Source of the DNA: Gluconacetobacter johannae
GTDB lineage: Bacteria; Pseudomonadota; Alphaproteobacteria; Acetobacterales; Acetobacteraceae
Reading direction: 5' to 3'
DNA length: 64,000 nucleotides
Assembly: GCF_014174305.1 (NCBI RefSeq)
Contig: NZ_JABEQH010000001.1
Span: 1 to 64,000, forward strand
Shown here one piece after another: positions 1 through 64,000 of the stretch; positions within the stretch are counted from its first letter, which is position 1, and the number at the start of each line of letters is the position of its first letter. The notes beneath the pieces are model-generated. The model made no database searches and was not told the origin of the DNA. It saw only the letters and a list, made by a program, of their open reading frames with translations. Both the position numbers and the translations under genes were made by a program.

Positions 1-1
1 G

Positions 2-226
2 GTGCGCGGCGGGGCGCGCCTGTTCGCCGACGCGGACGGCCTGCGGCCGGCAGGGGCCGTGACGTCCGGCGCGTTCGGGCCGACGGTCGGGGCGCCGGTC
101 GCCATGGGCTATGTCGATGCGGCCCATGCGGCCGCCGGAACCCCGCTGTTCGCGGAACTCAGGGGAAAGTTCATACCGGTCACGGTGGCGGCGCTGCCGT
201 TCGTGGCGCCGGGATTCAAGCGTTGA
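2..226 (+). CDS. gcvT: Aminomethyltransferase (glycine cleavage T protein), C-terminal fragment
   Basis: The gene enters from the left edge, so only about 74 C-terminal residues are visible. The T protein transfers the methylene group from the aminomethyl-lipoyl H protein to tetrahydrofolate and releases ammonia. The fragment shows the typical GcvT C-terminal barrel: a GAVTSGAFGPTVGAPVAMGY block, then a short strand with GKFIPVTV and the terminal LPFV. The frame stays open to the window edge, so the apparent GTG at position 2 is not a real start. gcvH follows 23 bases downstream and gcvP after it, forming a gcvTHP operon. Any glycine riboswitch would lie upstream, outside the window. Confidence 0.9.
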   Translation: MRGGARLFADADGLRPAGAVTSGAFGPTVGAPVAMGYVDAAHAAAGTPLFAELRGKFIPVTVAALPFVAPGFKR

Positions 227-249
227 TCGGACAGGGTGGAGTTGGGACA

Positions 250-615
250 ATGACCGTATATTACACGAAAGATCATGAATGGCTGCGCGTCGAGGGTGAC
301 GTCGCGGTCGTCGGCATCACCAATCACGCCGCCGAGGAGCTGGGCGAGCTGGTGTTCGTCGAAGCCAAGGATGAGGGCACCGAAGTGGCGCAGGGCGACA
401 GCGTGGCGGTCGTCGAATCGGTCAAGGCGGCGTCCGACATCTATGCCCCGGTGGCGGGCACGGTGGTCGGCTTCAACACCGCGCTGGCCGACGATCCGTC
501 GCTGGTGAACCGCGAGGCCGAGGCCGAAGGCTGGATCCTGAAGATGCGGATCGCCGACGCCGGGCAGCTTGCGTCCCTGCTGGACGCCGCCGCCTACGCC
601 GCCCTGGTCGGCTGA
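250..615 (+). CDS. gcvH: Glycine cleavage system H protein
   Basis: Lipoyl-carrying shuttle protein of 121 residues that moves the aminomethyl group from GcvP to GcvT. The lipoyl-attachment lysine is K59, inside the motif ESVKAASDIYAP. The length is close to the usual 125-130 residues. I chose the ATG at 250, giving MTVYYTKDHEW, which matches the family N-terminus and lies just after a GGTGGAG sequence; the frame is open further upstream to a TTG, but that extension overlaps gcvT and is not family-like. It is the middle gene of gcvTHP. Confidence 0.97.
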   Translation: MTVYYTKDHEWLRVEGDVAVVGITNHAAEELGELVFVEAKDEGTEVAQGDSVAVVESVKAASDIYAPVAGTVVGFNTALADDPSLVNREAEAEGWILKMRIADAGQLASLLDAAAYAALVG

Positions 616-657
616 CCCGATCGTTCCTGTGTCGCCCCATTACCTGTCGCGGAGAAG

Positions 658-3555
658 ATGAGCGTGACGTCCACTTTGCTCTGGCGGGATAGCCTTCCCG
701 CCGCCGATGCGTTCTGCACGCGTCATGTCGGACCGGATGACCGGGACGTCGCCGCGATGCTCGGCGTGATCGGCGCCGGATCGCTGGACGACCTCATGGA
801 GCAGACGGTGCCGTCCGCCATCCGCCTGCGCGGGGACATGGGGCTGGGCGCCGGCGTGTCCGAACCCGAGGTGCTGCGTCGCCTGCGCGCCATCGCCGGG
901 CGCAACCGGGTCATGATTTCGCTGATCGGGCAGGGCTATTACGGCACCGTGCTGCCGGGCGTCATCCAGCGCAACGTGCTGGAAAACCCCGCCTGGTACA
1001 CCGCCTACACCCCGTATCAGCCGGAAATCAGCCAAGGCCGGCTGGAGGCGCTGCTGAATTTCCAGACCCTGGTCACCGACCTGACGGGGCTGGACGTGGC
1101 GAATGCCTCGCTGCTGGACGAGGCGACGGCGGCGGCCGAGGCGATGGCCCTGGCCCGCCGCGTCGCGCGGTCGAAGGCCGACGGGTTCTTCGTCGATGCC
1201 GACTGCCACCCGCAGACGCTGGCCGTGCTGCGTACGCGGGCCGAGCCGATGGGCTGGCGGATCATCGTCGGCGACCCCGACACCGACCTCGATGCCGACG
1301 CCGTCTTCGGCGCGCTGTTCCAGTATCCGGGGACGTCGGGGCGCATCCGCGATCCGCGCGGCTGGGTCGAGCGGCTGCACGCGGCCCAGGCCGTGGTGGC
1401 CATGGCGGCCGATCCGCTGGCCCTGACGGTGCTGGAACCGCCGGGCACGCTGGGGGCCGACATCGCCATCGGTTCGATGCAGCGCTACGGCATGCCGATG
1501 GGCGCGGGCGGTCCGCATGCCGCCTACATGGCCGTGCGCGACGCCTTCAAGCGCAACATGCCCGGCCGTCTGGTCGGGGTGTCGATCGACAGCCGGAGCG
1601 AACCCGCCTATCGCCTGGCGCTGCAGACGCGCGAACAGCATATCCGTCGCGAAAAGGCGACGTCGAACATCTGCACGGCGCAGGTGCTGCCCGCCGTCAT
1701 CTCGTCCATGTACGCGGTCTATCACGGGCCGGACGGCCTGACCGCCATCGCGCGGCGCATCCATCGCCTGACCGCGATCCTGGCGGCGGGGCTGCGCGCC
1801 CTGGCGGTGCGGGTGGAGACGGATGCGGTGTTCGATACGCTGACGGTCGCGACCGGAGGCGAGTCCACGCTGGTCCGCGACCGGGCCGAGGCCGCGGGGA
1901 TGAATGTGCGCGTCGTGGATGCCGGGCGCATCGGCATCAGCCTGGACGAAACCACCACGCCCGACATCGTGCGGGCCATCTGGCGCTGCTTCTGCCCCGA
2001 CGCCCAGCGTGTGGAGGAGATGGAGCGCACCCTGGCCGCGCCGGCCGACCTGCTGCCGCCCGCGCTGCGGCGGACCGGCACGTTCCTGACCCATCCGGTC
2101 TTTCACGCTCATCGGTCGGAAACCGACCTGCTGCGCTACCTGCGGCGCCTGTCCGACCGCGACCTGGCGCTGGACCGGTCGATGATCCCGCTGGGGTCGT
2201 GCACGATGAAGCTGAACGCCACCGTCGAGATGATGCCGGTGACGTGGCCGGAATTCTGCGACATCCACCCCTTCGCGCCGGCGGCCCAGCAGGCCGGCTA
2301 TACCGAACTGTTCGCCGACCTGGAACGCATGCTGCGCGCCATCAGCGGCTATGACGCGGTGTCGCTGCAACCCAATTCCGGCGCGCAGGGCGAATATGCC
2401 GGCCTGCTGGCGATTCGCGGCTATCACCGCGCGCGGGGCGAGGCGGGGCGCGACGTCTGCCTGATCCCGGCCTCGGCGCACGGGACCAACCCGGCCTCGG
2501 CGCAGATGGCGGGCATGCGCGTCGTCGTCGTGGCGTGCGACGGGCAGGGCAATGTCGATATCGCGGACCTGAGGGCGAAGATCGCCCGGCACGCCGACCG
2601 CCTGGCCGCGATCATGATTACCTACCCCTCGACCCATGGCGTGTTCGAGGAATCGGTGGTCGAGATCTGCGACCTTGTGCATGCGGCCGGCGGCCAGGTC
2701 TATCTGGACGGCGCGAACATGAACGCGCAGGTCGGGCTGGCGCGGCCCGGCGCGTTCGGCGCCGATGTCAGCCATTTCAACCTGCACAAGACGTTCTGCA
2801 TCCCCCATGGCGGCGGGGGGCCGGGCATGGGGCCGATCGGCGTGGGCGCGCATCTGGCGCCGTTCCTGCCCGGCCGGCCCGAGGACGGCGGTGTCAACGC
2901 GGTCTCGGCGGCGCCGTTCGGCTCGGCGGCGGTCCTGCCGATTTCGTGGACCTACATGGTGCTGATGGGCGATGCGGGGCTGCGCCGCGCGACCGAAGTC
3001 GCGATCCTGAATTCCAACTACGTCGCCGCCCGCCTGGCGGACCATTACCCGGTGCTCTATCGCGGGGCGAACGGGCGCGTGGCGCACGAATGCATCATCG
3101 ACCTGCGCCCCATCAAGGAGGCGACGGGGATCACGGTCGATGACATCGCCAAGCGCCTGATCGACCATGGGTTCCATGCGCCGACCGTCAGCTTCCCGGT
3201 GGCCGGCACCTTCATGATCGAACCCACCGAGTCGGAGGGAAGGCGGGAACTGGACCGGTTCTGTGACGCGATGATCGCGATCCGGGACGAGATCCGCGAG
3301 GTCGAAGGCGGGGTGCTGACCGCTGAACAAAGCCCGTTGCGCCACGCGCCGCACACCGTCCGCGACCTGACCGATCCGGCATGGGAACGCGCCTACGACC
3401 GGCAGCGCGGCTGCCTGCCGGGCGACGTGGCGGCGGTGTCGAAATACTGGTCGCCGGTCAATCGGCTGGACAATGCCTATGGCGACCGCAACCTGGTCTG
3501 CTCCTGCCCCGACATGGCCAGCTACGCCGAGGGGGCGGCCGTCCAGCCCTCCTGA
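658..3555 (+). CDS. gcvP: Glycine dehydrogenase (decarboxylating), P protein
   Basis: PLP-dependent P protein of the glycine cleavage complex. It decarboxylates glycine and passes the aminomethyl group to the lipoyl arm of GcvH. At 965 residues it is the single-chain form, not the split GcvPA/GcvPB form. The N-terminal half starts with [21 protein letters not shown]. The C-terminal half carries the PLP-lysine motif [18 protein letters not shown], with K711 as the Schiff-base lysine, and [13 protein letters not shown]. It lies 42 bases after gcvH in the same operon and is followed by a terminator-like hairpin. Confidence 0.97.
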
Positions 3556-3681
3556 CGCGCCGGGTCACGGTCCTGTGCCCGGCGGGTTGGTGGCCGTGAC
3601 ATCCCCGAGGGGGTAGGGTGATGCCGGCCGGCGGCCCGCCCGATGACGGGCCACAGATGGTCCGGCACCCGCGCGGGAGGG

Positions 3682-3704
3682 AAGGCGGCATGATATCGCC
3701 TTTT
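3682..3704 (+). terminator. Probable intrinsic terminator of the gcv operon
   Basis: Stem AAGGCG (3682-3687) pairs with CGCCTT (3697-3702) across a 9-base loop and runs into a short T tract. It sits about 130 bases after gcvP and 62 bases before the ndh start. The stem is only 6 bp, so its strength is uncertain. A longer-range pairing GTCACGG/CCGTGAC (3564-3570 with 3594-3600) lies just after gcvP. Confidence 0.45.
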
Positions 3705-3765
3705 ATTGTTCACGAAATTGTGTTCTCTGCCCCGTCGGGTAAGCACCAGAACGGAGAGCGACGAC

Positions 3766-5043
3766 GTGTCTGACAGATTCCGGTTTGTGGTCGTCGGCGG
3801 CGGTATCGCCGGCATGGAAATGGCGACATATCTGGGCAATACGCTCGGCCGGTCCGGCCAGGCGGACGTCACCCTGATCGACAGCAGCTTCTTTCACGTC
3901 TGGAAGCCGATGCTGCATGAGTTCGCGGCCGGAACCATTCCGAACGATCGCAACCGGATCAGCTTCCTGGCCCAGGCCAGCCGCAAGTCGTTCAAATTCT
4001 GGCCCGGCGCCCTGGCCGGCGTGGATCGCACGGCCCGGACGGTCGCACTCGCGCCCCTGCAGGACGAGGATGGCGACATCCTGTTGGAACAGCGCAATCT
4101 GCCCTATGACGCGCTGATCGTGTCGATCGGCAGCCGGGCCAATGATTTCGGCATCCCCGGCATCGCCGAACATTGTCGTTTCATCGACAACCTGACCGAG
4201 GCCGATGGCTTCAACGCCGACTTCCGGTCGCTGGTGCTGCAGGCGATCGGCCAGTCCTCGTCCCTGCAGATCGCCATCGTCGGCGGCGGCGCGACCGGTG
4301 TCGAGCTGGCGGCGGAGCTTCATCGGGCGCTGGACCTGTCGTCCAGTTACGGGCTGGGCATGGATCGGGCCGATCTGCATGTGACGCTGCTGGAGGCCGG
4401 GCCGCGCATCCTGCCGGCCTTCCCCGAAGCGGTATCGGTCGAATCGCGCCGGCAACTGGAGGCCCTGGGCATTACCGTCCACACCAGCGCGCAGGTGACG
4501 GGCGCGGACGCCGACGGGTTCGTGCTGGGCGACGGGTCGCGGGTCGAGGCGAAGCTGAAGGTCTGGGCGGCCGGGGTAAAGGCGTCCACCGCCACGGCGC
4601 TGTTCACCGATCTGGAACACTCGCGCGCCGGGCAGCTGAAAGTGCGCCCGACCTTGCAGACCACGCTGGACGACAGGATCTTCGCGCTAGGCGATTGTTC
4701 GTTCATCCGCGACAAGCCGGTGCCGGCGACGGCGCAGGCGGCCCGCCAGCAGGCGCGGCATCTGTCGCGGCAGATGAAGGGCTGGATCGCCGGGAAACCC
4801 ATCGCGCCGTTCCGCTATCGCGACCGGGGGGCCGTGGTCTCGCTGGGCGATTACAACGGGTGGGGCACGCTGGGGAAATACCATTTCGGCGGCGGCCCGT
4901 TGCGCGGCCTGTCGGCCCGCCTGGGGCACGATATGCTGTATCGCCAGCACCAGATGGAAATCTACGGTCCGGTGCGGGCGCTGGCGGCGTGGGGTGCGGA
5001 CCAGCTGGATGAATTCGTCCGGCCCAGCGTACGCCTGGACTGA
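3766..5043 (+). CDS. ndh: Type II NADH dehydrogenase (NDH-2 family flavoprotein)
   Basis: Non-proton-pumping NADH:quinone oxidoreductase at the inner face of the cytoplasmic membrane, 425 residues. It has an N-terminal FAD-binding Rossmann motif (VVVGGGIAGMEMA), a second dinucleotide site (IAIVGGGATGVELAAEL), and the family block ALGDCSF before the C-terminal membrane-associated region. I chose the GTG at 3766 (MSDRFRFVVVGGG), which has GGAGAG at 3753-3758; a TTG at 3706 would add 20 residues without similarity. Acetic acid bacteria commonly use such enzymes to feed electrons to ubiquinone during oxidative metabolism. It is convergent with the acyltransferase downstream. Confidence 0.9.
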   Translation: MSDRFRFVVVGGGIAGMEMATYLGNTLGRSGQADVTLIDSSFFHVWKPMLHEFAAGTIPNDRNRISFLAQASRKSFKFWPGALAGVDRTARTVALAPLQDEDGDILLEQRNLPYDALIVSIGSRANDFGIPGIAEHCRFIDNLTEADGFNADFRSLVLQAIGQSSSLQIAIVGGGATGVELAAELHRALDLSSSYGLGMDRADLHVTLLEAGPRILPAFPEAVSVESRRQLEALGITVHTSAQVTGADADGFVLGDGSRVEAKLKVWAAGVKASTATALFTDLEHSRAGQLKVRPTLQTTLDDRIFALGDCSFIRDKPVPATAQAARQQARHLSRQMKGWIAGKPIAPFRYRDRGAVVSLGDYNGWGTLGKYHFGGGPLRGLSARLGHDMLYRQHQMEIYGPVRALAAWGADQLDEFVRPSVRLD

Positions 5044-5069
5044 GTCCGAGCCATTGGCAGGACAGGATC

Positions 5070-5197
5070 GGGCGTTGCCCGAACCCACCCGGGCCTGAGG
5101 CCCTGGACCCCGTTCATGGATGAATCGGTCGATTCCAGGACTTGATGAACGAATGGGATGCAAGGGCCGAGGCCCTTGCCGGGTTCGGGCAACGCCC
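5070..5197. repeat. Intergenic inverted-repeat element, two head-to-head copies of a GGGCCTGAGGCCC-type repeat
   Basis: A 17-base arm (5070-5086, GGGCGTTGCCCGAACCC) is exactly repeated in inverted orientation at 5181-5197. Each half also contains its own hairpin: GGGCCTGAGGCCC near 5090-5102, and GCAAGGGCC/GGCCCTTGC near 5160-5179. The left half matches the repeat at about 17766-17820 over GCCCGAACCC, GGGCCTGAGGCCCTGGACCCCG and TCATGGAT. It fills the junction between two convergent genes and could act as a bidirectional terminator. No coding potential is evident. Confidence 0.8.
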
Positions 5198-5229
5198 TTG
5201 CCTTCGCCTCCAATCGGCCCCGGCACGCC

Positions 5230-6177
5230 TCATGCGTCGTCCAGCACCAGATCGTGCAGCATGAACCATTGCTCGATATGGCGGCGGATGATGGGGGTGA
5301 TGATCGCGTCGAGGCGCGCCACGTCCTGTGCCAGTCCCGACCGGTCTTTCTCCGACCCGACCCGGACGGGCGGCAGGATATGCACGCGGAAGCGGCCATG
5401 TTCCTCGCGCAGGCAATAGGCCGGGAGGATGACGGCGTCGGCCATCCGCGCCAGGCGCACGACGCGCGCCAGATTGCCGTCGAGGCGCAACGGCCGCCCG
5501 AAGAAAGGGGCATGGACGCGGCGGTTCTGGAACTCGTCGACATAGAGCACGACGCTGCGCCCTTCATCGGCCAGCGCCTTGTACAACAGGCGCGCCGTGG
5601 CCCGGCCGGGCGCCAGCAGATGGTCGGCGAAGCGCCGGCGCACAGAGTTGGCGATACGCTGCTCGAAGCGGTTGCGCGGCGGCTGATAGACGTCAAAGCC
5701 GTTTTCGCCGAGCGCCAGCATGGTCGGGCCGACCATCTCCCAATTGCCCAGATGCAGGGCGGCCACGATTCGGGGGCGGCCCGTCGCCCGCGCCGCTTCC
5801 AGATTCTCCAGCCCCTCGACGGCGACGCGGTCGGAGTCCCAGATGCGCGGCAGGGCCGAAAATTCGGCCATGGTGCTGCCGACATGGCCCCACATCTGGC
5901 GGACGGTGCGATCGACCGCGGCATCGTCCAGCTCCGGCCGCAACCGCCGGACGTTGCCCAGCGCCCGCGCGTGCCACGTGCGATGCCGCGAGCCGCGCCA
6001 TATGCCCAGGCGCCAGCCGATCCGCGCGCACCACCCGACCGGCAGCGCCCTCAGCCCGTAATGGATCGCGGTGTCGGACAGGCCCGCGACGGTGTCGCGC
6101 ACCCAGTACCGCCGCCAGGCCGCACGCGCCGCCGCGCCGCTCCACAGGGCCGAGAGCGGCGGCGCCTGCTCACCCAT
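5230..6177 (-). CDS. LpxL/HtrB-family lysophospholipid or lipid A acyltransferase
   Basis: Protein of 315 residues in the lauroyl/myristoyl acyltransferase family, which transfers acyl chains onto lipid A or related lipid acceptors at the inner membrane. The catalytic HX4E motif is HLGNWE (H142, E147), followed by family blocks around VYQPPRN and VVLYVDEFQN. Its ATG overlaps the last 8 bases of the upstream P450 gene, so the two are almost certainly co-transcribed and translationally coupled. Whether the acceptor is lipid A or another lipid cannot be told from sequence. The P450 partner makes a modified or specialised lipid worth considering. Confidence 0.85.
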   Translation of the reverse strand: MGEQAPPLSALWSGAAARAAWRRYWVRDTVAGLSDTAIHYGLRALPVGWCARIGWRLGIWRGSRHRTWHARALGNVRRLRPELDDAAVDRTVRQMWGHVGSTMAEFSALPRIWDSDRVAVEGLENLEAARATGRPRIVAALHLGNWEMVGPTMLALGENGFDVYQPPRNRFEQRIANSVRRRFADHLLAPGRATARLLYKALADEGRSVVLYVDEFQNRRVHAPFFGRPLRLDGNLARVVRLARMADAVILPAYCLREEHGRFRVHILPPVRVGSEKDRSGLAQDVARLDAIITPIIRRHIEQWFMLHDLVLDDA

Positions 6178-7579
6178 GATGGACCGGACAGCCCTGCGCC
6201 GGCGCGGCCGGCGGGGCCACCTGCGCGCCGGGGCGCGGGGTGCGTGCCCATACGGTCATCGGCAGGCTGTCGCCGGGGCGCAGGGTCAGGCGGCACACCG
6301 GCTCGACCACCGCGCCGGGTGCGAGACGCAGCCTTGCCGTGCGCGCCAGGGTGGCAAGGCAGATGATCGCCTCGGTCAGGCCGAAGGAAAGCCCGGCACA
6401 GATCCGCGGGCCGATGCTGAACGGCACATAGGTATATTTGTCGGGCGCGTCCGGGCTTCCGGGCAGGAACCGCTCGGGCATGAAATGGTCGGGCTTGCGC
6501 CAGTAGAGACGGTGCCGGTGCAGCAGCCACGGCACCACGATGACCAGGGCGCCGGCCTTCACCTTGCGGCTGCGGATGGTGTCGTCGTGCGTCGCCTCGC
6601 GCGCCAGAAGGGGGACCGGCGGGTAGAGCCGCAGGGTCTCCTCGATGACCGCGCGCGTATAGACGAGGCGCGGCACGTCGGCGAGGGTGGGCGCCCGCGC
6701 GCCGAGGACGGTATCGAGTTCCTCATGAAGGCGGGCTTCGACGTCCGGCGCCTGCGACAGCAGGTACCAGGCCCAGGCCAGGCAGTTGGCCGTGGTTTCG
6801 TGTCCGGCCATGAAGATGACGGCCGCCTCGTTACGCAAGGCCGTGGCGTCGAGGGTGCCGTCCTTCATCAGCATCCGGATCACCGAGCCATCGTCCTCGG
6901 TGCGCCTGAGGTCGGCGATGATCCCGTCGAGGATGGCGTGGATGCGGGCTGCCGACTGGCCGATCTTCGCGCCATGCCGGCGCGGGATCCACGAGGGCAG
7001 GCCGAGCAGGGACGTGAGGTCGCGCTGGTCGACATATTTCTGGTATTCGCTGAAGGCGTCCACCACCTCCTGCGTGCGGTCGGAGCCCAGCGTCTGGCCG
7101 AAGACCGTGCGGCCGATGATCTCCGCCGTGAGCTGCGCCATGGCCTTCAGTACGTCGATGGTCGAACCGTCGGGAAGCGTGGCCCATTTATCGCCGAGTT
7201 CGCAGGCCGTCTGGACCATCACGGGGGCGAATTGGCCGAGGCGCGTGGTGTGCAGCACCGGCACGACCATCTGGCGCCGCTGCTTCCAGGTTTCGCCGTC
7301 GCTGATGAACAGCCCGTCGCCGAGCAGCGGCGACAGGGCGTTACGCATCTGCGGGCTCTTGCGTTCGTAGTTTTCGGCGTGGGTGACAAAGGCGTGGCGG
7401 ACCGTATCGGGACTGTTGCAGATGACAACCTGTCGGGCCAACAGTTGCATCGACATCGTCTGGTATTCGAATGCCTTGTCCTCCCAGATGCTCAGGAAGT
7501 TTTGCATGCCCAGACGCAGTAACTTGAAAACCGGCAGCGCTGTCTTTGGGCGGGGAGGAAAGGGGGGGATGAATTCCAT
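6170..7579 (-). CDS. Cytochrome P450 monooxygenase
   Basis: Soluble haem-thiolate monooxygenase of 469 residues. The I-helix oxygen-activation motif is AGHETT (258-263), the K-helix ExxR is E314-R317 (EETLRL), and the haem-binding loop is FSIGPRICAG with C394 as the iron ligand. The F-G region and PERFLPGSPD block are typical of P450s that accept fatty or hydrophobic substrates, but the substrate is not evident. I chose the ATG at 7579, which has GGGA five bases upstream; an in-frame ATG at 7615 would add 12 residues and lacks a ribosome site. No ferredoxin or reductase gene is adjacent. It overlaps the LpxL-like gene by 8 bases. Confidence 0.92.
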   Translation of the reverse strand: MEFIPPFPPRPKTALPVFKLLRLGMQNFLSIWEDKAFEYQTMSMQLLARQVVICNSPDTVRHAFVTHAENYERKSPQMRNALSPLLGDGLFISDGETWKQRRQMVVPVLHTTRLGQFAPVMVQTACELGDKWATLPDGSTIDVLKAMAQLTAEIIGRTVFGQTLGSDRTQEVVDAFSEYQKYVDQRDLTSLLGLPSWIPRRHGAKIGQSAARIHAILDGIIADLRRTEDDGSVIRMLMKDGTLDATALRNEAAVIFMAGHETTANCLAWAWYLLSQAPDVEARLHEELDTVLGARAPTLADVPRLVYTRAVIEETLRLYPPVPLLAREATHDDTIRSRKVKAGALVIVVPWLLHRHRLYWRKPDHFMPERFLPGSPDAPDKYTYVPFSIGPRICAGLSFGLTEAIICLATLARTARLRLAPGAVVEPVCRLTLRPGDSLPMTVWARTPRPGAQVAPPAAPAQGCPVHHG

Positions 7580-7910
7580 CGTGGTCCCAGCTGTCAGACT
7601 ATTCGAAAATTCCATCGGAGAACGGTAGAACTTCTATATTACGGTATGGCTATTGGATTTTTGACCGCAAAGCAATAAAATCCCGTAATAGGCAATCCCC
7701 ATTGTCCAGTTTGGTGAGTATCAGAGTATCGGTTTGGGGCAGGTTGGCGGATGCGTCGGTCCGCTTTCCAGGCCGTTTTGTGTCACTAGATTGCGACTGG
7801 CGCCGAATGGGCTTGGGTCAGGCCCGGCAAGCGCCCATGTTGCCTCGACAACCGGATGAGCCCGCCGCGATCCGTGGCAGACAAGAGGGATATTCCGGGG
7901 GAGGCGTGCA
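7580..7910. other. Intergenic region upstream of the P450 operon; AT-rich inverted repeat, no gene seen
   Basis: About 330 bases lie between the divergent P450 and the small membrane protein. The first part is markedly richer in A and T than the surroundings. It holds a perfect 8-bp inverted repeat TATTACGG (7637-7644) / CCGTAATA (7683-7690), a plausible operator for the P450 operon. The remainder holds promoters by default, and I found no convincing reading frame or RNA gene. Confidence 0.4.
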
Positions 7911-8105
7911 ATGTTTCACCTCAGGATGGCGGGCGCCACGCGGCGCCGCATCGTTGTTCCATGGTCCGCCATGGCGTTGCGCCACGACGACCCGGGGTGG
8001 GTCGATGCCCGCGACCGGATCACGGTTGGCCTGATCTGCTGCGGATTGCTGTCCGCATTCCTGATCGACATGGCGATCCTGTATTTCTCGATGTTCCGGA
8101 CATAG
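7911..8105 (+). CDS. Small single-pass membrane protein of unknown function
   Basis: A 64-residue reading frame with ATG at 7911 and a strong purine-rich ribosome site (GGGGGAGG) a few bases upstream. After a basic N-terminal half it has one hydrophobic span (LICCGLLSAFLIDMAILYF). I do not recognise the family. It precedes the ABC importer genes on the same strand by about 95 bases, which include a palindromic operator candidate, so it is probably a separate unit. Confidence 0.5.
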   Translation: MFHLRMAGATRRRIVVPWSAMALRHDDPGWVDARDRITVGLICCGLLSAFLIDMAILYFSMFRT

Positions 8106-8150
8106 CTCCGACGCGCTGGCCTGTCTTTCGGTCTCGGCTCTGGTCGCGTA

Positions 8151-8168
8151 TATATCCAAAAGGATATA
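8151..8168. promoter_or_regulatory. Palindromic operator candidate upstream of the FecBCD-type importer
   Basis: The palindrome TATATCC-AAAA-GGATATA lies 31 bases before the importer start codon. It is a perfect 7-bp dyad with a 4-base centre in otherwise GC-rich DNA. It resembles a dimeric repressor site for metal- or cofactor-responsive control of an uptake operon. I cannot assign the regulator. Confidence 0.5.
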
Positions 8169-8199
8169 GATCGTTCCGGTCGGGTAGAGGGAGAACAGG

Positions 8200-9222
8200 A
8201 TGAGGGCGCGATACCGGATGCTGGTGCCGGCCATGGTCGCGATGCTGGCCGGCGCCCTGCCGGGTTGCGGGCAGGCGCGCACGGTGGTGGACATGGCGGG
8301 CCATTCCGTATCGGTTCCGGACCGGCCGGGACGGATCGCGGACCTGTGGTTCGCGCATAATACGCTGACGATCATGCTGGGCGCGACAGGCCGGATCGCG
8401 GTCACGGACAACCTGCCCTCGTCGCGGCCCTGGATGTATCGCGTGGCGCCGGCCCTGTCGCGGGCGGTGACGGTGACGGGGCCGGTGCCGAATACCGAAA
8501 CCCTGCTGGGCGCGGGTGTCGACGTGGCGTTCATCAGCGCCGGGTCGCCGGCCGAACTGCCGTTGCGGCGCAGCGGCTTTCCGGTCGTCGATGCGGGGTT
8601 CACCGACGCGTCGTCGATGATCCGTGCCCTGCACCTGACCGCGGATGTCCTGGGCGATGCCCGGGCGCACGACATGGCCCGGCAATATGAAACCGCCCTG
8701 ATGGAAACGATTCGCCGGGTCCGCGCCGCGACCGCCGACGTCGCGATCGCCCGGCGGCCCCGGGTGCTGCACATCAAGTCGCTGGCGCCCCTGACGGTGG
8801 ACGGCGCCGAGACCATCATTGACGACTGGATCACGACCGCGGGGGGGCGCAATGCGGCGGACGGGATCGTGGGCGTGACGCGCCCGGTCTCGATGGAACA
8901 GGTCGCGGCCTGGGATCCGGATGTGCTGGTCCTGGGTCCCGATTCCGGGACGTTTGACCGCGCGGCGTGGTCGGCATTGCGCGCCGTGCGTATGGGCCGG
9001 GTCTACCGCAGTCCAGCGGGCGTCTTCCCATGGGACCGCTACGGTAACGAATTTCTGCTCCAGATCCTTTGGGCGGCGCAAAACCTCTATCCCGACCGGT
9101 TTCGGGATATCGACATGGTATTGGAAACGACCAAGTTTTATCACAGTTTTTTCGGATACGACCTGACGCCGGCCGAAGCCCGGCGCATTCTGGCCGCGCT
9201 GCCGCCCGAGGGAGGGCGGTGA
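8200..9222 (+). CDS. Periplasmic substrate-binding lipoprotein of a FecBCD/BtuFCD-type ABC importer
   Basis: Protein of 340 residues with a lipoprotein signal peptide ending in the lipobox LPGC. It belongs to the helical-backbone (class III, BtuF/FecB-like) binding proteins, which bind ferric siderophores, haem, cobalamin or oxyanions such as molybdate. The opening block VVDMAGHSVSVPDRPGRI is typical. The start at 8200 has AGAGGGAGA just upstream. The next gene overlaps by 4 bases (GTGA), so the three importer genes form one operon. The ligand cannot be assigned: no TonB-dependent receptor lies next to it. Confidence 0.85.
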   Translation: MRARYRMLVPAMVAMLAGALPGCGQARTVVDMAGHSVSVPDRPGRIADLWFAHNTLTIMLGATGRIAVTDNLPSSRPWMYRVAPALSRAVTVTGPVPNTETLLGAGVDVAFISAGSPAELPLRRSGFPVVDAGFTDASSMIRALHLTADVLGDARAHDMARQYETALMETIRRVRAATADVAIARRPRVLHIKSLAPLTVDGAETIIDDWITTAGGRNAADGIVGVTRPVSMEQVAAWDPDVLVLGPDSGTFDRAAWSALRAVRMGRVYRSPAGVFPWDRYGNEFLLQILWAAQNLYPDRFRDIDMVLETTKFYHSFFGYDLTPAEARRILAALPPEGGR

Positions 9223-10241
9223 GCCTGCGTCTCTGGTACGGCCGGCTGGTCCTGGTGCTGCCGGCGATCCTGCTGGCGGGATTGGCGATCATGTCGTTGG
9301 GGATCGGTCGTTATCCGGTCGGCTTTGGCGATATCGTGTCGGTCCTGCTGCATAACGGGGCGGGCATGACGGTGGAGCGCCGGGCGCTGCTGCAGACCAT
9401 CCTGGTCCAGACGCGGCTGCCGCGCATTGTCGGCGCCATCATCGTGGGCGCGGCGCTGTCGGTGTCGGGCGCCGGGTACCAGGCGGTGTTCCGCAATCCG
9501 CTGGTGTCGCCGGGGTTGCTGGGCGTGCTGGCGGGGGCCGGGTTCGGGGCGGCGCTGGGCATTGTCGGCGATGCCGGCGCGACGGGGGTGCACGTGCTGT
9601 CGTTCCTGGGGGGCGGGCTGGCGGTGGCCGCTGGCGTGGGCGTGGCGCGCCTGTTCGACAAGGCGTCGATCCTGATGCTGGTGTTTGGCGGGCTGGTCAG
9701 TTCGGCCCTGTTCACCGCGCTGCTGTCGCTGCTGAAATATGTCGCCGATCCGGAACGGCAATTGCCCGACATCGTCTTCTGGCTGCTGGGCAGCCTGACG
9801 CAGGTGGACATGCCCGACCTGATGGCGATCTCGGCCCCGGTGCTGGGTGGAATCGTCCTGCTGTCGCTGTGCGGACGCATGCTTGACGCGCTGGCGATGG
9901 GCGATGACGAGGCCCGGACCATGGGCGTGCCCGTCGGCGTGCTGCGCTATGGCGTCATCATCGTGGCGACGGTCCTGTCGGCGCTGACGGTGTCGGTTGC
10001 GGGCATGATCGGCTGGATCGGGCTGATGGTGCCGCATGTCGCGCGCCTGCTGGCGGGGCCGCGCAACGCCCGCGTCCTGCCGTTGAGCGCGTGTCTCGGC
10101 GGGGCGTTCCTGCTGCTGTGCGACGATCTGGCGCGCAGCGTTTCGGCCGAGGAAATCCCGGTGGGGCTGATCGCCGACGTGCTGGGGGTGGCGGTGTTCG
10201 TCTCGGTCCTGCGCCTGGTGCGGCGGGGGTGGGCGGCATGA
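9219..10241 (+). CDS. FecCD-family ABC importer permease
   Basis: Inner-membrane permease of 340 residues with many hydrophobic spans. The family core includes RLPRIVGAIIVGAALSVSGA and NPLVSPGLLGVLAGAGFGAA. The coupling region is around AMGDDEARTMGVPV, and the C-terminal half has GMIGWIGLMVPHVARLL. The GTG start at 9219 overlaps the stop of the binding-protein gene by 4 bases and is preceded by a GGGAGGG ribosome site. It pairs with the ATPase downstream, with which it also overlaps by 4 bases. Confidence 0.92.
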   Translation: MSLRLWYGRLVLVLPAILLAGLAIMSLGIGRYPVGFGDIVSVLLHNGAGMTVERRALLQTILVQTRLPRIVGAIIVGAALSVSGAGYQAVFRNPLVSPGLLGVLAGAGFGAALGIVGDAGATGVHVLSFLGGGLAVAAGVGVARLFDKASILMLVFGGLVSSALFTALLSLLKYVADPERQLPDIVFWLLGSLTQVDMPDLMAISAPVLGGIVLLSLCGRMLDALAMGDDEARTMGVPVGVLRYGVIIVATVLSALTVSVAGMIGWIGLMVPHVARLLAGPRNARVLPLSACLGGAFLLLCDDLARSVSAEEIPVGLIADVLGVAVFVSVLRLVRRGWAA

Positions 10242-10960
10242 CGGTGCTGGCGATGGACCGAATCGGGTTTTCCCGGGACGGACGGCCGATCCTGCAGGAT
10301 GTGTCCTTCGCCGTCGGGGCCGGCGAAATGGTCGCCCTGCTGGGGGCGAACGGCGCGGGCAAGACGACGATCCTGCGATTGCTGCTGCGTCTGCTGCATC
10401 CGGGCAGGGGCAAGGTCCTGCTGGACGGCCGCTCCCTGGCCGGGATGGGGCGGCGGGAGCTGGCGTCGCGCGTCGCCTACGTCCCGCAGGGCCATGCCGT
10501 CACCTTTCCATACAAGGTCCGCGATGTCGTCGCGCTGGGGCGGCTGGCCGAGACCATGTTCTCGCCGATCGTTTCGGCGGGGGATCGCGCGGCGGCCGAC
10601 GCGGCGATGGGCCACCTCGCGATCGGCCATCTGGCCGACCGGTCCTATGCGGCATTGTCGGGGGGCGAGCGGCAAGGTGTTCTGATCGCCCGCGCCCTGG
10701 CCCAGGGCGCGCGCATCCTGGTGCTGGACGAACCCGAGACCGGGCTGGATTACGGGCAGCAGCGGCGCCTGTTCGACCTGATGCGCCATCTGGCGGGCGA
10801 GGGATACACCGTCATCGCCACCACCCATGACCCGTTGCGGGCGGCGCGCACCTTCACGCGCGCGATCCTGCTGCGGCGGGGACGGATCATGGAGGACGGC
10901 CCGGCCGGGCAGGTGCTGTCCGAGCAGACGATCGCGACCCTGTACGACGCCGACGCCTGA
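10238..10960 (+). CDS. FecE/BtuD-family ABC importer ATPase
   Basis: Cytoplasmic ATPase subunit of 240 residues. It shows Walker A GANGAGKTT, the Q-loop region YVPQGHAVTFPY, signature LSGGERQGVLIARAL and Walker B ILVLDEPETGLD, then the switch histidine in TTHD. The ATG at 10238 overlaps the permease stop codon (ATGA). A longer upstream frame exists but lies inside the permease gene and was discarded. Confidence 0.93.
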   Translation: MTVLAMDRIGFSRDGRPILQDVSFAVGAGEMVALLGANGAGKTTILRLLLRLLHPGRGKVLLDGRSLAGMGRRELASRVAYVPQGHAVTFPYKVRDVVALGRLAETMFSPIVSAGDRAAADAAMGHLAIGHLADRSYAALSGGERQGVLIARALAQGARILVLDEPETGLDYGQQRRLFDLMRHLAGEGYTVIATTHDPLRAARTFTRAILLRRGRIMEDGPAGQVLSEQTIATLYDADA

Positions 10961-10971
10961 CCTCGATCCGG

Positions 10972-11316
10972 CTATTCGTCGGTGGGCATGGCCAGTTGCT
11001 GCACGCGGATGGCCTTGCCGGTGCGGTCGTAATAGACGATGGCGTTCCCCAGCCGTTCGGCATAGCCGTCGGGCGTGCCCTGCGGCGTCCAGAACAGCAG
11101 CCGGTTGGCGTCCGCCTGCTCGACCACCTTGTCGCCGACGGGGCGGTAGCGGAACTGGCTGAAATCCTTGTGGGCGCTCGGGATGGGCGGGTGGGCCGCC
11201 AACTGATGCATCGACTGGGTCTTCGACCCCTCCTCGTCATCGTCGGCCAGCGCCGGCGTCGCCCACGCGGCCAGACAGGCGCACAGCATCAGCCAGCGGA
11301 GCATCTTGTCCTGCAT
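10972..11316 (-). CDS. Small exported protein of unknown function
   Basis: A 114-residue protein with a Sec signal peptide (MLRWLMLCACLAAW, cleavage after ATPALA) followed by an acidic DDDEE stretch and a compact domain containing NRLLFWTPQGTPDGYAERLG and VYYDRTGKAIRVQQL. I do not recognise the family. The ATG at 11316 has GGAGGAG about 10 bases upstream. It lies 119 bases downstream of the porin on the same strand, but a strong hairpin separates them. It is convergent with the ABC ATPase. Confidence 0.65.
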   Translation of the reverse strand: MQDKMLRWLMLCACLAAWATPALADDDEEGSKTQSMHQLAAHPPIPSAHKDFSQFRYRPVGDKVVEQADANRLLFWTPQGTPDGYAERLGNAIVYYDRTGKAIRVQQLAMPTDE

Positions 11317-11396
11317 GACCGTATTCTCCTCCATGCCATGTTCCGGTCCGTGGGGAACATCCTCCGTTTTGGCGCGCGACGCAACCGACCAGCCCT

Positions 11397-11429
11397 CACC
11401 GCGCGTCTGGGCAGGCATGACGCGCGGTG
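11397..11429 (-). terminator. Strong hairpin after the porin gene
   Basis: An 11-bp perfect stem (CACCGCGCGTC at 11397-11407 with GACGCGCGGTG at 11419-11429) and an 11-base loop lie directly after the porin stop. No T tract follows on the minus strand, so it may be a terminator needing Rho or an mRNA-stabilising stem that allows partial read-through into the small exported gene. Confidence 0.55.
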
Positions 11430-11435
11430 GCGGCC

Positions 11436-13298
11436 TTACTGGAAGGGCAGGTAGCGGAAATCGAAGAAGAGCTGGCTGACGCTGGTGGCGGGGTCGCCGC
11501 CGATGCCCTTCCAGATCTGGCGGCGCGAATAGGCAAGCTGCGCGCCGGCCTCGACGGTGCCGTAGCGGCCCTTGAGGAAGCGCCACCATGCGCCGACGGT
11601 CATTTCCTCCACCGCGCGGGTATTGGCCGTGCAGTCGAGCATCGACAGTTCCATCTCGCAGCCCGCATTGGAATAAAGCGGGTTGCCGTAGCCGTAATTC
11701 CCGCCGTCGGCCGAGAAATATCGCCGGCCAGAACGCTGCGTCCCGAAATAGCCGTAGACGTCGATCAGCGGATTGGGATGGGCGATGATTCCGGCCGTGG
11801 CCTGGGCCCCCGGCAGGGGCGCCGGCCGCCCGCTTGATGACAGGGTCGCGTCCGGCAGCAGGACCGAGCCGTAGCGGTTGATGCCCACCCCGGCCAGCCC
11901 GGCCAGGCGGATTTCGACCTTGTGCGGAATGACCGGCAAAATGGCCGATCCGCCGCCGCCGCCCGCGACGGCGGTGTAATTGCGGCCGACGCCGTTCATG
12001 ACCACCCGGTCGTGGGGGAAGCGCAGCAGGCCCTCGGCCTCGTAATGGCCCCAGGCGGGATCCCACGCGATCTTGCCGATGATGTCGGGCGCGATCTCGT
12101 CGGAATAATTGGTGGTGAATTCCGTCAGCCCGGTGCCGTTCGACCCGATCGTGGCGACGCCGCCGTTGGGCAGGTTGACCGCACCGTTATTGTTGGTGAA
12201 TCCCGTCGTGTCGTACAGCGTCGCCGGGTTTTCGATCGACAGGGCCAGCCACAGCCGGTGCGCCATCAGATCCTTCACCAGGCGGATCTGCCATTGGCGG
12301 GTCCAGGTCTGCCCGACCAGCATCGCGGCGTCGATCGTCTCGGGCAGGCTTTCCTGGCGCGCGACGATGCCGGCGCGCCCCGGTGTCAGCAGGCTCCACG
12401 CCTGTCCGATCAGGAAATGGAAGTTGCTGCGGCTGTTGTCGTAGGCCATGTACGCCTGTCGCAGGCGCGGCACGTAGGCATTGCTTTCATACGGGTTCGT
12501 CGTTTCGGCGCCCGCGCCGAAATCCGTCTCCACGAAGCCGGAAATGGTGGTGAAGGCGTCGATATTGCCCCGCGCCATCAGCGAGAACCGGCTGAAGCGC
12601 GCGCCGGCCTCGAAGCTGTCCTGATGGAAACGGGATTCGTTCGGATAGGGCATGGCGGCCCAGTAATTGAACGTTCCCGACGCGATATGCCGGTTTTCGA
12701 AGACACCGGCCGTATCGAAGAATCCGCCCAGGATGATCGTGACCGGACCGAGATGGAATACGCCATGATCGCCCAGGGCGCCGGCGGCCTGGGCGCCCAC
12801 AGTCTCGCGGGCGTGGGGGCCGACGCCGTTTTCGGCCAGGCGGTTGACCATGGCCTCGTCCCGGTGGGCGACCACGGCCGCGAAGGTCGGGCGGTCGTCG
12901 ATGACCGGCGGCGGGACATCCATCGGGGCGTGGTGGGCATATCCGCCGCCCTGGCCGGCGGACCCTTCGGCCAGCCGCGATCCGGACGCGTCCCATCCAT
13001 GGTGCAGGCCGGCGCGGGGCTCCTGCCTGGCGGCCTCGCGGGTCGGCGTGGCGCTGCCGGAATGGGCCGATTGCAGGTGGGCACGATGGCGCGCCAGTTC
13101 CTGCCGCATGGCCAGAAGGTCTTTCTGCAATTCCATCTGCTGGCGCTGGATGCGGGCGATCTGGTCTTCCATGGCGTCGATGGCTTCGCCCTCGTCCTGC
13201 TGCGCGTGGGCACGGGACACCGGGACCAGGACCGAGCAGCACAGCAGCAGAAGCGGCAAGCGGCGTTGAATGGAGAGGTAAGCGGCAAAACTCCGCAT
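11436..13298 (-). CDS. DcaP-like outer-membrane porin
   Basis: Protein of about 620 residues with a signal peptide (LPLLLLCCSVLV, cleavage near SRAHA). A coiled coil follows (EDQIARIQRQQMELQKDLLA), then a long beta-barrel with repeated aromatic and glycine-rich strands. The N-terminal coiled coil plus barrel, and blocks such as FVETDFGAG, RLRQAYMAY and FLIGQAWSLLTPG, resemble the trimeric DcaP porins that take up organic acids or other small anions. The C-terminal strand ends RYLPFQ, with the aromatic near the end expected for barrel assembly. I chose the ATG at 13298; a TTG at 13358 extends the frame but lacks a signal-peptide-like start. The substrate is unknown. Confidence 0.75.
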   Translation of the reverse strand: MRSFAAYLSIQRRLPLLLLCCSVLVPVSRAHAQQDEGEAIDAMEDQIARIQRQQMELQKDLLAMRQELARHRAHLQSAHSGSATPTREAARQEPRAGLHHGWDASGSRLAEGSAGQGGGYAHHAPMDVPPPVIDDRPTFAAVVAHRDEAMVNRLAENGVGPHARETVGAQAAGALGDHGVFHLGPVTIILGGFFDTAGVFENRHIASGTFNYWAAMPYPNESRFHQDSFEAGARFSRFSLMARGNIDAFTTISGFVETDFGAGAETTNPYESNAYVPRLRQAYMAYDNSRSNFHFLIGQAWSLLTPGRAGIVARQESLPETIDAAMLVGQTWTRQWQIRLVKDLMAHRLWLALSIENPATLYDTTGFTNNNGAVNLPNGGVATIGSNGTGLTEFTTNYSDEIAPDIIGKIAWDPAWGHYEAEGLLRFPHDRVVMNGVGRNYTAVAGGGGGSAILPVIPHKVEIRLAGLAGVGINRYGSVLLPDATLSSSGRPAPLPGAQATAGIIAHPNPLIDVYGYFGTQRSGRRYFSADGGNYGYGNPLYSNAGCEMELSMLDCTANTRAVEEMTVGAWWRFLKGRYGTVEAGAQLAYSRRQIWKGIGGDPATSVSQLFFDFRYLPFQ

Positions 13299-13471
13299 AG
13301 AGAGGGGATCCGGTCGATATTGATGTGGGTCGTCCGGCCTGGACGACCAATATGTCAAAACATTTCTGGATCCCGACGTAAATGATATTTTCTTTTAAAT
13401 AGCACCAAATTCAGTCATTAAGTAAATAAGTAAATATTACCTACTTGATTATTAAATAAATAGACGAATGC
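13299..13471. promoter_or_regulatory. AT-rich promoter/operator region of the porin
   Basis: From about 13360 to 13465 the sequence is strikingly AT-rich compared with the rest of the window. It contains short repeated motifs such as AAGTAAATAAGTAAATATT near 13420-13438. It lies upstream of the minus-strand porin and after the stop of the methyltransferase gene on the same strand. It most likely carries the porin promoter and perhaps a nucleoid-protein or regulator site. Confidence 0.45.
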
Positions 13472-14125
13472 TCAGGCGGCGCCGGGCTTGCGCGCCGTGA
13501 CGGCATAGACCGCGTCGCGCCAGGCCGGGTCGTCGGCGGGGGGCTGGACCTCTCCGGTGTCGATGAAGACGAAGCCCGTGCGGCCCAGCAGGATGGTCAG
13601 CAGGCGCGACCGGTCCGCCCCATCCAGCGCCTGCCACAGCGCCACCGCCTTGCCCGGCAGGAAGCGGTCGGAAAAAGCCATGACGACGATGCCCCCGGGC
13701 CGCAGGACGCGCGCCGCCTCAGTCAGGGTCGCCAGCGGATGCCGCAGATAGGGCGCCACGTCGCACAGGCATATGGCGTCCAGGCTGTCGTCGGGCAGGG
13801 GCAGGGTGGTGTTCTCGTTCAGGTCCTGCACGATCCGCTGCGTCAGGCGTGGATTGGCCTCCAGCGCCGCCGCGTCCAGGCCGATTCCGATGACGGCCTC
13901 GCACGGGGTGTCCTGGGGCAGGTGGCTGTCGTCGCCGGCCATCAGGTCCAGCACCAAGGCCCCTTCGGGCAGGACGGTCCGGTAGAGGGCGGTGACGGCG
14001 GCCCGCGCCCCGGCGTCCATCAGCGCCCCGGCGGGGCGGCCGGCATAGAAGCGGGCGTCGGGTTGGGTATCGGCCGTGGTGAACGCGGCGGGATGGAAGC
14101 CATGCTGGTCGGTCATGATCGGCAC
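13472..14125 (-). CDS. Class I SAM-dependent methyltransferase (methyltransferase type 11 family)
   Basis: Protein of 217 residues with a Rossmann-like SAM domain: motif [13 protein letters not shown] (about 58-69), an acidic strand ending [14 protein letters not shown], motif [14 protein letters not shown], and a post-motif block [19 protein letters not shown]. Motif I lacks the usual GxGxG glycines, so SAM binding may be unusual. The acceptor is unknown. The ATG at 14125 or the one three codons later could be used. It is divergent from gloA. Confidence 0.75.
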
Positions 14126-14252
14126 ATGCGACAGACCGGGCGGAAAATCCAGCCCGCCGGCCGGCCGGAAACGATACCCCCCCTTTCCGCTTTGCCGCCG
14201 CCGGCTATCATCCGCGCCCCTGACGGCGATGCAAAACAGAAGGACCGCGACG

Positions 14253-14654
14253 ATGGCGAAACTGATTCATTCCATGATCCGGGTGCGGGACGAGGCCGCG
14301 TCCCTGGCGTTCTACGCGCAGGCGTTCGGCCTGGCGGTGGCCGACCGCGTGGCGTTCGACGGCTTCACCCTGATCTACCTGTCGAATGCCGAACAGACGT
14401 TCGAGCTGGAACTGACGGTCAATCACGACCGCGACCGTCCGTACGACCTGGGCGACGGCTATGGCCATCTGGCGGTGTCGGTGGCCGATCTGGACGCCGA
14501 GCATGCCCGCCTGACGCAGGCGGGGCTGTCGCCGTTGCCGGTCAAGCAACTGTCGCTGGGCGAACGGGTGGTCGGGCGGTTTTTCTTCATCGTCGATCCC
14601 GACGGCTACCGGATCGAGGTGCTGCAGCGCGGCGCGCCGGGCCGTTTCGTCTGA
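14253..14654 (+). CDS. gloA: Lactoylglutathione lyase (glyoxalase I)
   Basis: Converts the hemithioacetal of methylglyoxal and glutathione to S-lactoylglutathione in the cytoplasm. The 133-residue chain is a pair of beta-alpha-beta-beta-beta modules. The four metal ligands of the short glyoxalase class are present: H6, E53 (in ELTVN), H72 (in GYGHLAV) and E122 (in RIEVLQ). The ATG at 14253 has AGGA at 14241-14244. A long upstream frame is open but not family-like. Confidence 0.92.
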
Positions 14655-14662
14655 TCGGCGGT

Positions 14663-14682
14663 TGCGCGAGAATTCTCGCGCA
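14663..14682. terminator. Perfect 20-bp palindrome between gloA and dapF
   Basis: TGCGCGAGAA/TTCTCGCGCA is a perfect palindrome 9 bases after the gloA stop and 29 bases before the dapF start. It can fold as a hairpin ending gloA transcription, or could be a dimeric protein site for the dapF-mtaB-ftsY operon. Confidence 0.5.
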
Positions 14683-14710
14683 TTCCGCGACCGTGCCGTA
14701 TAAGGCGCGC

Positions 14711-15535
14711 ATGATGATCCCCTTTTACAAGATGCACGGGTTGGGCAACGATTTCGTCGTCATGGACGAACGGACGGAGCGCTTCGGCCTGACGCCCGCG
14801 CGGATTGCGGCGCTGTCCGACCGTCATCGTGGAATCGGCTGCGACCAGTTCGTGGTCCTGCGTCCGGCCTGCCAGGCGGGGGCGGACGTGTTCGTCCGCT
14901 TCTTCAACGCCGACGGCAGCGAGTCCGGGGCCTGCGGCAACGCCTCGCGCTGCGTCGCGGACCTGCTGCGGCAGCAGGGGGGCGGGGCGTCGCCCGTGTT
15001 GCAGACGCAGGCGGGCCTGCTTTCGGCCCGGATCGACGCCCCCGGCGAGGTCACGGTGGATATGGGGCCGCCGGCCCTGGGCTGGCGCGACGTACCCCTG
15101 GCGCGCGAGATCGACACGCTGCATCTGCCTATCGACGGCGACCCGGCCGCCGCGTCGATGGGCAATCCGCACGTGACCTTCTTCATGGCCGACCAGCCGG
15201 ACCTGGACCCGCGTGCGGCCGGGCCGGCGCTGGAGCGTCATCCGCTGTTTCCCGAACGGGCGAATGTCGGCTTCGCGCGCATCCTGTCGCGCGCGTCGTT
15301 GCGCCTGCGGGTGTGGGAACGCGGCAGCGGCCTGACCCTGGCCTGCGGGTCGGGGGCCTGCGCCACGGTGGTCAACGCCGTCCGTCGCGGACTGGTGGAC
15401 CGCACCTGCCGGGTGGACATGGATGGCGGGTCGCTGACCATCACGTGGCGCGCGGCCGACGACCATGTGCTGATGACCGGCCCGGCCGCCACCAGCTTCG
15501 TCGGCACCGTGGACCTGGACGGCTACCCGTCATGA
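14711..15535 (+). CDS. dapF: Diaminopimelate epimerase
   Basis: Converts LL- to meso-diaminopimelate for lysine and peptidoglycan synthesis, 274 residues. Both catalytic cysteines are present: C75 in GACGNASRC and C212 in [10 protein letters not shown]. The N-terminal [13 protein letters not shown] is diagnostic. The first of two adjacent ATGs (14711) is used here; 14714 is equally possible. Its stop overlaps the mtaB start by 4 bases. Confidence 0.97.
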
Positions 15536-16776
15536 CCAAGCCCGAGATCCTGACCTTCGGCTGCCGCCTGAACACCTACGAAAGCGAGGTGATGCGCGAC
15601 CATGCGGCGGGGCTGGAGGACGTGGTCATCGTCAATACCTGCGCCGTGACGGCCGAGGCCGAGCGCCAGGCGCGGCAGGCGATCCGCCGCGCCCATCGCG
15701 ACCGGCCCGACGCCCGGATCGTCGTGACCGGCTGCGCCGCCCAGATCGACCCGGCACGCTGGTCGGCGCTGCCCGGCGTCACCCGCGTGCTGGGCAACCG
15801 CGAGAAGCTGGAGGCGGCAAGCTGGACGACGGCGGCGATGGCGGGTGGCGACGCGGTGTCCGACATCATGGCGGCGACTGAAACCGTCCCGCATCTGGTG
15901 ACCGAATTCGCCGGACGGACACGCGCCTTCGTCGAGGTGCAGCAGGGGTGCGACCATCGCTGCACCTTCTGCATCATCCCCTTCGGCCGGGGGCCGTCGC
16001 GATCGGTTCCGGTCGGCGCGGTGGTGGAACAGGTCCGCGCCCTGGTCGGCGCGGGTTATCGCGAAATCGTGCTGACGGGCGTGGACATCACCTCGTGGGG
16101 CGGCGACCTGCCGGGGCAGCCCGCGCTGGGCCAGCTCTGCCGCCGGGTGCTGGCCCTGGTCCCGGAGCTGGAACGCCTGCGCCTGTCCTCGGTCGATCCG
16201 GTGGAAATCGACGACGACCTGTGGCGGCTGCTGGAGAACGAGCGGCGGTTCATGCCCTATCTGCACCTGTCGCTCCAGGCCGGGTCGGACATGGTGCTGA
16301 AGCGCATGAAGCGCCGGCATCTGGTGGACGACGTGGCGCGTGTCCTCGACCGGGCCCGCGCCTGCCGCCCCGATATCGGCATCGGCGCCGACGTGATCGC
16401 GGGCTTCCCGACCGAGACCGACGCGCTGTTCGACGAGACCCTGGATTTCGTCCGGTCCCAGCGCCTGCCGTACCTGCATGTCTTCCCCTACAGCGAACGG
16501 CCCGGAACCCCGGCGGCCCGGATGCCGGCGGTGGCGGTGGCGCTGCGGAAAGAGCGCGCCGCCCGCCTGCGCGCGGCCGGGCAGGCCGCGGCGGCGGAGT
16601 ACCATGCCGGGCTGCTGGGCCGGCCCCTGCGCGTGCTGCTGGAAACGGCGATCAGCGGTCATTCCGAGGAATTCGCGCCGGTGCGGCTGGCCGGCGCGCC
16701 GGCCGAGGCCGGGCAGATCGTGACCGTGCGGGCGACGGCGGTTGACGAAAACGGACTGGTGGCGGAAACCCCCTGA
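15532..16776 (+). CDS. mtaB: tRNA t6A37 methylthiotransferase
   Basis: Radical-SAM enzyme that adds a methylthio group to C2 of t6A37 in tRNA, 414 residues. The N-terminal UPF0004 domain begins [17 protein letters not shown] with conserved cysteines, including VNTCAVT and VTGCAAQ. The radical-SAM cluster motif is CDHRCTFC (C140, C144, C147). The short C-terminal region is TRAM-like. The ATG at 15532 overlaps dapF by 4 bases, and ftsY follows directly, a combination often seen in alphaproteobacteria. Confidence 0.93.
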
Positions 16777-16777
16777 C

Positions 16778-17755
16778 ATGGCACTTGGTTTTTTATCCCG
16801 CCTGAAGGCAGGCCTGTCCCGCTCGACGCAGAAGCTCGGCGGGGGCATCGCGGCGGTGTTCACGCGCCGCAAGCTGGACGACGCGGCGCTGGAGGAGCTT
16901 GAGGATCTGCTGATCGCGGCGGATCTCGGCCCCGCGGTCGCCGGGCGCGTCATCGACTCGTTCCGCACTTCCCGCTTCGGCAAGGAGGTCACGGATGACG
17001 AGGTCCGCGACGCCCTGTCCGCCGAAATCGCGCGGGTGCTGGAACCGGTGGCGGTGCCCTTCGTCCCCGACCCCGCGCACAAGCCTCACGTGGTGCTGGT
17101 CGTCGGCGTCAACGGCACGGGCAAGACGACGACCATCGGCAAGATGGCCCGCTATTACGGCGAGCAGGGGCTGCGGGTCATGATGGTGGCGGGCGACACG
17201 TTCCGCGCCGCCGCGGTCGAGCAGCTTCAGGTCTGGGGCCAGCGCGTCGGCGTCCCGGTCATCGCCGGACCGCCGAACGCGGACGCCGCCGGCCTGGCGT
17301 TCGAGGCGCTGAAGCGCGCGCAGGCCGAAGGCGCGGACCTGCTGCTGATCGACACCGCCGGTCGCCTGCACAACAAGGGCGCGCTGATGGAGGAACTGGC
17401 CAAGATCATCCGCGTCATGCGTAAGTTCGACGAAACCGCGCCCCATTCGGTGCTGCTGGTCCTGGACGCCACGACCGGGCAGAACGCGATGGAACAGGTG
17501 CGGGTGTTCAAGGAACTGGTGAACGTCACCGGCCTGGTGGTGACGAAGCTGGACGGCTCCGCCCGGGGCGGCATCGTCGTCGCGCTGGCCGATGCGTACG
17601 GCCTGCCGGTGCATGCCGTGGGCGTGGGCGAACAGGCCGAAGACCTGCGCCCGTTCTCGGCCGAGGCGTTCGCGCGGGGCCTGGTGGGGGATTCGGTGCG
17701 CCTGACCGCGCGCGACGAAGCCGCCGAAGATGAAGGCGAGCAGGGCGAAGTTTGA
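16778..17755 (+). CDS. ftsY: Signal recognition particle receptor FtsY
   Basis: SRP receptor GTPase that brings ribosome-nascent-chain complexes to the Sec translocon, 325 residues. It has an N domain from about residue 30, then the NG GTPase with G1 GVNGTGKTTT (110-119), RAAAVEQL, G3 DTAGRLHNK, and G4 TKLDGSARGG. It lacks the long acidic A domain of E. coli FtsY, as many alphaproteobacterial forms do. I chose the ATG at 16778, immediately after the mtaB stop; an in-frame ATG at 16742 overlaps mtaB. Confidence 0.96.
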   Translation: MALGFLSRLKAGLSRSTQKLGGGIAAVFTRRKLDDAALEELEDLLIAADLGPAVAGRVIDSFRTSRFGKEVTDDEVRDALSAEIARVLEPVAVPFVPDPAHKPHVVLVVGVNGTGKTTTIGKMARYYGEQGLRVMMVAGDTFRAAAVEQLQVWGQRVGVPVIAGPPNADAAGLAFEALKRAQAEGADLLLIDTAGRLHNKGALMEELAKIIRVMRKFDETAPHSVLLVLDATTGQNAMEQVRVFKELVNVTGLVVTKLDGSARGGIVVALADAYGLPVHAVGVGEQAEDLRPFSAEAFARGLVGDSVRLTARDEAAEDEGEQGEV

Positions 17756-17765
17756 TATCGAGGTC

Positions 17766-17820
17766 GGGCTCTGCCCGAACCCGCCAGGGCCTGAGGCCCT
17801 GGACCCCGATCATGGATAAA
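17766..17820. repeat. Second copy of the GGGCCTGAGGCCC intergenic repeat
   Basis: It shares GCCCGAACCC (17773-17782), the GGGCCTGAGGCCCTGGACCCCG core and TCATGGAT with the left half of the element at 5070-5197. It contains two hairpins, CGGGCTCTGCCCG and CCAGGGCCTGAGGCCCTGG. Like the first copy it sits between convergent genes, here ftsY and pgk. Confidence 0.75.
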
Positions 17821-17841
17821 ACGACCGGGTTTCCGGGTTTC

Positions 17842-17869
17842 GGGGCGGCGTCCTGAGGACTGCCGCCCC
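17842..17869. terminator. Bidirectional terminator hairpin between ftsY and pgk
   Basis: GGGGCGGC pairs with GCCGCCCC, with an inner GTCC/GGAC stem around a small loop. It is centred between the convergent ftsY and pgk stops, 9 bases from the pgk end. No clear T tract. Confidence 0.6.
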
Positions 17870-17877
17870 GATATCCG

Positions 17878-19101
17878 TCAGAGCGGCAGGATACGTTCCG
17901 ACAGTTCGCTCAGCGCCTGGATGCCGGGCAGCGTCTTGCCTTCCAGCCATTCCAGGAACGCGCCGCCGGCGGTCGAGGTATAGGACATCTGGTCCGCCAC
18001 CCCGGCATGGCGCAGCGCGGATACGGTGTCGCCGCCGCCCGCGACGCTGGTCAGTTGCCCCGCCTGGGTTCGCCGCGCCACTTCGGCCGCCAGTTCGTTC
18101 GTGGCGGTGTCGAAGGGATGCAGCTCGAACGCGCCCAGCGGCCCGTTCCACACCAGCGTCTTCAGGCCGATGACCTTCTGGGTCAGCAGCCTGACCGTCT
18201 CCGGCCCCGCGTCCAGCACCATCGAATCGGCGGGGATGGCATCGACCGGCACGGTCCTGGTCGGCGGGTCGGCCCGGAATTCGGTCGCCGTCACGGCGTC
18301 GACCGGCAGCACGATCTCGCATCCCCGTTCCGCCGCGCGGGCCATGATGGCGCGCGCGGTGTCGTGCATGTCGGCTTCCTGCAGCGACTTGCCGACATTG
18401 ATCCCTTTCGCCGCGAGGAAGGTGTTGGCCATCGCCCCGCCGACGATCAGGACATCGACCTTGTCCAGCAGGTTGCCGATCAGGTCCAGCTTGGTCGAGA
18501 TCTTGGCGCCGCCGACGATCGCGCCGACCGGGTGGACCGGGTTTTCCAGCGCGATGGCCAGGGCGTTCAGTTCGGCCTCCATCAGCCGCCCGGCGAAGGA
18601 CGGCAGGAAGCGGGCCACGCCCTCGGTCGAGGCATGGGCGCGGTGGGCGGCGGAAAACGCGTCATTGACGTAGTCGTCCGCCAGCGCGGCCAGCGCCTTC
18701 GACAGCTCGGGGTCGTTCTTTTCCTCGCCGGCGTGGAAGCGCGTGTTCTCCAGCACCAGGACGTCGCCGTCCTTCAGCGCGGCGACGGCGGCCTCGGCCA
18801 CCGGGCCGATGCAGTCGTCGGCAAACGCCACCGGCCGGCCCAGGGTCTTGCCCAGGGCGGCCGCGATGGGGGCCAGGGACATTTCCGGCACGCGCTTGCC
18901 CTTGGGGCGGTCGAAATGGCTGACGACGATGACCCGTCCCCCCTTGTCCGCCAGTTCGCGGATGGTGGGGGCCAGACGCTCGATCCGGGTCAGGTCGGTG
19001 ATGTGCCCGTCACGTACGGGCACATTCAGGTCGGCGCGCAGCAGGATCTTGCGTCCCGCCGCGTCCAGCGTATCGAGCGTCTTGAACGAGACGCTGCCCA
19101 T
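17878..19101 (-). CDS. pgk: Phosphoglycerate kinase
   Basis: Interconverts 1,3-bisphosphoglycerate plus ADP and 3-phosphoglycerate plus ATP, 407 residues. Substrate-binding block [14 protein letters not shown], the HFDRPKG motif and the C-terminal nucleotide site [13 protein letters not shown] are present. The ATG at 19101 overlaps the gap stop by one base (TGATG), so the two are coupled. It is the last gene of a transketolase-like/gap/pgk operon. Confidence 0.97.
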
Positions 19102-20120
19102 CACAGCGACCCGAACAGGGCGGCGGTGTCCGACATCCGGTTGGAGAAGCCCCACTCGTTGTCGTACCAACTGCAGATCCGCACCAGCTTGCCGCCGTCC
19201 ACCAGCGCCGTTTCCGTCGCGTCGAAGGTCGAGGACGCGATGGTGTGGTTGAAGTCGGTGCTGACCAGCGGCTCGGTGTTGTAGGCCAGGATGCCCTTCA
19301 GCGGCCCCTCGGACGCGGCCTTCAGCATCGCCGCGTTGACTTCCTCGACCGAGGCGGGCGGGCGCGTCGGCACGAAATCGAGCGAGACGAGCGAGACGTT
19401 GGGCGTGGGCACGCGAATTGCGGTGCCGTCCAGCTTGCCCTTCAGGTGCGGCAGCACCAGCCCGACCGCCCGGGCCGCGCCGGTCGAGGTCGGGATGATG
19501 TTCATCGCCGCGGCGCGGGCGCGGCGCGGGTCCTTGTGCAGCGTGTCCACCGTGCGCTGGTCGCCGGTGTAGGAATGGATGGTGACCATGTAGCCGCGCT
19601 CGATCCCGAACGTCTCATCCAGCACCTTGGCGACGGGCGCCAGGCAGTTGGTGGTGCACGACGCGTTGGAAATCACGGTCATGTCGCTGGTCAGCGTGTC
19701 GTGGTTCACGCCGTAGACGATGGTGGCGTCCACATGCGTGCCCGGGGCCGAGATGATGACCTTGCGCGCGCCGGCCTCGATCAGGTGGGCGGCCTTCTCC
19801 TTGGTGGTGAAGCGGCCGGTGCATTCCATGGCGACGTCCACGCCCTCGAACGGCACCTTCGTCGGATCGGCCTCGGCCGACACGGCGAGCGTGTAGGTGC
19901 GGCCGTTGGCGGCGATGACGATCGAATTGCCCTCGACGCGGACATCGGCGGGAAAACGGCCGTGGATGCTGTCGTAGCTCAGCAGGTGGGCGTTGTCGGC
20001 GACGCTGCCCAGATCGTTGATGGCGACGGGCTCCACGTCGGTCCGCCCGCTTTCGATGATTCCGCGCAGGACCAGGCGGCCGATACGGCCGAAACCGTTG
20101 ATCGCGACTTTGACAGCCAT
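19101..20120 (-). CDS. gap: Glyceraldehyde-3-phosphate dehydrogenase, type I
   Basis: Forms 1,3-bisphosphoglycerate from glyceraldehyde-3-phosphate with NAD(P), 339 residues. The N-terminal Rossmann motif is [14 protein letters not shown] and the catalytic cysteine motif is [12 protein letters not shown]. The ATG at 20120 ([11 protein letters not shown]) is supported by family alignment; the open frame upstream overlaps the preceding gene. It lies 22 bases after the transketolase-like gene. Confidence 0.97.
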
Positions 20121-20142
20121 TCTATTTCTCTCCCGTGTGAAT

Positions 20143-22275
20143 TCAGCTACGGACCGTCGTCCGATGTAGGACGCCATCCCCGGCCGGGGATCGCACGCGG
20201 CCGCTTCCCGCTTTTTGCCCGGACGGCGAGGGAAAGTCACGTCCCGTCTCATGGATCAGGCGGCGGGCGGTGTCACGGATCCGCTCGGCGGTGATGCCCA
20301 GGCGGCGGTAGAGTTCGCTGGAGGGCGCGGTTTCGCCGAACCCTTCCATGCCGATGAACACGCCGTCCTGGCCCAGCCAGCGTTCCCATCCGAATCCCGA
20401 CGCGGCCTCGATTCCGATGCGCGGGGCGGCGCCCAGCACCTGTTCGCGGTAAGCGACGTCCTGGAGGGCGAACAGTTCCCAGCAGGGCAGCGAGACCAGG
20501 GCCGCGTGGACTCCCTCGCGCACCAGGTGGTGCAGGGCCTGCCGGGCGATCGCGACCTCGCTGCCGGTGGCGATCAGCGTCACCTGGCGCGGTCCGCGCG
20601 CCTCCTCCAGCACGTATCCGCCACGGGCCCCGGTGCCGCCGGCGCCGCGCGGGCGGCGGGGGCGCGTCTCGGCCGCGCCCGGCGTCAGTGCATCCTCCGC
20701 CAGGACGGGGCAGAGCGTCATCAGGCTGGGCCCCTCGGTCCGGCGCAGCGCCAGTTCCCAGCATTCCATCGTCTCCCGCCGGTCGGCGGGGCGGAACACC
20801 GCGACATTGGGCATGGCCCGCAGGCTGGCCAGTTGCTCCACGGGCAGCCATCCCGCGCCGTCGGGGCCCAGCGCCAGCCCGTCGTCGGTCAGCAGGTAGA
20901 TGACCTGCCGCCGCATCATCGCGGCGAAGCGTAGCGCCGGGCGCATACGGTCGATGGCGACGAACGTCGTCGCCCCGCACGGGATCAGCCCGCCATGCAG
21001 CGCGATGCCGTTCAGCAGCGCCGCCAGGCCGTGCACGCGCGTGCCGCAATCGGGCGTCGTCTCGCCCCGGCGGGCCTGCCCCGTCAGTTCGATGCCCCGG
21101 CGGGAGGTCAGGCAGAACAGTTCGGGGATCAGGTCCCGCAGGATGTCCAGCCCCTGCCGCGCGTGCGCCACCGTCGTGTCCGCCGCCGCGCCGCCCACGG
21201 GGCCGGCGGGCAGCGTCGGCGCGCGCGGGCGGCTGGCGCGCAGGGGGGCCGGCTGCAGCGTCGTGGCGTGCAGGGGCGCGCCGGGCATCTGCCACGACCG
21301 GACCCAGTCCTCGCGCCAGAAGGCGGGCAGGCGGCCCTGGGTCGTGCGTTCGAATTCCGGCCGGTGCCGATGCTTGGCCAGGCGGCGCAGCCAGGACCGG
21401 CGTGCCGACGCCCCGCGGCGCGCCGCGGGCGCCCACAGCAGGGTCGACAGATCGCCTTCCGGGGCGGTCGCGGCCCTGGCGGGTTGTGCCGCCCCCGGCG
21501 CCACGGTGCAGGCGATGACGCAGGGCTTGCGCGCGCGCAGCGCGGCCGACAGGGCGGCGTGGACGGCGTCGGGGTCCTCGGCCGCGATCGTGCGTACCGA
21601 CCAGCCGGACGCGGCGTAGCGGGCGAGGGTGTCCTCGGCCTCCTTCCTGTCCTCGGGGGGGATCTCGAACAGGACCGTGACCCGGTCCAGCGCCAACTGG
21701 CCGGCCAGCATCGCCGATTCCAGGGCGACGCCGGTGGACAGTTCCGTTCCGCAGGACAGGACCCAGATCCGATGATTGACGATCGACCGCCCGAACCGCG
21801 CGGCCATGTGCCGTTCGGCCAGCGCCATCCCGATCGCGGCGCCCAGCCCCTGGCCGCTGGAGCCGAACGCCATCTCGACGGCCGGGTGGGCGCCGTATTC
21901 CACCAGGGCCTCGCCGGGCGCGGCCGTCTGCCCGGCCAGGCGCATCATCGCCTGCAAAAGCGGCCGGTGACGCGTGGACGAAACGATGAAGCGGTCGCGG
22001 TCCGGCCAGTCGGCGCAGGCGGGGTCGAAGCGCAGGAACTGGTTCCACAGCACGCAGGTCGGCGTGGCCATCGCGCCGGCCTGCGCGGCGGCGGCGGGGT
22101 TGGGGCTGGCCGTGCGGATGAAGGCCCGCACCGCGTCACGCAGGGCGTGGATGGTCAGGGCATGGATGGTCTGGGCCGGAACGGCCTGTCGCGCGGCTGG
22201 CTCCGGCGGCGCGGCGTCCGTGGCCGGCGGCGCGTCCGGGGCCGGCACAAGCGTCTGGGTTCGCGCGGTGTCCAT
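20143..22275 (-). CDS. Transketolase-family protein, predicted catalytically inactive
   Basis: Protein of 710 residues aligning along its length with transketolase, but with the active site eroded. The pyrophosphate domain (about 70-260) keeps [15 protein letters not shown], yet the Mg/TPP motif GDG...N is replaced: the aspartate position is G176 (in SCGTELSTG) and the asparagine position is P206 (in EIPPED). In the pyrimidine domain (about 400-560) the cofactor-activating glutamate of GVREF is V415 (GTRVHG), and the substrate histidine of THDSI is D464 (TDDGL), while NGIALHGG and [13 protein letters not shown] are well kept. The C-terminal domain is followed by an extra basic tail. It is the first gene of the operon with gap and pgk, where an active transketolase often sits. 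ATG at 22275. A regulatory or structural role is inferred. Confidence 0.8.
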
Positions 22276-22423
22276 CCGTCGGCCTGCCTTTCGTCGGTAT
22301 CGTACTCCGGCCACCGACGGACGAAAGAGGTATCGGATGGCTATAGGGGTGTGGACGGTGGGCCGCAAGTCGCGCTCTAAACGCTCTTGCTCCGCGCTGC
22401 GGATGCTGTAACCGTGCATCGCC

Positions 22424-22888
22424 ATGTTCATCCGTTGTCGTCCCGACCCGATTGTGCGCGCCGCGTTGGCGGCGGGCGCCCTGTGCCTGGCGGGATGCGA
22501 CCTGGTGGACCAGCGGACCTTCGATCCGCGGGCCAGCCGCCCGCCGGCGCCGTTCGTGCCGCCCGCCCCGCCGGGACGCCCGCCCGTTCCGCCCCTGGTG
22601 GAAATCGGCGCGGGGACTCCGCCCGGGCAGTGGCAGCCGGCCCTGCAAGGGGCCGTGGCGCGGGCGCGGGCGTTGAAACCCAACGTTCTGTTCCAGGTCA
22701 GGGTGCTGGTCCCGGCCGGCCCGACGCCGCAGCAGGAAGGCGCCGCCCTGGCCCGCGCGGTGGCCACCGATGGCCGGGCGGTCGCCGCCGCGATCGTGGC
22801 GGATGGTGCGACGTCGTCGCAGGTGGAAATAACCGCTATGTCGGATTCGTCGGTGACCGCCGGCGTAATCCGGGTGTATGTGCGATGA
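22424..22888 (+). CDS. Proline-rich lipoprotein of unknown function
   Basis: Protein of 154 residues with a lipoprotein signal ending CLAGC, then a proline-rich linker ([17 protein letters not shown]). A folded C-terminal domain of about 90 residues contains [19 protein letters not shown] and ends in beta-rich [21 protein letters not shown]. It is divergent from the transketolase-like operon. The terminal domain has a hydrophobic alternation suggesting a periplasmic alpha/beta fold, but I recognise no family. Confidence 0.7.
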
Positions 22889-22997
22889 ACCGAACCGACA
22901 TCCGCATGACGGAAGCGGACGAACTGTAACGGCGACAGCCGCGTGGGACCCGGACCCGGGGCCCGGATACCGGACGGCGTCGCAGGAGAATTCGAGA

Positions 22998-24260
22998 GTG
23001 GCCAGTATCGACGTAGGCGGACACCCTTTCTACAGGTTCTGCCGAACAGCGCTGGAAGATATTCGCCGACAGGGCCGTTATCGTCAGTTCACCCCCCTGG
23101 CGCGCCAGGCGGATAATTATCCGGTGTATGACCGCGCCGTTCCGGCGGTTCAGCCGCCCGACGGGCGTGAGGCCGTGGTCTGGTCCGCCAACGACTATCT
23201 CGGCATGGGGGTCGAGCCCGCGGTTGTCGAGGCCGCGATCGGCGCGATCCGCGCGCACGGCGCCGGCGCCGGGGGCACGCGCAACATCGCCGGCACCAGC
23301 CCGCTGCATGCCGAGCTGGAGGCCGAGCTGGCCAGCCTGCATGGCAAGGAGGCCGGGCTGCTGTTCGTGTCGGGCTATGTCTCGAACCAGGCGAGCCTGC
23401 AGACCATCCTGACCAGCATGCCGGGCTGGATCTGCTTTTCCGACCGGCAGAACCATGCGTCGATGATCGCGGGCATCAAGGGTGCGCGCGGGGCGTCGTG
23501 CGTGATCTTCGAACATAACGACCTGGCCGACCTGGAGGCGAAGCTGGCGGCCGCGCCGAAGGATGCGCCGAAGCTGATCGCGTTCGAGAGCGTCTATTCC
23601 ATGGACGGCGACATTTCCGACATCGCCGCGACCTGCGCGCTGGCGCGGAAATACGGCGCCATGACCTATCTGGACGAGGTCCATGCCGTCGGGCTGTACG
23701 GCGCGCAGGGCGGCGGCATCGCCGAACGCGACGGCATCGGCGACCAGGTCGATATCATCGAGGGAACGCTGGCCAAGGGGTTCGGCGTCCATGGCGGCTA
23801 CGTCACCGGGTCGGCCGAACTGATCGATTATCTGCGGTGCGCCGCGTCGGGATTCATCTTCACCACCTCACTGCCGCCCTCTGTCGTGGCGGCGGCCCTG
23901 GCCAGTGTCCGGCTGGTCCGCAAGGACGGCTGGCGGCGCGAGAAGATGTTCGAGCGGGTCGAGGCGTTTCGCACCCGGCTGCGCGCGGCGGGCGTGCCCT
24001 TCATGCAGACGCCCAGCCATATCGTGCCGATCCCGGTGGGCGACGCCGACCGCTGCACCGAGATCAGCCGCCGCCTGCTGTCGGAATACGGGCTGTATGC
24101 GACGCCGATCAACTACCCGACCGTGCCGCGCGGCACCGAACGGCTGCGCCTGACCCCTGGCCCCTTCCACACCGACGAGATGATGGACGAGATGGTGGCT
24201 GCCCTTGCGACGCTGCTGGGTGTTTCGGCGGACCGTACGGTCCAGGACGCCGCGGCCTGA
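22998..24260 (+). CDS. hemA: 5-aminolevulinate synthase
   Basis: PLP enzyme that condenses glycine and succinyl-CoA to 5-aminolevulinate, the first step of haem synthesis by the C4 route, 420 residues. The glycine-rich block [29 protein letters not shown] and the PLP lysine K260 in [11 protein letters not shown] are all present. GTG start at 22998 with AGGAGA at 22984-22989. The C4 route is typical of alphaproteobacteria. It is convergent with the DsbA-like gene across a strong palindrome. Confidence 0.96.
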
Positions 24261-24267
24261 TACGCGC

Positions 24268-24293
24268 GGGGCGCGGGCCGATCGGCCCGCGCC
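24268..24293. terminator. Perfect 26-bp palindrome between hemA and the DsbA-like gene
   Basis: The half-site GGGCGCGGGCCGA is followed directly by its reverse complement. It can form a very stable hairpin and lies 8 bases after hemA and 21 bases after the end of the minus-strand gene, as expected for a shared bidirectional terminator. Confidence 0.65.
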
Positions 24294-24313
24294 CCCGACG
24301 CGTCAGGGGCCGT

Positions 24314-25126
24314 TCAGCCCTTGCGGACCTTGGCGATCGCGGTTTTCAGGTCGTCCAGTTCGACGGCGCCGGGGATGACGTAGCGGGCGTCGAACACGAA
24401 GGTTGGCGTCCCCTCCATGTTGATGGCCTGGGCCAGCGCCGTGTTGTCGCGCAATGTCGCGGCGACGGCGGGGCCGGCCATGTCGGCCGCCAGGCGGTCG
24501 GGGTCCAGCCCGGCCTGGGTCGCCAGCACGCGGATCCGCGCGGCGTCGGGCTTGGTGCTGTCCGTCATGACGGCGCGCTGCATGCGGAAATAGGCGTCCT
24601 GACCGCCTTGCAGGGACGCGGCGACGATGGCCTGCGCGGCCAGCAGGCTGGCGGGTCCCAGGACCGGAACGATCTTTTCCACGACGCGCACGTCCCGGTC
24701 GTCGTGGACCAGGCGGTCCAGGTCGGGCAGCACCTTGCGGCAGTAGGGGCAGCGCGGATCGTAGAATTCGACCACCGTCGTGCCGCCGTGCGGGTTGCCC
24801 AGGATGGCGTCCGTGGCCACGGGTCTGGTCAATGCCGCCCGGTTCGCCGCCAGGGCGTCGCGGGTCGATGCCTGCTGCTGGGCCTCGGCCCCGGCGCGCA
24901 GGGCGGCGATGGCGTCGGTCAGGATGGACGGGTCGGTCTTCAGGGCGCTCCTGACGATATTCACGATCTCCTGCCGCTGGGCGTCGGTGAAGCCGCTGGC
25001 GTCGGCGGCCCTGGCGCCTCCGCCGAAACCCAGCAGCGACGCCGCCAGCAACGCGGCGGACAGGCCCCGCGCGCGCCAGGGGGGCGTGGAGGCGTGGGGG
25101 CGGACGGTGGGGCGAGGATGCGGCAA
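24314..25126 (-). CDS. DsbA-family periplasmic thiol-disulfide oxidoreductase
   Basis: Protein of 270 residues with a signal peptide (LSAALLAASLLGF, cleavage near GARA). A helical linker precedes a thioredoxin-fold domain with the active site CPYC (C126, C129) in EFYDPRCPYCRKVLPDL. The cis-proline loop is GTPTFVF. The architecture resembles Com1/BdbD/ScsC-like DsbA proteins that oxidise or isomerise disulfides in exported proteins. No DsbB partner is adjacent. Confidence 0.88.
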   Translation of the reverse strand: MPHPRPTVRPHASTPPWRARGLSAALLAASLLGFGGGARAADASGFTDAQRQEIVNIVRSALKTDPSILTDAIAALRAGAEAQQQASTRDALAANRAALTRPVATDAILGNPHGGTTVVEFYDPRCPYCRKVLPDLDRLVHDDRDVRVVEKIVPVLGPASLLAAQAIVAASLQGGQDAYFRMQRAVMTDSTKPDAARIRVLATQAGLDPDRLAADMAGPAVAATLRDNTALAQAINMEGTPTFVFDARYVIPGAVELDDLKTAIAKVRKG

Positions 25127-25248
25127 GGATGTACTCCGGTCATCGGGTCGGATGCCCGCCGTCTGTAAAGCAGAACCATGCGAGGCGGAAGGGTGGCATG
25201 TCGCGTGTTGCCGACGTTCCAGAAGACCGCTAATTCCGGAGGAGCCCG

Positions 25249-26778
25249 GTGGTTCGCGTCGGGGCCGGTGCGGTGGTTATGGAGAATTTGTGCGTGCGTG
25301 AGCGTCCCCTGAATCCCCCCGTCCGTCGATACGGGGCCATGCTGGCGTCGACCGTCCTGGCGGCCGCGCTGGCCGGCTGCGGAACATCGCCGGTCAAGAC
25401 GGTCAGCAGGACGCTGTTCGGTGGCGGAGAATCCTCGCCCTATCTCAGCGGCTATATCGGCAATGTGGTGGCGGACGAACCCCAGGCGGCGATGGCCGCG
25501 CGGGATGTCCTGGCCCGTGGCGGCAATGCCGCCGACGCCGCCGCCGCGATGGGCATGACCCTGGCCGTCACCCTGCCGTCGCGGGCGTCGATGGGGGCCG
25601 GCGGCGCGTGTCTGGCCTACCGTCCGGGCGATGGGCAGGGCGGGCGCGCCTTCCTGTTTACCCCCGTGGCGGGGGCGGCCGCGACGAACGCCGGGACGGC
25701 GCCGGCGGGCGAACGGGTGGACCGGCCCGCCGCCGTGCCGATGCTGGCGCGGGGCCTGTATCTGATGCATCTGCGCTATGGCAGCGTGGAATTCGGCGAA
25801 ACCCTGTCCCCCGCGCTTGGCCTTGCGCGGAACGGCATGACGGTCGGCCGGGGGTTGGCGAACGATCTGGCGGCCGTCGAGGCCCCGCTCATGGCCGACC
25901 CCGGCGCGCGGGCGCTGTTCAGCCGCAACGACGGGAAGATCCTGACCGAGGGCGATACGCTGGTCCAGTCCCGCCTGGCCGGGGTGCTGGAACAGATCCG
26001 CAGCGTGGGCGTGGGCGATTTGTATAACGGCGCGCTGGCGGCCTCGTTCGTCGCGGGCAGCCAGGCGGCCGGGGGCGGGCTGGCGTCCGCCGACCTGCGG
26101 AGCGCGGTCCCGGCCGAAACGCCGCCGCTGACCGTCATGTCGGGCGGAACGACGGTGGCCTTCCTGCCGCCGCCGGCCGATGGCGGGCTGGGCAGCGCCG
26201 TGGCCTTCCACGCCCTGTCCGCCGGCGGGCAGCCGGGGCAGGTCGCGCAGGCGGCGGTCGCGGCCTGGCGCGCACGCACGCCGGGGGCCCACGACGCCGA
26301 CGACCTGGTGGCCCAGGCGCAGGCGCTGGTGGAGTCCGGAACCGTCGTCGGGGGCGGCGCCCTGCCGCATCTGCCGGCTTCGACCTCCTTTGCGGTGGTG
26401 GACCGCCACGGCGGGGCGGTGGCCTGCGCCCTGACGATGGACAATCTGTTCGGCACCGGTCGCGTGGCCGGCAGCACCGGCATCGTCATGGCGGCATCGC
26501 CGCAGCGCCTGCCGCGCCCGCTGCTGACTGCGGCGATCGCCAGCCGGGACAGGGGGTTCAGGGCCGCGGTGACAGGCTCCGGCCAGAACGACGCCGCCGA
26601 TGCGGTGGCGGCGGAAATGCAGCAGGTGCTGGCCGGGCAGGACCCCGGGGCGCGGCCGGTCACGGCCAATGGCCGCATCAACGCGATTTCCTGCCCCCAC
26701 GGCCTGCCGGGCGGCGAGGGAAGCTGCGTCGGCGGAACGGACGCGCGCGGGGCCGGTCTGGCCGTGGGGTCGGAGTGA
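25249..26778 (+). CDS. Gamma-glutamyltranspeptidase-like lipoprotein, degenerate active site
   Basis: Protein of up to 509 residues with lipobox ALAGC (C44) and a GGT fold. Recognisable blocks are DVLARGGNAADAAAAMG, ETLSPALGLARNGMTVG and VAGSTGIV. The autoprocessing site TTHFSVVD of true GGT is STSFAVVD (378-385), so the nucleophile is Ser or a shifted Thr. The oxyanion motif GSPGG reads GSGQN, the TLN asparagine is D, and the gamma-glutamate-binding arginine region is not recognisable. It is either a much-altered hydrolase or a pseudoenzyme on the periplasmic side. GTG at 25249 has a strong GGAGGAG; ATGs at 25279 and 25339 are alternatives with more usual signal-peptide lengths. Confidence 0.7.
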   Translation: MVRVGAGAVVMENLCVRERPLNPPVRRYGAMLASTVLAAALAGCGTSPVKTVSRTLFGGGESSPYLSGYIGNVVADEPQAAMAARDVLARGGNAADAAAAMGMTLAVTLPSRASMGAGGACLAYRPGDGQGGRAFLFTPVAGAAATNAGTAPAGERVDRPAAVPMLARGLYLMHLRYGSVEFGETLSPALGLARNGMTVGRGLANDLAAVEAPLMADPGARALFSRNDGKILTEGDTLVQSRLAGVLEQIRSVGVGDLYNGALAASFVAGSQAAGGGLASADLRSAVPAETPPLTVMSGGTTVAFLPPPADGGLGSAVAFHALSAGGQPGQVAQAAVAAWRARTPGAHDADDLVAQAQALVESGTVVGGGALPHLPASTSFAVVDRHGGAVACALTMDNLFGTGRVAGSTGIVMAASPQRLPRPLLTAAIASRDRGFRAAVTGSGQNDAADAVAAEMQQVLAGQDPGARPVTANGRINAISCPHGLPGGEGSCVGGTDARGAGLAVGSE

Positions 26779-26896
26779 CGGGGGCCGCGTGCCGCTTGTG
26801 GGCGATCATGTTTTGTTCTAGATTTTCGCAGTCGGCCTTTCGCACGCGCGATGCGAAGGATGCGGGCATTCACGGCATTGGAATGGGGTAAGGGCG

Positions 26897-27952
26897 ATGG
26901 CGCAGGCACCGGGCATGGACAAGAGCAAGGCGCTTGAAGGCGCCCTGAGCCAGATCGAGCGGGCGTTCGGCAAGGGCTCGGTCATGCGTCTGGGGGAACG
27001 CCCCAACGAACAGGCCGACGTTATTTCCTCGGGATCGCTGGGGCTGGATATCGCGTTGGGAATCGGCGGCCTGCCGCGTGGCCGCATCGTCGAGATCTAC
27101 GGCCCCGAAAGTTCGGGCAAGACGACGCTGGCCCTGCACGCCATCGCCGAGGCGCAGAAGAAGGGCGGCACCTGCGCCTTCATCGACGCCGAGCATGCGC
27201 TGGACCCCGGCTATGCGCGCAAGCTGGGGGTCGATGTCGACAATCTGCTGATTAGCCAGCCCGATGCCGGCGAACAGGCGCTGGAGATCGCGGACACGCT
27301 GGTGCGTTCGGGGGCGATCGACGTGCTGGTGGTGGACAGCGTGGCGGCCCTGGTGCCGCGGGCGGAACTGGAAGGCGACATGGGCGACAGCCACGTCGGC
27401 CTGCATGCGCGCCTGATGAGCCAGGCGCTACGCAAGCTGACGGGCACGGTGTCGCGGTCCAACACCATGATGATCTTCCTGAACCAGATCCGCCTGAAGA
27501 TCGGCGTGATGTTCGGCAGTCCGGAGACGACGACGGGCGGCAACGCCCTGAAATTCTATGCCTCGGTCCGGATGGACATCCGGCGGATCGGGTCGATCAA
27601 GGACAAGGACGAGGTCGTCGGCAACCAGACCCGGGTGAAGGTGGTCAAGAACAAGATGGCCCCACCGTTCCGGCAGGTCGAATTCGACATCATGTATGGC
27701 GAAGGGATCAGCAAGATGGGCGAACTGGTCGATCTGGGCGTCAAGGCGGGCATCGTCGAGAAATCGGGCGCATGGTTTTCCTATGACAGCCAGCGGATCG
27801 GGCAGGGGCGGGAAAACGCCAAGACCTTCCTTCGCACCCATCCGGAAATGGCCGCCGATATCGAACGTCGTGTCCGCGAACAGGCCGGTGTGGTCGCCGA
27901 GGCGATGCTGGTGGCGCCCGGCGAGCAGGATCTGGCTGACGCCGCCGAGTGA
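26897..27952 (+). CDS. recA: Recombinase RecA
   Basis: DNA strand-exchange protein and LexA coprotease, 351 residues. Walker A is GPESSGKTT (69-77), Walker [10 protein letters not shown], and loop L2 [20 protein letters not shown]. Start ATG at 26897 follows a GGGTAAGGGCG purine run. Upstream I see only one GTTC half-site (26815-26818) and a CCTTTCGCA/TGCGAAGG hairpin in the leader, not a clean alphaproteobacterial GTTC-N7-GTTC LexA box. Confidence 0.98.
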
Positions 27953-28009
27953 TCGGGTGCGCGCATGGCCGGTAGAGGGCGGCCTGCACGCGCGGGCGGG
28001 CTGACGGGC

Positions 28010-28393
28010 GTGCGCTTTGGCTGCGTCCGCGGGTTCCGCCCCATCCTTGCGGTACTGCTGTGCCTGGGGGCATGCGCGCACCGGCCGGATGGCGATTCGA
28101 TCGACATCCCGCCGCCGAGGCTGGGCGCTGCCGGCGATGATTCGGACGGCGCACCCTCGACGGGTGGGGCGGGCGGCGAGAAGGCGTCTTCGCCCGGCGC
28201 CATGGCGGCGCGGCAGCCGGATTATCGGCCGCTGCCGGATGCGCCGGGGATGCAACTGATTTCATCCGGATTCGATCCGAACGCCAGCGACGACGATGGC
28301 GGCCAGAAAGAGGACGGCAAGCATTACGTCGTCCCCGATACCCAGGTCAGCTACGGGCCTCGTTCGGGCCGGCAATCGGGATATGGCCATTAG
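28010..28393 (+). CDS. Small lipoprotein of unknown function
   Basis: A 127-residue protein with a compact signal (FRPILAVLLCLGAC) giving an N-terminal lipidated cysteine, then a low-complexity Gly/Ser/Asp-rich stretch. A short C-terminal block HYVVPDTQVSYGPRSG follows. I chose the GTG at 28010 because it gives a normal signal length; an ATG at 27965 adds 15 basic residues. It follows recA by 57 bases on the same strand. No family recognised. Confidence 0.6.
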   Translation: MRFGCVRGFRPILAVLLCLGACAHRPDGDSIDIPPPRLGAAGDDSDGAPSTGGAGGEKASSPGAMAARQPDYRPLPDAPGMQLISSGFDPNASDDDGGQKEDGKHYVVPDTQVSYGPRSGRQSGYGH

Positions 28394-28721
28394 AGGTTTT
28401 TGGAAGCCGGCGCTGTTGGCGCCTGATGGAACGGTGACGGGGGGCTGACGGGTCGTCGCGTCGGTCACGTCTCTGTCAGCTTTACGGAATTTTATGGCGG
28501 TTGGCCGCGATTTGCGGGGCAGGCCGATGATGTCGGCGGCCGGGGCGGCGGGCAGGCACTGGATTGCCGCACGCGATGGTGTTACGCCGCCCCGGAACGC
28601 GACATGATGCTGGGGCGCGCCTTCCGGAGGAGCGGGAAACATGACAGGCCAGACGATACGGGGCGGCTTTCCGTCCCGGCGATAGAGAATGGCGTCAGAT
28701 CCTCTGCCCGGAGGCCAGTCC
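28394..28721 (+). promoter_or_regulatory. Leader region of coaA with a 14-codon open reading frame
   Basis: About 330 bases without a full gene. A mini-ORF at 28641-28685 (MTGQTIRGGFPSRR) has a strong GGAGGAG ribosome site and stops 3 bases before an in-frame ATG (28689) for coaA and 36 bases before the GTG used here. This could couple translation or act as a leader peptide. A small GGCGC/GCGCC stem lies near 28409-28423. Confidence 0.35.
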
Positions 28722-29660
28722 GTGTTCCGTGAAAGCGAGACGGCGGTGCCGTACCTGACCTTTTCGCGGTCGGAATGGGCGGCCCTGCGTGCGAACGTGC
28801 CGCTGTCCCTGTCCGAGGACGAGATCGCGGCCCTTCGCGGCCGGAACGAACCGGTATCGCTGGCCGACATCACCGAGATCTACCTGCCGCTGTCGCGCCT
28901 GCTGAACCTGCATGTGACGGCGCTACGCAGCCTGAACAGCATGGTGGAAAGCGCGTTCCTGGGCTGTCCCCGGATCACGGTGCCCTTCATCATCGGCATC
29001 GCCGGCAGCGTCGGTGTAGGCAAAAGCACCTTTGCCCGCCTGTTGCAGGCGGTCCTGTCCCGCTGGCCCGATCATCCCCGGGTCGATCTGGTGACCACCG
29101 ACGGATTCCTGCTGCCCACGCGGGAACTGGAGGAACGCGACCTGATGCAGCGCAAGGGCTTTCCCGAAAGCTACGACCTGCGCCGGATGATCGCTTTTCT
29201 GGCGGCGGTGAAGGCGGGGGAGCGCCACCTGCGGGTGCCCTATTACTCGCACGACGCCTACGATATCGTGCCCGATCGCTTTCAGATCGTCGACCGGCCC
29301 GATATCCTGATTTTCGAAGGGCTGAACGTGCTGCAGACCGGCAGCGACCGCTCCGCCGTGGCGTCGGATTTCTTCGATTTCTCGATTTATCTGGATGCCG
29401 CGACGGCGGATATCGAGTCGTGGTACGTGGACCGCTTCCTGCTGCTGCAACGCACCGCGTTCCGCAAGCCGACATCCTATTTCCATAATTACTGCGACCT
29501 GCCGCGGGACGAGGCGGAAGCGCTCGCCCGCAGAATCTGGAACCGGATCAATCTTCCGAACCTGCAGGCCAACATCCTGCCGACGCGCGAACGCGCCCGG
29601 CTGATCGTCCGCAAGGAACGGTCGCACGCGGTCGGCGAGGTCCGGCTACGCCACCTCTGA
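28722..29660 (+). CDS. coaA: Pantothenate kinase type I
   Basis: Phosphorylates pantothenate, the first step of coenzyme A synthesis, 312 residues. P-loop [28 protein letters not shown] and the C-terminal YFHNY block are typical of the E. coli type. I prefer the GTG at 28722, which has GGAGG at 28710-28714 and gives the family length ([15 protein letters not shown] about ten residues in). An ATG at 28689 would add 11 residues. Confidence 0.95.
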
Positions 29661-29698
29661 GCGTGCCGTCCCCGCGCCGGGGGCCGCCCGGTCCGGGG

Positions 29699-30844
29699 TC
29701 AGCGTTGCCGTTCGATATCCGCGCCGCCACCCGGCAGCGGGGCGTCGCCCTTGATGGCCAGCGTGGCGCCATCCCACGACAGCGTACGCAGCATGCGGTC
29801 CATGACCCCCTGGACCAGGATGGATTTGCCGTCCGGCGCGAAGACCAGGCCCTGCGGCCAGAGCGTGCCCGGCGCCTGCGCCAGCGGGGTCAGGTGGCCG
29901 TCCGCCAGCGCCAGCACCGTGACGACCCCCCGGTCATGATAAAGCGGCGAGGTCGGGACGACGGCGGACCCGTTCTGGGACACCACGGCAACGAAGCGGC
30001 CGTCAGGCGAGATATCCAGCCCCTCGGGCGCGTTCGGCACGACGACGCGCTGGATTTCGCGGATCGGCGAGGCCGTCAGGTCCAGGACCGACAGGGCGCC
30101 GGGCAGGCCCTCGCCATGGCCCAGGATGCCCATGACGGCATAATGCCCGTCACGGGTCAGGCGGATGTTCCACGGGCCGGGCTTGATATCCAGCGGCTGC
30201 GGGTCAACCGTGATGCTGTCGCCGTCGATGTGCAGGACGAAGACCTTGTCCCCCTTCCACAGGCTGACCAGTGCGCGCTTGCCGTCCGGGGTGATCGCCA
30301 AACCGCCGGGGAAGCCGGCCGTCACCGGCAACGAAATGATTTTCCGGTCGCTGAGCCTGCGTCCGTCGAACCGGAACCAGGTCAGCACGCCGCCGGCCCC
30401 GTTGGCGACCAGCACATGCTTCTGGTCCGGCGTGAGGCGCAGCGTGGTGGCGCCGGGGGCGGACTGGACCTGCTGGATCACGCGGGGCTTCGGCCCGGAC
30501 AGGTCGACGACGCTGATCCGGTCGTCGGGCACGATCCTGCCCTGCGCCGGATCGGCCTTCGTCGCGGAGGACACCAGCACGATCCTGCCGTCCGGCGTCA
30601 GTTCCAGGCCCGTCGGCGGCCCAACGACGCTGACGGGGACAGCCACGCTGGACCGGACCGCCCACACCCCGTTCGACCCCTGCTCCAGGACCGACAGCGT
30701 ATCGGGCTTCAGCGGGCTGGGCAGGACCTGCACCCCGTTACGCAGGATGGAATGGGCGTCGTTGGCGGAAACGACCGTTTCGGCCCGTGCGGCGGTGGCC
30801 AGCGCCATCGAGACGCACAACGTGGACAGGACCCTCAGACGCAT
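29699..30844 (-). CDS. Exported beta-propeller (YncE/lactonase-like) protein
   Basis: Protein of 381 residues with a signal peptide (VLSTLCVSMALATAARA). The rest is a chain of propeller blades marked by recurrent xLTPDGRxxLVS-type strands such as GLELTPDGRIVLVSS, RLTPDQKHVLVANGAG, AITPDGKRALVSLW and DISPDGRFVAVVSQNG. About seven blades fit the length. Such periplasmic propellers bind ligands or act as lactonases; no catalytic set can be pointed to here. Confidence 0.8.
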   Translation of the reverse strand: MRLRVLSTLCVSMALATAARAETVVSANDAHSILRNGVQVLPSPLKPDTLSVLEQGSNGVWAVRSSVAVPVSVVGPPTGLELTPDGRIVLVSSATKADPAQGRIVPDDRISVVDLSGPKPRVIQQVQSAPGATTLRLTPDQKHVLVANGAGGVLTWFRFDGRRLSDRKIISLPVTAGFPGGLAITPDGKRALVSLWKGDKVFVLHIDGDSITVDPQPLDIKPGPWNIRLTRDGHYAVMGILGHGEGLPGALSVLDLTASPIREIQRVVVPNAPEGLDISPDGRFVAVVSQNGSAVVPTSPLYHDRGVVTVLALADGHLTPLAQAPGTLWPQGLVFAPDGKSILVQGVMDRMLRTLSWDGATLAIKGDAPLPGGGADIERQR

Positions 30845-31032
30845 CGTTCACCTTGCAGACGTATTTATGACATTCCGCTGAACTGATATCCGACGGGCAT
30901 CGGGAATGACATTGGGTAAACTTAATTTTATCCGAACAGGATTTTCCGAATTTGTATCCGAATGGGGACAACGGGAAGAAGGATGTTCGGTATCCGTAAC
31001 TTATTATATTGCACAACGCCCGAGCCGCATCA
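30845..31032. promoter_or_regulatory. AT-rich upstream region of the propeller gene with repeated TATCCGAA motifs
   Basis: TATCCGAA occurs at 30929-30936 and 30955-30962, with variants TTCCGAAT (30944-30951) and TATCCGTA (30991-30998). It lies upstream of the minus-strand propeller gene and downstream of the large glycosyltransferase. Clustered short repeats of this kind suggest regulator binding. Confidence 0.4.
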
Positions 31033-34000
31033 TCATCGCACATGCGCCAGGACGCCGTTCAGGATGGCGGCAAGTTCGTTCCGGTAGGAGTCAGGCCCGT
31101 TTTCCTGCGCCAGCCGGCGCAACGCGCCGTTCCGGACAACCGTCCACAGGGCGGGATCGTCGTGAAGGGCCATGATCGCCTCGGCGAAGCGTCGCGGATC
31201 GTCGGTTCCGCCGGACAGGATGTCCCGCCCGTCGGTCCACCCGGTCTGGGTGCACAGCAACTCGGTGGCGACGACGGGCAGGCCGTAGGATGCGGCCTCG
31301 TGGATCTTGTAGGGCATGCCGCCGGCGAAGCGGGTCGGGGCGACGAAGACCCGATGCTGGTCATACAGCGGGGCCGGATCGTCCACCGGCCCCAGAAGCC
31401 TGACGCGGCCGTTGCCGGCAAACGCGGTGAAATGGACCGTGGGGCCGACATGGCCCGCCACCGACAGGTGGAACGTCGGGGGCAGCAGCGGCAGGACGTG
31501 CGTCACGAACCAGTCCAGGCTGTCGTAATTCGGCGACCCCATGTCATGGATGGCGCCGAGGAACAGCATGTCCTGCCGTTCGACCCAGCGCCGCATGGTC
31601 GGTCGGGGCGCGATCATGTGGCCCAGGATCGAGATATTTTCAAATCCGGCCTGCCGCGCCAGCTCGGCGTCGTGCGCGTTGACCGTGACGATCTGCTGGC
31701 AGAAATAGGCGCAGGCCAGTTCGGCCCGCAGCGCCTCGGGCAAGGGGGGCGGGGGCGGCAGGCCCAGCACGCGCGCGCGTGCGGCGGTGCGCGGGGCGGC
31801 GATGCATTCGGTATCCAGGATGAACCCGTTGACCGGCAGATCGACCGATGTCGCGGCCAGTGCGGGAAGAAGACGATCCAGATTGTGGGTCCGGCCGACC
31901 CAGGTCAGGTCGTAATAGCGCGACCGCCCGCGCACGAAATCGGCCAGCACGTCGATGTCGCGGTCATGCAGGATCTCCACGCTGTCGGGAAAATCCCGAT
32001 AGATCGCGGGCAGGCTTTCGTGGGACGGTGTTATCGGAAAAATTGTGACGTGATAGCCAAGTTCCACCATCATCCGCACGATGTCGTTCGAGCGGACATA
32101 GCCCGACCCCAGATGGCGCAGCGGGATCCGGTCCTCGATATACAGGATGCGCCGGCGATCCTGGCGGGCGGTGCGGGCGAACACGGCGTTTTCGTCGTTG
32201 CGGGGGTAGCAATAGCGCAGGACATCACGATGTTTCGTGGCAAAGACGTGAAGGTTCCGGCGCATCAACCCATGGGAAAACGCGCCGTCCGATGAGCCGT
32301 ATTCCAGATGCCGGACGACGATCGCCGGATCGTAGACGGTGCGGTATCCGGCTTTGCGTAGGCGGACGCACAGATCGACTTCCTCGTAATAGGCCGGCGA
32401 GAACGCGGGATCGAACCCGTCCATGGCGCGCAGGATGTCGCTGCGGACCATCAGGAATGCGCCGGAACAATAATCGACGTCGCGGACGAAATTCGCCTCG
32501 GGAACGGTCGGGTCCCGGTCGCGCAGATATCCGCCCGTGCTGCCGTCGCGCCAGATGATCGAACCGGCTTCCTGCAACACGCCGTTGGTCCGGACCAGCT
32601 TCGCCCCGACTGCGCCGATATCGGGCGCCGAGGTCAGCCGGCGCATGGCGCGCCCGATGGCCTGGTGCCCCAGCGTCAGGTCATTGTTCAGGAACAGCGT
32701 GGCCGGCGCCGCGACATGGCGCAGTGCCGCGTTGCAGGCATCGACATATCCCAGGTTGCGGGAAAACCGGATAAGCCGTGCGCCGGTCACGAACCGTTCG
32801 ATATGGATCGTCTCGTCGTGCGAGCCGGAATCCACGACGATCAGGTCGATGTCGCCCGGCCATCCGGCACGCACCGAGGCCAGTGCCTGCAGGGTCAGGG
32901 CGAAATGATTGCGGACCACGACGATCACACTGACATCCGGTGCGCCGCGTGGGGTGAAGTCGATGGGTTCGCGCGCATGCAGCAGCATCGCGTCCCGCGC
33001 CGTCTGGCGAAAGGCGGCCTTGGTCTGGTCCTCGTCCAGTCGCATCGGCGGCGTGGCGGAACGGTCATGTGGGCATGCCGCCAGCCAGTGTCGGAAGATA
33101 TCCGGATATCGGCCGGACTCGAGGTCGTCCCGAACGCATCCCGAAGCAAGATACGCACGCAGATCGACGTCTTCGTTCGGACGTCGATATTCAGCCACGC
33201 CATATTTCAGGAAATGCTCGTACCCCGAGCGGAACATCCCGCGTTCCAGCGCGTCGTCCACGTCGGCATGTGCGATCCGGTAGTACTGTTCCGAAAACCA
33301 TGGGCCGGGGCGGAAGGATGTCGGCGTCGGGTTGGCCAGGAAATGATGCAGCGCGCAGGAATACTCTCCCGCTGCGATCCGCGCGCCGACTTCGGGATAG
33401 GTTTTCAGATACCAGATCGCATCGAAGCAGGTCGAGACCGTGATGGTCGGGGGGACACGGGGCAGGCGGCCCATGACATGATGGAACGGCCCATCCGCCC
33501 CGGCACGGACACCGTCGAAACCGCCCTCGGCAACGAATGGCGGATCGAACAGCCAATGGCCGCTCTGTCCCGCGCGATCTCCTTCCGCCAGATAGTGATC
33601 GTAGCCGTTGCGAAAGCCGCGCGCGGCAAGGGTCGCGTGGGACAGGGACGGGTCATGCTCCAGGTAACAGGACTCGTCGAACAGCCAGTGCGGTGATCTT
33701 TCGTGAAAACCCGTGGTCAGGTAATGGACAAATCCGTTGGGAACGATGTCGTTCGCAATGGCCTCGGCGATGTCGGGATAGCGGGCCCGATACCAGGCCT
33801 CATCAAAGAACCGGTTCGGCGAATGGCCCAGGCCGATGCCGAAATCCCGAAAATAGGAAAGTACGTCGGCACAGCCGAGGAAGATCATCTGCTCGGCGAC
33901 GAACGGATAGGCGGCCAGGTACCAGACGGGATCGAACCCGTACCAGACGGGCCGGCGGGGCGGGCCGGCGGCGGTTTCTTCCTGTTCGGCCTGTGTCAGG

Positions 34001-34356
34001 GCGTAGCGGATCTCGGCCTCGGCGCATCCCGCGCCGGCCGCCCGGTCGGCCAGGGCCAGGATCGGCGCGGTGACCGTCGGCGCTACCCGCATGTCGTCGA
34101 TCGGCAGGGTCTGCGCCGCCCGGTAGCCGGATCCGGTTTGCACATCCAGCCGGAAGTGATCGACCAGATAGGTCATCCGCACCTCCAGCGGCTGGGCGCA
34201 GGCGCGGGCGAGGCATCGTGTGGCCGCTTCCGCCACGACCGTTCCGCTGCCGTTCGCCAGCAGCAGGCGCATCGCGTTCAGCAGCAGCCCCGCCAGGTCG
34301 TGGACCGTATCGGGCGGCGAATCGACAGTCATGGCGTCACGAGCAGTCTTTTGCAT
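31033..34356 (-). CDS. Large repeat-containing bifunctional glycosyltransferase (GT2 plus GT4-like)
   Basis: Protein of about 1107 residues. Residues about 130-395 hold five or six diverged repeats of roughly 45 residues, each starting near FDxxWYxxxYPD and ending in HYLxxG: FDPVWYLAAYP, FDEAWYRARYPD, FDESCYLEHDP, FDAIWYLKTYPE and FSEQYYRIAHAD are the clearest. A GT2 domain follows from about 474 (DVSVIVVVRNHF, LNNDLTLG at about 555, YYEEVDLCVRL near 662). From about 735 comes a GT-B domain whose donor site is RFAGGMPYKIHEAASYGLP near 1008. It probably builds surface polysaccharide or glycosylates a surface molecule. ATG 34356 or 34332 are both possible. Confidence 0.85.
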   Translation of the reverse strand: MQKTARDAMTVDSPPDTVHDLAGLLLNAMRLLLANGSGTVVAEAATRCLARACAQPLEVRMTYLVDHFRLDVQTGSGYRAAQTLPIDDMRVAPTVTAPILALADRAAGAGCAEAEIRYALTQAEQEETAAGPPRRPVWYGFDPVWYLAAYPFVAEQMIFLGCADVLSYFRDFGIGLGHSPNRFFDEAWYRARYPDIAEAIANDIVPNGFVHYLTTGFHERSPHWLFDESCYLEHDPSLSHATLAARGFRNGYDHYLAEGDRAGQSGHWLFDPPFVAEGGFDGVRAGADGPFHHVMGRLPRVPPTITVSTCFDAIWYLKTYPEVGARIAAGEYSCALHHFLANPTPTSFRPGPWFSEQYYRIAHADVDDALERGMFRSGYEHFLKYGVAEYRRPNEDVDLRAYLASGCVRDDLESGRYPDIFRHWLAACPHDRSATPPMRLDEDQTKAAFRQTARDAMLLHAREPIDFTPRGAPDVSVIVVVRNHFALTLQALASVRAGWPGDIDLIVVDSGSHDETIHIERFVTGARLIRFSRNLGYVDACNAALRHVAAPATLFLNNDLTLGHQAIGRAMRRLTSAPDIGAVGAKLVRTNGVLQEAGSIIWRDGSTGGYLRDRDPTVPEANFVRDVDYCSGAFLMVRSDILRAMDGFDPAFSPAYYEEVDLCVRLRKAGYRTVYDPAIVVRHLEYGSSDGAFSHGLMRRNLHVFATKHRDVLRYCYPRNDENAVFARTARQDRRRILYIEDRIPLRHLGSGYVRSNDIVRMMVELGYHVTIFPITPSHESLPAIYRDFPDSVEILHDRDIDVLADFVRGRSRYYDLTWVGRTHNLDRLLPALAATSVDLPVNGFILDTECIAAPRTAARARVLGLPPPPPLPEALRAELACAYFCQQIVTVNAHDAELARQAGFENISILGHMIAPRPTMRRWVERQDMLFLGAIHDMGSPNYDSLDWFVTHVLPLLPPTFHLSVAGHVGPTVHFTAFAGNGRVRLLGPVDDPAPLYDQHRVFVAPTRFAGGMPYKIHEAASYGLPVVATELLCTQTGWTDGRDILSGGTDDPRRFAEAIMALHDDPALWTVVRNGALRRLAQENGPDSYRNELAAILNGVLAHVR

Positions 34357-34495
34357 GCGGGGGAAATGGCGGATGGCTCCTGACCGGGCGGGCGAGGCGG
34401 AGGTCCAGCCTATGGGCGGCGTGCTTAATGTTTGGTTATTTGCGCGTCTGGGATAGCGTATCGGGGCAATGCAGCGCCGGTGGCGAGGGGGCAGG

Positions 34496-35605
34496 ATGGT
34501 CAGGGCAATCGGTTTGATGAGCGGCACGGCGCTGGACGGGGTGGACGCCGCCTGCATCGAGACCGATGGCGAGACGATCCACGCGACCGGACCGGCGATC
34601 ACCATTCCCTATCCGCCGTCCCTGCGCCGCCGCCTGCGGGAGATATTGGACCATGCCGCCAGCCTGTCGCCCGACGACCCGGACCTGCGCGCGGTCGAAC
34701 GGGACATGACCCACCAGCATGTCGAGGCCGTGCGTGCCTTGCGATGCGACGCGGACCTGGTGGGCTTCCACGGCCAGACGATCCTGCATCGGCCGGAGGA
34801 GGGGCGGACATGGCAGATCGGCGATGCGGCGCTGCTGTCGGGGGAAACCGGCCTGCCGGTCGTGCATGATTTCCGCAGCGCCGACATGGCGGCCGGCGGC
34901 GAGGGCGCGCCGCTGGTGCCGCTGTTCCACGCCGCGCTGACGCGGCGGATCCCCCGGCCGGTCGCCATCCTCAATATCGGCGGGGTCGCGAATGTCTCGC
35001 TGGTCGGGGAAGACGGCGCGCTGGTCGCCTGCGATACCGGGCCGGGCAACGCGTTGCTGGACGATTGGGCGCTGCGCCATACCGGCGTTCCGTACGACCG
35101 CGACGGGATGCTGGCCCGAGCCGGTCAGGTCGATCACGCCGTTCTGGCAATCCTGATGTCGGACCCGTTCTTCGTGCGCGCGGCGCCGAAATCGCTCGAT
35201 CGCCTGGCGTTCCACCAGGGGCTGGCGGCGTTGTCGCGCCTGTCCGCCGTCGATGGGGCGGCGACGCTTGCGGCCTTCACGGTCCGGGCGGTGGCCAGCC
35301 TGCCGCTGCCGTTCCAGCCCCGCCGGTGGCTGGTCTGTGGCGGCGGGCGTCACAATCCGGTGCTGATGGAGGGGTTGCGGGTCCATCTGGCCGCGCCCGT
35401 CGCACCGGTCGAGGCCGTGGGATGGAATGGCGATGCGCTGGAGGCCCAGTGTTTCGGCTTCCTGGCGGTTCGCAGCGTGCGCGGCCTGCCCTTGTCCGGG
35501 CCGGGGACGACCGGCGCCGCGATGCCTGTGACCGGCGGGCGGCTGGAAGCAGGCGGCGTGTCCGAGGATGTGATGCGGGTGCTGAACCGGTGGCGCGCCG
35601 CCTGA
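34496..35605 (+). CDS. anmK: Anhydro-N-acetylmuramic acid kinase
   Basis: Peptidoglycan recycling enzyme that hydrolyses and phosphorylates 1,6-anhydroMurNAc to MurNAc-6-phosphate, 369 residues. The N-terminal IGLMSGTALDGVDAA, the LNIGGVANV block, DTGPGNALLD and the C-terminal CGGGRHNPVLM mark the ASKHA kinase fold. ATG 34496 has GAGGGG a few bases upstream. It is divergent from the large glycosyltransferase, with a shared 139-base promoter region. Confidence 0.93.
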   Translation: MVRAIGLMSGTALDGVDAACIETDGETIHATGPAITIPYPPSLRRRLREILDHAASLSPDDPDLRAVERDMTHQHVEAVRALRCDADLVGFHGQTILHRPEEGRTWQIGDAALLSGETGLPVVHDFRSADMAAGGEGAPLVPLFHAALTRRIPRPVAILNIGGVANVSLVGEDGALVACDTGPGNALLDDWALRHTGVPYDRDGMLARAGQVDHAVLAILMSDPFFVRAAPKSLDRLAFHQGLAALSRLSAVDGAATLAAFTVRAVASLPLPFQPRRWLVCGGGRHNPVLMEGLRVHLAAPVAPVEAVGWNGDALEAQCFGFLAVRSVRGLPLSGPGTTGAAMPVTGGRLEAGGVSEDVMRVLNRWRAA

Positions 35606-35622
35606 TTGTTACGGCGGGACCC

Positions 35623-36051
35623 TCATGCATATCGGTCGTATGTCCTGCCGCGTCGGTGAGGGTCCTGTCCCGGATGATGGGCGCCGGCGGCTCGCGGTCG
35701 CCGAAAAAAATCGATGACCATCTGCATGGAGGTCAGGACCTGGCGCACCGTTTCGACCAGGGCGCCGCCTTCGCCACTTCCGCCGGGCTGACCGATCCGC
35801 CGGGCGGGGGGCGTCATGGGGGCCTGTTCCCCTTTCGCGTGGATCGCGAACTCGGCATCGATGCTTTTGATGGTGATGCCGGCCACCGCGATCGCATGCA
35901 TCCTGTAGCGCAGGACGCAGACCTGTTCGCTCGCCATCGCCATCCGCGCCAGGTCGCCGGGCGTCTGCACGTCGCCTTCATAAGCGCGGGCGCGCATTGC
36001 CATGACATCCGTTGGAAAAGAAGAGTCCGTCATGTCCATGGCTTCGGTCAT
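35623..36051 (-). CDS. Hypothetical 142-residue protein
   Basis: The reading frame has GGAG seven bases before the ATG at 36051. The N-terminal two-thirds looks folded (VCVLRYRMHAIAVAGITIKSIDAEFAI, then VETVRQVLTSMQMVIDFFRR) and the C-terminal tail is basic and rich in Arg, His and Pro. I recognise no family, signal peptide or membrane span. It is divergent from the MFS transporter and convergent with anmK. Confidence 0.5.
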   Translation of the reverse strand: MTEAMDMTDSSFPTDVMAMRARAYEGDVQTPGDLARMAMASEQVCVLRYRMHAIAVAGITIKSIDAEFAIHAKGEQAPMTPPARRIGQPGGSGEGGALVETVRQVLTSMQMVIDFFRRPRAAGAHHPGQDPHRRGRTYDRYA

Positions 36052-36185
36052 GGGGGAACTCCGCCGGGATCCTGTTTCGGTGTCCCGTCAACGGCGACGC
36101 CCATCCGGGGTTGCAGCGGTACCGGATATATGCATGGGCTCGGGGCCTTTTGCCTGTGCGGCGGGCAATAGGATACGGTTGCGGG

Positions 36186-37379
36186 ATGAACATGTCCCCG
36201 CCTGTCCCGACGCCCTCCGGCCTGGTGATTCGTCTGATCGCCTGCGCCGCCGGCATGGTGGTTGCGAACATCTATTACGCCCAGCCCCTGATCGCGCTGA
36301 TCGGGCCGGATATCGGGCTGGCGCCCGCGTGGCAGGGCAGCGTCGTCATGCTGACCCAGCTTGGCTACGGATGCGGGATGATCGGCCTGGTGTCGCTGGC
36401 CGACATCGTTGAAAATCGCCGGCTGGTGCTGGTCGCGCTGGCCTGCCTGTGCGTGGCCCTGCTGGGCTCGGCGCTGGCGTCGTCGGCCGTCGTGTTCCTG
36501 GCCATGGCGTTCGTCGTCGGGGTGTTCGCCACCGCGACGCAGGTCCTGGTGCCCCTGGCGTCCCATCTGTCGGCGGAACGCGATCGCGGTCGTGTGGTCG
36601 GCACCGTCATGGGCGGGTTGATCGGCGGCATCATGCTGGCCCGTCCGTTTGCCAGCATCCTGGCCGCCCATGCCGGCTGGCATGCGGTGTTCGTGGTGTC
36701 GTGCGGGATGATGCTGCTTCTGATGGTGGCGTTGGGCCGGAAACTGCCGCGACGCCAGCCGGTCCATGACGGCCTGACCTACGGGCATATCCTGGGGTCC
36801 CTGGGTGGCCTGCTGGCGCATACGCCGCTGCTGCGGCGGCGGGCGGTCTATCAGGGGGCGGCGTTCGCGGCCTTCAACATGTTCTGGACGGCGGTGCCGC
36901 TGCTGCTGGCCGGCCCGTCATTCCGCCTGGGCCAGACCGGGATCGCGCTGTTCGCCCTGGCCGGTGCGGGCGGGGCGCTGGCGGCGCCGGTCGCGGGGCG
37001 GCTGGCCGACCGGGGCCTGACCGACCGGGCCACGACCGGCGCTATGCTGATGATCGCGGGGGCTTTCGCGGCGACCGGGCTGGCCCTGGCCTGGCGGTCG
37101 CTGCCGTTGCTGGCGCTCGCGGCGATCGTGCTGGATGCGGGCGTGCAGACCAACCAGGTCGTCAGCATGCGGGCGATCTACATGCTGCGGCCCGAGGTGC
37201 GCGGCCGGCTGAACGCCCTGTTCATGACCATGGTCTTCCTGTCGGGCGCGGCGGGCTCGGTTTCGGCCGCCGCCCTGTTCCACGGCGCGGGATGGTCCGC
37301 GGTCGCCCTGGCGGGCGGCGGGCTGGCGGTGGCGGCGCTGGCGCGCCAGGTCAGCGCCGGGGAAACCTTCCGCCGCTGA
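36186..37379 (+). CDS. MFS transporter, probable drug/metabolite exporter
   Basis: Inner-membrane protein of 397 residues with about twelve hydrophobic spans. It opens with NIYYAQPLIALIGPDIG, typical of the YgaY-like MFS subgroup, and carries a loop-2/3 motif SLADIVENRRLV and a long central loop. Export of small compounds by proton antiport is inferred. I chose ATG 36186; the open frame further upstream overlaps the divergent hypothetical gene. Confidence 0.85.
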   Translation: MNMSPPVPTPSGLVIRLIACAAGMVVANIYYAQPLIALIGPDIGLAPAWQGSVVMLTQLGYGCGMIGLVSLADIVENRRLVLVALACLCVALLGSALASSAVVFLAMAFVVGVFATATQVLVPLASHLSAERDRGRVVGTVMGGLIGGIMLARPFASILAAHAGWHAVFVVSCGMMLLLMVALGRKLPRRQPVHDGLTYGHILGSLGGLLAHTPLLRRRAVYQGAAFAAFNMFWTAVPLLLAGPSFRLGQTGIALFALAGAGGALAAPVAGRLADRGLTDRATTGAMLMIAGAFAATGLALAWRSLPLLALAAIVLDAGVQTNQVVSMRAIYMLRPEVRGRLNALFMTMVFLSGAAGSVSAAALFHGAGWSAVALAGGGLAVAALARQVSAGETFRR

Positions 37380-37403
37380 TCTTCCGGCCCCGGCGCCGGC
37401 GTT

Positions 37404-38441
37404 TCAGCCCGTGGCGCCCTTCTGCGCGATCAGCGCGCGATAGACGTCGAGGTAATCCTCGGCCATGCGGCGGGCGGTGAAGCGTTCCTCGAACCGCTGG
37501 CGGATGCGCGCCGAATTCAGCTCGGGCAGGCGGGCGCAGGCGGTAACAGCTTCGTGTTCGTTATCCACGATCAGGCCGGTCAGCCCATCCTCCAGCACCT
37601 CGGGCACCGATCCGCGCCGGAAGGCCACGACAGGCGTGCCGCAGGCCATGGCCTCGATCATCACCAGGCCGAACGGCTCCGGCCAGTCGATGGGCATCAG
37701 CAGCGCACGGGCGCCCGACAGGAAGGCGGGCTTCTGCTGGTCGTTGATCTCGCCGATCAGTTCCACTCCATCCCCCAGCATCGGCAGGATCTCGTGGTCG
37801 AAATACTCGGCGTCCACCTTGTCGATCTTGGCGGCGATCTTCAGCCTGACCCCCAGCGCGCGGGCGATGCGGATTGCCTTGTCCACGCCTTTTTCCGGGC
37901 AGATCCTGCCCAGGAAGGCGAAATAGTCGCGCGGTCCGGGTTGCGGCGTCAGCAGCTTCTCGGGCAGGCCGTGCAGGACGGTGCGGACATAATGCGCCTG
38001 CGGCAAGGGCAGGCGCTGGTTGTCCGAGATCGAGACGATGGGCACATGCGGGAAGGCATTGAAGACCGGCTGCAGCTCCATCAGGTCCAGCCGGCCGTGC
38101 ATGGTGGTCAGCATCGGCGTGGGCTGGCGGCTGAAATGGGTGAAGGGCCAGTAGTCCATATGGAAATGAAGGATATCGAACTGGTCCGTCACCCGCGCCA
38201 CCTGCTCCATCATCAGCATGTGGGGCGCTATCGGATCGCGGATCGCGGGGTCCAGGCGCAACGCCTGCGGCCAGCAGGCGTTGAGGCGGGCGGAGGTCAC
38301 GCTGTCGCCACTGGCGAACAGCGTCACGTCATGGCCCATGGCCGTCAGTTCCTCGGTCAGGAAGGACACGACGCGCTCGGTCCCGCCGTACAGCTTGGGG
38401 GGGACGGCTTCATGAAGGGGCGCGATCTGGGCGATACGCAT
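37404..38441 (-). CDS. Family 4 glycosyltransferase
   Basis: GT-B enzyme of 345 residues. The N-terminal acceptor domain has IAQIAPLHEAVPPKLYGGTERVV, and the C-terminal nucleotide-sugar domain has FLGRICPEKGVDKAI and the EPFGLVMIEAMACGTPVVA motif with the catalytic EX7E. The start at 38441 (MRIAQIAPL) is set by family alignment. It stands alone, divergent from the ABC exporter. The product is unknown; cell-surface or storage glycans are plausible. Confidence 0.85.
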   Translation of the reverse strand: MRIAQIAPLHEAVPPKLYGGTERVVSFLTEELTAMGHDVTLFASGDSVTSARLNACWPQALRLDPAIRDPIAPHMLMMEQVARVTDQFDILHFHMDYWPFTHFSRQPTPMLTTMHGRLDLMELQPVFNAFPHVPIVSISDNQRLPLPQAHYVRTVLHGLPEKLLTPQPGPRDYFAFLGRICPEKGVDKAIRIARALGVRLKIAAKIDKVDAEYFDHEILPMLGDGVELIGEINDQQKPAFLSGARALLMPIDWPEPFGLVMIEAMACGTPVVAFRRGSVPEVLEDGLTGLIVDNEHEAVTACARLPELNSARIRQRFEERFTARRMAEDYLDVYRALIAQKGATG

Positions 38442-38713
38442 GGGGCAGTTCACTTCTTTCTTGCGCGTGAAAGGGGTAGGGGATGCGACCGTGCGACCGG
38501 GAAACGGCAATTCGATGGCCGCGAGGCAGGGACAGCGATGCGGGGTAATGTTAAACGGGGTTGGAACGACCCCGTTCCGTCATCAACGAGGCGTCGGCCG
38601 GGGTGAAGTCTATCTTTCTTCCCCTTGATCCGGATAGATAACAGGGTCAAGGCGCGGAATTTCCCATCATCCACGATGGCGGGACCGGCCGGCAGCAGAG
38701 AGGGCAGCCGATT
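38442..38713. promoter_or_regulatory. Divergent promoter region with an 8-bp hairpin
   Basis: A stem AACGGGGT (38554-38561) / ACCCCGTT (38569-38576) with a 7-base loop lies about midway between the divergent GT4 and ABC-exporter genes. The rest shows no reading frame worth calling. Confidence 0.35.
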
Positions 38714-40513
38714 TTGGCGAGCAATATCGAGAGCACCATCCCCGACGACCAACTGGTCCGCTACCTGGGCCGGCCGCTTTCCTTTGTCTTCCGGTATGTG
38801 CGGCGTCATGCTGGCCAGCATGTCCTGATCTTCCTCTCGGTCGCGGTGGCGGTTGCGTGCACGGTCGGTGCAACCTACGCCACCCGCTTTCTCGTCGATA
38901 CCATGACCGCGCATGCGGCGGGAGACATGGCGGCGGTCTGGCGGGCGGTGGCGGTTCTGGTCGTCGTGATCGCGTTCGACAACATGTCGTGGCGGGTCGC
39001 CGGCTGGTTCGCCACCTATGCGTTCGTCGCGATCACCGGCGATGTCCGTCGCGACCTGTTCCGCTACCTGACGGCGCATTCGGCGTCCTATTTCGCGGAC
39101 CGCATGCCGGGAGCGATGGCGTCGCGCATCTCGACGTCGGCCATCTCGATCTTCACCCTGGAAAACCTGGCGGCGTGGAACGTGCTGCCGCCCTGCCTGA
39201 ACGTGGCGCTGTCGATCGGGCTGATGGTGACGATCAGCCCGCTGATGGCGGGGGTGATCGTCACCCTGTCGGGCGGGCTGTGCCTGCTGATGTTCCGCAT
39301 GGCGGCCGGCGGCCGGTCGCTGCACCAGCACTATGCGTCCGAGGCGTCCCGCGTGGATGGCGAGATGCTGGACATCATCAACAACGTGGCGCTGGTCCGC
39401 TCGTTCGGCATGACGCATTACGAACGTGTCCGCCTGGCGGACACCATGCGCCACGAGATGGGCGCGCGGGGCACGTCGCTGCGCTACATGGAAAAGCTGC
39501 GCCTGGTCCATGCGGTGCTGACGGCGGTGCTGACGGCCGGCCTGCTGGTCTGGGTGGTCATGCTGTGGCACCTGGGGCGGGCCAGCATCGGCGATGTCGT
39601 CATGGTCACCAACCTGGGCTTCATGATCCTGCACGGCACCCGTGACCTGGCGGTGGCGCTGGTCGAGACCATCCAGCATATCGCCCGCCTCGACGAGGCC
39701 CTGTCGGCCATCCTGGTGCCGCACGAAATGGTCGATTCGCCGGAGGCGCGGACCTTCTCCGGCCCGTCGCGGGGCGAGGTGGCGTTTCGCGACGTGACGT
39801 TCGCCTATCCCGGCGCGCGCCCCGTCCTGGCGCATTTCGACCTGGTGATCGAAGCCGGGTCCCGCGTCGGGCTGGTCGGGCGGTCGGGTTCGGGCAAGAG
39901 CACGATCCTGGCCCTGATCCAGCGCCTGCGCTACGTGCAGGGCGGCGCGATCGAGATCGACGGGATCGACATCCGCGACCTGGACGAGGACAGCCTGCGG
40001 TCGTGCATGTCCGTCGTGCCGCAGGACGTGTCGATGCTGCGGCGCTCGATCCTGGAGAATATCCGCTATGGCAAGCCCGATGCGACCGACGAGGAGGTCT
40101 TCGCCGCCGCCGCGGCCGCCGGCTGCCGCGATTTCATCCAGTTGATGCCCGAGGGATTCGAGACCGAGGTCGGCGACCGGGGCGTGAAGCTGTCGGGCGG
40201 CCAGCGCCAGCGGATCGCCATCGCGCGGGCCTTCCTGCGTAACGCGCCGATCCTGATCCTGGACGAGGCGACCAGCGCGCTGGACAGCGAGAGCGAGCAG
40301 CATGTGCAGGAGGCGCTGGACCGGCTGAAGGTCGGGCGGACGGTGATCGCGGTCGCCCATCGCCTGTCCACCCTGCGCGATTTCGACCGGATCGTGGTCA
40401 TGGACCAGGGGCGGATCGTGCAGGACGGGCCGGTCGGCGTGCTGGAACGCAGCGAGGGACCATACCGCGATTTCCTGGAACGTCAGTCCATGTTCGTCGA
40501 AAGCGCGTTATAG
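38714..40513 (+). CDS. ABC exporter half-transporter (MsbA-like, permease fused to ATPase)
   Basis: Protein of 599 residues. The six-helix transmembrane domain occupies about 20-330 and the ATPase about 350-590, with Walker A GRSGSGKST, signature LSGGQRQRIAIARAF and Walker B ILILDEATSALD. The GT4 neighbour suggests lipid or glycan export but this is unproven. The only start that includes the first helix is a TTG at 38714, preceded by AGAGGG about 10 bases away. Confidence 0.88.
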   Translation: MASNIESTIPDDQLVRYLGRPLSFVFRYVRRHAGQHVLIFLSVAVAVACTVGATYATRFLVDTMTAHAAGDMAAVWRAVAVLVVVIAFDNMSWRVAGWFATYAFVAITGDVRRDLFRYLTAHSASYFADRMPGAMASRISTSAISIFTLENLAAWNVLPPCLNVALSIGLMVTISPLMAGVIVTLSGGLCLLMFRMAAGGRSLHQHYASEASRVDGEMLDIINNVALVRSFGMTHYERVRLADTMRHEMGARGTSLRYMEKLRLVHAVLTAVLTAGLLVWVVMLWHLGRASIGDVVMVTNLGFMILHGTRDLAVALVETIQHIARLDEALSAILVPHEMVDSPEARTFSGPSRGEVAFRDVTFAYPGARPVLAHFDLVIEAGSRVGLVGRSGSGKSTILALIQRLRYVQGGAIEIDGIDIRDLDEDSLRSCMSVVPQDVSMLRRSILENIRYGKPDATDEEVFAAAAAAGCRDFIQLMPEGFETEVGDRGVKLSGGQRQRIAIARAFLRNAPILILDEATSALDSESEQHVQEALDRLKVGRTVIAVAHRLSTLRDFDRIVVMDQGRIVQDGPVGVLERSEGPYRDFLERQSMFVESAL

Positions 40514-40518
40514 GGCCG

Positions 40519-40533
40519 GGCGCGTCACGCGCC
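40519..40533. terminator. Small GC hairpin after the ABC exporter
   Basis: GGCGCGTCACGCGCC folds as a 5-bp stem and 5-base loop 6 bases after the stop codon. No T tract. Confidence 0.35.
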
Positions 40534-40613
40534 GTAAGGCATCCTGTCCCGCCGTCCTGGGCCGGACATCCTTTGATTTGGGCAATTCACAGAGTCACGG
40601 GCATAGCACACGC

Positions 40614-41327
40614 ATGGTAGCAGCAGGCAGGAACCGGCGCGGCCCCCGGACGGCGGGCGCGGCGGGCGAACAGGACGACGCAGGGGGGCGGCGCGCCCTG
40701 AGTGTCGACGCCTACAACCACATCCGCACCGCGCTGATCCGCAGCCGCTATCGCATGGGGCAGAGGCTGGTGCTGCGGCCGCTGGCCGCCGAGCTGGGGC
40801 TGAGTCCGACCCCGGTGCGCGAGGCGCTGCTGCGCCTGGTCTCGGAACAGGCGCTGGAACTGAACGATCGCAACACCGCCGTGGTGCCCGACATCACGCA
40901 GGCGAGCTTCCTGGAAATCCACAACCTGCGCGTCGATCTGGAAAGCCGGCTGGTGCAGGCGGCGGCGCTGCGCGCGGCCCCGGCCGAAATCGAGGCCTTG
41001 AGCGCGCTGAACGATTCGTTCCTGGCGGCCTGCGAACGCCATGACGAAGGCAGCATGGCGGCCTGCAATGCCGATTTTCACGCCCTGCTGGCCACCATCG
41101 CCGACCTGCCGCTGACGGCCAACATCCTGCGTAGCCTGTGGGCGCGCGTGGGGCCGATCTATGCGCTGGCGCGGACCGGGCCACCGCCGCGCGCGTCGGG
41201 CGTGGCCCATCCGCATGACGAATTGCTGGCGGCCCTGCGCGCCCGCAACCCGGAGGAGGCGCGGCAGGCCCTGGTGCGCGATTTCGAATATGCGCGCAAA
41301 TGGATCGAGCCGCTTCTGCCCGCCTAG
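40614..41327 (+). CDS. GntR-family (FadR/FCD subfamily) transcriptional regulator
   Basis: DNA-binding regulator of 237 residues. The winged helix-turn-helix (about 35-95) contains [21 protein letters not shown]. The all-helical FCD ligand domain follows, with the metal-binding Asp/His set partly visible in [13 protein letters not shown] and [10 protein letters not shown]. Such proteins repress catabolic or transport genes in response to organic acids. The ATG at 40614 is used; a TTG upstream is open but unlikely. Its stop overlaps the minE stop (shared CTAG). Confidence 0.88.
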
Positions 41328-41611
41328 GACAGGCCCCCGGCCTCCGCGACCGGCTTGCCCTTCAGTTCGGGAACCTCGATGTCGATTTCCAGCATCGAGA
41401 CCCCGGCGCCACGGTCCATCTTGACCTGGACCTTGTCCTGGTCGACGGAAATGTGGCGCTTGATGACCTCCAGGATTTCCTCATGCAGCTTGGCCAGAAG
41501 GTCGGACTGGCCCTCGCCGGTCGCGCGCTCGTGCGCCAGCAGGATCTGGAGCCGGTCGCGGGCGACGGGGGCCGACGTCTTGCGTCCGAACAGGGATGTC
41601 AGGAAGCTCAT
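41324..41611 (-). CDS. minE: Cell division topological specificity factor MinE
   Basis: Drives pole-to-pole oscillation of MinD by stimulating its ATPase, 95 residues. N-terminal membrane-targeting helix [11 protein letters not shown], MinD-binding segment [12 protein letters not shown], then the dimerising C-terminal domain. ATG overlaps the minD stop by 4 bases. Confidence 0.96.
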
Positions 41612-42423
41612 GCGACACTCCGCTTGAACAGCCAGTCGAACAGGCCCTTGCGTTCGGTGGGCACGCTGATGTCCAGCTTCTCGCCTTCCAGGCGGCGCAC
41701 GGCCTCGAAATAGGCGCGGGCAGGGGCGCTGTTGGGGTTGGACAGCGTGACCGGCGTGCCCAGGTTGGACGCCCGCAGCACTTCCTCGCTCTCGGGGACG
41801 ATGCCCAGCAGCGGGATGGACAGGATTTCCAGCACGTCCTCGGTCCGCAGCATCTCGCCCCGCGCGGCGCGGGCCGGGTCGTAGCGGGTCAGCAGAAGGT
41901 GCTTGTCGATCTTCTCGCCCTTCTTGGCGCGCTCGGTGGTGCTGTCGAGCATGCCGATGATGCGGTCGCTGTCGCGCACCGACGAGACCTCGGGGTTGGT
42001 CACGACCACCGCCTGGTCGGCGTGATACATCGCAAGCTGCGCCCCGCGTTCGATGCCGGCCGGGCTGTCGCAGATGACCCAGTCGAACTTCTCGCGCAGC
42101 TCGTCCATGACGCGGGCCACGCCCTCGGGGGTCAGCGCGTCCTTGTCGCGGGTCTGCGAGGCCGGAAGGATGGACAGGGTTTCGACCCGCTTGTCGCGGA
42201 TCAGCGCCTGGGCCAGCTTGGCGTCACCCTGCACGACGTTGATGAGGTCGAAGACGACCCGTCGTTCGGCCCCCATGACCAGATCGAGGTTGCGGAGGCC
42301 GACGTCGAAATCGACGACGACGACGTTTTTCCCCGTCTGGGCCAGTGCCGCGCCGAGGGCGGCGGTCGATGTCGTCTTGCCGACTCCGCCCTTTCCGGAT
42401 GTGACAACCAGCACCTTCGCCAT
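41608..42423 (-). CDS. minD: Septum site-determining ATPase MinD
   Basis: Membrane-associated ParA-type ATPase of 271 residues that recruits MinC and blocks polar division. Deviant Walker [10 protein letters not shown] (10-18), and a C-terminal amphipathic helix ([10 protein letters not shown]) for membrane binding. It lies 107 bases after minC, long enough for its own promoter, and overlaps minE by 4 bases. Confidence 0.97.
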
Positions 42424-42530
42424 ACCATCTGTTCCTCTGTTTGGATTCGCCGCGTGCGGCGTCCCGTGTGCGCGATTCTAGTGGCGGAGTTGTGGCGTCC
42501 GCAACGGGAAAGCGCCACTGTTTCCCTCCG

Positions 42531-43250
42531 CTAATCCATGGCCCGGACGACGATGGTGTCGTCCTCCAGCAACGCCTGCACCGCCCGGCTGGTCAGGGCC
42601 GGGTCGACTTCCTCGGCGATCATGTAGTAGCCGTCGATCGCGACGAGTTCGGCCTTCATGACGGTGGCGAAGATCCGCGCGCCGGCCTGCCCGCCCATGC
42701 CGGCGATGGCCCGGCCGCGCAGCGTCCCGTAGACATGGACCGACCCGCCGGCCGAGATCTCGGCGCCCGAGGCGACCGACCCGATGACGATCACATCTCC
42801 ATCAGGGTACAGGATCGACTGGCCGGACCGCACGGGGCCTTCGACGATCAGCGCCCCGGCCGGGGCGGCGGGCTGGGGGGGCTGGGTGTCTTCGGCCGCG
42901 TCGTCCTCGGGGATCGCGACGGCGCCCGATGCCCGTCCGCCCTCGAAGCTGTCGGGCCAGTCCCATCCGGCGAGGGCGGGCCAGGACCGGTCGCCGCCCT
43001 CGATCCCGATGACGCGCACGCCGCGTTCCAGCAGGGCGGGGTAGAAGTCGGCCAGCCCCTCGGCATCGGCGGACAGCAGGCCGAGATCGAGGATGATCGG
43101 CTTGCCGGCGAAGAAGGACGGCGACCGCGCGATCTGCGCGTCCAGGCCGCGCAGCCAGTCGTCCAGCGCGGCTTCGGGCGACAGGACCAGTGCCAGGAAG
43201 GAACGGCCGCGGGCTCGGATACGGGGCAGCGGGCGGGAGTCGTCTGACAA
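42531..43250 (-). CDS. minC: Septum site-determining protein MinC
   Basis: FtsZ polymerisation inhibitor of 239 residues. The N-terminal domain (about 10-105) ends around a Pro-rich linker (AAEDTQPPQPAAPAGA). The beta-helical C-terminal domain contains GDVIVIGSVASGAEISAGGSV and HVYGTLRGRAIAG, typical of MinC. It is first in a minCDE cluster and divergent from a GST gene. Confidence 0.95.
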   Translation of the reverse strand: MSDDSRPLPRIRARGRSFLALVLSPEAALDDWLRGLDAQIARSPSFFAGKPIILDLGLLSADAEGLADFYPALLERGVRVIGIEGGDRSWPALAGWDWPDSFEGGRASGAVAIPEDDAAEDTQPPQPAAPAGALIVEGPVRSGQSILYPDGDVIVIGSVASGAEISAGGSVHVYGTLRGRAIAGMGGQAGARIFATVMKAELVAIDGYYMIAEEVDPALTSRAVQALLEDDTIVVRAMD

Positions 43251-43414
43251 GCGGGACGGACTTTCGGTCTGCGGGGGAAGGCTCCGTTCCAGCTACCGTG
43301 AGATGCCCGCCCTGTCGAGCCAAAGAGGCCGCGAAGGGCGCCCGGCGGACGAATTCTTCCGCCCGGCGAAGGGAGCCCTTGGCGAAGCGGGGGACGATGC
43401 AATAAAGCGATACG

Positions 43415-44083
43415 ATGCGTATTCTCTATCATCTTCCGCTGTCGCCCGCATGCCGCAAGGTCCGCCTTGTGCTGGGCGAAAAGCGCCTGCCGTTCGAATT
43501 GATGATGGAACGGGTGTGGGAGCGTCGCCCCGATTATCTGGCCGCCAATCCGGCGGGGACCGTGCCGCTGCTGGTCGAGGAAAACGGGCTGTCGATCCCC
43601 AATTCGTCAGTCATCTGCGAGTATCTGGAGGAAGCCTATCCCGACACCCCGCTGCTGGGCCGCACCCTGGCCGAACGGGTCGAGGTCCGCCGGCTGGTCG
43701 CCTGGTTCGACGAGAAATTCGCCACCGAGGTCACGCAGAACCTGCTGCATGAAAAGGTGATGAAGCGGATTTCCGGCCGGGGCAACCCCGACGGCAACGC
43801 CCTGCGCGCGGGATACGCCAATATCCGCTATCACCTGTCCTATATCGACTGGCTGGCGGAGACGCGCAAATGGCTGGCCGGCGGGTCGCTGTCGCTGGCC
43901 GATTTCGCGGCGGCGGCGCATTTCTCGTCGCTGGATTTCATCAATGACGTCGATTGGTCCAAGGCCCCGGCGGCCAAGGACTGGTACGCGCGCATCAAGT
44001 CCCGGCCCTGCTTCCGGTCGTTGCTGAACGACCGGGTGACGGGGATCGTGCCGCCGGATCATTACGCCGACCTCGATTTCTGA
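43415..44083 (+). CDS. Glutathione S-transferase family protein
   Basis: Protein of 222 residues. The N-terminal thioredoxin-fold domain has SPACRKVRLVLGEK and the glutathione-binding NPAGTVPLL and NSSVICEYLEE; the C-terminal domain is helical. The substrate is unknown. It is followed 7 bases later by the YhiN-type flavoprotein, so they are co-transcribed. Confidence 0.88.
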   Translation: MRILYHLPLSPACRKVRLVLGEKRLPFELMMERVWERRPDYLAANPAGTVPLLVEENGLSIPNSSVICEYLEEAYPDTPLLGRTLAERVEVRRLVAWFDEKFATEVTQNLLHEKVMKRISGRGNPDGNALRAGYANIRYHLSYIDWLAETRKWLAGGSLSLADFAAAAHFSSLDFINDVDWSKAPAAKDWYARIKSRPCFRSLLNDRVTGIVPPDHYADLDF

Positions 44084-44090
44084 GCGGCCG

Positions 44091-45287
44091 ATGACCCGAC
44101 CGATGGAGAGCGACGTCATCGTCCTGGGCGCCGGGGCGGCGGGGCTGATGGCGGCGCTGACGGCCGGCCAGCGCGGGCGGCGCGTCACTGTGCTGGACCA
44201 CGCGGCCGAGGCCGGGCGCAAGATCCTGATTTCCGGCGGCGGACGCTGCAACTTCACCAACCGCGATACCGATGCCGGATGTTTCCTGTCCGGCAACCCG
44301 CATTTCGCGAAATCCGCGCTGGCCCGTTTCCGGCCCGCCGACATCCTGGCCCTGGTCGAACGCCATGGCATCGCCTGGCATGAAAAGACGCTGGGCCAGC
44401 TGTTCTGCGACGGGTCGGCGCGGGCCGTCGTGGATCTGCTGCGCGCGGAATGCGACGCCGGTGCGGTGGACCTGCGCCTGTCGCACCGCATCACCGGGGT
44501 GACGAAGGCCGATCGCTTCACCGTCGCGACCGATCGCGGGACGTTCAGCGCCCCGGCGCTGGTGCTGGCGACGGGCGGGCTGTCGATCCCGAAAATGGGG
44601 GCGACCGGCCTGTCCCACGATATCGCGCGGCAGTTCGGCCTGCGCGTGACGCCGACGGCCCCGGCGCTGGTGCCGCTGACCTTCGATGCCGCGACCGGCG
44701 CGTGGATGCGCGATCTGGCCGGGGTGTCGGTGGAGGTCGAGGCCCGATGCGGCCGGGCCCGCTTCCGCGAGGCCCTGCTGTTCACCCATCGCGGCCTGTC
44801 CGGCCCGGCCATCCTGCAGGCGTCGTCGTACTGGCAGGCGGGCGGGGAATTGTCCCTGGACCTGCTGCCCGGACGCGACGCGGCGGCGCTGCTGCGCGCG
44901 GCCAAGCGGCAGCGGCCGAGGGTGGCGGGGCAGACCATGCTGGGTGGCCTGCTGCCGCAACGCCTTGCACAGATGCTGGCGGCGCACCACCTGCCTGACG
45001 GCCCGGTCGGCGAGATGCCGGATGTGGTGCTGAACCGTCTGGGCCAGCTTCTGTCGCGCTGGGTCCTGACTCCCACGGGGACCGAGGGGTACGCCAAGGC
45101 CGAGGTCACGCGCGGCGGGATCGACACCCGGGACCTGTCCTCGGCGACGATGGAGGCGCGGGGGGTACCGGGCCTCTATGCGGTGGGCGAGGCCGTGGAT
45201 GTGACGGGATGGCTGGGCGGCTACAATTTCCAGTGGGCCTGGGCCAGCGGTCATGCGGCCGGACGGGCGCTGGCGGAGCCGGGCTGA
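44091..45287 (+). CDS. HI0933/YhiN-family NAD(P)/FAD-dependent oxidoreductase
   Basis: Flavoprotein of 398 residues. The FAD motif is VLGAGAAGLMAALTAG, with the family signature GRKILISGGGRCNFTN and the C-terminal DVTGWLGGYNFQWAWASG closing the FAD site. The physiological reaction of this widespread family is not established. Start at 44091 with GAGCGG upstream; it closely follows the GST gene. Confidence 0.9.
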   Translation: MTRPMESDVIVLGAGAAGLMAALTAGQRGRRVTVLDHAAEAGRKILISGGGRCNFTNRDTDAGCFLSGNPHFAKSALARFRPADILALVERHGIAWHEKTLGQLFCDGSARAVVDLLRAECDAGAVDLRLSHRITGVTKADRFTVATDRGTFSAPALVLATGGLSIPKMGATGLSHDIARQFGLRVTPTAPALVPLTFDAATGAWMRDLAGVSVEVEARCGRARFREALLFTHRGLSGPAILQASSYWQAGGELSLDLLPGRDAAALLRAAKRQRPRVAGQTMLGGLLPQRLAQMLAAHHLPDGPVGEMPDVVLNRLGQLLSRWVLTPTGTEGYAKAEVTRGGIDTRDLSSATMEARGVPGLYAVGEAVDVTGWLGGYNFQWAWASGHAAGRALAEPG

Positions 45288-45349
45288 CGGACCGGGGCTG
45301 ACGACCGGGTCGCAACAGGGCCGGGCAACGGATACGGAAAGGACACGCC

Positions 45350-46102
45350 ATGTCGATCAACGAAACGGATCGCGTCGCCCTGGTCACGGGGGCCGTGCGG
45401 GGAATCGGGTTGGAAACCGCGCGGCAACTGGGTCGATTGGGCATCCATGTGCTGGTCGCCGGCCGCAAGGCGGGCCAGGCGCAGGAGGTTGCGGCGCAAC
45501 TGCGCGCCGAGGGCCTGCCGGCCGAGGGCGTCCAACTGGATATCGTGGAGGACGCCCAGCAGATCGCCCTCCGGGACTATATCGCGGCGACCTTCGGCAG
45601 GCTGGACATCCTGGTGAACAACGCCGGCATCCTGCTGGACAGGGGCGCGGACGGCGCGGTGCCGCCGCCCTCGGCGACCCCGATGGCGGTGCTGCGCGGA
45701 ACGTTCGATGTCAATGTGTTCGCCACCGTGCAGCTCACGCAGACCCTGCTGCCGCTGATTCTGAAGGCGCCGGCCGGGCGGATCGTGAACCTGTCCAGCA
45801 TCCTGGGGTCGCTGGCCCTGCACAGCGACCCGGAGTCGCCGATCTACGGCAAGCTGACCCTGGCCTATGACATGTCCAAGACCGCGCTGAACGCCTTTAC
45901 GGTGCATCTGGCGCATGAGTTGCGGGACACGGCGGTGAAGGTCAATTCCGCACATCCGGGCTGGGTCCGGACCGGCATGGGGGGCGAGCAGGCGCCGCTG
46001 GACGTCGCCGAGGGCGCATGGACCAGCGTCCGCCTGGCGACCCTGCCCGGCGATGGGCCGACGGGCGGCTTCTTCCATCTGGACCAGACGCTGCCCTGGT
46101 AG
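45350..46102 (+). CDS. Short-chain dehydrogenase/reductase
   Basis: Classical SDR of 250 residues with cofactor motif TGAVRGIG, LVNNAGI, catalytic Ser in LSSILG and active-site YDMSK. The region GPTGGFFHLDQTLPW at the C-terminus resembles carbonyl/plant-type reductases. The substrate cannot be assigned. ATG 45350 has GAAAGGA upstream. Confidence 0.9.
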   Translation: MSINETDRVALVTGAVRGIGLETARQLGRLGIHVLVAGRKAGQAQEVAAQLRAEGLPAEGVQLDIVEDAQQIALRDYIAATFGRLDILVNNAGILLDRGADGAVPPPSATPMAVLRGTFDVNVFATVQLTQTLLPLILKAPAGRIVNLSSILGSLALHSDPESPIYGKLTLAYDMSKTALNAFTVHLAHELRDTAVKVNSAHPGWVRTGMGGEQAPLDVAEGAWTSVRLATLPGDGPTGGFFHLDQTLPW

Positions 46103-46160
46103 GCAACCGGGCGGACCGTCCGGCCGTTCCTTTTTCACCGGTATCGGGAAGGAGGTCATC

Positions 46161-46403
46161 ATGGGCCAACATCGGGCATGGCGCCGCGCGGCGGCGCTGC
46201 TGCTGATCGGCGGGCTGGCCGTCCTGCCCGCGGGGTGCCAGGGCGTGGCCGAGGCGTACCAGCCGCCGCCCGGCCCGGTGGCGGGGTACGGCTATAGCTG
46301 CCACGCCGGGGTATATACCTGCCGCCTGCCGTACCAGGCGCCCCTGGGCGCGCCGTGCAGTTGCCCCGGCCTGGGCGCGCCCTCGTACGGAAACGTGCAT
46401 TAG
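46161..46403 (+). CDS. Small cysteine-rich lipoprotein
   Basis: An 80-residue protein with a near-perfect ribosome site (AAGGAGGT) and lipobox LPAGC (C26). The mature part is rich in Pro, Gly and Tyr and has four further cysteines (C47, C54, C66, C68) in YSCHAGVYTCRLPY and APCSCPG, which could form two disulfides or bind metal. It is unlikely to be a random frame. No family recognised. Confidence 0.7.
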   Translation: MGQHRAWRRAAALLLIGGLAVLPAGCQGVAEAYQPPPGPVAGYGYSCHAGVYTCRLPYQAPLGAPCSCPGLGAPSYGNVH

Positions 46404-46478
46404 CGCATCCGGATTTTCCGTCGGGGCGGCCGGCATGGTATCTGACGGGCGTCACAGGAGACGGGTGGGCGCAAGAGC

Positions 46479-47855
46479 ATGGCAGGCAGGCACGAGAACG
46501 CGGGCGGCGGAGATCTGTTCGGCGATCCCGCGCCGGTGACGCGCACGACCGGCCCTGCGCCGCATCGCCGCGCCGGGGCCGCCCCGGCACGCACCCAGCC
46601 CCTGGCCGACCGGCTGCGTCCGGCGTCGCTGGACGACGTGGTCGGGCAGGACCATCTGCTGGGTCCCGACGGGGCATTGCGCCGGATGCTGGAACGCGGG
46701 TCGCTGGCCAGCCTGATCCTGTGGGGCGGCCCCGGCGTGGGCAAGACGACCATCGCGCGCCTGCTGGCCGATGCGGCGGGGCTGCGCTTCATGCAGTTGT
46801 CGGCCGTCTTCTCGGGCGTCGCGGACCTGAAACGCGCGTTCGACGACGCCCGCCGCCTGGCCGAGAGCGGCAAGGGGACGCTGCTGTTCGTCGACGAGAT
46901 CCATCGCTTCAACCGCGCGCAGCAGGACGGCTTCCTGCCGGTGGTCGAGGACGGGACCGTGGTGCTGGTCGGCGCGACCACCGAAAATCCGTCTTTCGCG
47001 CTGAACGGCGCGCTGCTGTCGCGCTGCCAGGTGCTGGTGCTGCGGCGGCTGGACGACCCGGCGCTGGAACGCCTGCTGGCCCGGGCCGAGGCCGAGACCG
47101 GGCGAACCCTGCCGCTGACCCCCGACGGCAGGGCGACCCTGCGCGCCATGGCCGACGGGGACGGGCGCTACCTGCTGAACATGGTCGAACAGGTGCTGGC
47201 GGTACGCGCCGACCAGCCGCTGGACGCGCAGGGCCTGTCCGGCCTGCTGGCCCGCCGCGCCGTCCTGTACGACAAGGACCGCGAGGAACATTACAACCTG
47301 ATTTCCGCGCTGCATAAATCGCTGCGCGGATCGGACCCGGACGCCGCGCTGTACTGGTTCGCGCGGATGCTGGAAGGGGGCGAGGACCCGCGCTACATCG
47401 CCCGCCGCCTGACCCGCTTCGCCGCCGAGGACGTGGGCATGGCCGACCCGCAGGCGCTGCCGCTGGCCGTCGCGGCGTGGGAGACGTACGAACGGCTGGG
47501 CTCGCCCGAGGGCGAGCTGGCGCTGGCGCAACTGGTGGTCCATCTGGGGACGGCGCCGAAATCGAACGCCGTCTACACCGCCTACAAGGCGGCGCGGCGG
47601 CTGGCGAAATCGACCGGCAGCCTGATGCCCCCGGCCCATATCCTCAACGCGCCGACAGGCCTGATGAAGGACCTGGGCTACGGCCGGGGATATGAGTACG
47701 ACCACGATTCGGACGAGGGATTTTCGGGCCAGAACTACTTTCCGGACGGCATGCGGCGCGAGGCGCTCTATCGTCCGACCGACCGGGGATATGAACGCGA
47801 CATCGCGCGACGGCTGGACAGTTGGGCCAGACTGCGGGAAAGCCGTCGGTCATGA
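46479..47855 (+). CDS. rarA: Replication-associated recombination protein RarA
   Basis: AAA+ ATPase of the clamp-loader/RuvB type that acts at stalled replication forks, 458 residues. Walker A GGPGVGKTT (83-91), Walker B LLFVDEIHRF, sensor GATTENPSFALN and the tetramerisation domain with HYNLISALHKSLRGSDPDAALYW. It overlaps the pseudouridine synthase by 4 bases. Confidence 0.95.
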   Translation: MAGRHENAGGGDLFGDPAPVTRTTGPAPHRRAGAAPARTQPLADRLRPASLDDVVGQDHLLGPDGALRRMLERGSLASLILWGGPGVGKTTIARLLADAAGLRFMQLSAVFSGVADLKRAFDDARRLAESGKGTLLFVDEIHRFNRAQQDGFLPVVEDGTVVLVGATTENPSFALNGALLSRCQVLVLRRLDDPALERLLARAEAETGRTLPLTPDGRATLRAMADGDGRYLLNMVEQVLAVRADQPLDAQGLSGLLARRAVLYDKDREEHYNLISALHKSLRGSDPDAALYWFARMLEGGEDPRYIARRLTRFAAEDVGMADPQALPLAVAAWETYERLGSPEGELALAQLVVHLGTAPKSNAVYTAYKAARRLAKSTGSLMPPAHILNAPTGLMKDLGYGRGYEYDHDSDEGFSGQNYFPDGMRREALYRPTDRGYERDIARRLDSWARLRESRRS

Positions 47856-48829
47856 GTGTTGTGACCCTGACCGTCAGCGAGGACGAGGCCGATATCCGCC
47901 TCGACCGCTGGTTCCGCCGCCATTATCCCCACCTGACGCAGGGCGCCCTGCAGAAGCTGTGCCGTACCGGCCAGGTACGGGTGGACGGCAAGCGCGCCGA
48001 GACCTCGACCCGCCTGGCCCCCGGGCAGGCGGTGCGCGTGCCCCCCATTCCCGACGCCAGCCGCCCGGCACCCCCGCCGCGCAAGGCGCTGGACGAACGC
48101 CTGCTGCGCGAGATCCGCGGCATGGTCATCTATACCGACGACCAGGTGATCGTCCTGAACAAGCCCGCCGGCCTGCCGGTGCAGGGCGGGCCGGGCATCA
48201 CCCACCATGTCGACGCCATGCTGGACGGGCTGAAGACGCACGACGACGATCCGCGCCCCCGGCTGGTGCATCGGATCGACCGCGACACGTCGGGGTTGCT
48301 GCTGCTGGCGCGGACGCCCGGCGTGGCGGCGAAGCTGGCCGCCGCGTTCCGGGGCCGCGATGTGAAGAAGACCTACTGGGCGGTCGTCGTCGGACGGCCG
48401 TCCCCGGCATCGGGGGTGATCGACCAGCCGTTGGCCCGGCTGGGGGTGGGGCCCGGCGCGCTGACCGTCGTGGCGTCGCGCAAGGACGAGGACGCGGCCC
48501 ACGCCCTGTCGGAATACGAGGTGCTGGACGCCGCCGGGCGCAAGCTGTCCTGGCTGGGCCTGTCGCCGCTGACCGGCCGCACGCATCAGTTGCGCGTGCA
48601 TTGCGAGGCCCTGGGGACGCCGATCCTGGGCGATCCGAAATATGGCGGCGATGCCGCCCATCCCGAGGGATTCGTCGACCGGCTGCATCTGCACGCCCGC
48701 ACGCTCGACCTGCCGCATCCGGCGGGGGGGCGTCTGGTCGTGTCGGCCGAACTGCCGGCCCATATGCGCGAGACGTTCCGGCAACTGGGATTCAGCGCGG
48801 GCGCCACCGCGTCGCCCCGGCGGACCTGA
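47852..48829 (+). CDS. RluC/RluD-family 23S rRNA pseudouridine synthase
   Basis: Protein of 325 residues. An N-terminal S4 RNA-binding domain (about 15-70) precedes the catalytic domain with HRIDRDTSG (catalytic D143) and the uridine-binding GRTHQLRVH. It is closest in layout to RluC, but the exact uridine targets are not set by sequence. The ATG at 47852 overlaps the rarA stop. Confidence 0.92.
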   Translation: MSVVTLTVSEDEADIRLDRWFRRHYPHLTQGALQKLCRTGQVRVDGKRAETSTRLAPGQAVRVPPIPDASRPAPPPRKALDERLLREIRGMVIYTDDQVIVLNKPAGLPVQGGPGITHHVDAMLDGLKTHDDDPRPRLVHRIDRDTSGLLLLARTPGVAAKLAAAFRGRDVKKTYWAVVVGRPSPASGVIDQPLARLGVGPGALTVVASRKDEDAAHALSEYEVLDAAGRKLSWLGLSPLTGRTHQLRVHCEALGTPILGDPKYGGDAAHPEGFVDRLHLHARTLDLPHPAGGRLVVSAELPAHMRETFRQLGFSAGATASPRRT

Positions 48830-48905
48830 CAGCAACCGAGGCCCTGGACCAGAGGCCGGCGGCCGTTGGCAGGCCGCCGAAAATTGGCATCATGGAGAGT
48901 ACGGC

Positions 48906-51356
48906 ATGACACGCACCGGGCGGGGACGGAAATGGCTGCTGCTGTCGGGGGCGGCGCTGGTGGTCGTGGCCGGCGGCGCGGCGCTGGCGGCGCGGGTGCT
49001 GGTCGATCCCGAGGCGTTGCGGCAGCAGGCGATCGTGGCGGTGCGGCACCAGACCGGGCGCACCCTGCGGCTGGGCGCGATCGACGTGCGGATCATGCCC
49101 TATCCTTCGGTCTCGATCCGCGATTTCGGCCTGTCCGACATGGCGGGCGGCGCGCGGGCCGAAATGCTGACCGCCGCCGGGCTGGACGCGCGCGTGGCGC
49201 TGCTGCCGCTGCTGCATCATGAAATCCGGCTGGAGGATGTGCGCCTGACCCGTCCGGACCTGCTGGTCGAGCGCACGGCGGACGGGCGCGCCAACTGGCA
49301 GATGACGCCCGAACCGGACGACAGGCCGTCGGGGCCGGCCGGGTCGTCGTCCTCCACCCGCTGGCGGGTGCGGATCGGCAGCGTGCGCGTCCAGGACGCG
49401 GTGCTGGCCTGGGACGACCGGCAGGGCCATGCCACGGGCAAGGCCGCGCTGGACCATGTCGTGCTTGACGGGCTGACGGGCGGCGCCCCGTCCTTCGACG
49501 TGCTGGGCCATCGCGCGGGCGACGGCGGCGCCTCCTTCACCCTGGCGGGGCATGTCGGCGCACTGGCGTCGATACAGGCGGGAGGGCAGGCCGGGGGCGC
49601 CTGGCCCGTCCATCTGGCGGCGGCGGCCCTGGCCGACGGCAGGACGACGGGGTCGCTCACCGTGGAGGGCACCCTGGCCGACCCGGCGCGGCTGCGCGGA
49701 TACGATGTCGCGGTCCAGGCGGCTGTGGGGCGACTGGCCGATCTGGACCGGCTGTTTCCCCATGCCGCCCTGCCGGATATCCGCGATATCGCTCTTGCCG
49801 CGCAGGTTGCCGACATGGCGTCGGGCGATGGCCCGTCGGTTCCCGGCCTGCGTATGCTGCGCCTGCGGACGGGGCCGGCCGATGCCCGGCAGCTCGCAGC
49901 CGGGTTGCGGCTTGCCCATCTGGCGGTCGATGCCCCGACCCCGGCCGACCATATCGCGGTGCAGGCCGATGGCGCCCTGGGCGAGCGTGCGTTCAAGCTG
50001 CACGGCACGCTGGGCACCTTGTCCGAAACGCTGGGTGCGTGGCGCAGCCGCATGGCCACGGGCATGCCGGTCGATATCGTGCTGGATGCGGATGGCGGCA
50101 CCGCGCAACTGGGCGGCAGCCTCGGCGGTGGGCAGTCCGCCCTGGATATCCACGCCACGGCGGACCATCTGGCGCTGCCGGGCGATCAGGTGCTGGATCG
50201 CCTGACGGCCGACGCCCATGTGGCGATGCAGGGCGGCGAGACCGTCCAGATGTCCGGCCTGCGGCTGGATGCCGCCCAACTGGCGCTGTCGGGCGAGGCG
50301 CAATGGACGAAGCATGGCGGCACGGGGGGCGTGCCCCTGCTGAGCGGACGCCTGCATGCCGACCGGCTGGATTTCGACGCCCTGCGGGGGGCGCCGCACC
50401 CGACGCCGGCGCCCGCCGTGCCCGCCGGGCCGGCCGCACCCGCCCCGCCATCCGACACCATGCCGGCGGCGACGGCGCCGGACGATGCAATCCTGCCGTT
50501 CGAGCGCCTGCGCCGACTGGATGCCGATCTGGACCTTTCGGCCGCGCAGGTGCGGCTGGGCGGAGAGAATTATCGCGATGCGCTGGCCCATGTGGTCCTG
50601 CAAGGCGGGCGGCTGGTCATCGACCCGTTGCGGGCCGAAGGGACGGATCGTCACCTGAACGGCCGGCTGAGCATCGACGCATCGGGCGATGTGCCCCGCC
50701 TGTCCGCCACGCTGGGCTCGCTGGTGCTGCCGGCCGAATGGGCGGCCCCGCGCGTGGGCATTCCCCAGATCCTGCGCGGGCCGGTGCAACTGGTGGGCAC
50801 GCTGGAGGCGCAGGGACGCACGCGGGGCGGGTTGCGGGCATCCCTGGCCGGGCACCTGGGCCTGTCGCTGGTCAATGGCGCCATCGACGGCGCGGCGCTC
50901 GGGCGGCTGGTGGGGCCGGCGGCGGCCGGGGACGGGGCATCGGCCGGGCTGCGCTGCCTGGGGGTCCATATGGCGCTGGGCGGCGGCCGCGCGGCGCTGG
51001 ATACCATCGGGTTGCAGACCTATCGCCTGTCGGTGACGGGGCATGGCACGGTCGGGCTGGCCGGGCAGGAGCTGGATCTGCACCTGCTGCCGCAATTGCT
51101 GATCGGTTCGACGGGGGCGGCGATGCCGGTCGCGGTGGGCGGGACGTTGCAGGCCCCGCACCCGCGACTGGACCCGGCCGGGCCGGGCGGGCGGTTCAGC
51201 CTGACCCTCGGTCCGTCCGCCGGCATTGCCGACCCCTGCCCGGCGGCCTTGCAGGCGGCGCGGGAAGGGCAGCCGGGTCCCGCACCCGGTGCGGCACCGA
51301 AGGTGCGCGCGCCCAAGGCCCTCGATTTCCTGCGTGGCCTGGGGATTCTGCGATGA
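48906..51356 (+). CDS. AsmA-family protein
   Basis: Large envelope protein of 816 residues with one N-terminal membrane anchor (WLLLSGAALVVVAGGAALAA) and a long beta-rich periplasmic domain. The N-terminal part has VDPEALRQQAIVAVRHQTGR and the C-terminal region LQTYRLSVTGHGTVGLAGQELDL typical of AsmA_2 domains. AsmA-like proteins are thought to bridge the periplasm and move lipids or help barrel assembly. A Pro/Ala-rich linker lies near residues 500-530. ATG 48906 follows GGAGAG. Confidence 0.88.
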   Translation: MTRTGRGRKWLLLSGAALVVVAGGAALAARVLVDPEALRQQAIVAVRHQTGRTLRLGAIDVRIMPYPSVSIRDFGLSDMAGGARAEMLTAAGLDARVALLPLLHHEIRLEDVRLTRPDLLVERTADGRANWQMTPEPDDRPSGPAGSSSSTRWRVRIGSVRVQDAVLAWDDRQGHATGKAALDHVVLDGLTGGAPSFDVLGHRAGDGGASFTLAGHVGALASIQAGGQAGGAWPVHLAAAALADGRTTGSLTVEGTLADPARLRGYDVAVQAAVGRLADLDRLFPHAALPDIRDIALAAQVADMASGDGPSVPGLRMLRLRTGPADARQLAAGLRLAHLAVDAPTPADHIAVQADGALGERAFKLHGTLGTLSETLGAWRSRMATGMPVDIVLDADGGTAQLGGSLGGGQSALDIHATADHLALPGDQVLDRLTADAHVAMQGGETVQMSGLRLDAAQLALSGEAQWTKHGGTGGVPLLSGRLHADRLDFDALRGAPHPTPAPAVPAGPAAPAPPSDTMPAATAPDDAILPFERLRRLDADLDLSAAQVRLGGENYRDALAHVVLQGGRLVIDPLRAEGTDRHLNGRLSIDASGDVPRLSATLGSLVLPAEWAAPRVGIPQILRGPVQLVGTLEAQGRTRGGLRASLAGHLGLSLVNGAIDGAALGRLVGPAAAGDGASAGLRCLGVHMALGGGRAALDTIGLQTYRLSVTGHGTVGLAGQELDLHLLPQLLIGSTGAAMPVAVGGTLQAPHPRLDPAGPGGRFSLTLGPSAGIADPCPAALQAAREGQPGPAPGAAPKVRAPKALDFLRGLGILR

Positions 51357-52111
51357 GCACAGCGACGGACAACGGCGCGGCGGGCCGTCGCCGGTTCTGG
51401 ACCGATGCCCAGGCCGTGGTGCTGGAGGATGGATTCGGCGTCCGGCTGGACGGCCGGCCGGTCCGCCTGCCCGGCGGGACGGAACTGCGTGTGGGCAGCC
51501 ACGCGCTGGCCCGTGCGCTGGCCGACGAATGGCGGCTGGCCGGCGGCGGGAAGGGGGGGCTGTTCACTCCCGCCGACCTGCCCCTGACGCGAATCGCCGG
51601 CACGATGCTGGAGCGGATTGCGCCCGACCGGTCGGAAACCGTGAAGACCCTCGCGGGTTATGCAGAAGGCGAGCTGCTCTGCTATCGCGCGCGGTCGCCG
51701 TCCCTGCTGGTCGAACGCCAGCGGGCGGAATGGGATCCGTGGCTGGAGTGGCTGCGCGCGCGGCACGGGATTGTCCTGCGCGTGACCGAGGGCGTGATGC
51801 CGGTCAGCCAGCCGGCCGAGGCCTTGGCCGCCCTGGGGGCGGTGCTGCAATCGGTTCCGGACGGCGCCCTGGCGGCATTGGGGGTTGCGGTGCCGGCGCT
51901 GGGCAGCCTGGTGCTGGGCCTGGCGCTGGCCGAGGGGGCATTGAGCGGCGAACAGGCCGCCGCCTGCGCCACGCTGGACGAGCGGACGCAGATGGAGTTG
52001 TGGGGCCACGACGCCCAGCAGGCCGCGCGCCTGGCGGCGCTGGGCCGCGACGTGGAGGAGGCGGCCCAGTTTCTACGGTTGTTGCAGGAGGGCGGAATGA
52101 CGGGTGCGTGA
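51353..52111 (+). CDS. ATP12-family F1-ATPase assembly chaperone
   Basis: Protein of 252 residues related to mitochondrial ATP12/ATPAF2, which binds the F1 alpha subunit during assembly. The blocks LDGRPVRLPGGTELRVG and ALADEW near the N-terminus and LDERTQMELWGHD near the C-terminus are diagnostic. It is largely confined to alphaproteobacteria and mitochondria. ATG 51353 overlaps the AsmA-like stop by 4 bases. Confidence 0.92.
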   Translation: MSTATDNGAAGRRRFWTDAQAVVLEDGFGVRLDGRPVRLPGGTELRVGSHALARALADEWRLAGGGKGGLFTPADLPLTRIAGTMLERIAPDRSETVKTLAGYAEGELLCYRARSPSLLVERQRAEWDPWLEWLRARHGIVLRVTEGVMPVSQPAEALAALGAVLQSVPDGALAALGVAVPALGSLVLGLALAEGALSGEQAAACATLDERTQMELWGHDAQQAARLAALGRDVEEAAQFLRLLQEGGMTGA

Positions 52112-52250
52112 GGCCCGCGCAGTCATTGATCCGCCACAAATGGCCGGCAGGTTCAGTTTTGCGTTCCGATACGGAGCCGAACACTTCGTTACAGAAGGTC
52201 GGTGTAGAGGAATGTCAGGGAGACATCACCGGCTAAGGCAGGAGCACATC

Positions 52251-52436
52251 ATGGCCTCGATCGACTGGCGTCCGATATCCGAAACGTCCGGCTTCGTCGA
52301 AACCGGTGTGGCTGCACGCTCGTCGGGGCACCGGCTGCGGCGGCGGGTGGCCCATGTGGTCGCGACCTGCGCGATGGGGGCCTGGGTGCTGCTGGCGGTG
52401 GTGCCGGTCGTGGTCGTCATCATGGCGATCGGCTGA
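52251..52436 (+). CDS. Small single-pass membrane protein of unknown function
   Basis: A 61-residue frame with a strong GGCAGGAG ribosome site before the ATG at 52251. The C-terminal third is one hydrophobic span (GAWVLLAVVPVVVVIMAIG). Its stop codon lies directly against the MITE-like element. No family recognised. Confidence 0.5.
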   Translation: MASIDWRPISETSGFVETGVAARSSGHRLRRRVAHVVATCAMGAWVLLAVVPVVVVIMAIG

Positions 52437-52598
52437 GAGGCTGGTTTAAAAGCCGGTATGCCGGCGATCCGACGCGCGTTTCCTGCGCGCTGGTGCTCAC
52501 GGCCATCAAGGTCGCTCCGCTCCAGTGCTCGGAAACACACGCCGGGCGTGCCGCTTCGCGGCACTCTCGCTCGGCAGACCAACTTCTAAACCAGCCTC
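52437..52598. mobile_element. MITE-like element with GAGGCTGGTTTA terminal inverted repeats
   Basis: About 162 bases bounded by GAGGCTGGTTTAAAAG (52437-52452) and its inverted copy CTTCTAAACCAGCCTC (52583-52598), with one mismatch. No transposase frame. The interior has short palindromes such as GCCGCTTCGCGGC. CGATCG occurs just outside both ends (GGCGATCGG at 52424-52432, CCGATCGCC at 52598-52606), which could be an ancestral target site or an extended stem. It separates the small membrane-protein gene from the convergent ispDF. Confidence 0.65.
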
Positions 52599-52628
52599 CG
52601 ATCGCCCCGTTCAAGGCGGGGGCCAGGC

Positions 52629-53783
52629 TCAGGGAACCAGGACGGTAGCGCTGGCCGTGCAGGCGATGCCTTCCTCGCGCCCGGTGAAGCCCAGGCGCTC
52701 GGACGTCGTCGCCTTGACCGAGATCCGGTCGATCCCGACCTGCAGCAGGTCGGCCAGGCGCTGGCGCATCGCTTCGGAATGCGGGCCGATCTTGGGCCGT
52801 TCGCAGATCAGCGTGACGTCGGCATTGACCAGCATGCCCCCGCGCGCGCGGATGCGTTCGCCGGCATGGACCAGGAAGCGCGCGCTGTCGGCGTCCTTCC
52901 ATTCATTCTGGCTGGGCGGGAAATGGCGGCCGATGTCGCCTTCGGCCAGCGCGCCGTAGATTGCGTCGCACAGGGCATGGATGCCCACGTCCGCGTCGGA
53001 ATGACCGGCCAGGCCGCGATCGTGCGGCACGGTGATCCCGCACAGGATCAGCGGACGGTTCTCGGCAAAGGCGTGGACATCGTAGCCGATCCCGGTGCGC
53101 GGCAGCAGTGTCGGGCCGATCAGGCGTTCCAGGCGCACGAGATCCTCCTCGTAAGTCAGCTTGATATTGTCTTCCGCCCCGGCGACCAGCGCCACGTCGT
53201 GCCCGGCGGCCTCCAGCAGGGCGGCATCGTCGGTCGCATCCGTCGTGGCGGCGCCCCGGTGCAGGTCGCGCAGCAGGGCGAAACGGAATCCCTGGGGCGT
53301 CTGGGCACGGTACAGGTCGTCGCGCGGCACGGTGCCGGCGATGACGCCGTGGTGCCCGCGCTTGATGGTGTCGGCGACCGGCACGGCGGGAATGGCGCCG
53401 GGGTGCCGCGCCAGGGCCGCGATCACGCCCTGGGTCACTTCGGCCGGGACATAGGGGCGGGCGCCGTCATGGATCAGGACGATATCCGGGCGTTCGGCGG
53501 CCGGCAGGCGGTCCAGCGCCTCCAGCCCCGCGCGCACGCTGTCCTGCCGGCTCGCGCCGCCGGGGACGGCGGGCAGGACGTCCAGCCCGGCCAGGGCTTC
53601 GGCCAGTGACGCGGCGTCGCCCACCGGTTGAAGCAGGTCGACATGCGGGACAAGGGCGTCCGCCGCGTGGCGGATGATGGGCCGGCCGCCGAGCGTCAGA
53701 TACTGCTTGGCGACTGGGGATGCCGTCGTGGCGCTGTAACGGCGGCCCGCGCCCGCGGCAAGAAGGATGGCTGCAACACGCAT
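52629..53783 (-). CDS. ispDF: Bifunctional MEP-pathway enzyme IspDF
   Basis: Fused 2-C-methyl-D-erythritol 4-phosphate cytidylyltransferase (IspD, about 1-225) and 2,4-cyclodiphosphate synthase (IspF, about 226-384) of isoprenoid synthesis. IspD has [10 protein letters not shown] and KQYLTLGG; IspF has GIGYDVHAF and the metal ligands in [10 protein letters not shown]. The fusion is common in alphaproteobacteria. ATG 53783; an upstream start at 53819 is less likely. It is divergent from dusB. Confidence 0.96.
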
Positions 53784-53996
53784 GGCCGGAGGAATGCGGC
53801 GCGCGCACCCCGGCGTCAAGCGCCAGAACGCCGCCGGTTTCCCGAATTCTTCATTTTCGAACGGGCCGCGGGGCAGCCATCGCGATTGCGTGACGGCGAA
53901 AGACTGTATATTCTGCTTAAATTCTATGCATCTATGCTGGATTTTCGCTCATCCCGGTTCGCCGGGCTCGAAAACCGACGATCCGAAACGGAAGTA

Positions 53997-55064
53997 ATGC
54001 CGAGCATGTCGCCAGAGTTGTTGCGTCCTGTCGATCTGGGTGGAGGGGTGGTGCTGCGTACCCCGGTCATCCTCGCCCCGATGTCCGGGGTGACGGACCT
54101 GCCGTTCCGCCGCCTGGCGCGCCGGCTGGGCGCGGGCCTGGTGGTGTCGGAAATGATCGCGTCCTGGGCGATGGTCCGCGAAAACCAGGCGACCCTGCGT
54201 ATGGCCGAGGTTGCCGATGACGGCCCGAACGCGGTGCAGCTGGCGGGGTGCGAGCCCGAGGCGATGGCCCAGGCGGCGCGGATCGCCGTCGATCGGGGCG
54301 CCGACATGATCGACATCAATTTCGGCTGCCCGGTGAAGAAGGTGGCCGTGGGCCAGCAGGCCGGGTCCGCCCTGATGCGTGACGAGGTGCTGGCGGGCCG
54401 CCTGCTGGAGGCCGTGGTGCGCGCGGTGGACGTGCCCGTCACGCTGAAGATGCGGATGGGGTGGGACCATGCCAGCCTGAACGCCCCCGTCCTGGCCCGC
54501 ATCGCGCAGGAGACGGGCATCCGCATGATTACCGTCCATGGCCGCACGCGCCAGCAATTCTACAACGGCACGGCGGACTGGGCGTTCGTCCGGCGGGTGA
54601 AGGAGGCCGTGTCGCTGCCGGTCATCGTCAACGGCGATATCCTGACGGTGGACGACGCGCGGCGGGCCCTGGCGCTGTCGGGCGCCGACGGGGTGATGAT
54701 CGGTCGCGGCTGCTACGGCCGGCCATGGTTCCTGGCGCAGGTCGGGCGGGCGCTGACCACCGGGGAGATGGTGCCCGACCCCGACCTGGTGACGGAAAAG
54801 GCGATCGTCCTGGAGCATTACAACCTGATGCTGACGCATTTCGGCGTCCATCCGGGGCTGCGCCTGGCCCGCAAGCATATATCCTGGTATTCCGCCGGCC
54901 TGCCTGACTCGGCCGGTTTCCGCGCCGCCATCAACCGGGTGGATACGGTCGATGCGGCAATCGGCATGATCGACGCGTTCTATGATCGGCAGATCGCCGC
55001 CGGTTCGGTGCGCGAGCGGCGCGGCGCGGCGGCGGGCGGCCAGGAGGCCGCCGTGGCGGCGTGA
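53997..55064 (+). CDS. dusB: tRNA-dihydrouridine synthase DusB
   Basis: FMN enzyme that reduces specific tRNA uridines, 355 residues. TIM barrel with catalytic cysteine C111 in [22 protein letters not shown] near the N-terminus and VNGDI for FMN phosphate. ATG 53997 has GGAAG nearby; the next ATG is three codons later. Its stop overlaps the ntrB start by 4 bases, the classic dusB-ntrBC order. Confidence 0.95.
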
Positions 55065-56200
55065 GCACCATGGTCCTGCATCGCGATGACGACACGCCCG
55101 CCCCGGCGTCGCCGGCGGGCACGCCGGACGGGGTGGCGTTGCTGGACGCCCTGCCGATGCCGGTCGTCCTGGTCGGGCCGGGTCATCGCATCCGCTATGT
55201 CAACAGCGCGGCCGAACCGTTTTTCGGCGTGTCCAGCCCGCATCTGGTGCAGATGCGCCTGACGGACCTGCTGGCCGGCGATCATCCGGTCTTCCTTCTG
55301 GTCGAACAGGTCCTGCGCGACGGCGTGACCATCGCCGAGCATGAGCTGATGCTGGAAGGCCCCCGGCTGCGCCGCACGGGCATCACCGTGCAGGGGACGC
55401 TGGTGACGGAGGAGCCGGAATCCGTCCTGCTGACCTTCCACGATTCGTCGGCCGCCCGGACGCTGGACCGGCAACTGACGTTCCGCTCGGCCGCGCGCAG
55501 CGTGTCCGGCATGGCGGCGATCCTGGCGCATGAGGTGAAGAACCCGCTGTCCGGCATCCGGGGGGCCGCGCAGTTGCTGGAAAGCTCGGTCGGGGAGAAC
55601 GATCGGGAACTGGCGGTCCTGATCCGCGACGAGGCCGACCGGATCCGCGATCTGGTCGAACGGATGGAAATATTCAGCGACAAGCCGATCGAACGTCGGC
55701 CGGTGAACATCCATCGCGTGCTCGAGCGGGTCCGCCTGCTGGCGCAGCAGGGCTTCGCCGCCAATATCCGCATCGTCGAGGAGTACGATCCCTCGCTGCC
55801 GCCGGTCTGGGGCAATCGGGACCAACTGGTCCAGGTGCTGCTGAACCTGCTCAAGAACGCGGCCGAGGCCATCGAATCGGAAGGCGAGGGGGGGACGATC
55901 ACCCTGGGCACCAGCTATCGCCATGGGGTCCGCCTGGCGGTGCCGGGCATGGAACAGCGGGTGGAACTGCCGCTGGTGGTGTCGGTGCGCGATAGCGGAC
56001 CGGGTATTCCCGACAGCATCCGCCCCCATCTGTTCGAGCCGTTCCTGACGACCAAGGCCAGCGGCAGCGGCCTGGGGCTGGCCCTGGCGGGCAAGATCAT
56101 CGGCGACCATGGCGGCGTGATCGAAATCGACAGCCAGCCGGGCCGGACCGAGGTGCTGCTGCACCTGCCGGTGGTGGCCGAGGGAAAAGATACGACCTGA
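55061..56200 (+). CDS. ntrB: Nitrogen regulation sensor kinase NtrB (GlnL)
   Basis: Cytoplasmic histidine kinase of 379 residues controlled by PII proteins; it phosphorylates NtrC under nitrogen limitation. A PAS domain (about 25-130) precedes HisKA with H157 in [19 protein letters not shown], then a HATPase domain ([28 protein letters not shown]). GTG start overlapping dusB. Confidence 0.95.
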
Positions 56201-56300
56201 AACCGATCCGGGCCTTCCTATCCCCCGTTCCCGGGCGGGGACCCATCCGCCGGCGCATGCCCCCGTCCCGGCCGTTTCGACGCAAGAGATTGAACCCCGT

Positions 56301-57749
56301 ATGCCCCTGCCGACCGTTCTCGTCGCCGATGACGACCGTTCCATCCGCACCGTCCTGAGCCAGGCGCTGGGACGCGCGGGGTATCAGGTGCGTACCACCG
56401 CCAATGCGGCGACCCTGTGGCAGTGGGTGGAGGAAGGCGAGGGCGACCTGGTCATCACCGACGTCGTCATGCCCGACGAGAACGGGCTGGACCTGATCCC
56501 GCGGATCAAGCGGGCGCGGCCGGACCTGCGCGTCGTGGTCATGAGCGCGCAATCCACGCTGATGACCGCGGTCAAGGCGACGCAGCGGGGGGCGTTCGAG
56601 TACCTGCCCAAGCCCTTCGACCTGAAGGAACTGCTGTCGGTGGTCGAGCGCGCCCTGGCGTCGCCGGCCAGCGCGCTGCCCGAGGCCGCGCAGCCGGACG
56701 GGGACGAGCGGATGCCGCTGATCGGGCGGTCCATGGCGATGCAGGATATCTACCGGATCATCGCCCGGCTGACGACGTCCGACCTGACGGTCATGATTAA
56801 TGGCGAAAGCGGCACCGGCAAGGAACTGGTGGCCCGTGCGCTGCACGATTACGGGCGGCGGCGCGGCGGCCCGTTCGTGGCCGTCAACATGGCCGCGATC
56901 CCGCGCGAACTGATCGAGAGCGAACTGTTCGGCCACGAACGCGGGGCCTTCACCGGCGCCACCAGCCGCACCCCCGGCCGGTTCGAGCAGGCGGCCGGCG
57001 GCAGCCTGTTCCTGGACGAGATCGGGGACATGCCGCCCGAGGCCCAGACGCGCCTGCTGCGTGTCTTGCAGGAAGGCGAATTCACGACCGTCGGCGGCCG
57101 CCAGCCGATCCGCGCGAATGTCCGCATCATCGCCGCCACGCATCGCGACCTGCGCCAGGCGATCCGCGCCGGCACGTTCCGCGAGGATCTGTTCTATCGC
57201 CTGAACGTGGTGCCGATCCGCCTGCCGCCCCTGCGCGAACGCACCGAGGACATTCCCCTGCTGGCGCGGCATTTCCTCGACCGCTGCCGCGAGGACGGGC
57301 TGCCGGCCAAGCTGCTGTCGGATGGCGCGGCGGAACGCCTGCAGGCCAGCCGCTGGCCGGGCAACGTGCGCGAGCTGGAAAATCTGATGCGCCGGCTGGC
57401 GGCGCTGTATCCGCAGGAAACGATCACGGCGGAACTGGTCGATACCGAACTGGCCGAGACCCTGCACGAATCGCCCGGCGAACAGCCCGAATCGCTGGCG
57501 CAGGAACCGCTGGCCGACGCGGTGGCCCGCCATATCCGGCATTTCCTGGCCTCGGGCCAGGATGGCATGCCCCTGCACGACATCTATGACCGCGTGATCG
57601 CCGAGGTCGAGCGGCCGCTGATCCAGATGACGCTGGCGGCGACCAGGGGCAACCAGATCAAGGCCGCGGCGATGCTGGGCCTGAATCGCAACACGCTACG
57701 CAAGAAGATCCGGGATCTGGACATTCCGGTGGTGCGTGGGGTCAGCTAG
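56301..57749 (+). CDS. ntrC: Nitrogen regulation response regulator NtrC (GlnG)
   Basis: Sigma-54 activator of 482 residues. Receiver domain with phospho-acceptor D54; AAA+ domain with GESGTGKE and an intact GAFTGA loop ([13 protein letters not shown]) for sigma-54 contact; C-terminal Fis helix-turn-helix [20 protein letters not shown]. It lies 100 bases after ntrB and 5 bases before ntrY. Confidence 0.97.
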
Positions 57750-57754
57750 CGTCC

Positions 57755-60028
57755 ATGAGGGCGAGGAAACTTCTGCCGCGCTGGCGCACCCCTGGCCGGC
57801 CGGCCGGGCCGATGCAGAGGCTGGTGGACATGCTGGCGCGCCGCGACGTGGCGATCATGCTGGTGGCGCTGGCGCTGTGCCTGGGGGTCGCGACCTTCGT
57901 CGTCCTGTCCGGCGGCATGTCGCTGACGCATTACCCGCGCGTGCAGGCGCTGATTTTCCTGCTGAATTTCCTGGTCCTGCTGCTGCTGGCGCTGGCGCTG
58001 GCCGAACGTGTCGGCCGGGTGCTGGCCGAACGGCGCAGGGGCCTGGCCGGGGCACGGCTGCATGTCCGCCTGGTGACGCTGTTCGGCATCGTGGCGGTTG
58101 CGCCGACCATCGTGGTGGGCACGTTCGCCGCCGTCTTCTTCCATTACGGCATCCAGATCTGGTTCAGCGACCGGGTGAACACCGCGCTGAACGAGGCGTT
58201 GCAGGCCTCGCACGGCTATCTGCAGGAGCATAACGCCAATATCCGGACCGAGGCATTCTCGCTCGCCAACTATCTGGCCGGGGCGCAGAACAGCCTGTCG
58301 GCCTCCGGGTCCGACCTGATGCATGACCCCGAGGCGCTGGACCAGATCCTCGATTCCCAGGCGACCCTGCGCGGCCTGGACGAGGCGGTGATCTACGATC
58401 CGCTGACGCATACCGTCGTGGCGTCGGGCGGGTTGATGAGCCGCACGGGCAACATGCAGGCGCTGCCGCCGCCGTCGGCGACGATGATGGCGCGCACCAA
58501 CGAGATCGCGATTCTCGATTCGCCGGACGAAAAGACGGTGCGCGCGGTGATCTCGCTGGGCGACACGCCGGCGCTGATGCTGGTGATTACCCGGCCCGTC
58601 GATCCGGTCATCCTGGACCATATGCACAAGACGGACCTGGTGGTGGCCGATTACCAGCGGCTGAACCGCAACCGGTCGAAGATCCAGTTCACCTTCGTGC
58701 TGATCTTCGCCCTGGTCGCCGTGCTGGTGCTGTCGGCGGCGGTGCTGGTGGGGCTGGTGCTGGCCAACCAGATCGCCCGGCCGCTGGGCCTGCTGATCCT
58801 GGCGTCGGAACGCATCAGCGACGGCGACCTGAAGGTGCGCGTGCCCGAGGGCGAGCGCGATGACGAGGTGTCGAGCCTGTCACGGGCCTTCAACCGCATG
58901 ACCGACCAGCTTGCCAGCCAGCGGTCCGAACTGATGGTGGCCTACAGCCAGATCAACGAGCGCCGCCGCTTCACCGAGGCCGTGCTGTCGGGGGTTTCGG
59001 CCGGCGTCATCGGCCTGGACGCCCAGCAGGTGATCGAACTGCCGAATCGCGCGGCGGGCGTCCTGCTGCAGCAGGACCTGGCGGCGGCCGTCGGGCGGCA
59101 TCTGGTCGATGTCGTGCCGGAATTCGGCCCGATGCTGGACGAGACCGCCCGCGCCCCCGACCGCGTCTGGACCGGCGAGGTCCAGGTGGGCACGGGCGCG
59201 CGGACCTGCACCCTGCTGGTCCGGATCGGGGCCGAGGCGCGGGGCGCCTCGCCCGACGGCTATGTCGTGACGTTCGACGACATCACTGCCTTGCAGGCGG
59301 CGCAGCGCAAGGCGGCCTGGGCCGATGTCGCCCGTCGCATCGCGCACGAGATCAAGAACCCCCTGACCCCTATCCAGCTTGCCGCCGAGCGCCTGAAGCG
59401 GCGCTTCCTGCGCGAAATCACGTCCGACCCGGAAACCTTCGCCCAGTGCGCGGACACCATCGTGCGCCATGTCGGCGATATCGGGCGGATGGTGGACGAA
59501 TTTTCCGCCTTCGCGCGGATGCCGCAGCCGATCATCCGCCCCGAGGATCTGTCGCGAATCGTGCGCGAGGCCCTGATCCTGCAACGCGCCGCCCACCCCG
59601 AGATCCGCTACGAGACCGAACTGCCGAATCACGGGCCGGTGGTTTCGTGCGACCGGCGCCTGGTCGGCCAGGCCCTGACCAATTTGTTGCAGAATGCGGC
59701 CGATGCCATTGCAATGGTTCCAAAAGACAGGGATGCTGCGAACGTTCCCGTCGGCCCGACGGGAACTGTCCGGATTGTCTTGCACGTCGATGGAACGGCT
59801 GCCCGCCTCGCGATATCCGACGACGGCGTCGGGTTGCCCGAGGAAGATCGGCAGCGACTGACCGAGCCGTATGTGACCCATAAACCGAAAGGAACCGGCC
59901 TGGGTCTCGCGATCGTCAAGAAAATTCTGGAAGATCATGGGGGTAGCATCCGTCTGGACGACCGGCCGGACGGTAGGGGAGCGGTTTCGATCTTGATACT
60001 GCCTATAAAGGACGACCATGGGGCATGA
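57755..60028 (+). CDS. ntrY: Membrane sensor kinase NtrY
   Basis: Inner-membrane histidine kinase of 757 residues paired with NtrX. There are three N-terminal spans (about 30-50, 65-88, 105-128), a periplasmic sensor region and a fourth span (about 308-335). HAMP, PAS and HisKA follow, with H531 in RIAHEIKNPLTPIQ, then HATPase (GTGLGLAIVKKI). NtrYX links nitrogen and redox state to gene expression in alphaproteobacteria. It overlaps ntrX by 11 bases. Confidence 0.95.
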   Translation: MRARKLLPRWRTPGRPAGPMQRLVDMLARRDVAIMLVALALCLGVATFVVLSGGMSLTHYPRVQALIFLLNFLVLLLLALALAERVGRVLAERRRGLAGARLHVRLVTLFGIVAVAPTIVVGTFAAVFFHYGIQIWFSDRVNTALNEALQASHGYLQEHNANIRTEAFSLANYLAGAQNSLSASGSDLMHDPEALDQILDSQATLRGLDEAVIYDPLTHTVVASGGLMSRTGNMQALPPPSATMMARTNEIAILDSPDEKTVRAVISLGDTPALMLVITRPVDPVILDHMHKTDLVVADYQRLNRNRSKIQFTFVLIFALVAVLVLSAAVLVGLVLANQIARPLGLLILASERISDGDLKVRVPEGERDDEVSSLSRAFNRMTDQLASQRSELMVAYSQINERRRFTEAVLSGVSAGVIGLDAQQVIELPNRAAGVLLQQDLAAAVGRHLVDVVPEFGPMLDETARAPDRVWTGEVQVGTGARTCTLLVRIGAEARGASPDGYVVTFDDITALQAAQRKAAWADVARRIAHEIKNPLTPIQLAAERLKRRFLREITSDPETFAQCADTIVRHVGDIGRMVDEFSAFARMPQPIIRPEDLSRIVREALILQRAAHPEIRYETELPNHGPVVSCDRRLVGQALTNLLQNAADAIAMVPKDRDAANVPVGPTGTVRIVLHVDGTAARLAISDDGVGLPEEDRQRLTEPYVTHKPKGTGLGLAIVKKILEDHGGSIRLDDRPDGRGAVSILILPIKDDHGA

Positions 60029-61409
60029 AATCCTGATCGTCGATGATGAGCCGGATATCCGGCTGCTTATCGAAGGTATTCTTCGGGACGAAGGCTACGA
60101 GACCCGTCTGGCGGGGGATTCGGATGCGGCGATCAGCGCGTTCCGGGCCCGCAGGCCCTCCCTGGTCATACTTGATGTCTGGCTGCAGGGGTCGCGGCTG
60201 GACGGGCTGGGCATTCTCCAGGCCATCCAGGGGGAAGAGCCGGCGGTCCCCACGATCATGATTTCGGGCCACGGCACGATCGAGACCGCGGTCGCGGCGT
60301 TGCAGCACGGCGCCTATGATTTCATCGAAAAGCCGTTCCAGTCCGACCGGCTGCTGCTGGTGGTGCGGCGCGCGCTGGAGGCGTCGCGCCTGGCGCGGGA
60401 AAACGCCGAGCTGCGCCTGCGCGCCGGGCCCGAGGCAATGCTGTTCGGCGACAGTTCGGTGATCGCGGGGGTACGCAGCCAGATCGAGCGTGTGGCGCCC
60501 AGCGGGTCGCGCGTGCTGATCTCGGGCGCGGCCGGGGCGGGCAAGGAGGTCGCGAGCCGCATGATCCATGCCCGCTCGCGCCGGGCCGAAGGGCCGTTCA
60601 TCGCGCTGAACTGCGCCACCCTGGCCCCGGGCCGGTTCGAGGAGGAATTGTTCGGGATCGAGGGCGCGGCCGACGGCGCGGGCCGGCGGACCGGCGTGCT
60701 GGAGCGCGCGCACGGCGGCACCCTGCTGCTGGACGAGGTCTCGGACATGCCGATCGAGACCCAGGGCAAGATCGTGCGCGCATTGCAGGACCAGAGCTTC
60801 GAGCGGGTGGGCGGGTCGTCGCGGGTGAAGGTCGATGTCCGCGTGCTGGCCGCGACGAATCGGGATTTGCAGGAGGCCATCGCCGCCGGCCGCTTCCGCG
60901 AGGATCTGTATTATCGCCTGGCGGTGGTGCCGCTGCGCGTTCCCAGCCTGCGGGAACGGCGCGAGGACATCCCGGGCCTGGCGCGCCTGTTCCTGCATCG
61001 CGCGGCGGAAAACGCCGGCCTGCCGTTGCGCGAACTGTCGGGCGACGCCATCGCTGCGTTGCAGAGCTACGACTGGCCGGGCAACGCGCGTGAACTGCGT
61101 AACCTGATGGAACGGCTGCTGATTATGATGCCGGGCAACGGGTCCGATCCGATCCGGGCCGAGATGCTGCCGCCGTCGGTCGGCCAGGGTGCGCCGGCCT
61201 TGCTGAAATTTGATCCGGCCGCCGACGTCATGGGCCTGCCGCTGCGCGAGGCGCGGGATCTGTTCGAAACCCAGTACCTTCAGGCCCAATTGCTGCGTTT
61301 CGGGGGAAATATCAGCCGGACGGCGGGGTTTGTCGGGATGGAGCGCAGCGCCCTGCACCGCAAGCTCAAACAGCTTGGCGTGACGTCCGAGGAGCGGGGC
61401 GGTGGATGA
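60018..61409 (+). CDS. ntrX: Response regulator NtrX
   Basis: Partner of NtrY, 463 residues. The receiver phospho-acceptor is D53. The AAA+ domain has a P-loop GAAGAGKE, but the GAFTGA loop is missing: ELFGIEGAADGAGRR stands in its place. It is therefore unlikely to activate sigma-54 in the NtrC way, as reported for other alphaproteobacterial NtrX. C-terminal helix-turn-helix NISRTAGFVGMERSALHRKL. Confidence 0.95.
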   Translation: MGHEILIVDDEPDIRLLIEGILRDEGYETRLAGDSDAAISAFRARRPSLVILDVWLQGSRLDGLGILQAIQGEEPAVPTIMISGHGTIETAVAALQHGAYDFIEKPFQSDRLLLVVRRALEASRLARENAELRLRAGPEAMLFGDSSVIAGVRSQIERVAPSGSRVLISGAAGAGKEVASRMIHARSRRAEGPFIALNCATLAPGRFEEELFGIEGAADGAGRRTGVLERAHGGTLLLDEVSDMPIETQGKIVRALQDQSFERVGGSSRVKVDVRVLAATNRDLQEAIAAGRFREDLYYRLAVVPLRVPSLRERREDIPGLARLFLHRAAENAGLPLRELSGDAIAALQSYDWPGNARELRNLMERLLIMMPGNGSDPIRAEMLPPSVGQGAPALLKFDPAADVMGLPLREARDLFETQYLQAQLLRFGGNISRTAGFVGMERSALHRKLKQLGVTSEERGGG

Positions 61410-61525
61410 GGTTTTGCCCCGGGCCTAAGGGCCTGCTAGATAGTGCCCATCAAATACGCACGGCCTGGAACGGGGTGAGCCTTGCGGCGCCCGAACCCGC
61501 CCACAGAAAAAAGTAAGGCCCCACC

Positions 61526-61822
61526 GTGGCAAAAGAACCAACGCAGAATGTTCAGGACGTCTTCCTCAACCACGTCCGACGGTCGAAGACCCCGGTCACC
61601 GTGTTTCTGGTGAACGGTGTGAAGCTTCAGGGTATCATCACCTGGTTCGATAATTTCTCGGTGCTGCTGCGCCGCGACGGCCATACGCAGCTTGTCTACA
61701 AGCACGCGATCAGCACCGTGATGCCCGCGACCCCGGTGGTCCTGTTCGAACCGTCGCGCGGCGAGGAAGCGGCGGTGGATGCGGCGGAAAAAGACATGGC
61801 GGGTGACACCGATATCCTCTGA
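61526..61822 (+). CDS. hfq: RNA chaperone Hfq
   Basis: Ring-forming Sm-like RNA chaperone that pairs small RNAs with mRNAs, 98 residues. Sm1 [20 protein letters not shown] and Sm2 YKHAISTV are canonical; the C-terminal tail is short and acidic. GTG start at 61526 after AAGTAAGG. The 116-base gap after ntrX may hold its own promoter. hflX follows 7 bases later. Confidence 0.97.
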
Positions 61823-61829
61823 GACGCGC

Positions 61830-63116
61830 ATGGAGCAGTCCGCGACGCGGGCGGCGGTCATCCTGCCGTGGGAGCGGCCTGACCGCCAGGACGAAGTCCG
61901 TGCCGCCGAAGCCCGGCTGGAAGAGGCGGTGGGCCTTGCCGCGTCGATCGGCCTGGTCATCGTCCGCAAGGCGATCCTGCTGTTGCGCGCACGTCGCCCG
62001 GCCACGCTGCTGGGCAGCGGCCAGGTCGACTCGCTGCGTGCGGCGGTCCAGGAGGACCGTGTCGCCGTCGTCATCATCGATTCGCGCCTGACGCCGGTGC
62101 AGCAGCGCAACCTGGAACGGGCGCTGGGCTGCAAGGTCATCGACCGGACGGCCCTGATCCTGGATATTTTCGGCGAGCGCGCGGCGACGAAGGAAGGCAC
62201 GCTTCAGGTCGAACTGGCGCATCTGGAATATCAGCGCAGCCGCCTGGTCCGGACCTGGACGCATCTGGAACGCCAGCGCGGCGGATTCGGCTTCCTCGGC
62301 GGCCCCGGCGAAACGCAGATCGAGGCCGATCGCCGCATGATCGGCGACCGCATCGTGCGCCTGAAGCGCGAACTGGAGCAGGTGCGGCGCACCCGGGGGC
62401 TGCATCGCGCGGCCCGGCGGCGGGTGCCGTTTCCGGTGGTGGCCCTGGTGGGCTATACCAATGCCGGAAAATCCACCCTGTTCAACGCCCTGACCGGGGC
62501 CGCCGTCTTTGCCCAGGACCAGTTGTTCGCCACGCTCGACCCGACGATGCGCGGCATCCGCCTGCCGTCGGGGCGGCGGATCATCCTGTCCGACACCGTG
62601 GGATTCATCAGCGACCTGCCGACCGAGCTGGTCGCCGCCTTCCGCGCGACGCTCGAGGAAGTGGCCGAGGCCGACATCATCCTGCATGTCCGCGACATCT
62701 CGCATCCCGACAGCACGGCGCAGCGCACCGATGTCGAGGACGTCCTGGAAGGCATGGCCCGCAGCGGCACGCTGGAGGAGGACTGGCGGTCGCGGGTGAT
62801 CGAGGTCCAGAACAAGGCCGACCTGATCGGCGGTCGCGAGGCCGTGCATGCGCGCAAGGGCAGCGTGGTCATTTCCGCCATCACCGGCGAGGGCCTGCCC
62901 GAGCTGCTGTCGGCGATCGACGCCCGCCTCACCGAAGCCATGGAAACGGTGCATTATACGCTGCCGGTGGGCGAGGGGGCGTTGCTGGCGTGGCTCTATG
63001 CCCATGGCGAGATCACCGAGCGCCGGGACGGCGAGACCGAGATCGAGGTGACCGCCCGGCTGCTGCCGGCCGACCGGGCGCGCTTCGATCTTCAGACTGC
63101 GGAGCGCGGCAGGTAG
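61830..63116 (+). CDS. hflX: Ribosome-associated GTPase HflX
   Basis: GTPase that splits stalled ribosomes under stress, 428 residues. N-terminal HflX domain with ATLLGSGQVDSL, a coiled coil, then the G domain with G1 GYTNAGKST (about 208-216), DTVGFI and NKAD. ATG 61830 follows directly on hfq, the usual order. Confidence 0.95.
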   Translation: MEQSATRAAVILPWERPDRQDEVRAAEARLEEAVGLAASIGLVIVRKAILLLRARRPATLLGSGQVDSLRAAVQEDRVAVVIIDSRLTPVQQRNLERALGCKVIDRTALILDIFGERAATKEGTLQVELAHLEYQRSRLVRTWTHLERQRGGFGFLGGPGETQIEADRRMIGDRIVRLKRELEQVRRTRGLHRAARRRVPFPVVALVGYTNAGKSTLFNALTGAAVFAQDQLFATLDPTMRGIRLPSGRRIILSDTVGFISDLPTELVAAFRATLEEVAEADIILHVRDISHPDSTAQRTDVEDVLEGMARSGTLEEDWRSRVIEVQNKADLIGGREAVHARKGSVVISAITGEGLPELLSAIDARLTEAMETVHYTLPVGEGALLAWLYAHGEITERRDGETEIEVTARLLPADRARFDLQTAERGR

Positions 63117-63151
63117 GGCAGCCCGCGCGTGACAGCCGGCGGAGAATGACG

Positions 63152-63997
63152 ATGACGGTCCCTGTTTCGGTCAATGGCATGCGCGCCGTGCTGGAGGTCA
63201 TGCGTGGCGCGGCGTCCCGGCAGATCATGCCGCGCTTCCGGCGGCTCGATTCGACAAGCATCCGCTGCAAGAGCAGCCCGCTGGACGTCGTGACCGAGGC
63301 CGACGAGGCTGCCGAGCGCGAGATCGCCGCTGCCCTGCGTCACCTGTCGCCCGGCGCCGTGGTGATCGGCGAGGAGGCCGCATGCGCCCGGCCCGACCTG
63401 CTGGATGCGCTGGGCGACGCCGAACTGGCCTATGTGATCGATCCGATCGACGGCACTGCCAATTATGCCGCCGGCGTGCCCCTGTTCGGGGTGATGGTGT
63501 CGGCGGTGATCCGGGGCGAGGTCGCGGGCGCCGCGATCCTCGATCCGGTCTGCGATGTGGCGGCCCTGGCCGTGCGGGGCGAGGGGGCCTGGATGGTGGG
63601 CCCCGACGGGAGCGAACGCGCCCTGTCCGTGGCGTCCCCCGTGGCGGCCGAGGCGATGTGCGGCAATGCGTCGTGGCGGTATCTGAACCCCGCGATTCGC
63701 GACACCGTGGCGCACAATCTGCCCCGGGTGATGGGGTCGTGGGATTTTCGCTGCGCCGCGCATGAATATCTGATGGTCGCGGACGCCAAGTGCCATTTCC
63801 TGCTGTTCAACCGAACCCTGCCCTGGGACCATCTGGCCGGGTGGCTGATCCATCGCGAGGCCGGGGGCTATTGCGCGCATTTCGACGGCTCGCCCTATCG
63901 TGTGACCGACCGGGAAGGCGGGCTGCTCTATGCCCCGGATCGCGCCAGTTGGCAGGATCTGTACGACCTGCTGATGGAGCGGCCCTCCGGCCGATGA
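63152..63997 (+). CDS. Inositol monophosphatase-family phosphatase
   Basis: Li-sensitive Mg-dependent phosphatase fold, 281 residues. Motif DPIDGTANYAAG and the C-terminal WDHLAGWLIHREAGG supply metal ligands. In alphaproteobacteria this family includes inositol-1-monophosphatase, histidinol-phosphatase HisN-like and 3'-phosphoadenosine-phosphatase-like members; I cannot separate them. ATG 63152 has GGAG at a good 7-base spacing; the ATG at 63146 is too close to it. Confidence 0.88.
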   Translation: MTVPVSVNGMRAVLEVMRGAASRQIMPRFRRLDSTSIRCKSSPLDVVTEADEAAEREIAAALRHLSPGAVVIGEEAACARPDLLDALGDAELAYVIDPIDGTANYAAGVPLFGVMVSAVIRGEVAGAAILDPVCDVAALAVRGEGAWMVGPDGSERALSVASPVAAEAMCGNASWRYLNPAIRDTVAHNLPRVMGSWDFRCAAHEYLMVADAKCHFLLFNRTLPWDHLAGWLIHREAGGYCAHFDGSPYRVTDREGGLLYAPDRASWQDLYDLLMERPSGR

Positions 63998-64000
63998 TTT

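Follow-up and report, generated by a model that had tools for sequence, protein, structure and literature searches.

Locus, operon and domain composition

We analysed a window of 64,000 nucleotides from Gluconacetobacter johannae, in which ORF, Pfam, phmmer and MAFFT analyses identified a transketolase-like coding sequence of 710 residues plus stop at positions 20143 to 22275 of the minus strand (hereafter pseudo-tkt, and its product the window protein). The preliminary description of this DNA had placed an unbroken frame at the head of a gap-pgk operon, and both statements stand. The frame runs from the ATG at 22275 to the stop at 20145-20143; gap, encoding GAPDH (19101 to 20120, minus strand), starts 22 nt past that stop, and the start of pgk, encoding phosphoglycerate kinase (17878 to 19101, minus strand), shares 1 nt with the gap stop. 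Frame 1 of the plus strand of 20143-22275 is interrupted by stops, antisense ORFs of some length are present as expected at the GC content of the gene, and the GC fractions at its three codon positions (0.75, 0.59 and 0.91) are evidence of coding. A chance ORF was rejected on the basis of the Pfam domains, the phmmer match and a dN/dS far below that of neutral simulation, and an assembly or frame error was rejected on the basis of orthologues in 12 more congeneric genomes. The closest named relative of the window genome that we found is G. azotocaptans, with 92% protein identity. Divergently upstream lies a gene of 154 codons (22424 to 22888, plus strand), which occupies this position next to pseudo-tkt in loci from all six genera and was used as a synteny marker; we do not consider it part of the function. 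By eye it resembles a small lipoprotein, and it has no Pfam match.

The fold-defining blocks of transketolase survive, as had been claimed. All Pfam matches of the window protein are above cut-off (Transketolase_N 106 bits, Transket_pyr 80 bits and two C-terminal models with 116 and 34 bits), so that the PP, Pyr and C-terminal domains are all represented, and phmmer aligns residues 36-669 with the Thermus transketolase 7wrr (E = 1.4e-83). The NCBIfam equivalog model TIGR00232 gives 321 bits, below its cut-off of 682 bits. The PP-domain remnant (21460 to 22170, minus strand; residues 36-272) has G176 for D155 and P206 for N185 of E. coli TktA; the loops matching E. coli residues 80-92 and 186-191 are deleted from it, and loop 261-286 is deleted at its end. 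The Pyr domain (20656 to 21180, minus strand; residues 366-540) has V414 for the catalytic E411 and lacks the loops matching E. coli 391-398 and 520-523. It contains an apparently rebuilt cleft segment (20836 to 20961, minus strand; residues 439-480) with R443 for Y440, D464 for H461 and W476 for H473. The C-terminal domain (20251 to 20655, minus strand; residues 541-675) is followed by a tail, residues 676-710 (20146 to 20250), with an ETGRDFxxPSGQKA-like motif that all 13 Gluconacetobacter copies share and that was not seen in the copies of the other genera.

AlphaFold modelling of the whole chain with 12 sequences was poor (pLDDT 44, pTM 0.42), and because of this pLDDT the details of the whole-protein model were not used; the 50 Foldseek matches listed for it are transketolases with query TM values of 0.35-0.39. 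Modelling of residues 365-680, the Pyr+C half, with 13 sequences gave a pLDDT of 59.6 and a pTM of 0.63, with pLDDT below 50 at 127 of the 316 residues, and VIA-align superposed this half model on the transketolase 5vrb_D with Z 23.0 and an rmsd of 3.5 over 253 aligned residues. Since both model alignments include canonical transketolases, these values indicate fold compatibility rather than independent proof. Extra sequences from viral contigs (7 loci) were of little use for deepening the alignment.

Active-site losses and the intact paralogue

In order to compare the window protein with a working enzyme, we took the E. coli TktA sequence from its genome record, aligned it with the window protein and its relatives using MAFFT, and read 26 positions known from the TktA literature to belong to the cofactor or substrate site. 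The window protein retains 2 of the 26 TktA letters, G114 and D469. When 17 canonical Acetobacteraceae copies supply the consensus, 3 of the 26 are retained, with residue 158 being Leu in both. Outside the site, 160 of 257 invariant positions are retained by the same consensus-based measure (Fisher p = 7e-7), and by E. coli letters the contrast is 2 of 26 versus 120 of 257 (p = 9e-5). By both measures, the loss in the window protein is targeted to the active site.

The preliminary description had assigned D155 to G176, N185 to P206 and H461 to D464, with which the MAFFT alignment agrees; its placing of the cofactor-activating Glu at V415 was right as to the loss and off by one as to the position, E411 being matched by V414. 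A profile alignment putting the usual Asp, Asn, Glu and His in register had been named as a potential refutation, and none of the four falls into register. The losses exceed those first listed. The third Mg/diphosphate ligand, I187, is deleted, I187-G191 and H261 sitting on deleted loops. None of the substrate residues H26, H66, H100, H261, R358, S385, H461, H473 and R520 is retained, and D381, F434, F437 and Y440 are also gone.

The window genome has four Transketolase_N matches including pseudo-tkt. An intact tkt, which had been proposed as a check, is present on contig 3 (C3:188021), adjoining a transaldolase-PGI fusion and 6-phosphogluconate dehydrogenase, and retains 25-26 of the 26 site residues. 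Contig 5 carries a protein of 677 aa (L117:3918-5951) that has all three domains of the transketolase type and to which pseudo-tkt gave no tblastn match at 1e-8, and contig 11 carries a split transketolase-like pair of 272 and 308 aa among tightly packed ORFs (L118:2232-3973). A second tkt was found in all 28 other searched genomes with a degenerate or partly degenerate copy (this copy being a mere fragment in one of them). A paralogue with an intact active site, as known for pseudo-transketolases of the TKTL1-like kind, therefore accompanies pseudo-tkt in its own genome and in 28 of 28 others. The residue check of the second tkt covered loci other than L173-L192 (20 of the 44 described below), and all 30 copies fetched hold 25-26 of the 26 residues when aligned with TktA; for this reason misalignment was rejected as the cause of the losses. 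The pseudo-tkt product is 29% identical to the intact Tkt of its genome, which belongs to a separate clade.

Degenerate orthologues, phylogeny and selection

The searches covered 60 relatives, 200 members of the family and 150 of the order, in sets that overlap. Residues were compared in 44 degenerate copies of full length, each from a different genome, which belong to Gluconacetobacter (g1, 13 copies) and five further genera (g97, 3; g84, 4; g55, 21; g80, 2; g2, 1). Because these loci were picked by similarity and genome, 44 is not a prevalence figure, and it stands beside further operon copies found in the relative, family and order sets. Counts of degenerate rows leave aside three partly degenerate copies (L052, L053 and L055) and a degenerate long-branch copy of genus g121 (L067); G013 (a fragment only) and G167 and G215 (both g80) lie outside the residue reading. 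No pseudo-tkt was found by gene search in G085 and G158.

All 44 rows are open, stop-free frames of 636-751 aa. None retains H66, H100, L116, M158, N185, I187, I189, H261, R358, D381, F434, F437, Y440, H461 or H473, with M158 replaced by Leu in every row, and the losses are common to the 13 full-length Gluconacetobacter copies, in line with the orthologue survey that had been suggested. Retention is partial at E411 and D469 (21 of 44 each), D155 (14), H26 (8), R520 (7), S385 (5) and G114 (41). The E411 keepers are clade members in g55, g80 and g2, and the D155 keepers are some of the g55 copies. Some relatives are thus less stripped than the window protein, and since they hold E411 and D155, early members may have kept partial TPP binding. 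Several replacements are shared widely: all 44 rows, from all six genera, have Arg for Y440; 43 rows, from five of the six genera, have Trp for H473, where the g2 copy has Phe; 37 rows have an acidic residue (Asp or Glu) for H461; and 40 rows match the local motif DRMRxALR exactly. E165, near the dimer centre, is retained in at least 90% of rows, and 40 of 44 rows have Thr for E160. Conservation of the Pyr-side cleft across three genera is 0.61, versus 0.64 at canonical-invariant positions outside the site, and that of the PP side is 0.40. A preferential re-fixation of lost positions was not supported overall: among 18 rows drawn from the three nearest genera, 13 canonical-invariant columns have become fixed for a different residue and 90 vary.

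In a mixture-model tree, calculated without L052, L053, L055, L009, L028 and L034 and with L067 placed in it, 43 degenerate rows group together with an SH-aLRT of 100, and the rows of any genus represented more than once are monophyletic, which matches the prediction of vertical inheritance. An earlier tree under another model, without the near-copies L009, L075 and L081 and with L095 and L096 being duplicates, likewise joins 24 degenerate rows including L067 in one clade (99). The two trees differ on whether the partly degenerate L052 and L053 adjoin the degenerate clade, and this clade has several long branches, among which there may be attraction. The partly degenerate operon transketolases come from three other genera (L052, L053 and L055; L108, L109 and L110) and retain 15, 15 and 10 of the 26 residues; they are possibly intermediates or separate decays. 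In other Acetobacteraceae, two canonical loci (L044 and L114) have an operon transketolase in the same place before gap and pgk, with the same three domains and 45 and 44% identity to the pseudo-transketolase, and six canonical operon rows retain 25 of the 26 TktA residues as compared to 2 of 26 in the window protein. Together, these alignments and trees describe a pseudo-transketolase that has been passed on vertically and whose cleft has been rebuilt.

The degenerate gene is immediately upstream of gap on the same strand in 43 of 44 loci. The exception, G153 (L106; L149), has its copy apart from gap-pgk, and no copy in that genus has a longer branch. All 16 loci taken from genomes that lack pseudo-tkt, in 15 genera, still have the 154-aa divergent gene upstream of gap-pgk, and tblastn finds no remnant of pseudo-tkt there; in one of them (L160) the space is occupied by another ORF, by eye a hydantoinase/carbamoylase-type hydrolase. 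A GAPDH+PGK tree resolves these 16 loci into three separate losses. As other genera lost the gene, its function is dispensable.

Selection was measured as dN/dS by NG86. For pseudo-tkt the ratio is 0.13-0.22 in eight close Gluconacetobacter pairs, 0.33-0.36 in four pairs across that genus and 0.51 between the window and g97 (at dS 0.8), and in the 13 closest g55 pairs it is 0.045-0.18. In 120 neutral simulations of the pseudo-tkt sequence the ratio was 0.69-2.34. The neighbours give 0.01-0.13 (gap) and 0.02-0.26 (pgk) in Gluconacetobacter pairs, and in five congeneric pairs the intact tkt gives 0.07-0.22 versus 0.18-0.36 for pseudo-tkt, which evolves two to three times faster (dN 0.031 versus 0.011; 0.192 versus 0.093). 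The protein evolves under purifying selection, usually with less constraint than its neighbours. A kept fold, lost catalytic residues and a gene kept by selection, the marks of a pseudo-transketolase of the TKTL1-like kind, are found together here.

Candidate role and alternative explanations

We consider it likely, with a probability of roughly 0.8, that the pseudo-transketolase is the ancestral transketolase of the Acetobacteraceae operon, kept folded after a second tkt of another subfamily took over catalysis. The alignments show that the residues and loops that serve TPP/Mg and sugar phosphates have been lost, while the three-domain sequence framework and the linkage to gap-pgk are kept. 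Catalysis has very likely been lost; the protein is predicted to bind no TPP, to have no transketolase activity and to retain the ancestral mode of dimerisation. The earlier proposal of a pseudoenzyme with a retained non-catalytic function is supported by the selection pattern, the shared losses and the intact tkt elsewhere in the genome, and because the protein is constrained, it probably does have a non-catalytic job.

Linkage and probable co-transcription point to GAPDH and PGK, and we infer that a binding partner or regulator made together with these two enzymes is the most likely form of this job. One mRNA would yield the pseudo-transketolase, GAPDH and PGK, and the putative cofactor-free partner would organise or tune the triose-phosphate step, and its former active-site cleft, now built around the invariant Arg443, the nearly invariant Trp476 and an acidic residue at 464, would serve as a stability plug or hold another ligand. 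Taken on its own, this mechanism, from the shared mRNA to the plugged or ligand-holding cleft, is a tentative proposal that we would not expect to hold in full. The sensing of phosphosugars through the old site seems unlikely, because R358 and H461 are absent from all rows and S385 and R520 from most. Another ligand could be bound there, given the near fixation of Arg443 and Trp476.

The cleft could instead be what the protein is kept for, as a ligand sensor or the seat of new TPP-free chemistry, with Arg443, the acidic residue at 464 and Trp476 forming a putative site for another metabolite. The fixation of Y440R in six genera and of H473W in five, the nearly constant DRMRxALR motif and a Pyr side about as conserved as invariant positions elsewhere would fit such a site; however, most remaining cleft positions drift (H26, H100, N185 and S385 among them) and the PP side is less conserved, and we regard this reading as unlikely. 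Its more ambitious form, a bacterial family of cofactor-free transketolase folds in which the thiamine cleft became a putative conserved site for another metabolite, by way of which the protein would control the GAPDH/PGK translated from one mRNA with it, is a little less probable again. A dominant-negative subunit was also considered. Transketolase active sites combine the PP domain of one subunit with the Pyr domain of the other, so that putative heterodimers with the intact Tkt would have both sites dead or altered and would titrate Tkt. The intact tkt in every genome with a degenerate or partly degenerate copy and the retained E165, albeit next to a replaced E160, are compatible with such dimers, and human TKTL1 depletes TKT through stable heterodimers (PMC6555833). 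The low identity to the intact Tkt and its separate clade argue against mixed dimers and weaken the earlier guess at a partner of an active transketolase; moreover, all 16 genomes without pseudo-tkt carry a Tkt from the same clade as the intact Tkt of the window genome. We therefore judge this alternative improbable.

Three further explanations have much lower probability. A functionless gene decaying slowly, already disfavoured, would account for its faster evolution than gap, pgk and the intact tkt, for the complete losses elsewhere and for the unlinked long-branch copy of G153, but the stop-free frames in all 44 rows and close-pair dN/dS values of 0.045-0.22, as compared to at least 0.69 under neutral simulation, make it very improbable. 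Retention for the sake of the mRNA, through translational coupling or an internal gap promoter, is suggested by the 22-nt spacing and the near-constant linkage, and is equally hard to credit in view of the selection on amino acids and of the 16 loci without pseudo-tkt where the divergent gene is still followed by gap-pgk. A TPP enzyme of altered specificity is the least probable: some relatives hold E411 or D155, but the window protein has neither, nor N185 and the I187-G191 loop, and no row holds N185.

Pseudo-transketolases are already known from animals (PMC6555833, PMC11836677). In the available portions of these papers, human TKTL1 has a transketolase fold and is virtually inactive alone, with an active paralogue alongside (PMC6555833), while Drosophila Tktl is a predicted pseudoenzyme that has lost critical residues, and insect paralogues like it are almost all testis-restricted, with no bacterial counterpart mentioned (PMC11836677). 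TKTL1 resembles the present protein in being a transketolase-fold protein beside an active paralogue, and differs in being an animal protein that heterodimerises with TKT, whereas ours is distant from its Tkt and is encoded in a glycolytic operon; Tktl shares the critical-residue loss and differs as a divergent insect paralogue. The Pyr+C half model also matches PDB 6yaj, an inactive beta4 tetramer of a split transketolase (Z 17.5), which is comparable in that the Pyr+C part of the fold forms an assembly without catalytic activity; from its title we take it to be a component of a split-gene enzyme, presumably inactive since its partner chain is missing. To our knowledge, few bacterial pseudoenzymes have been described in core carbon metabolism. 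Literature searches confined to an open-access collection, with few subscription papers, yielded no bacterial pseudo-transketolase, and the term transketolase is absent from the text of the review 'Emerging functions of pseudoenzymes' (PMC10211241).

Genome papers count transketolases by homology, with two for A. pasteurianus 386B (PMC3751514) and four for G. xylinus CGMCC 2955 (PMC5908849). One of those listed in each may be this pseudo-transketolase, and if this is true, models of the metabolism of vinegar- and cellulose-producing bacteria contain a false enzyme. The family would form a natural series in which a canonical enzyme of the operon becomes a fixed protein without catalysis, with clean loss in other genera and partly degenerate relatives alongside, and such a series lets one ask which roles a metabolic enzyme has beyond catalysis.
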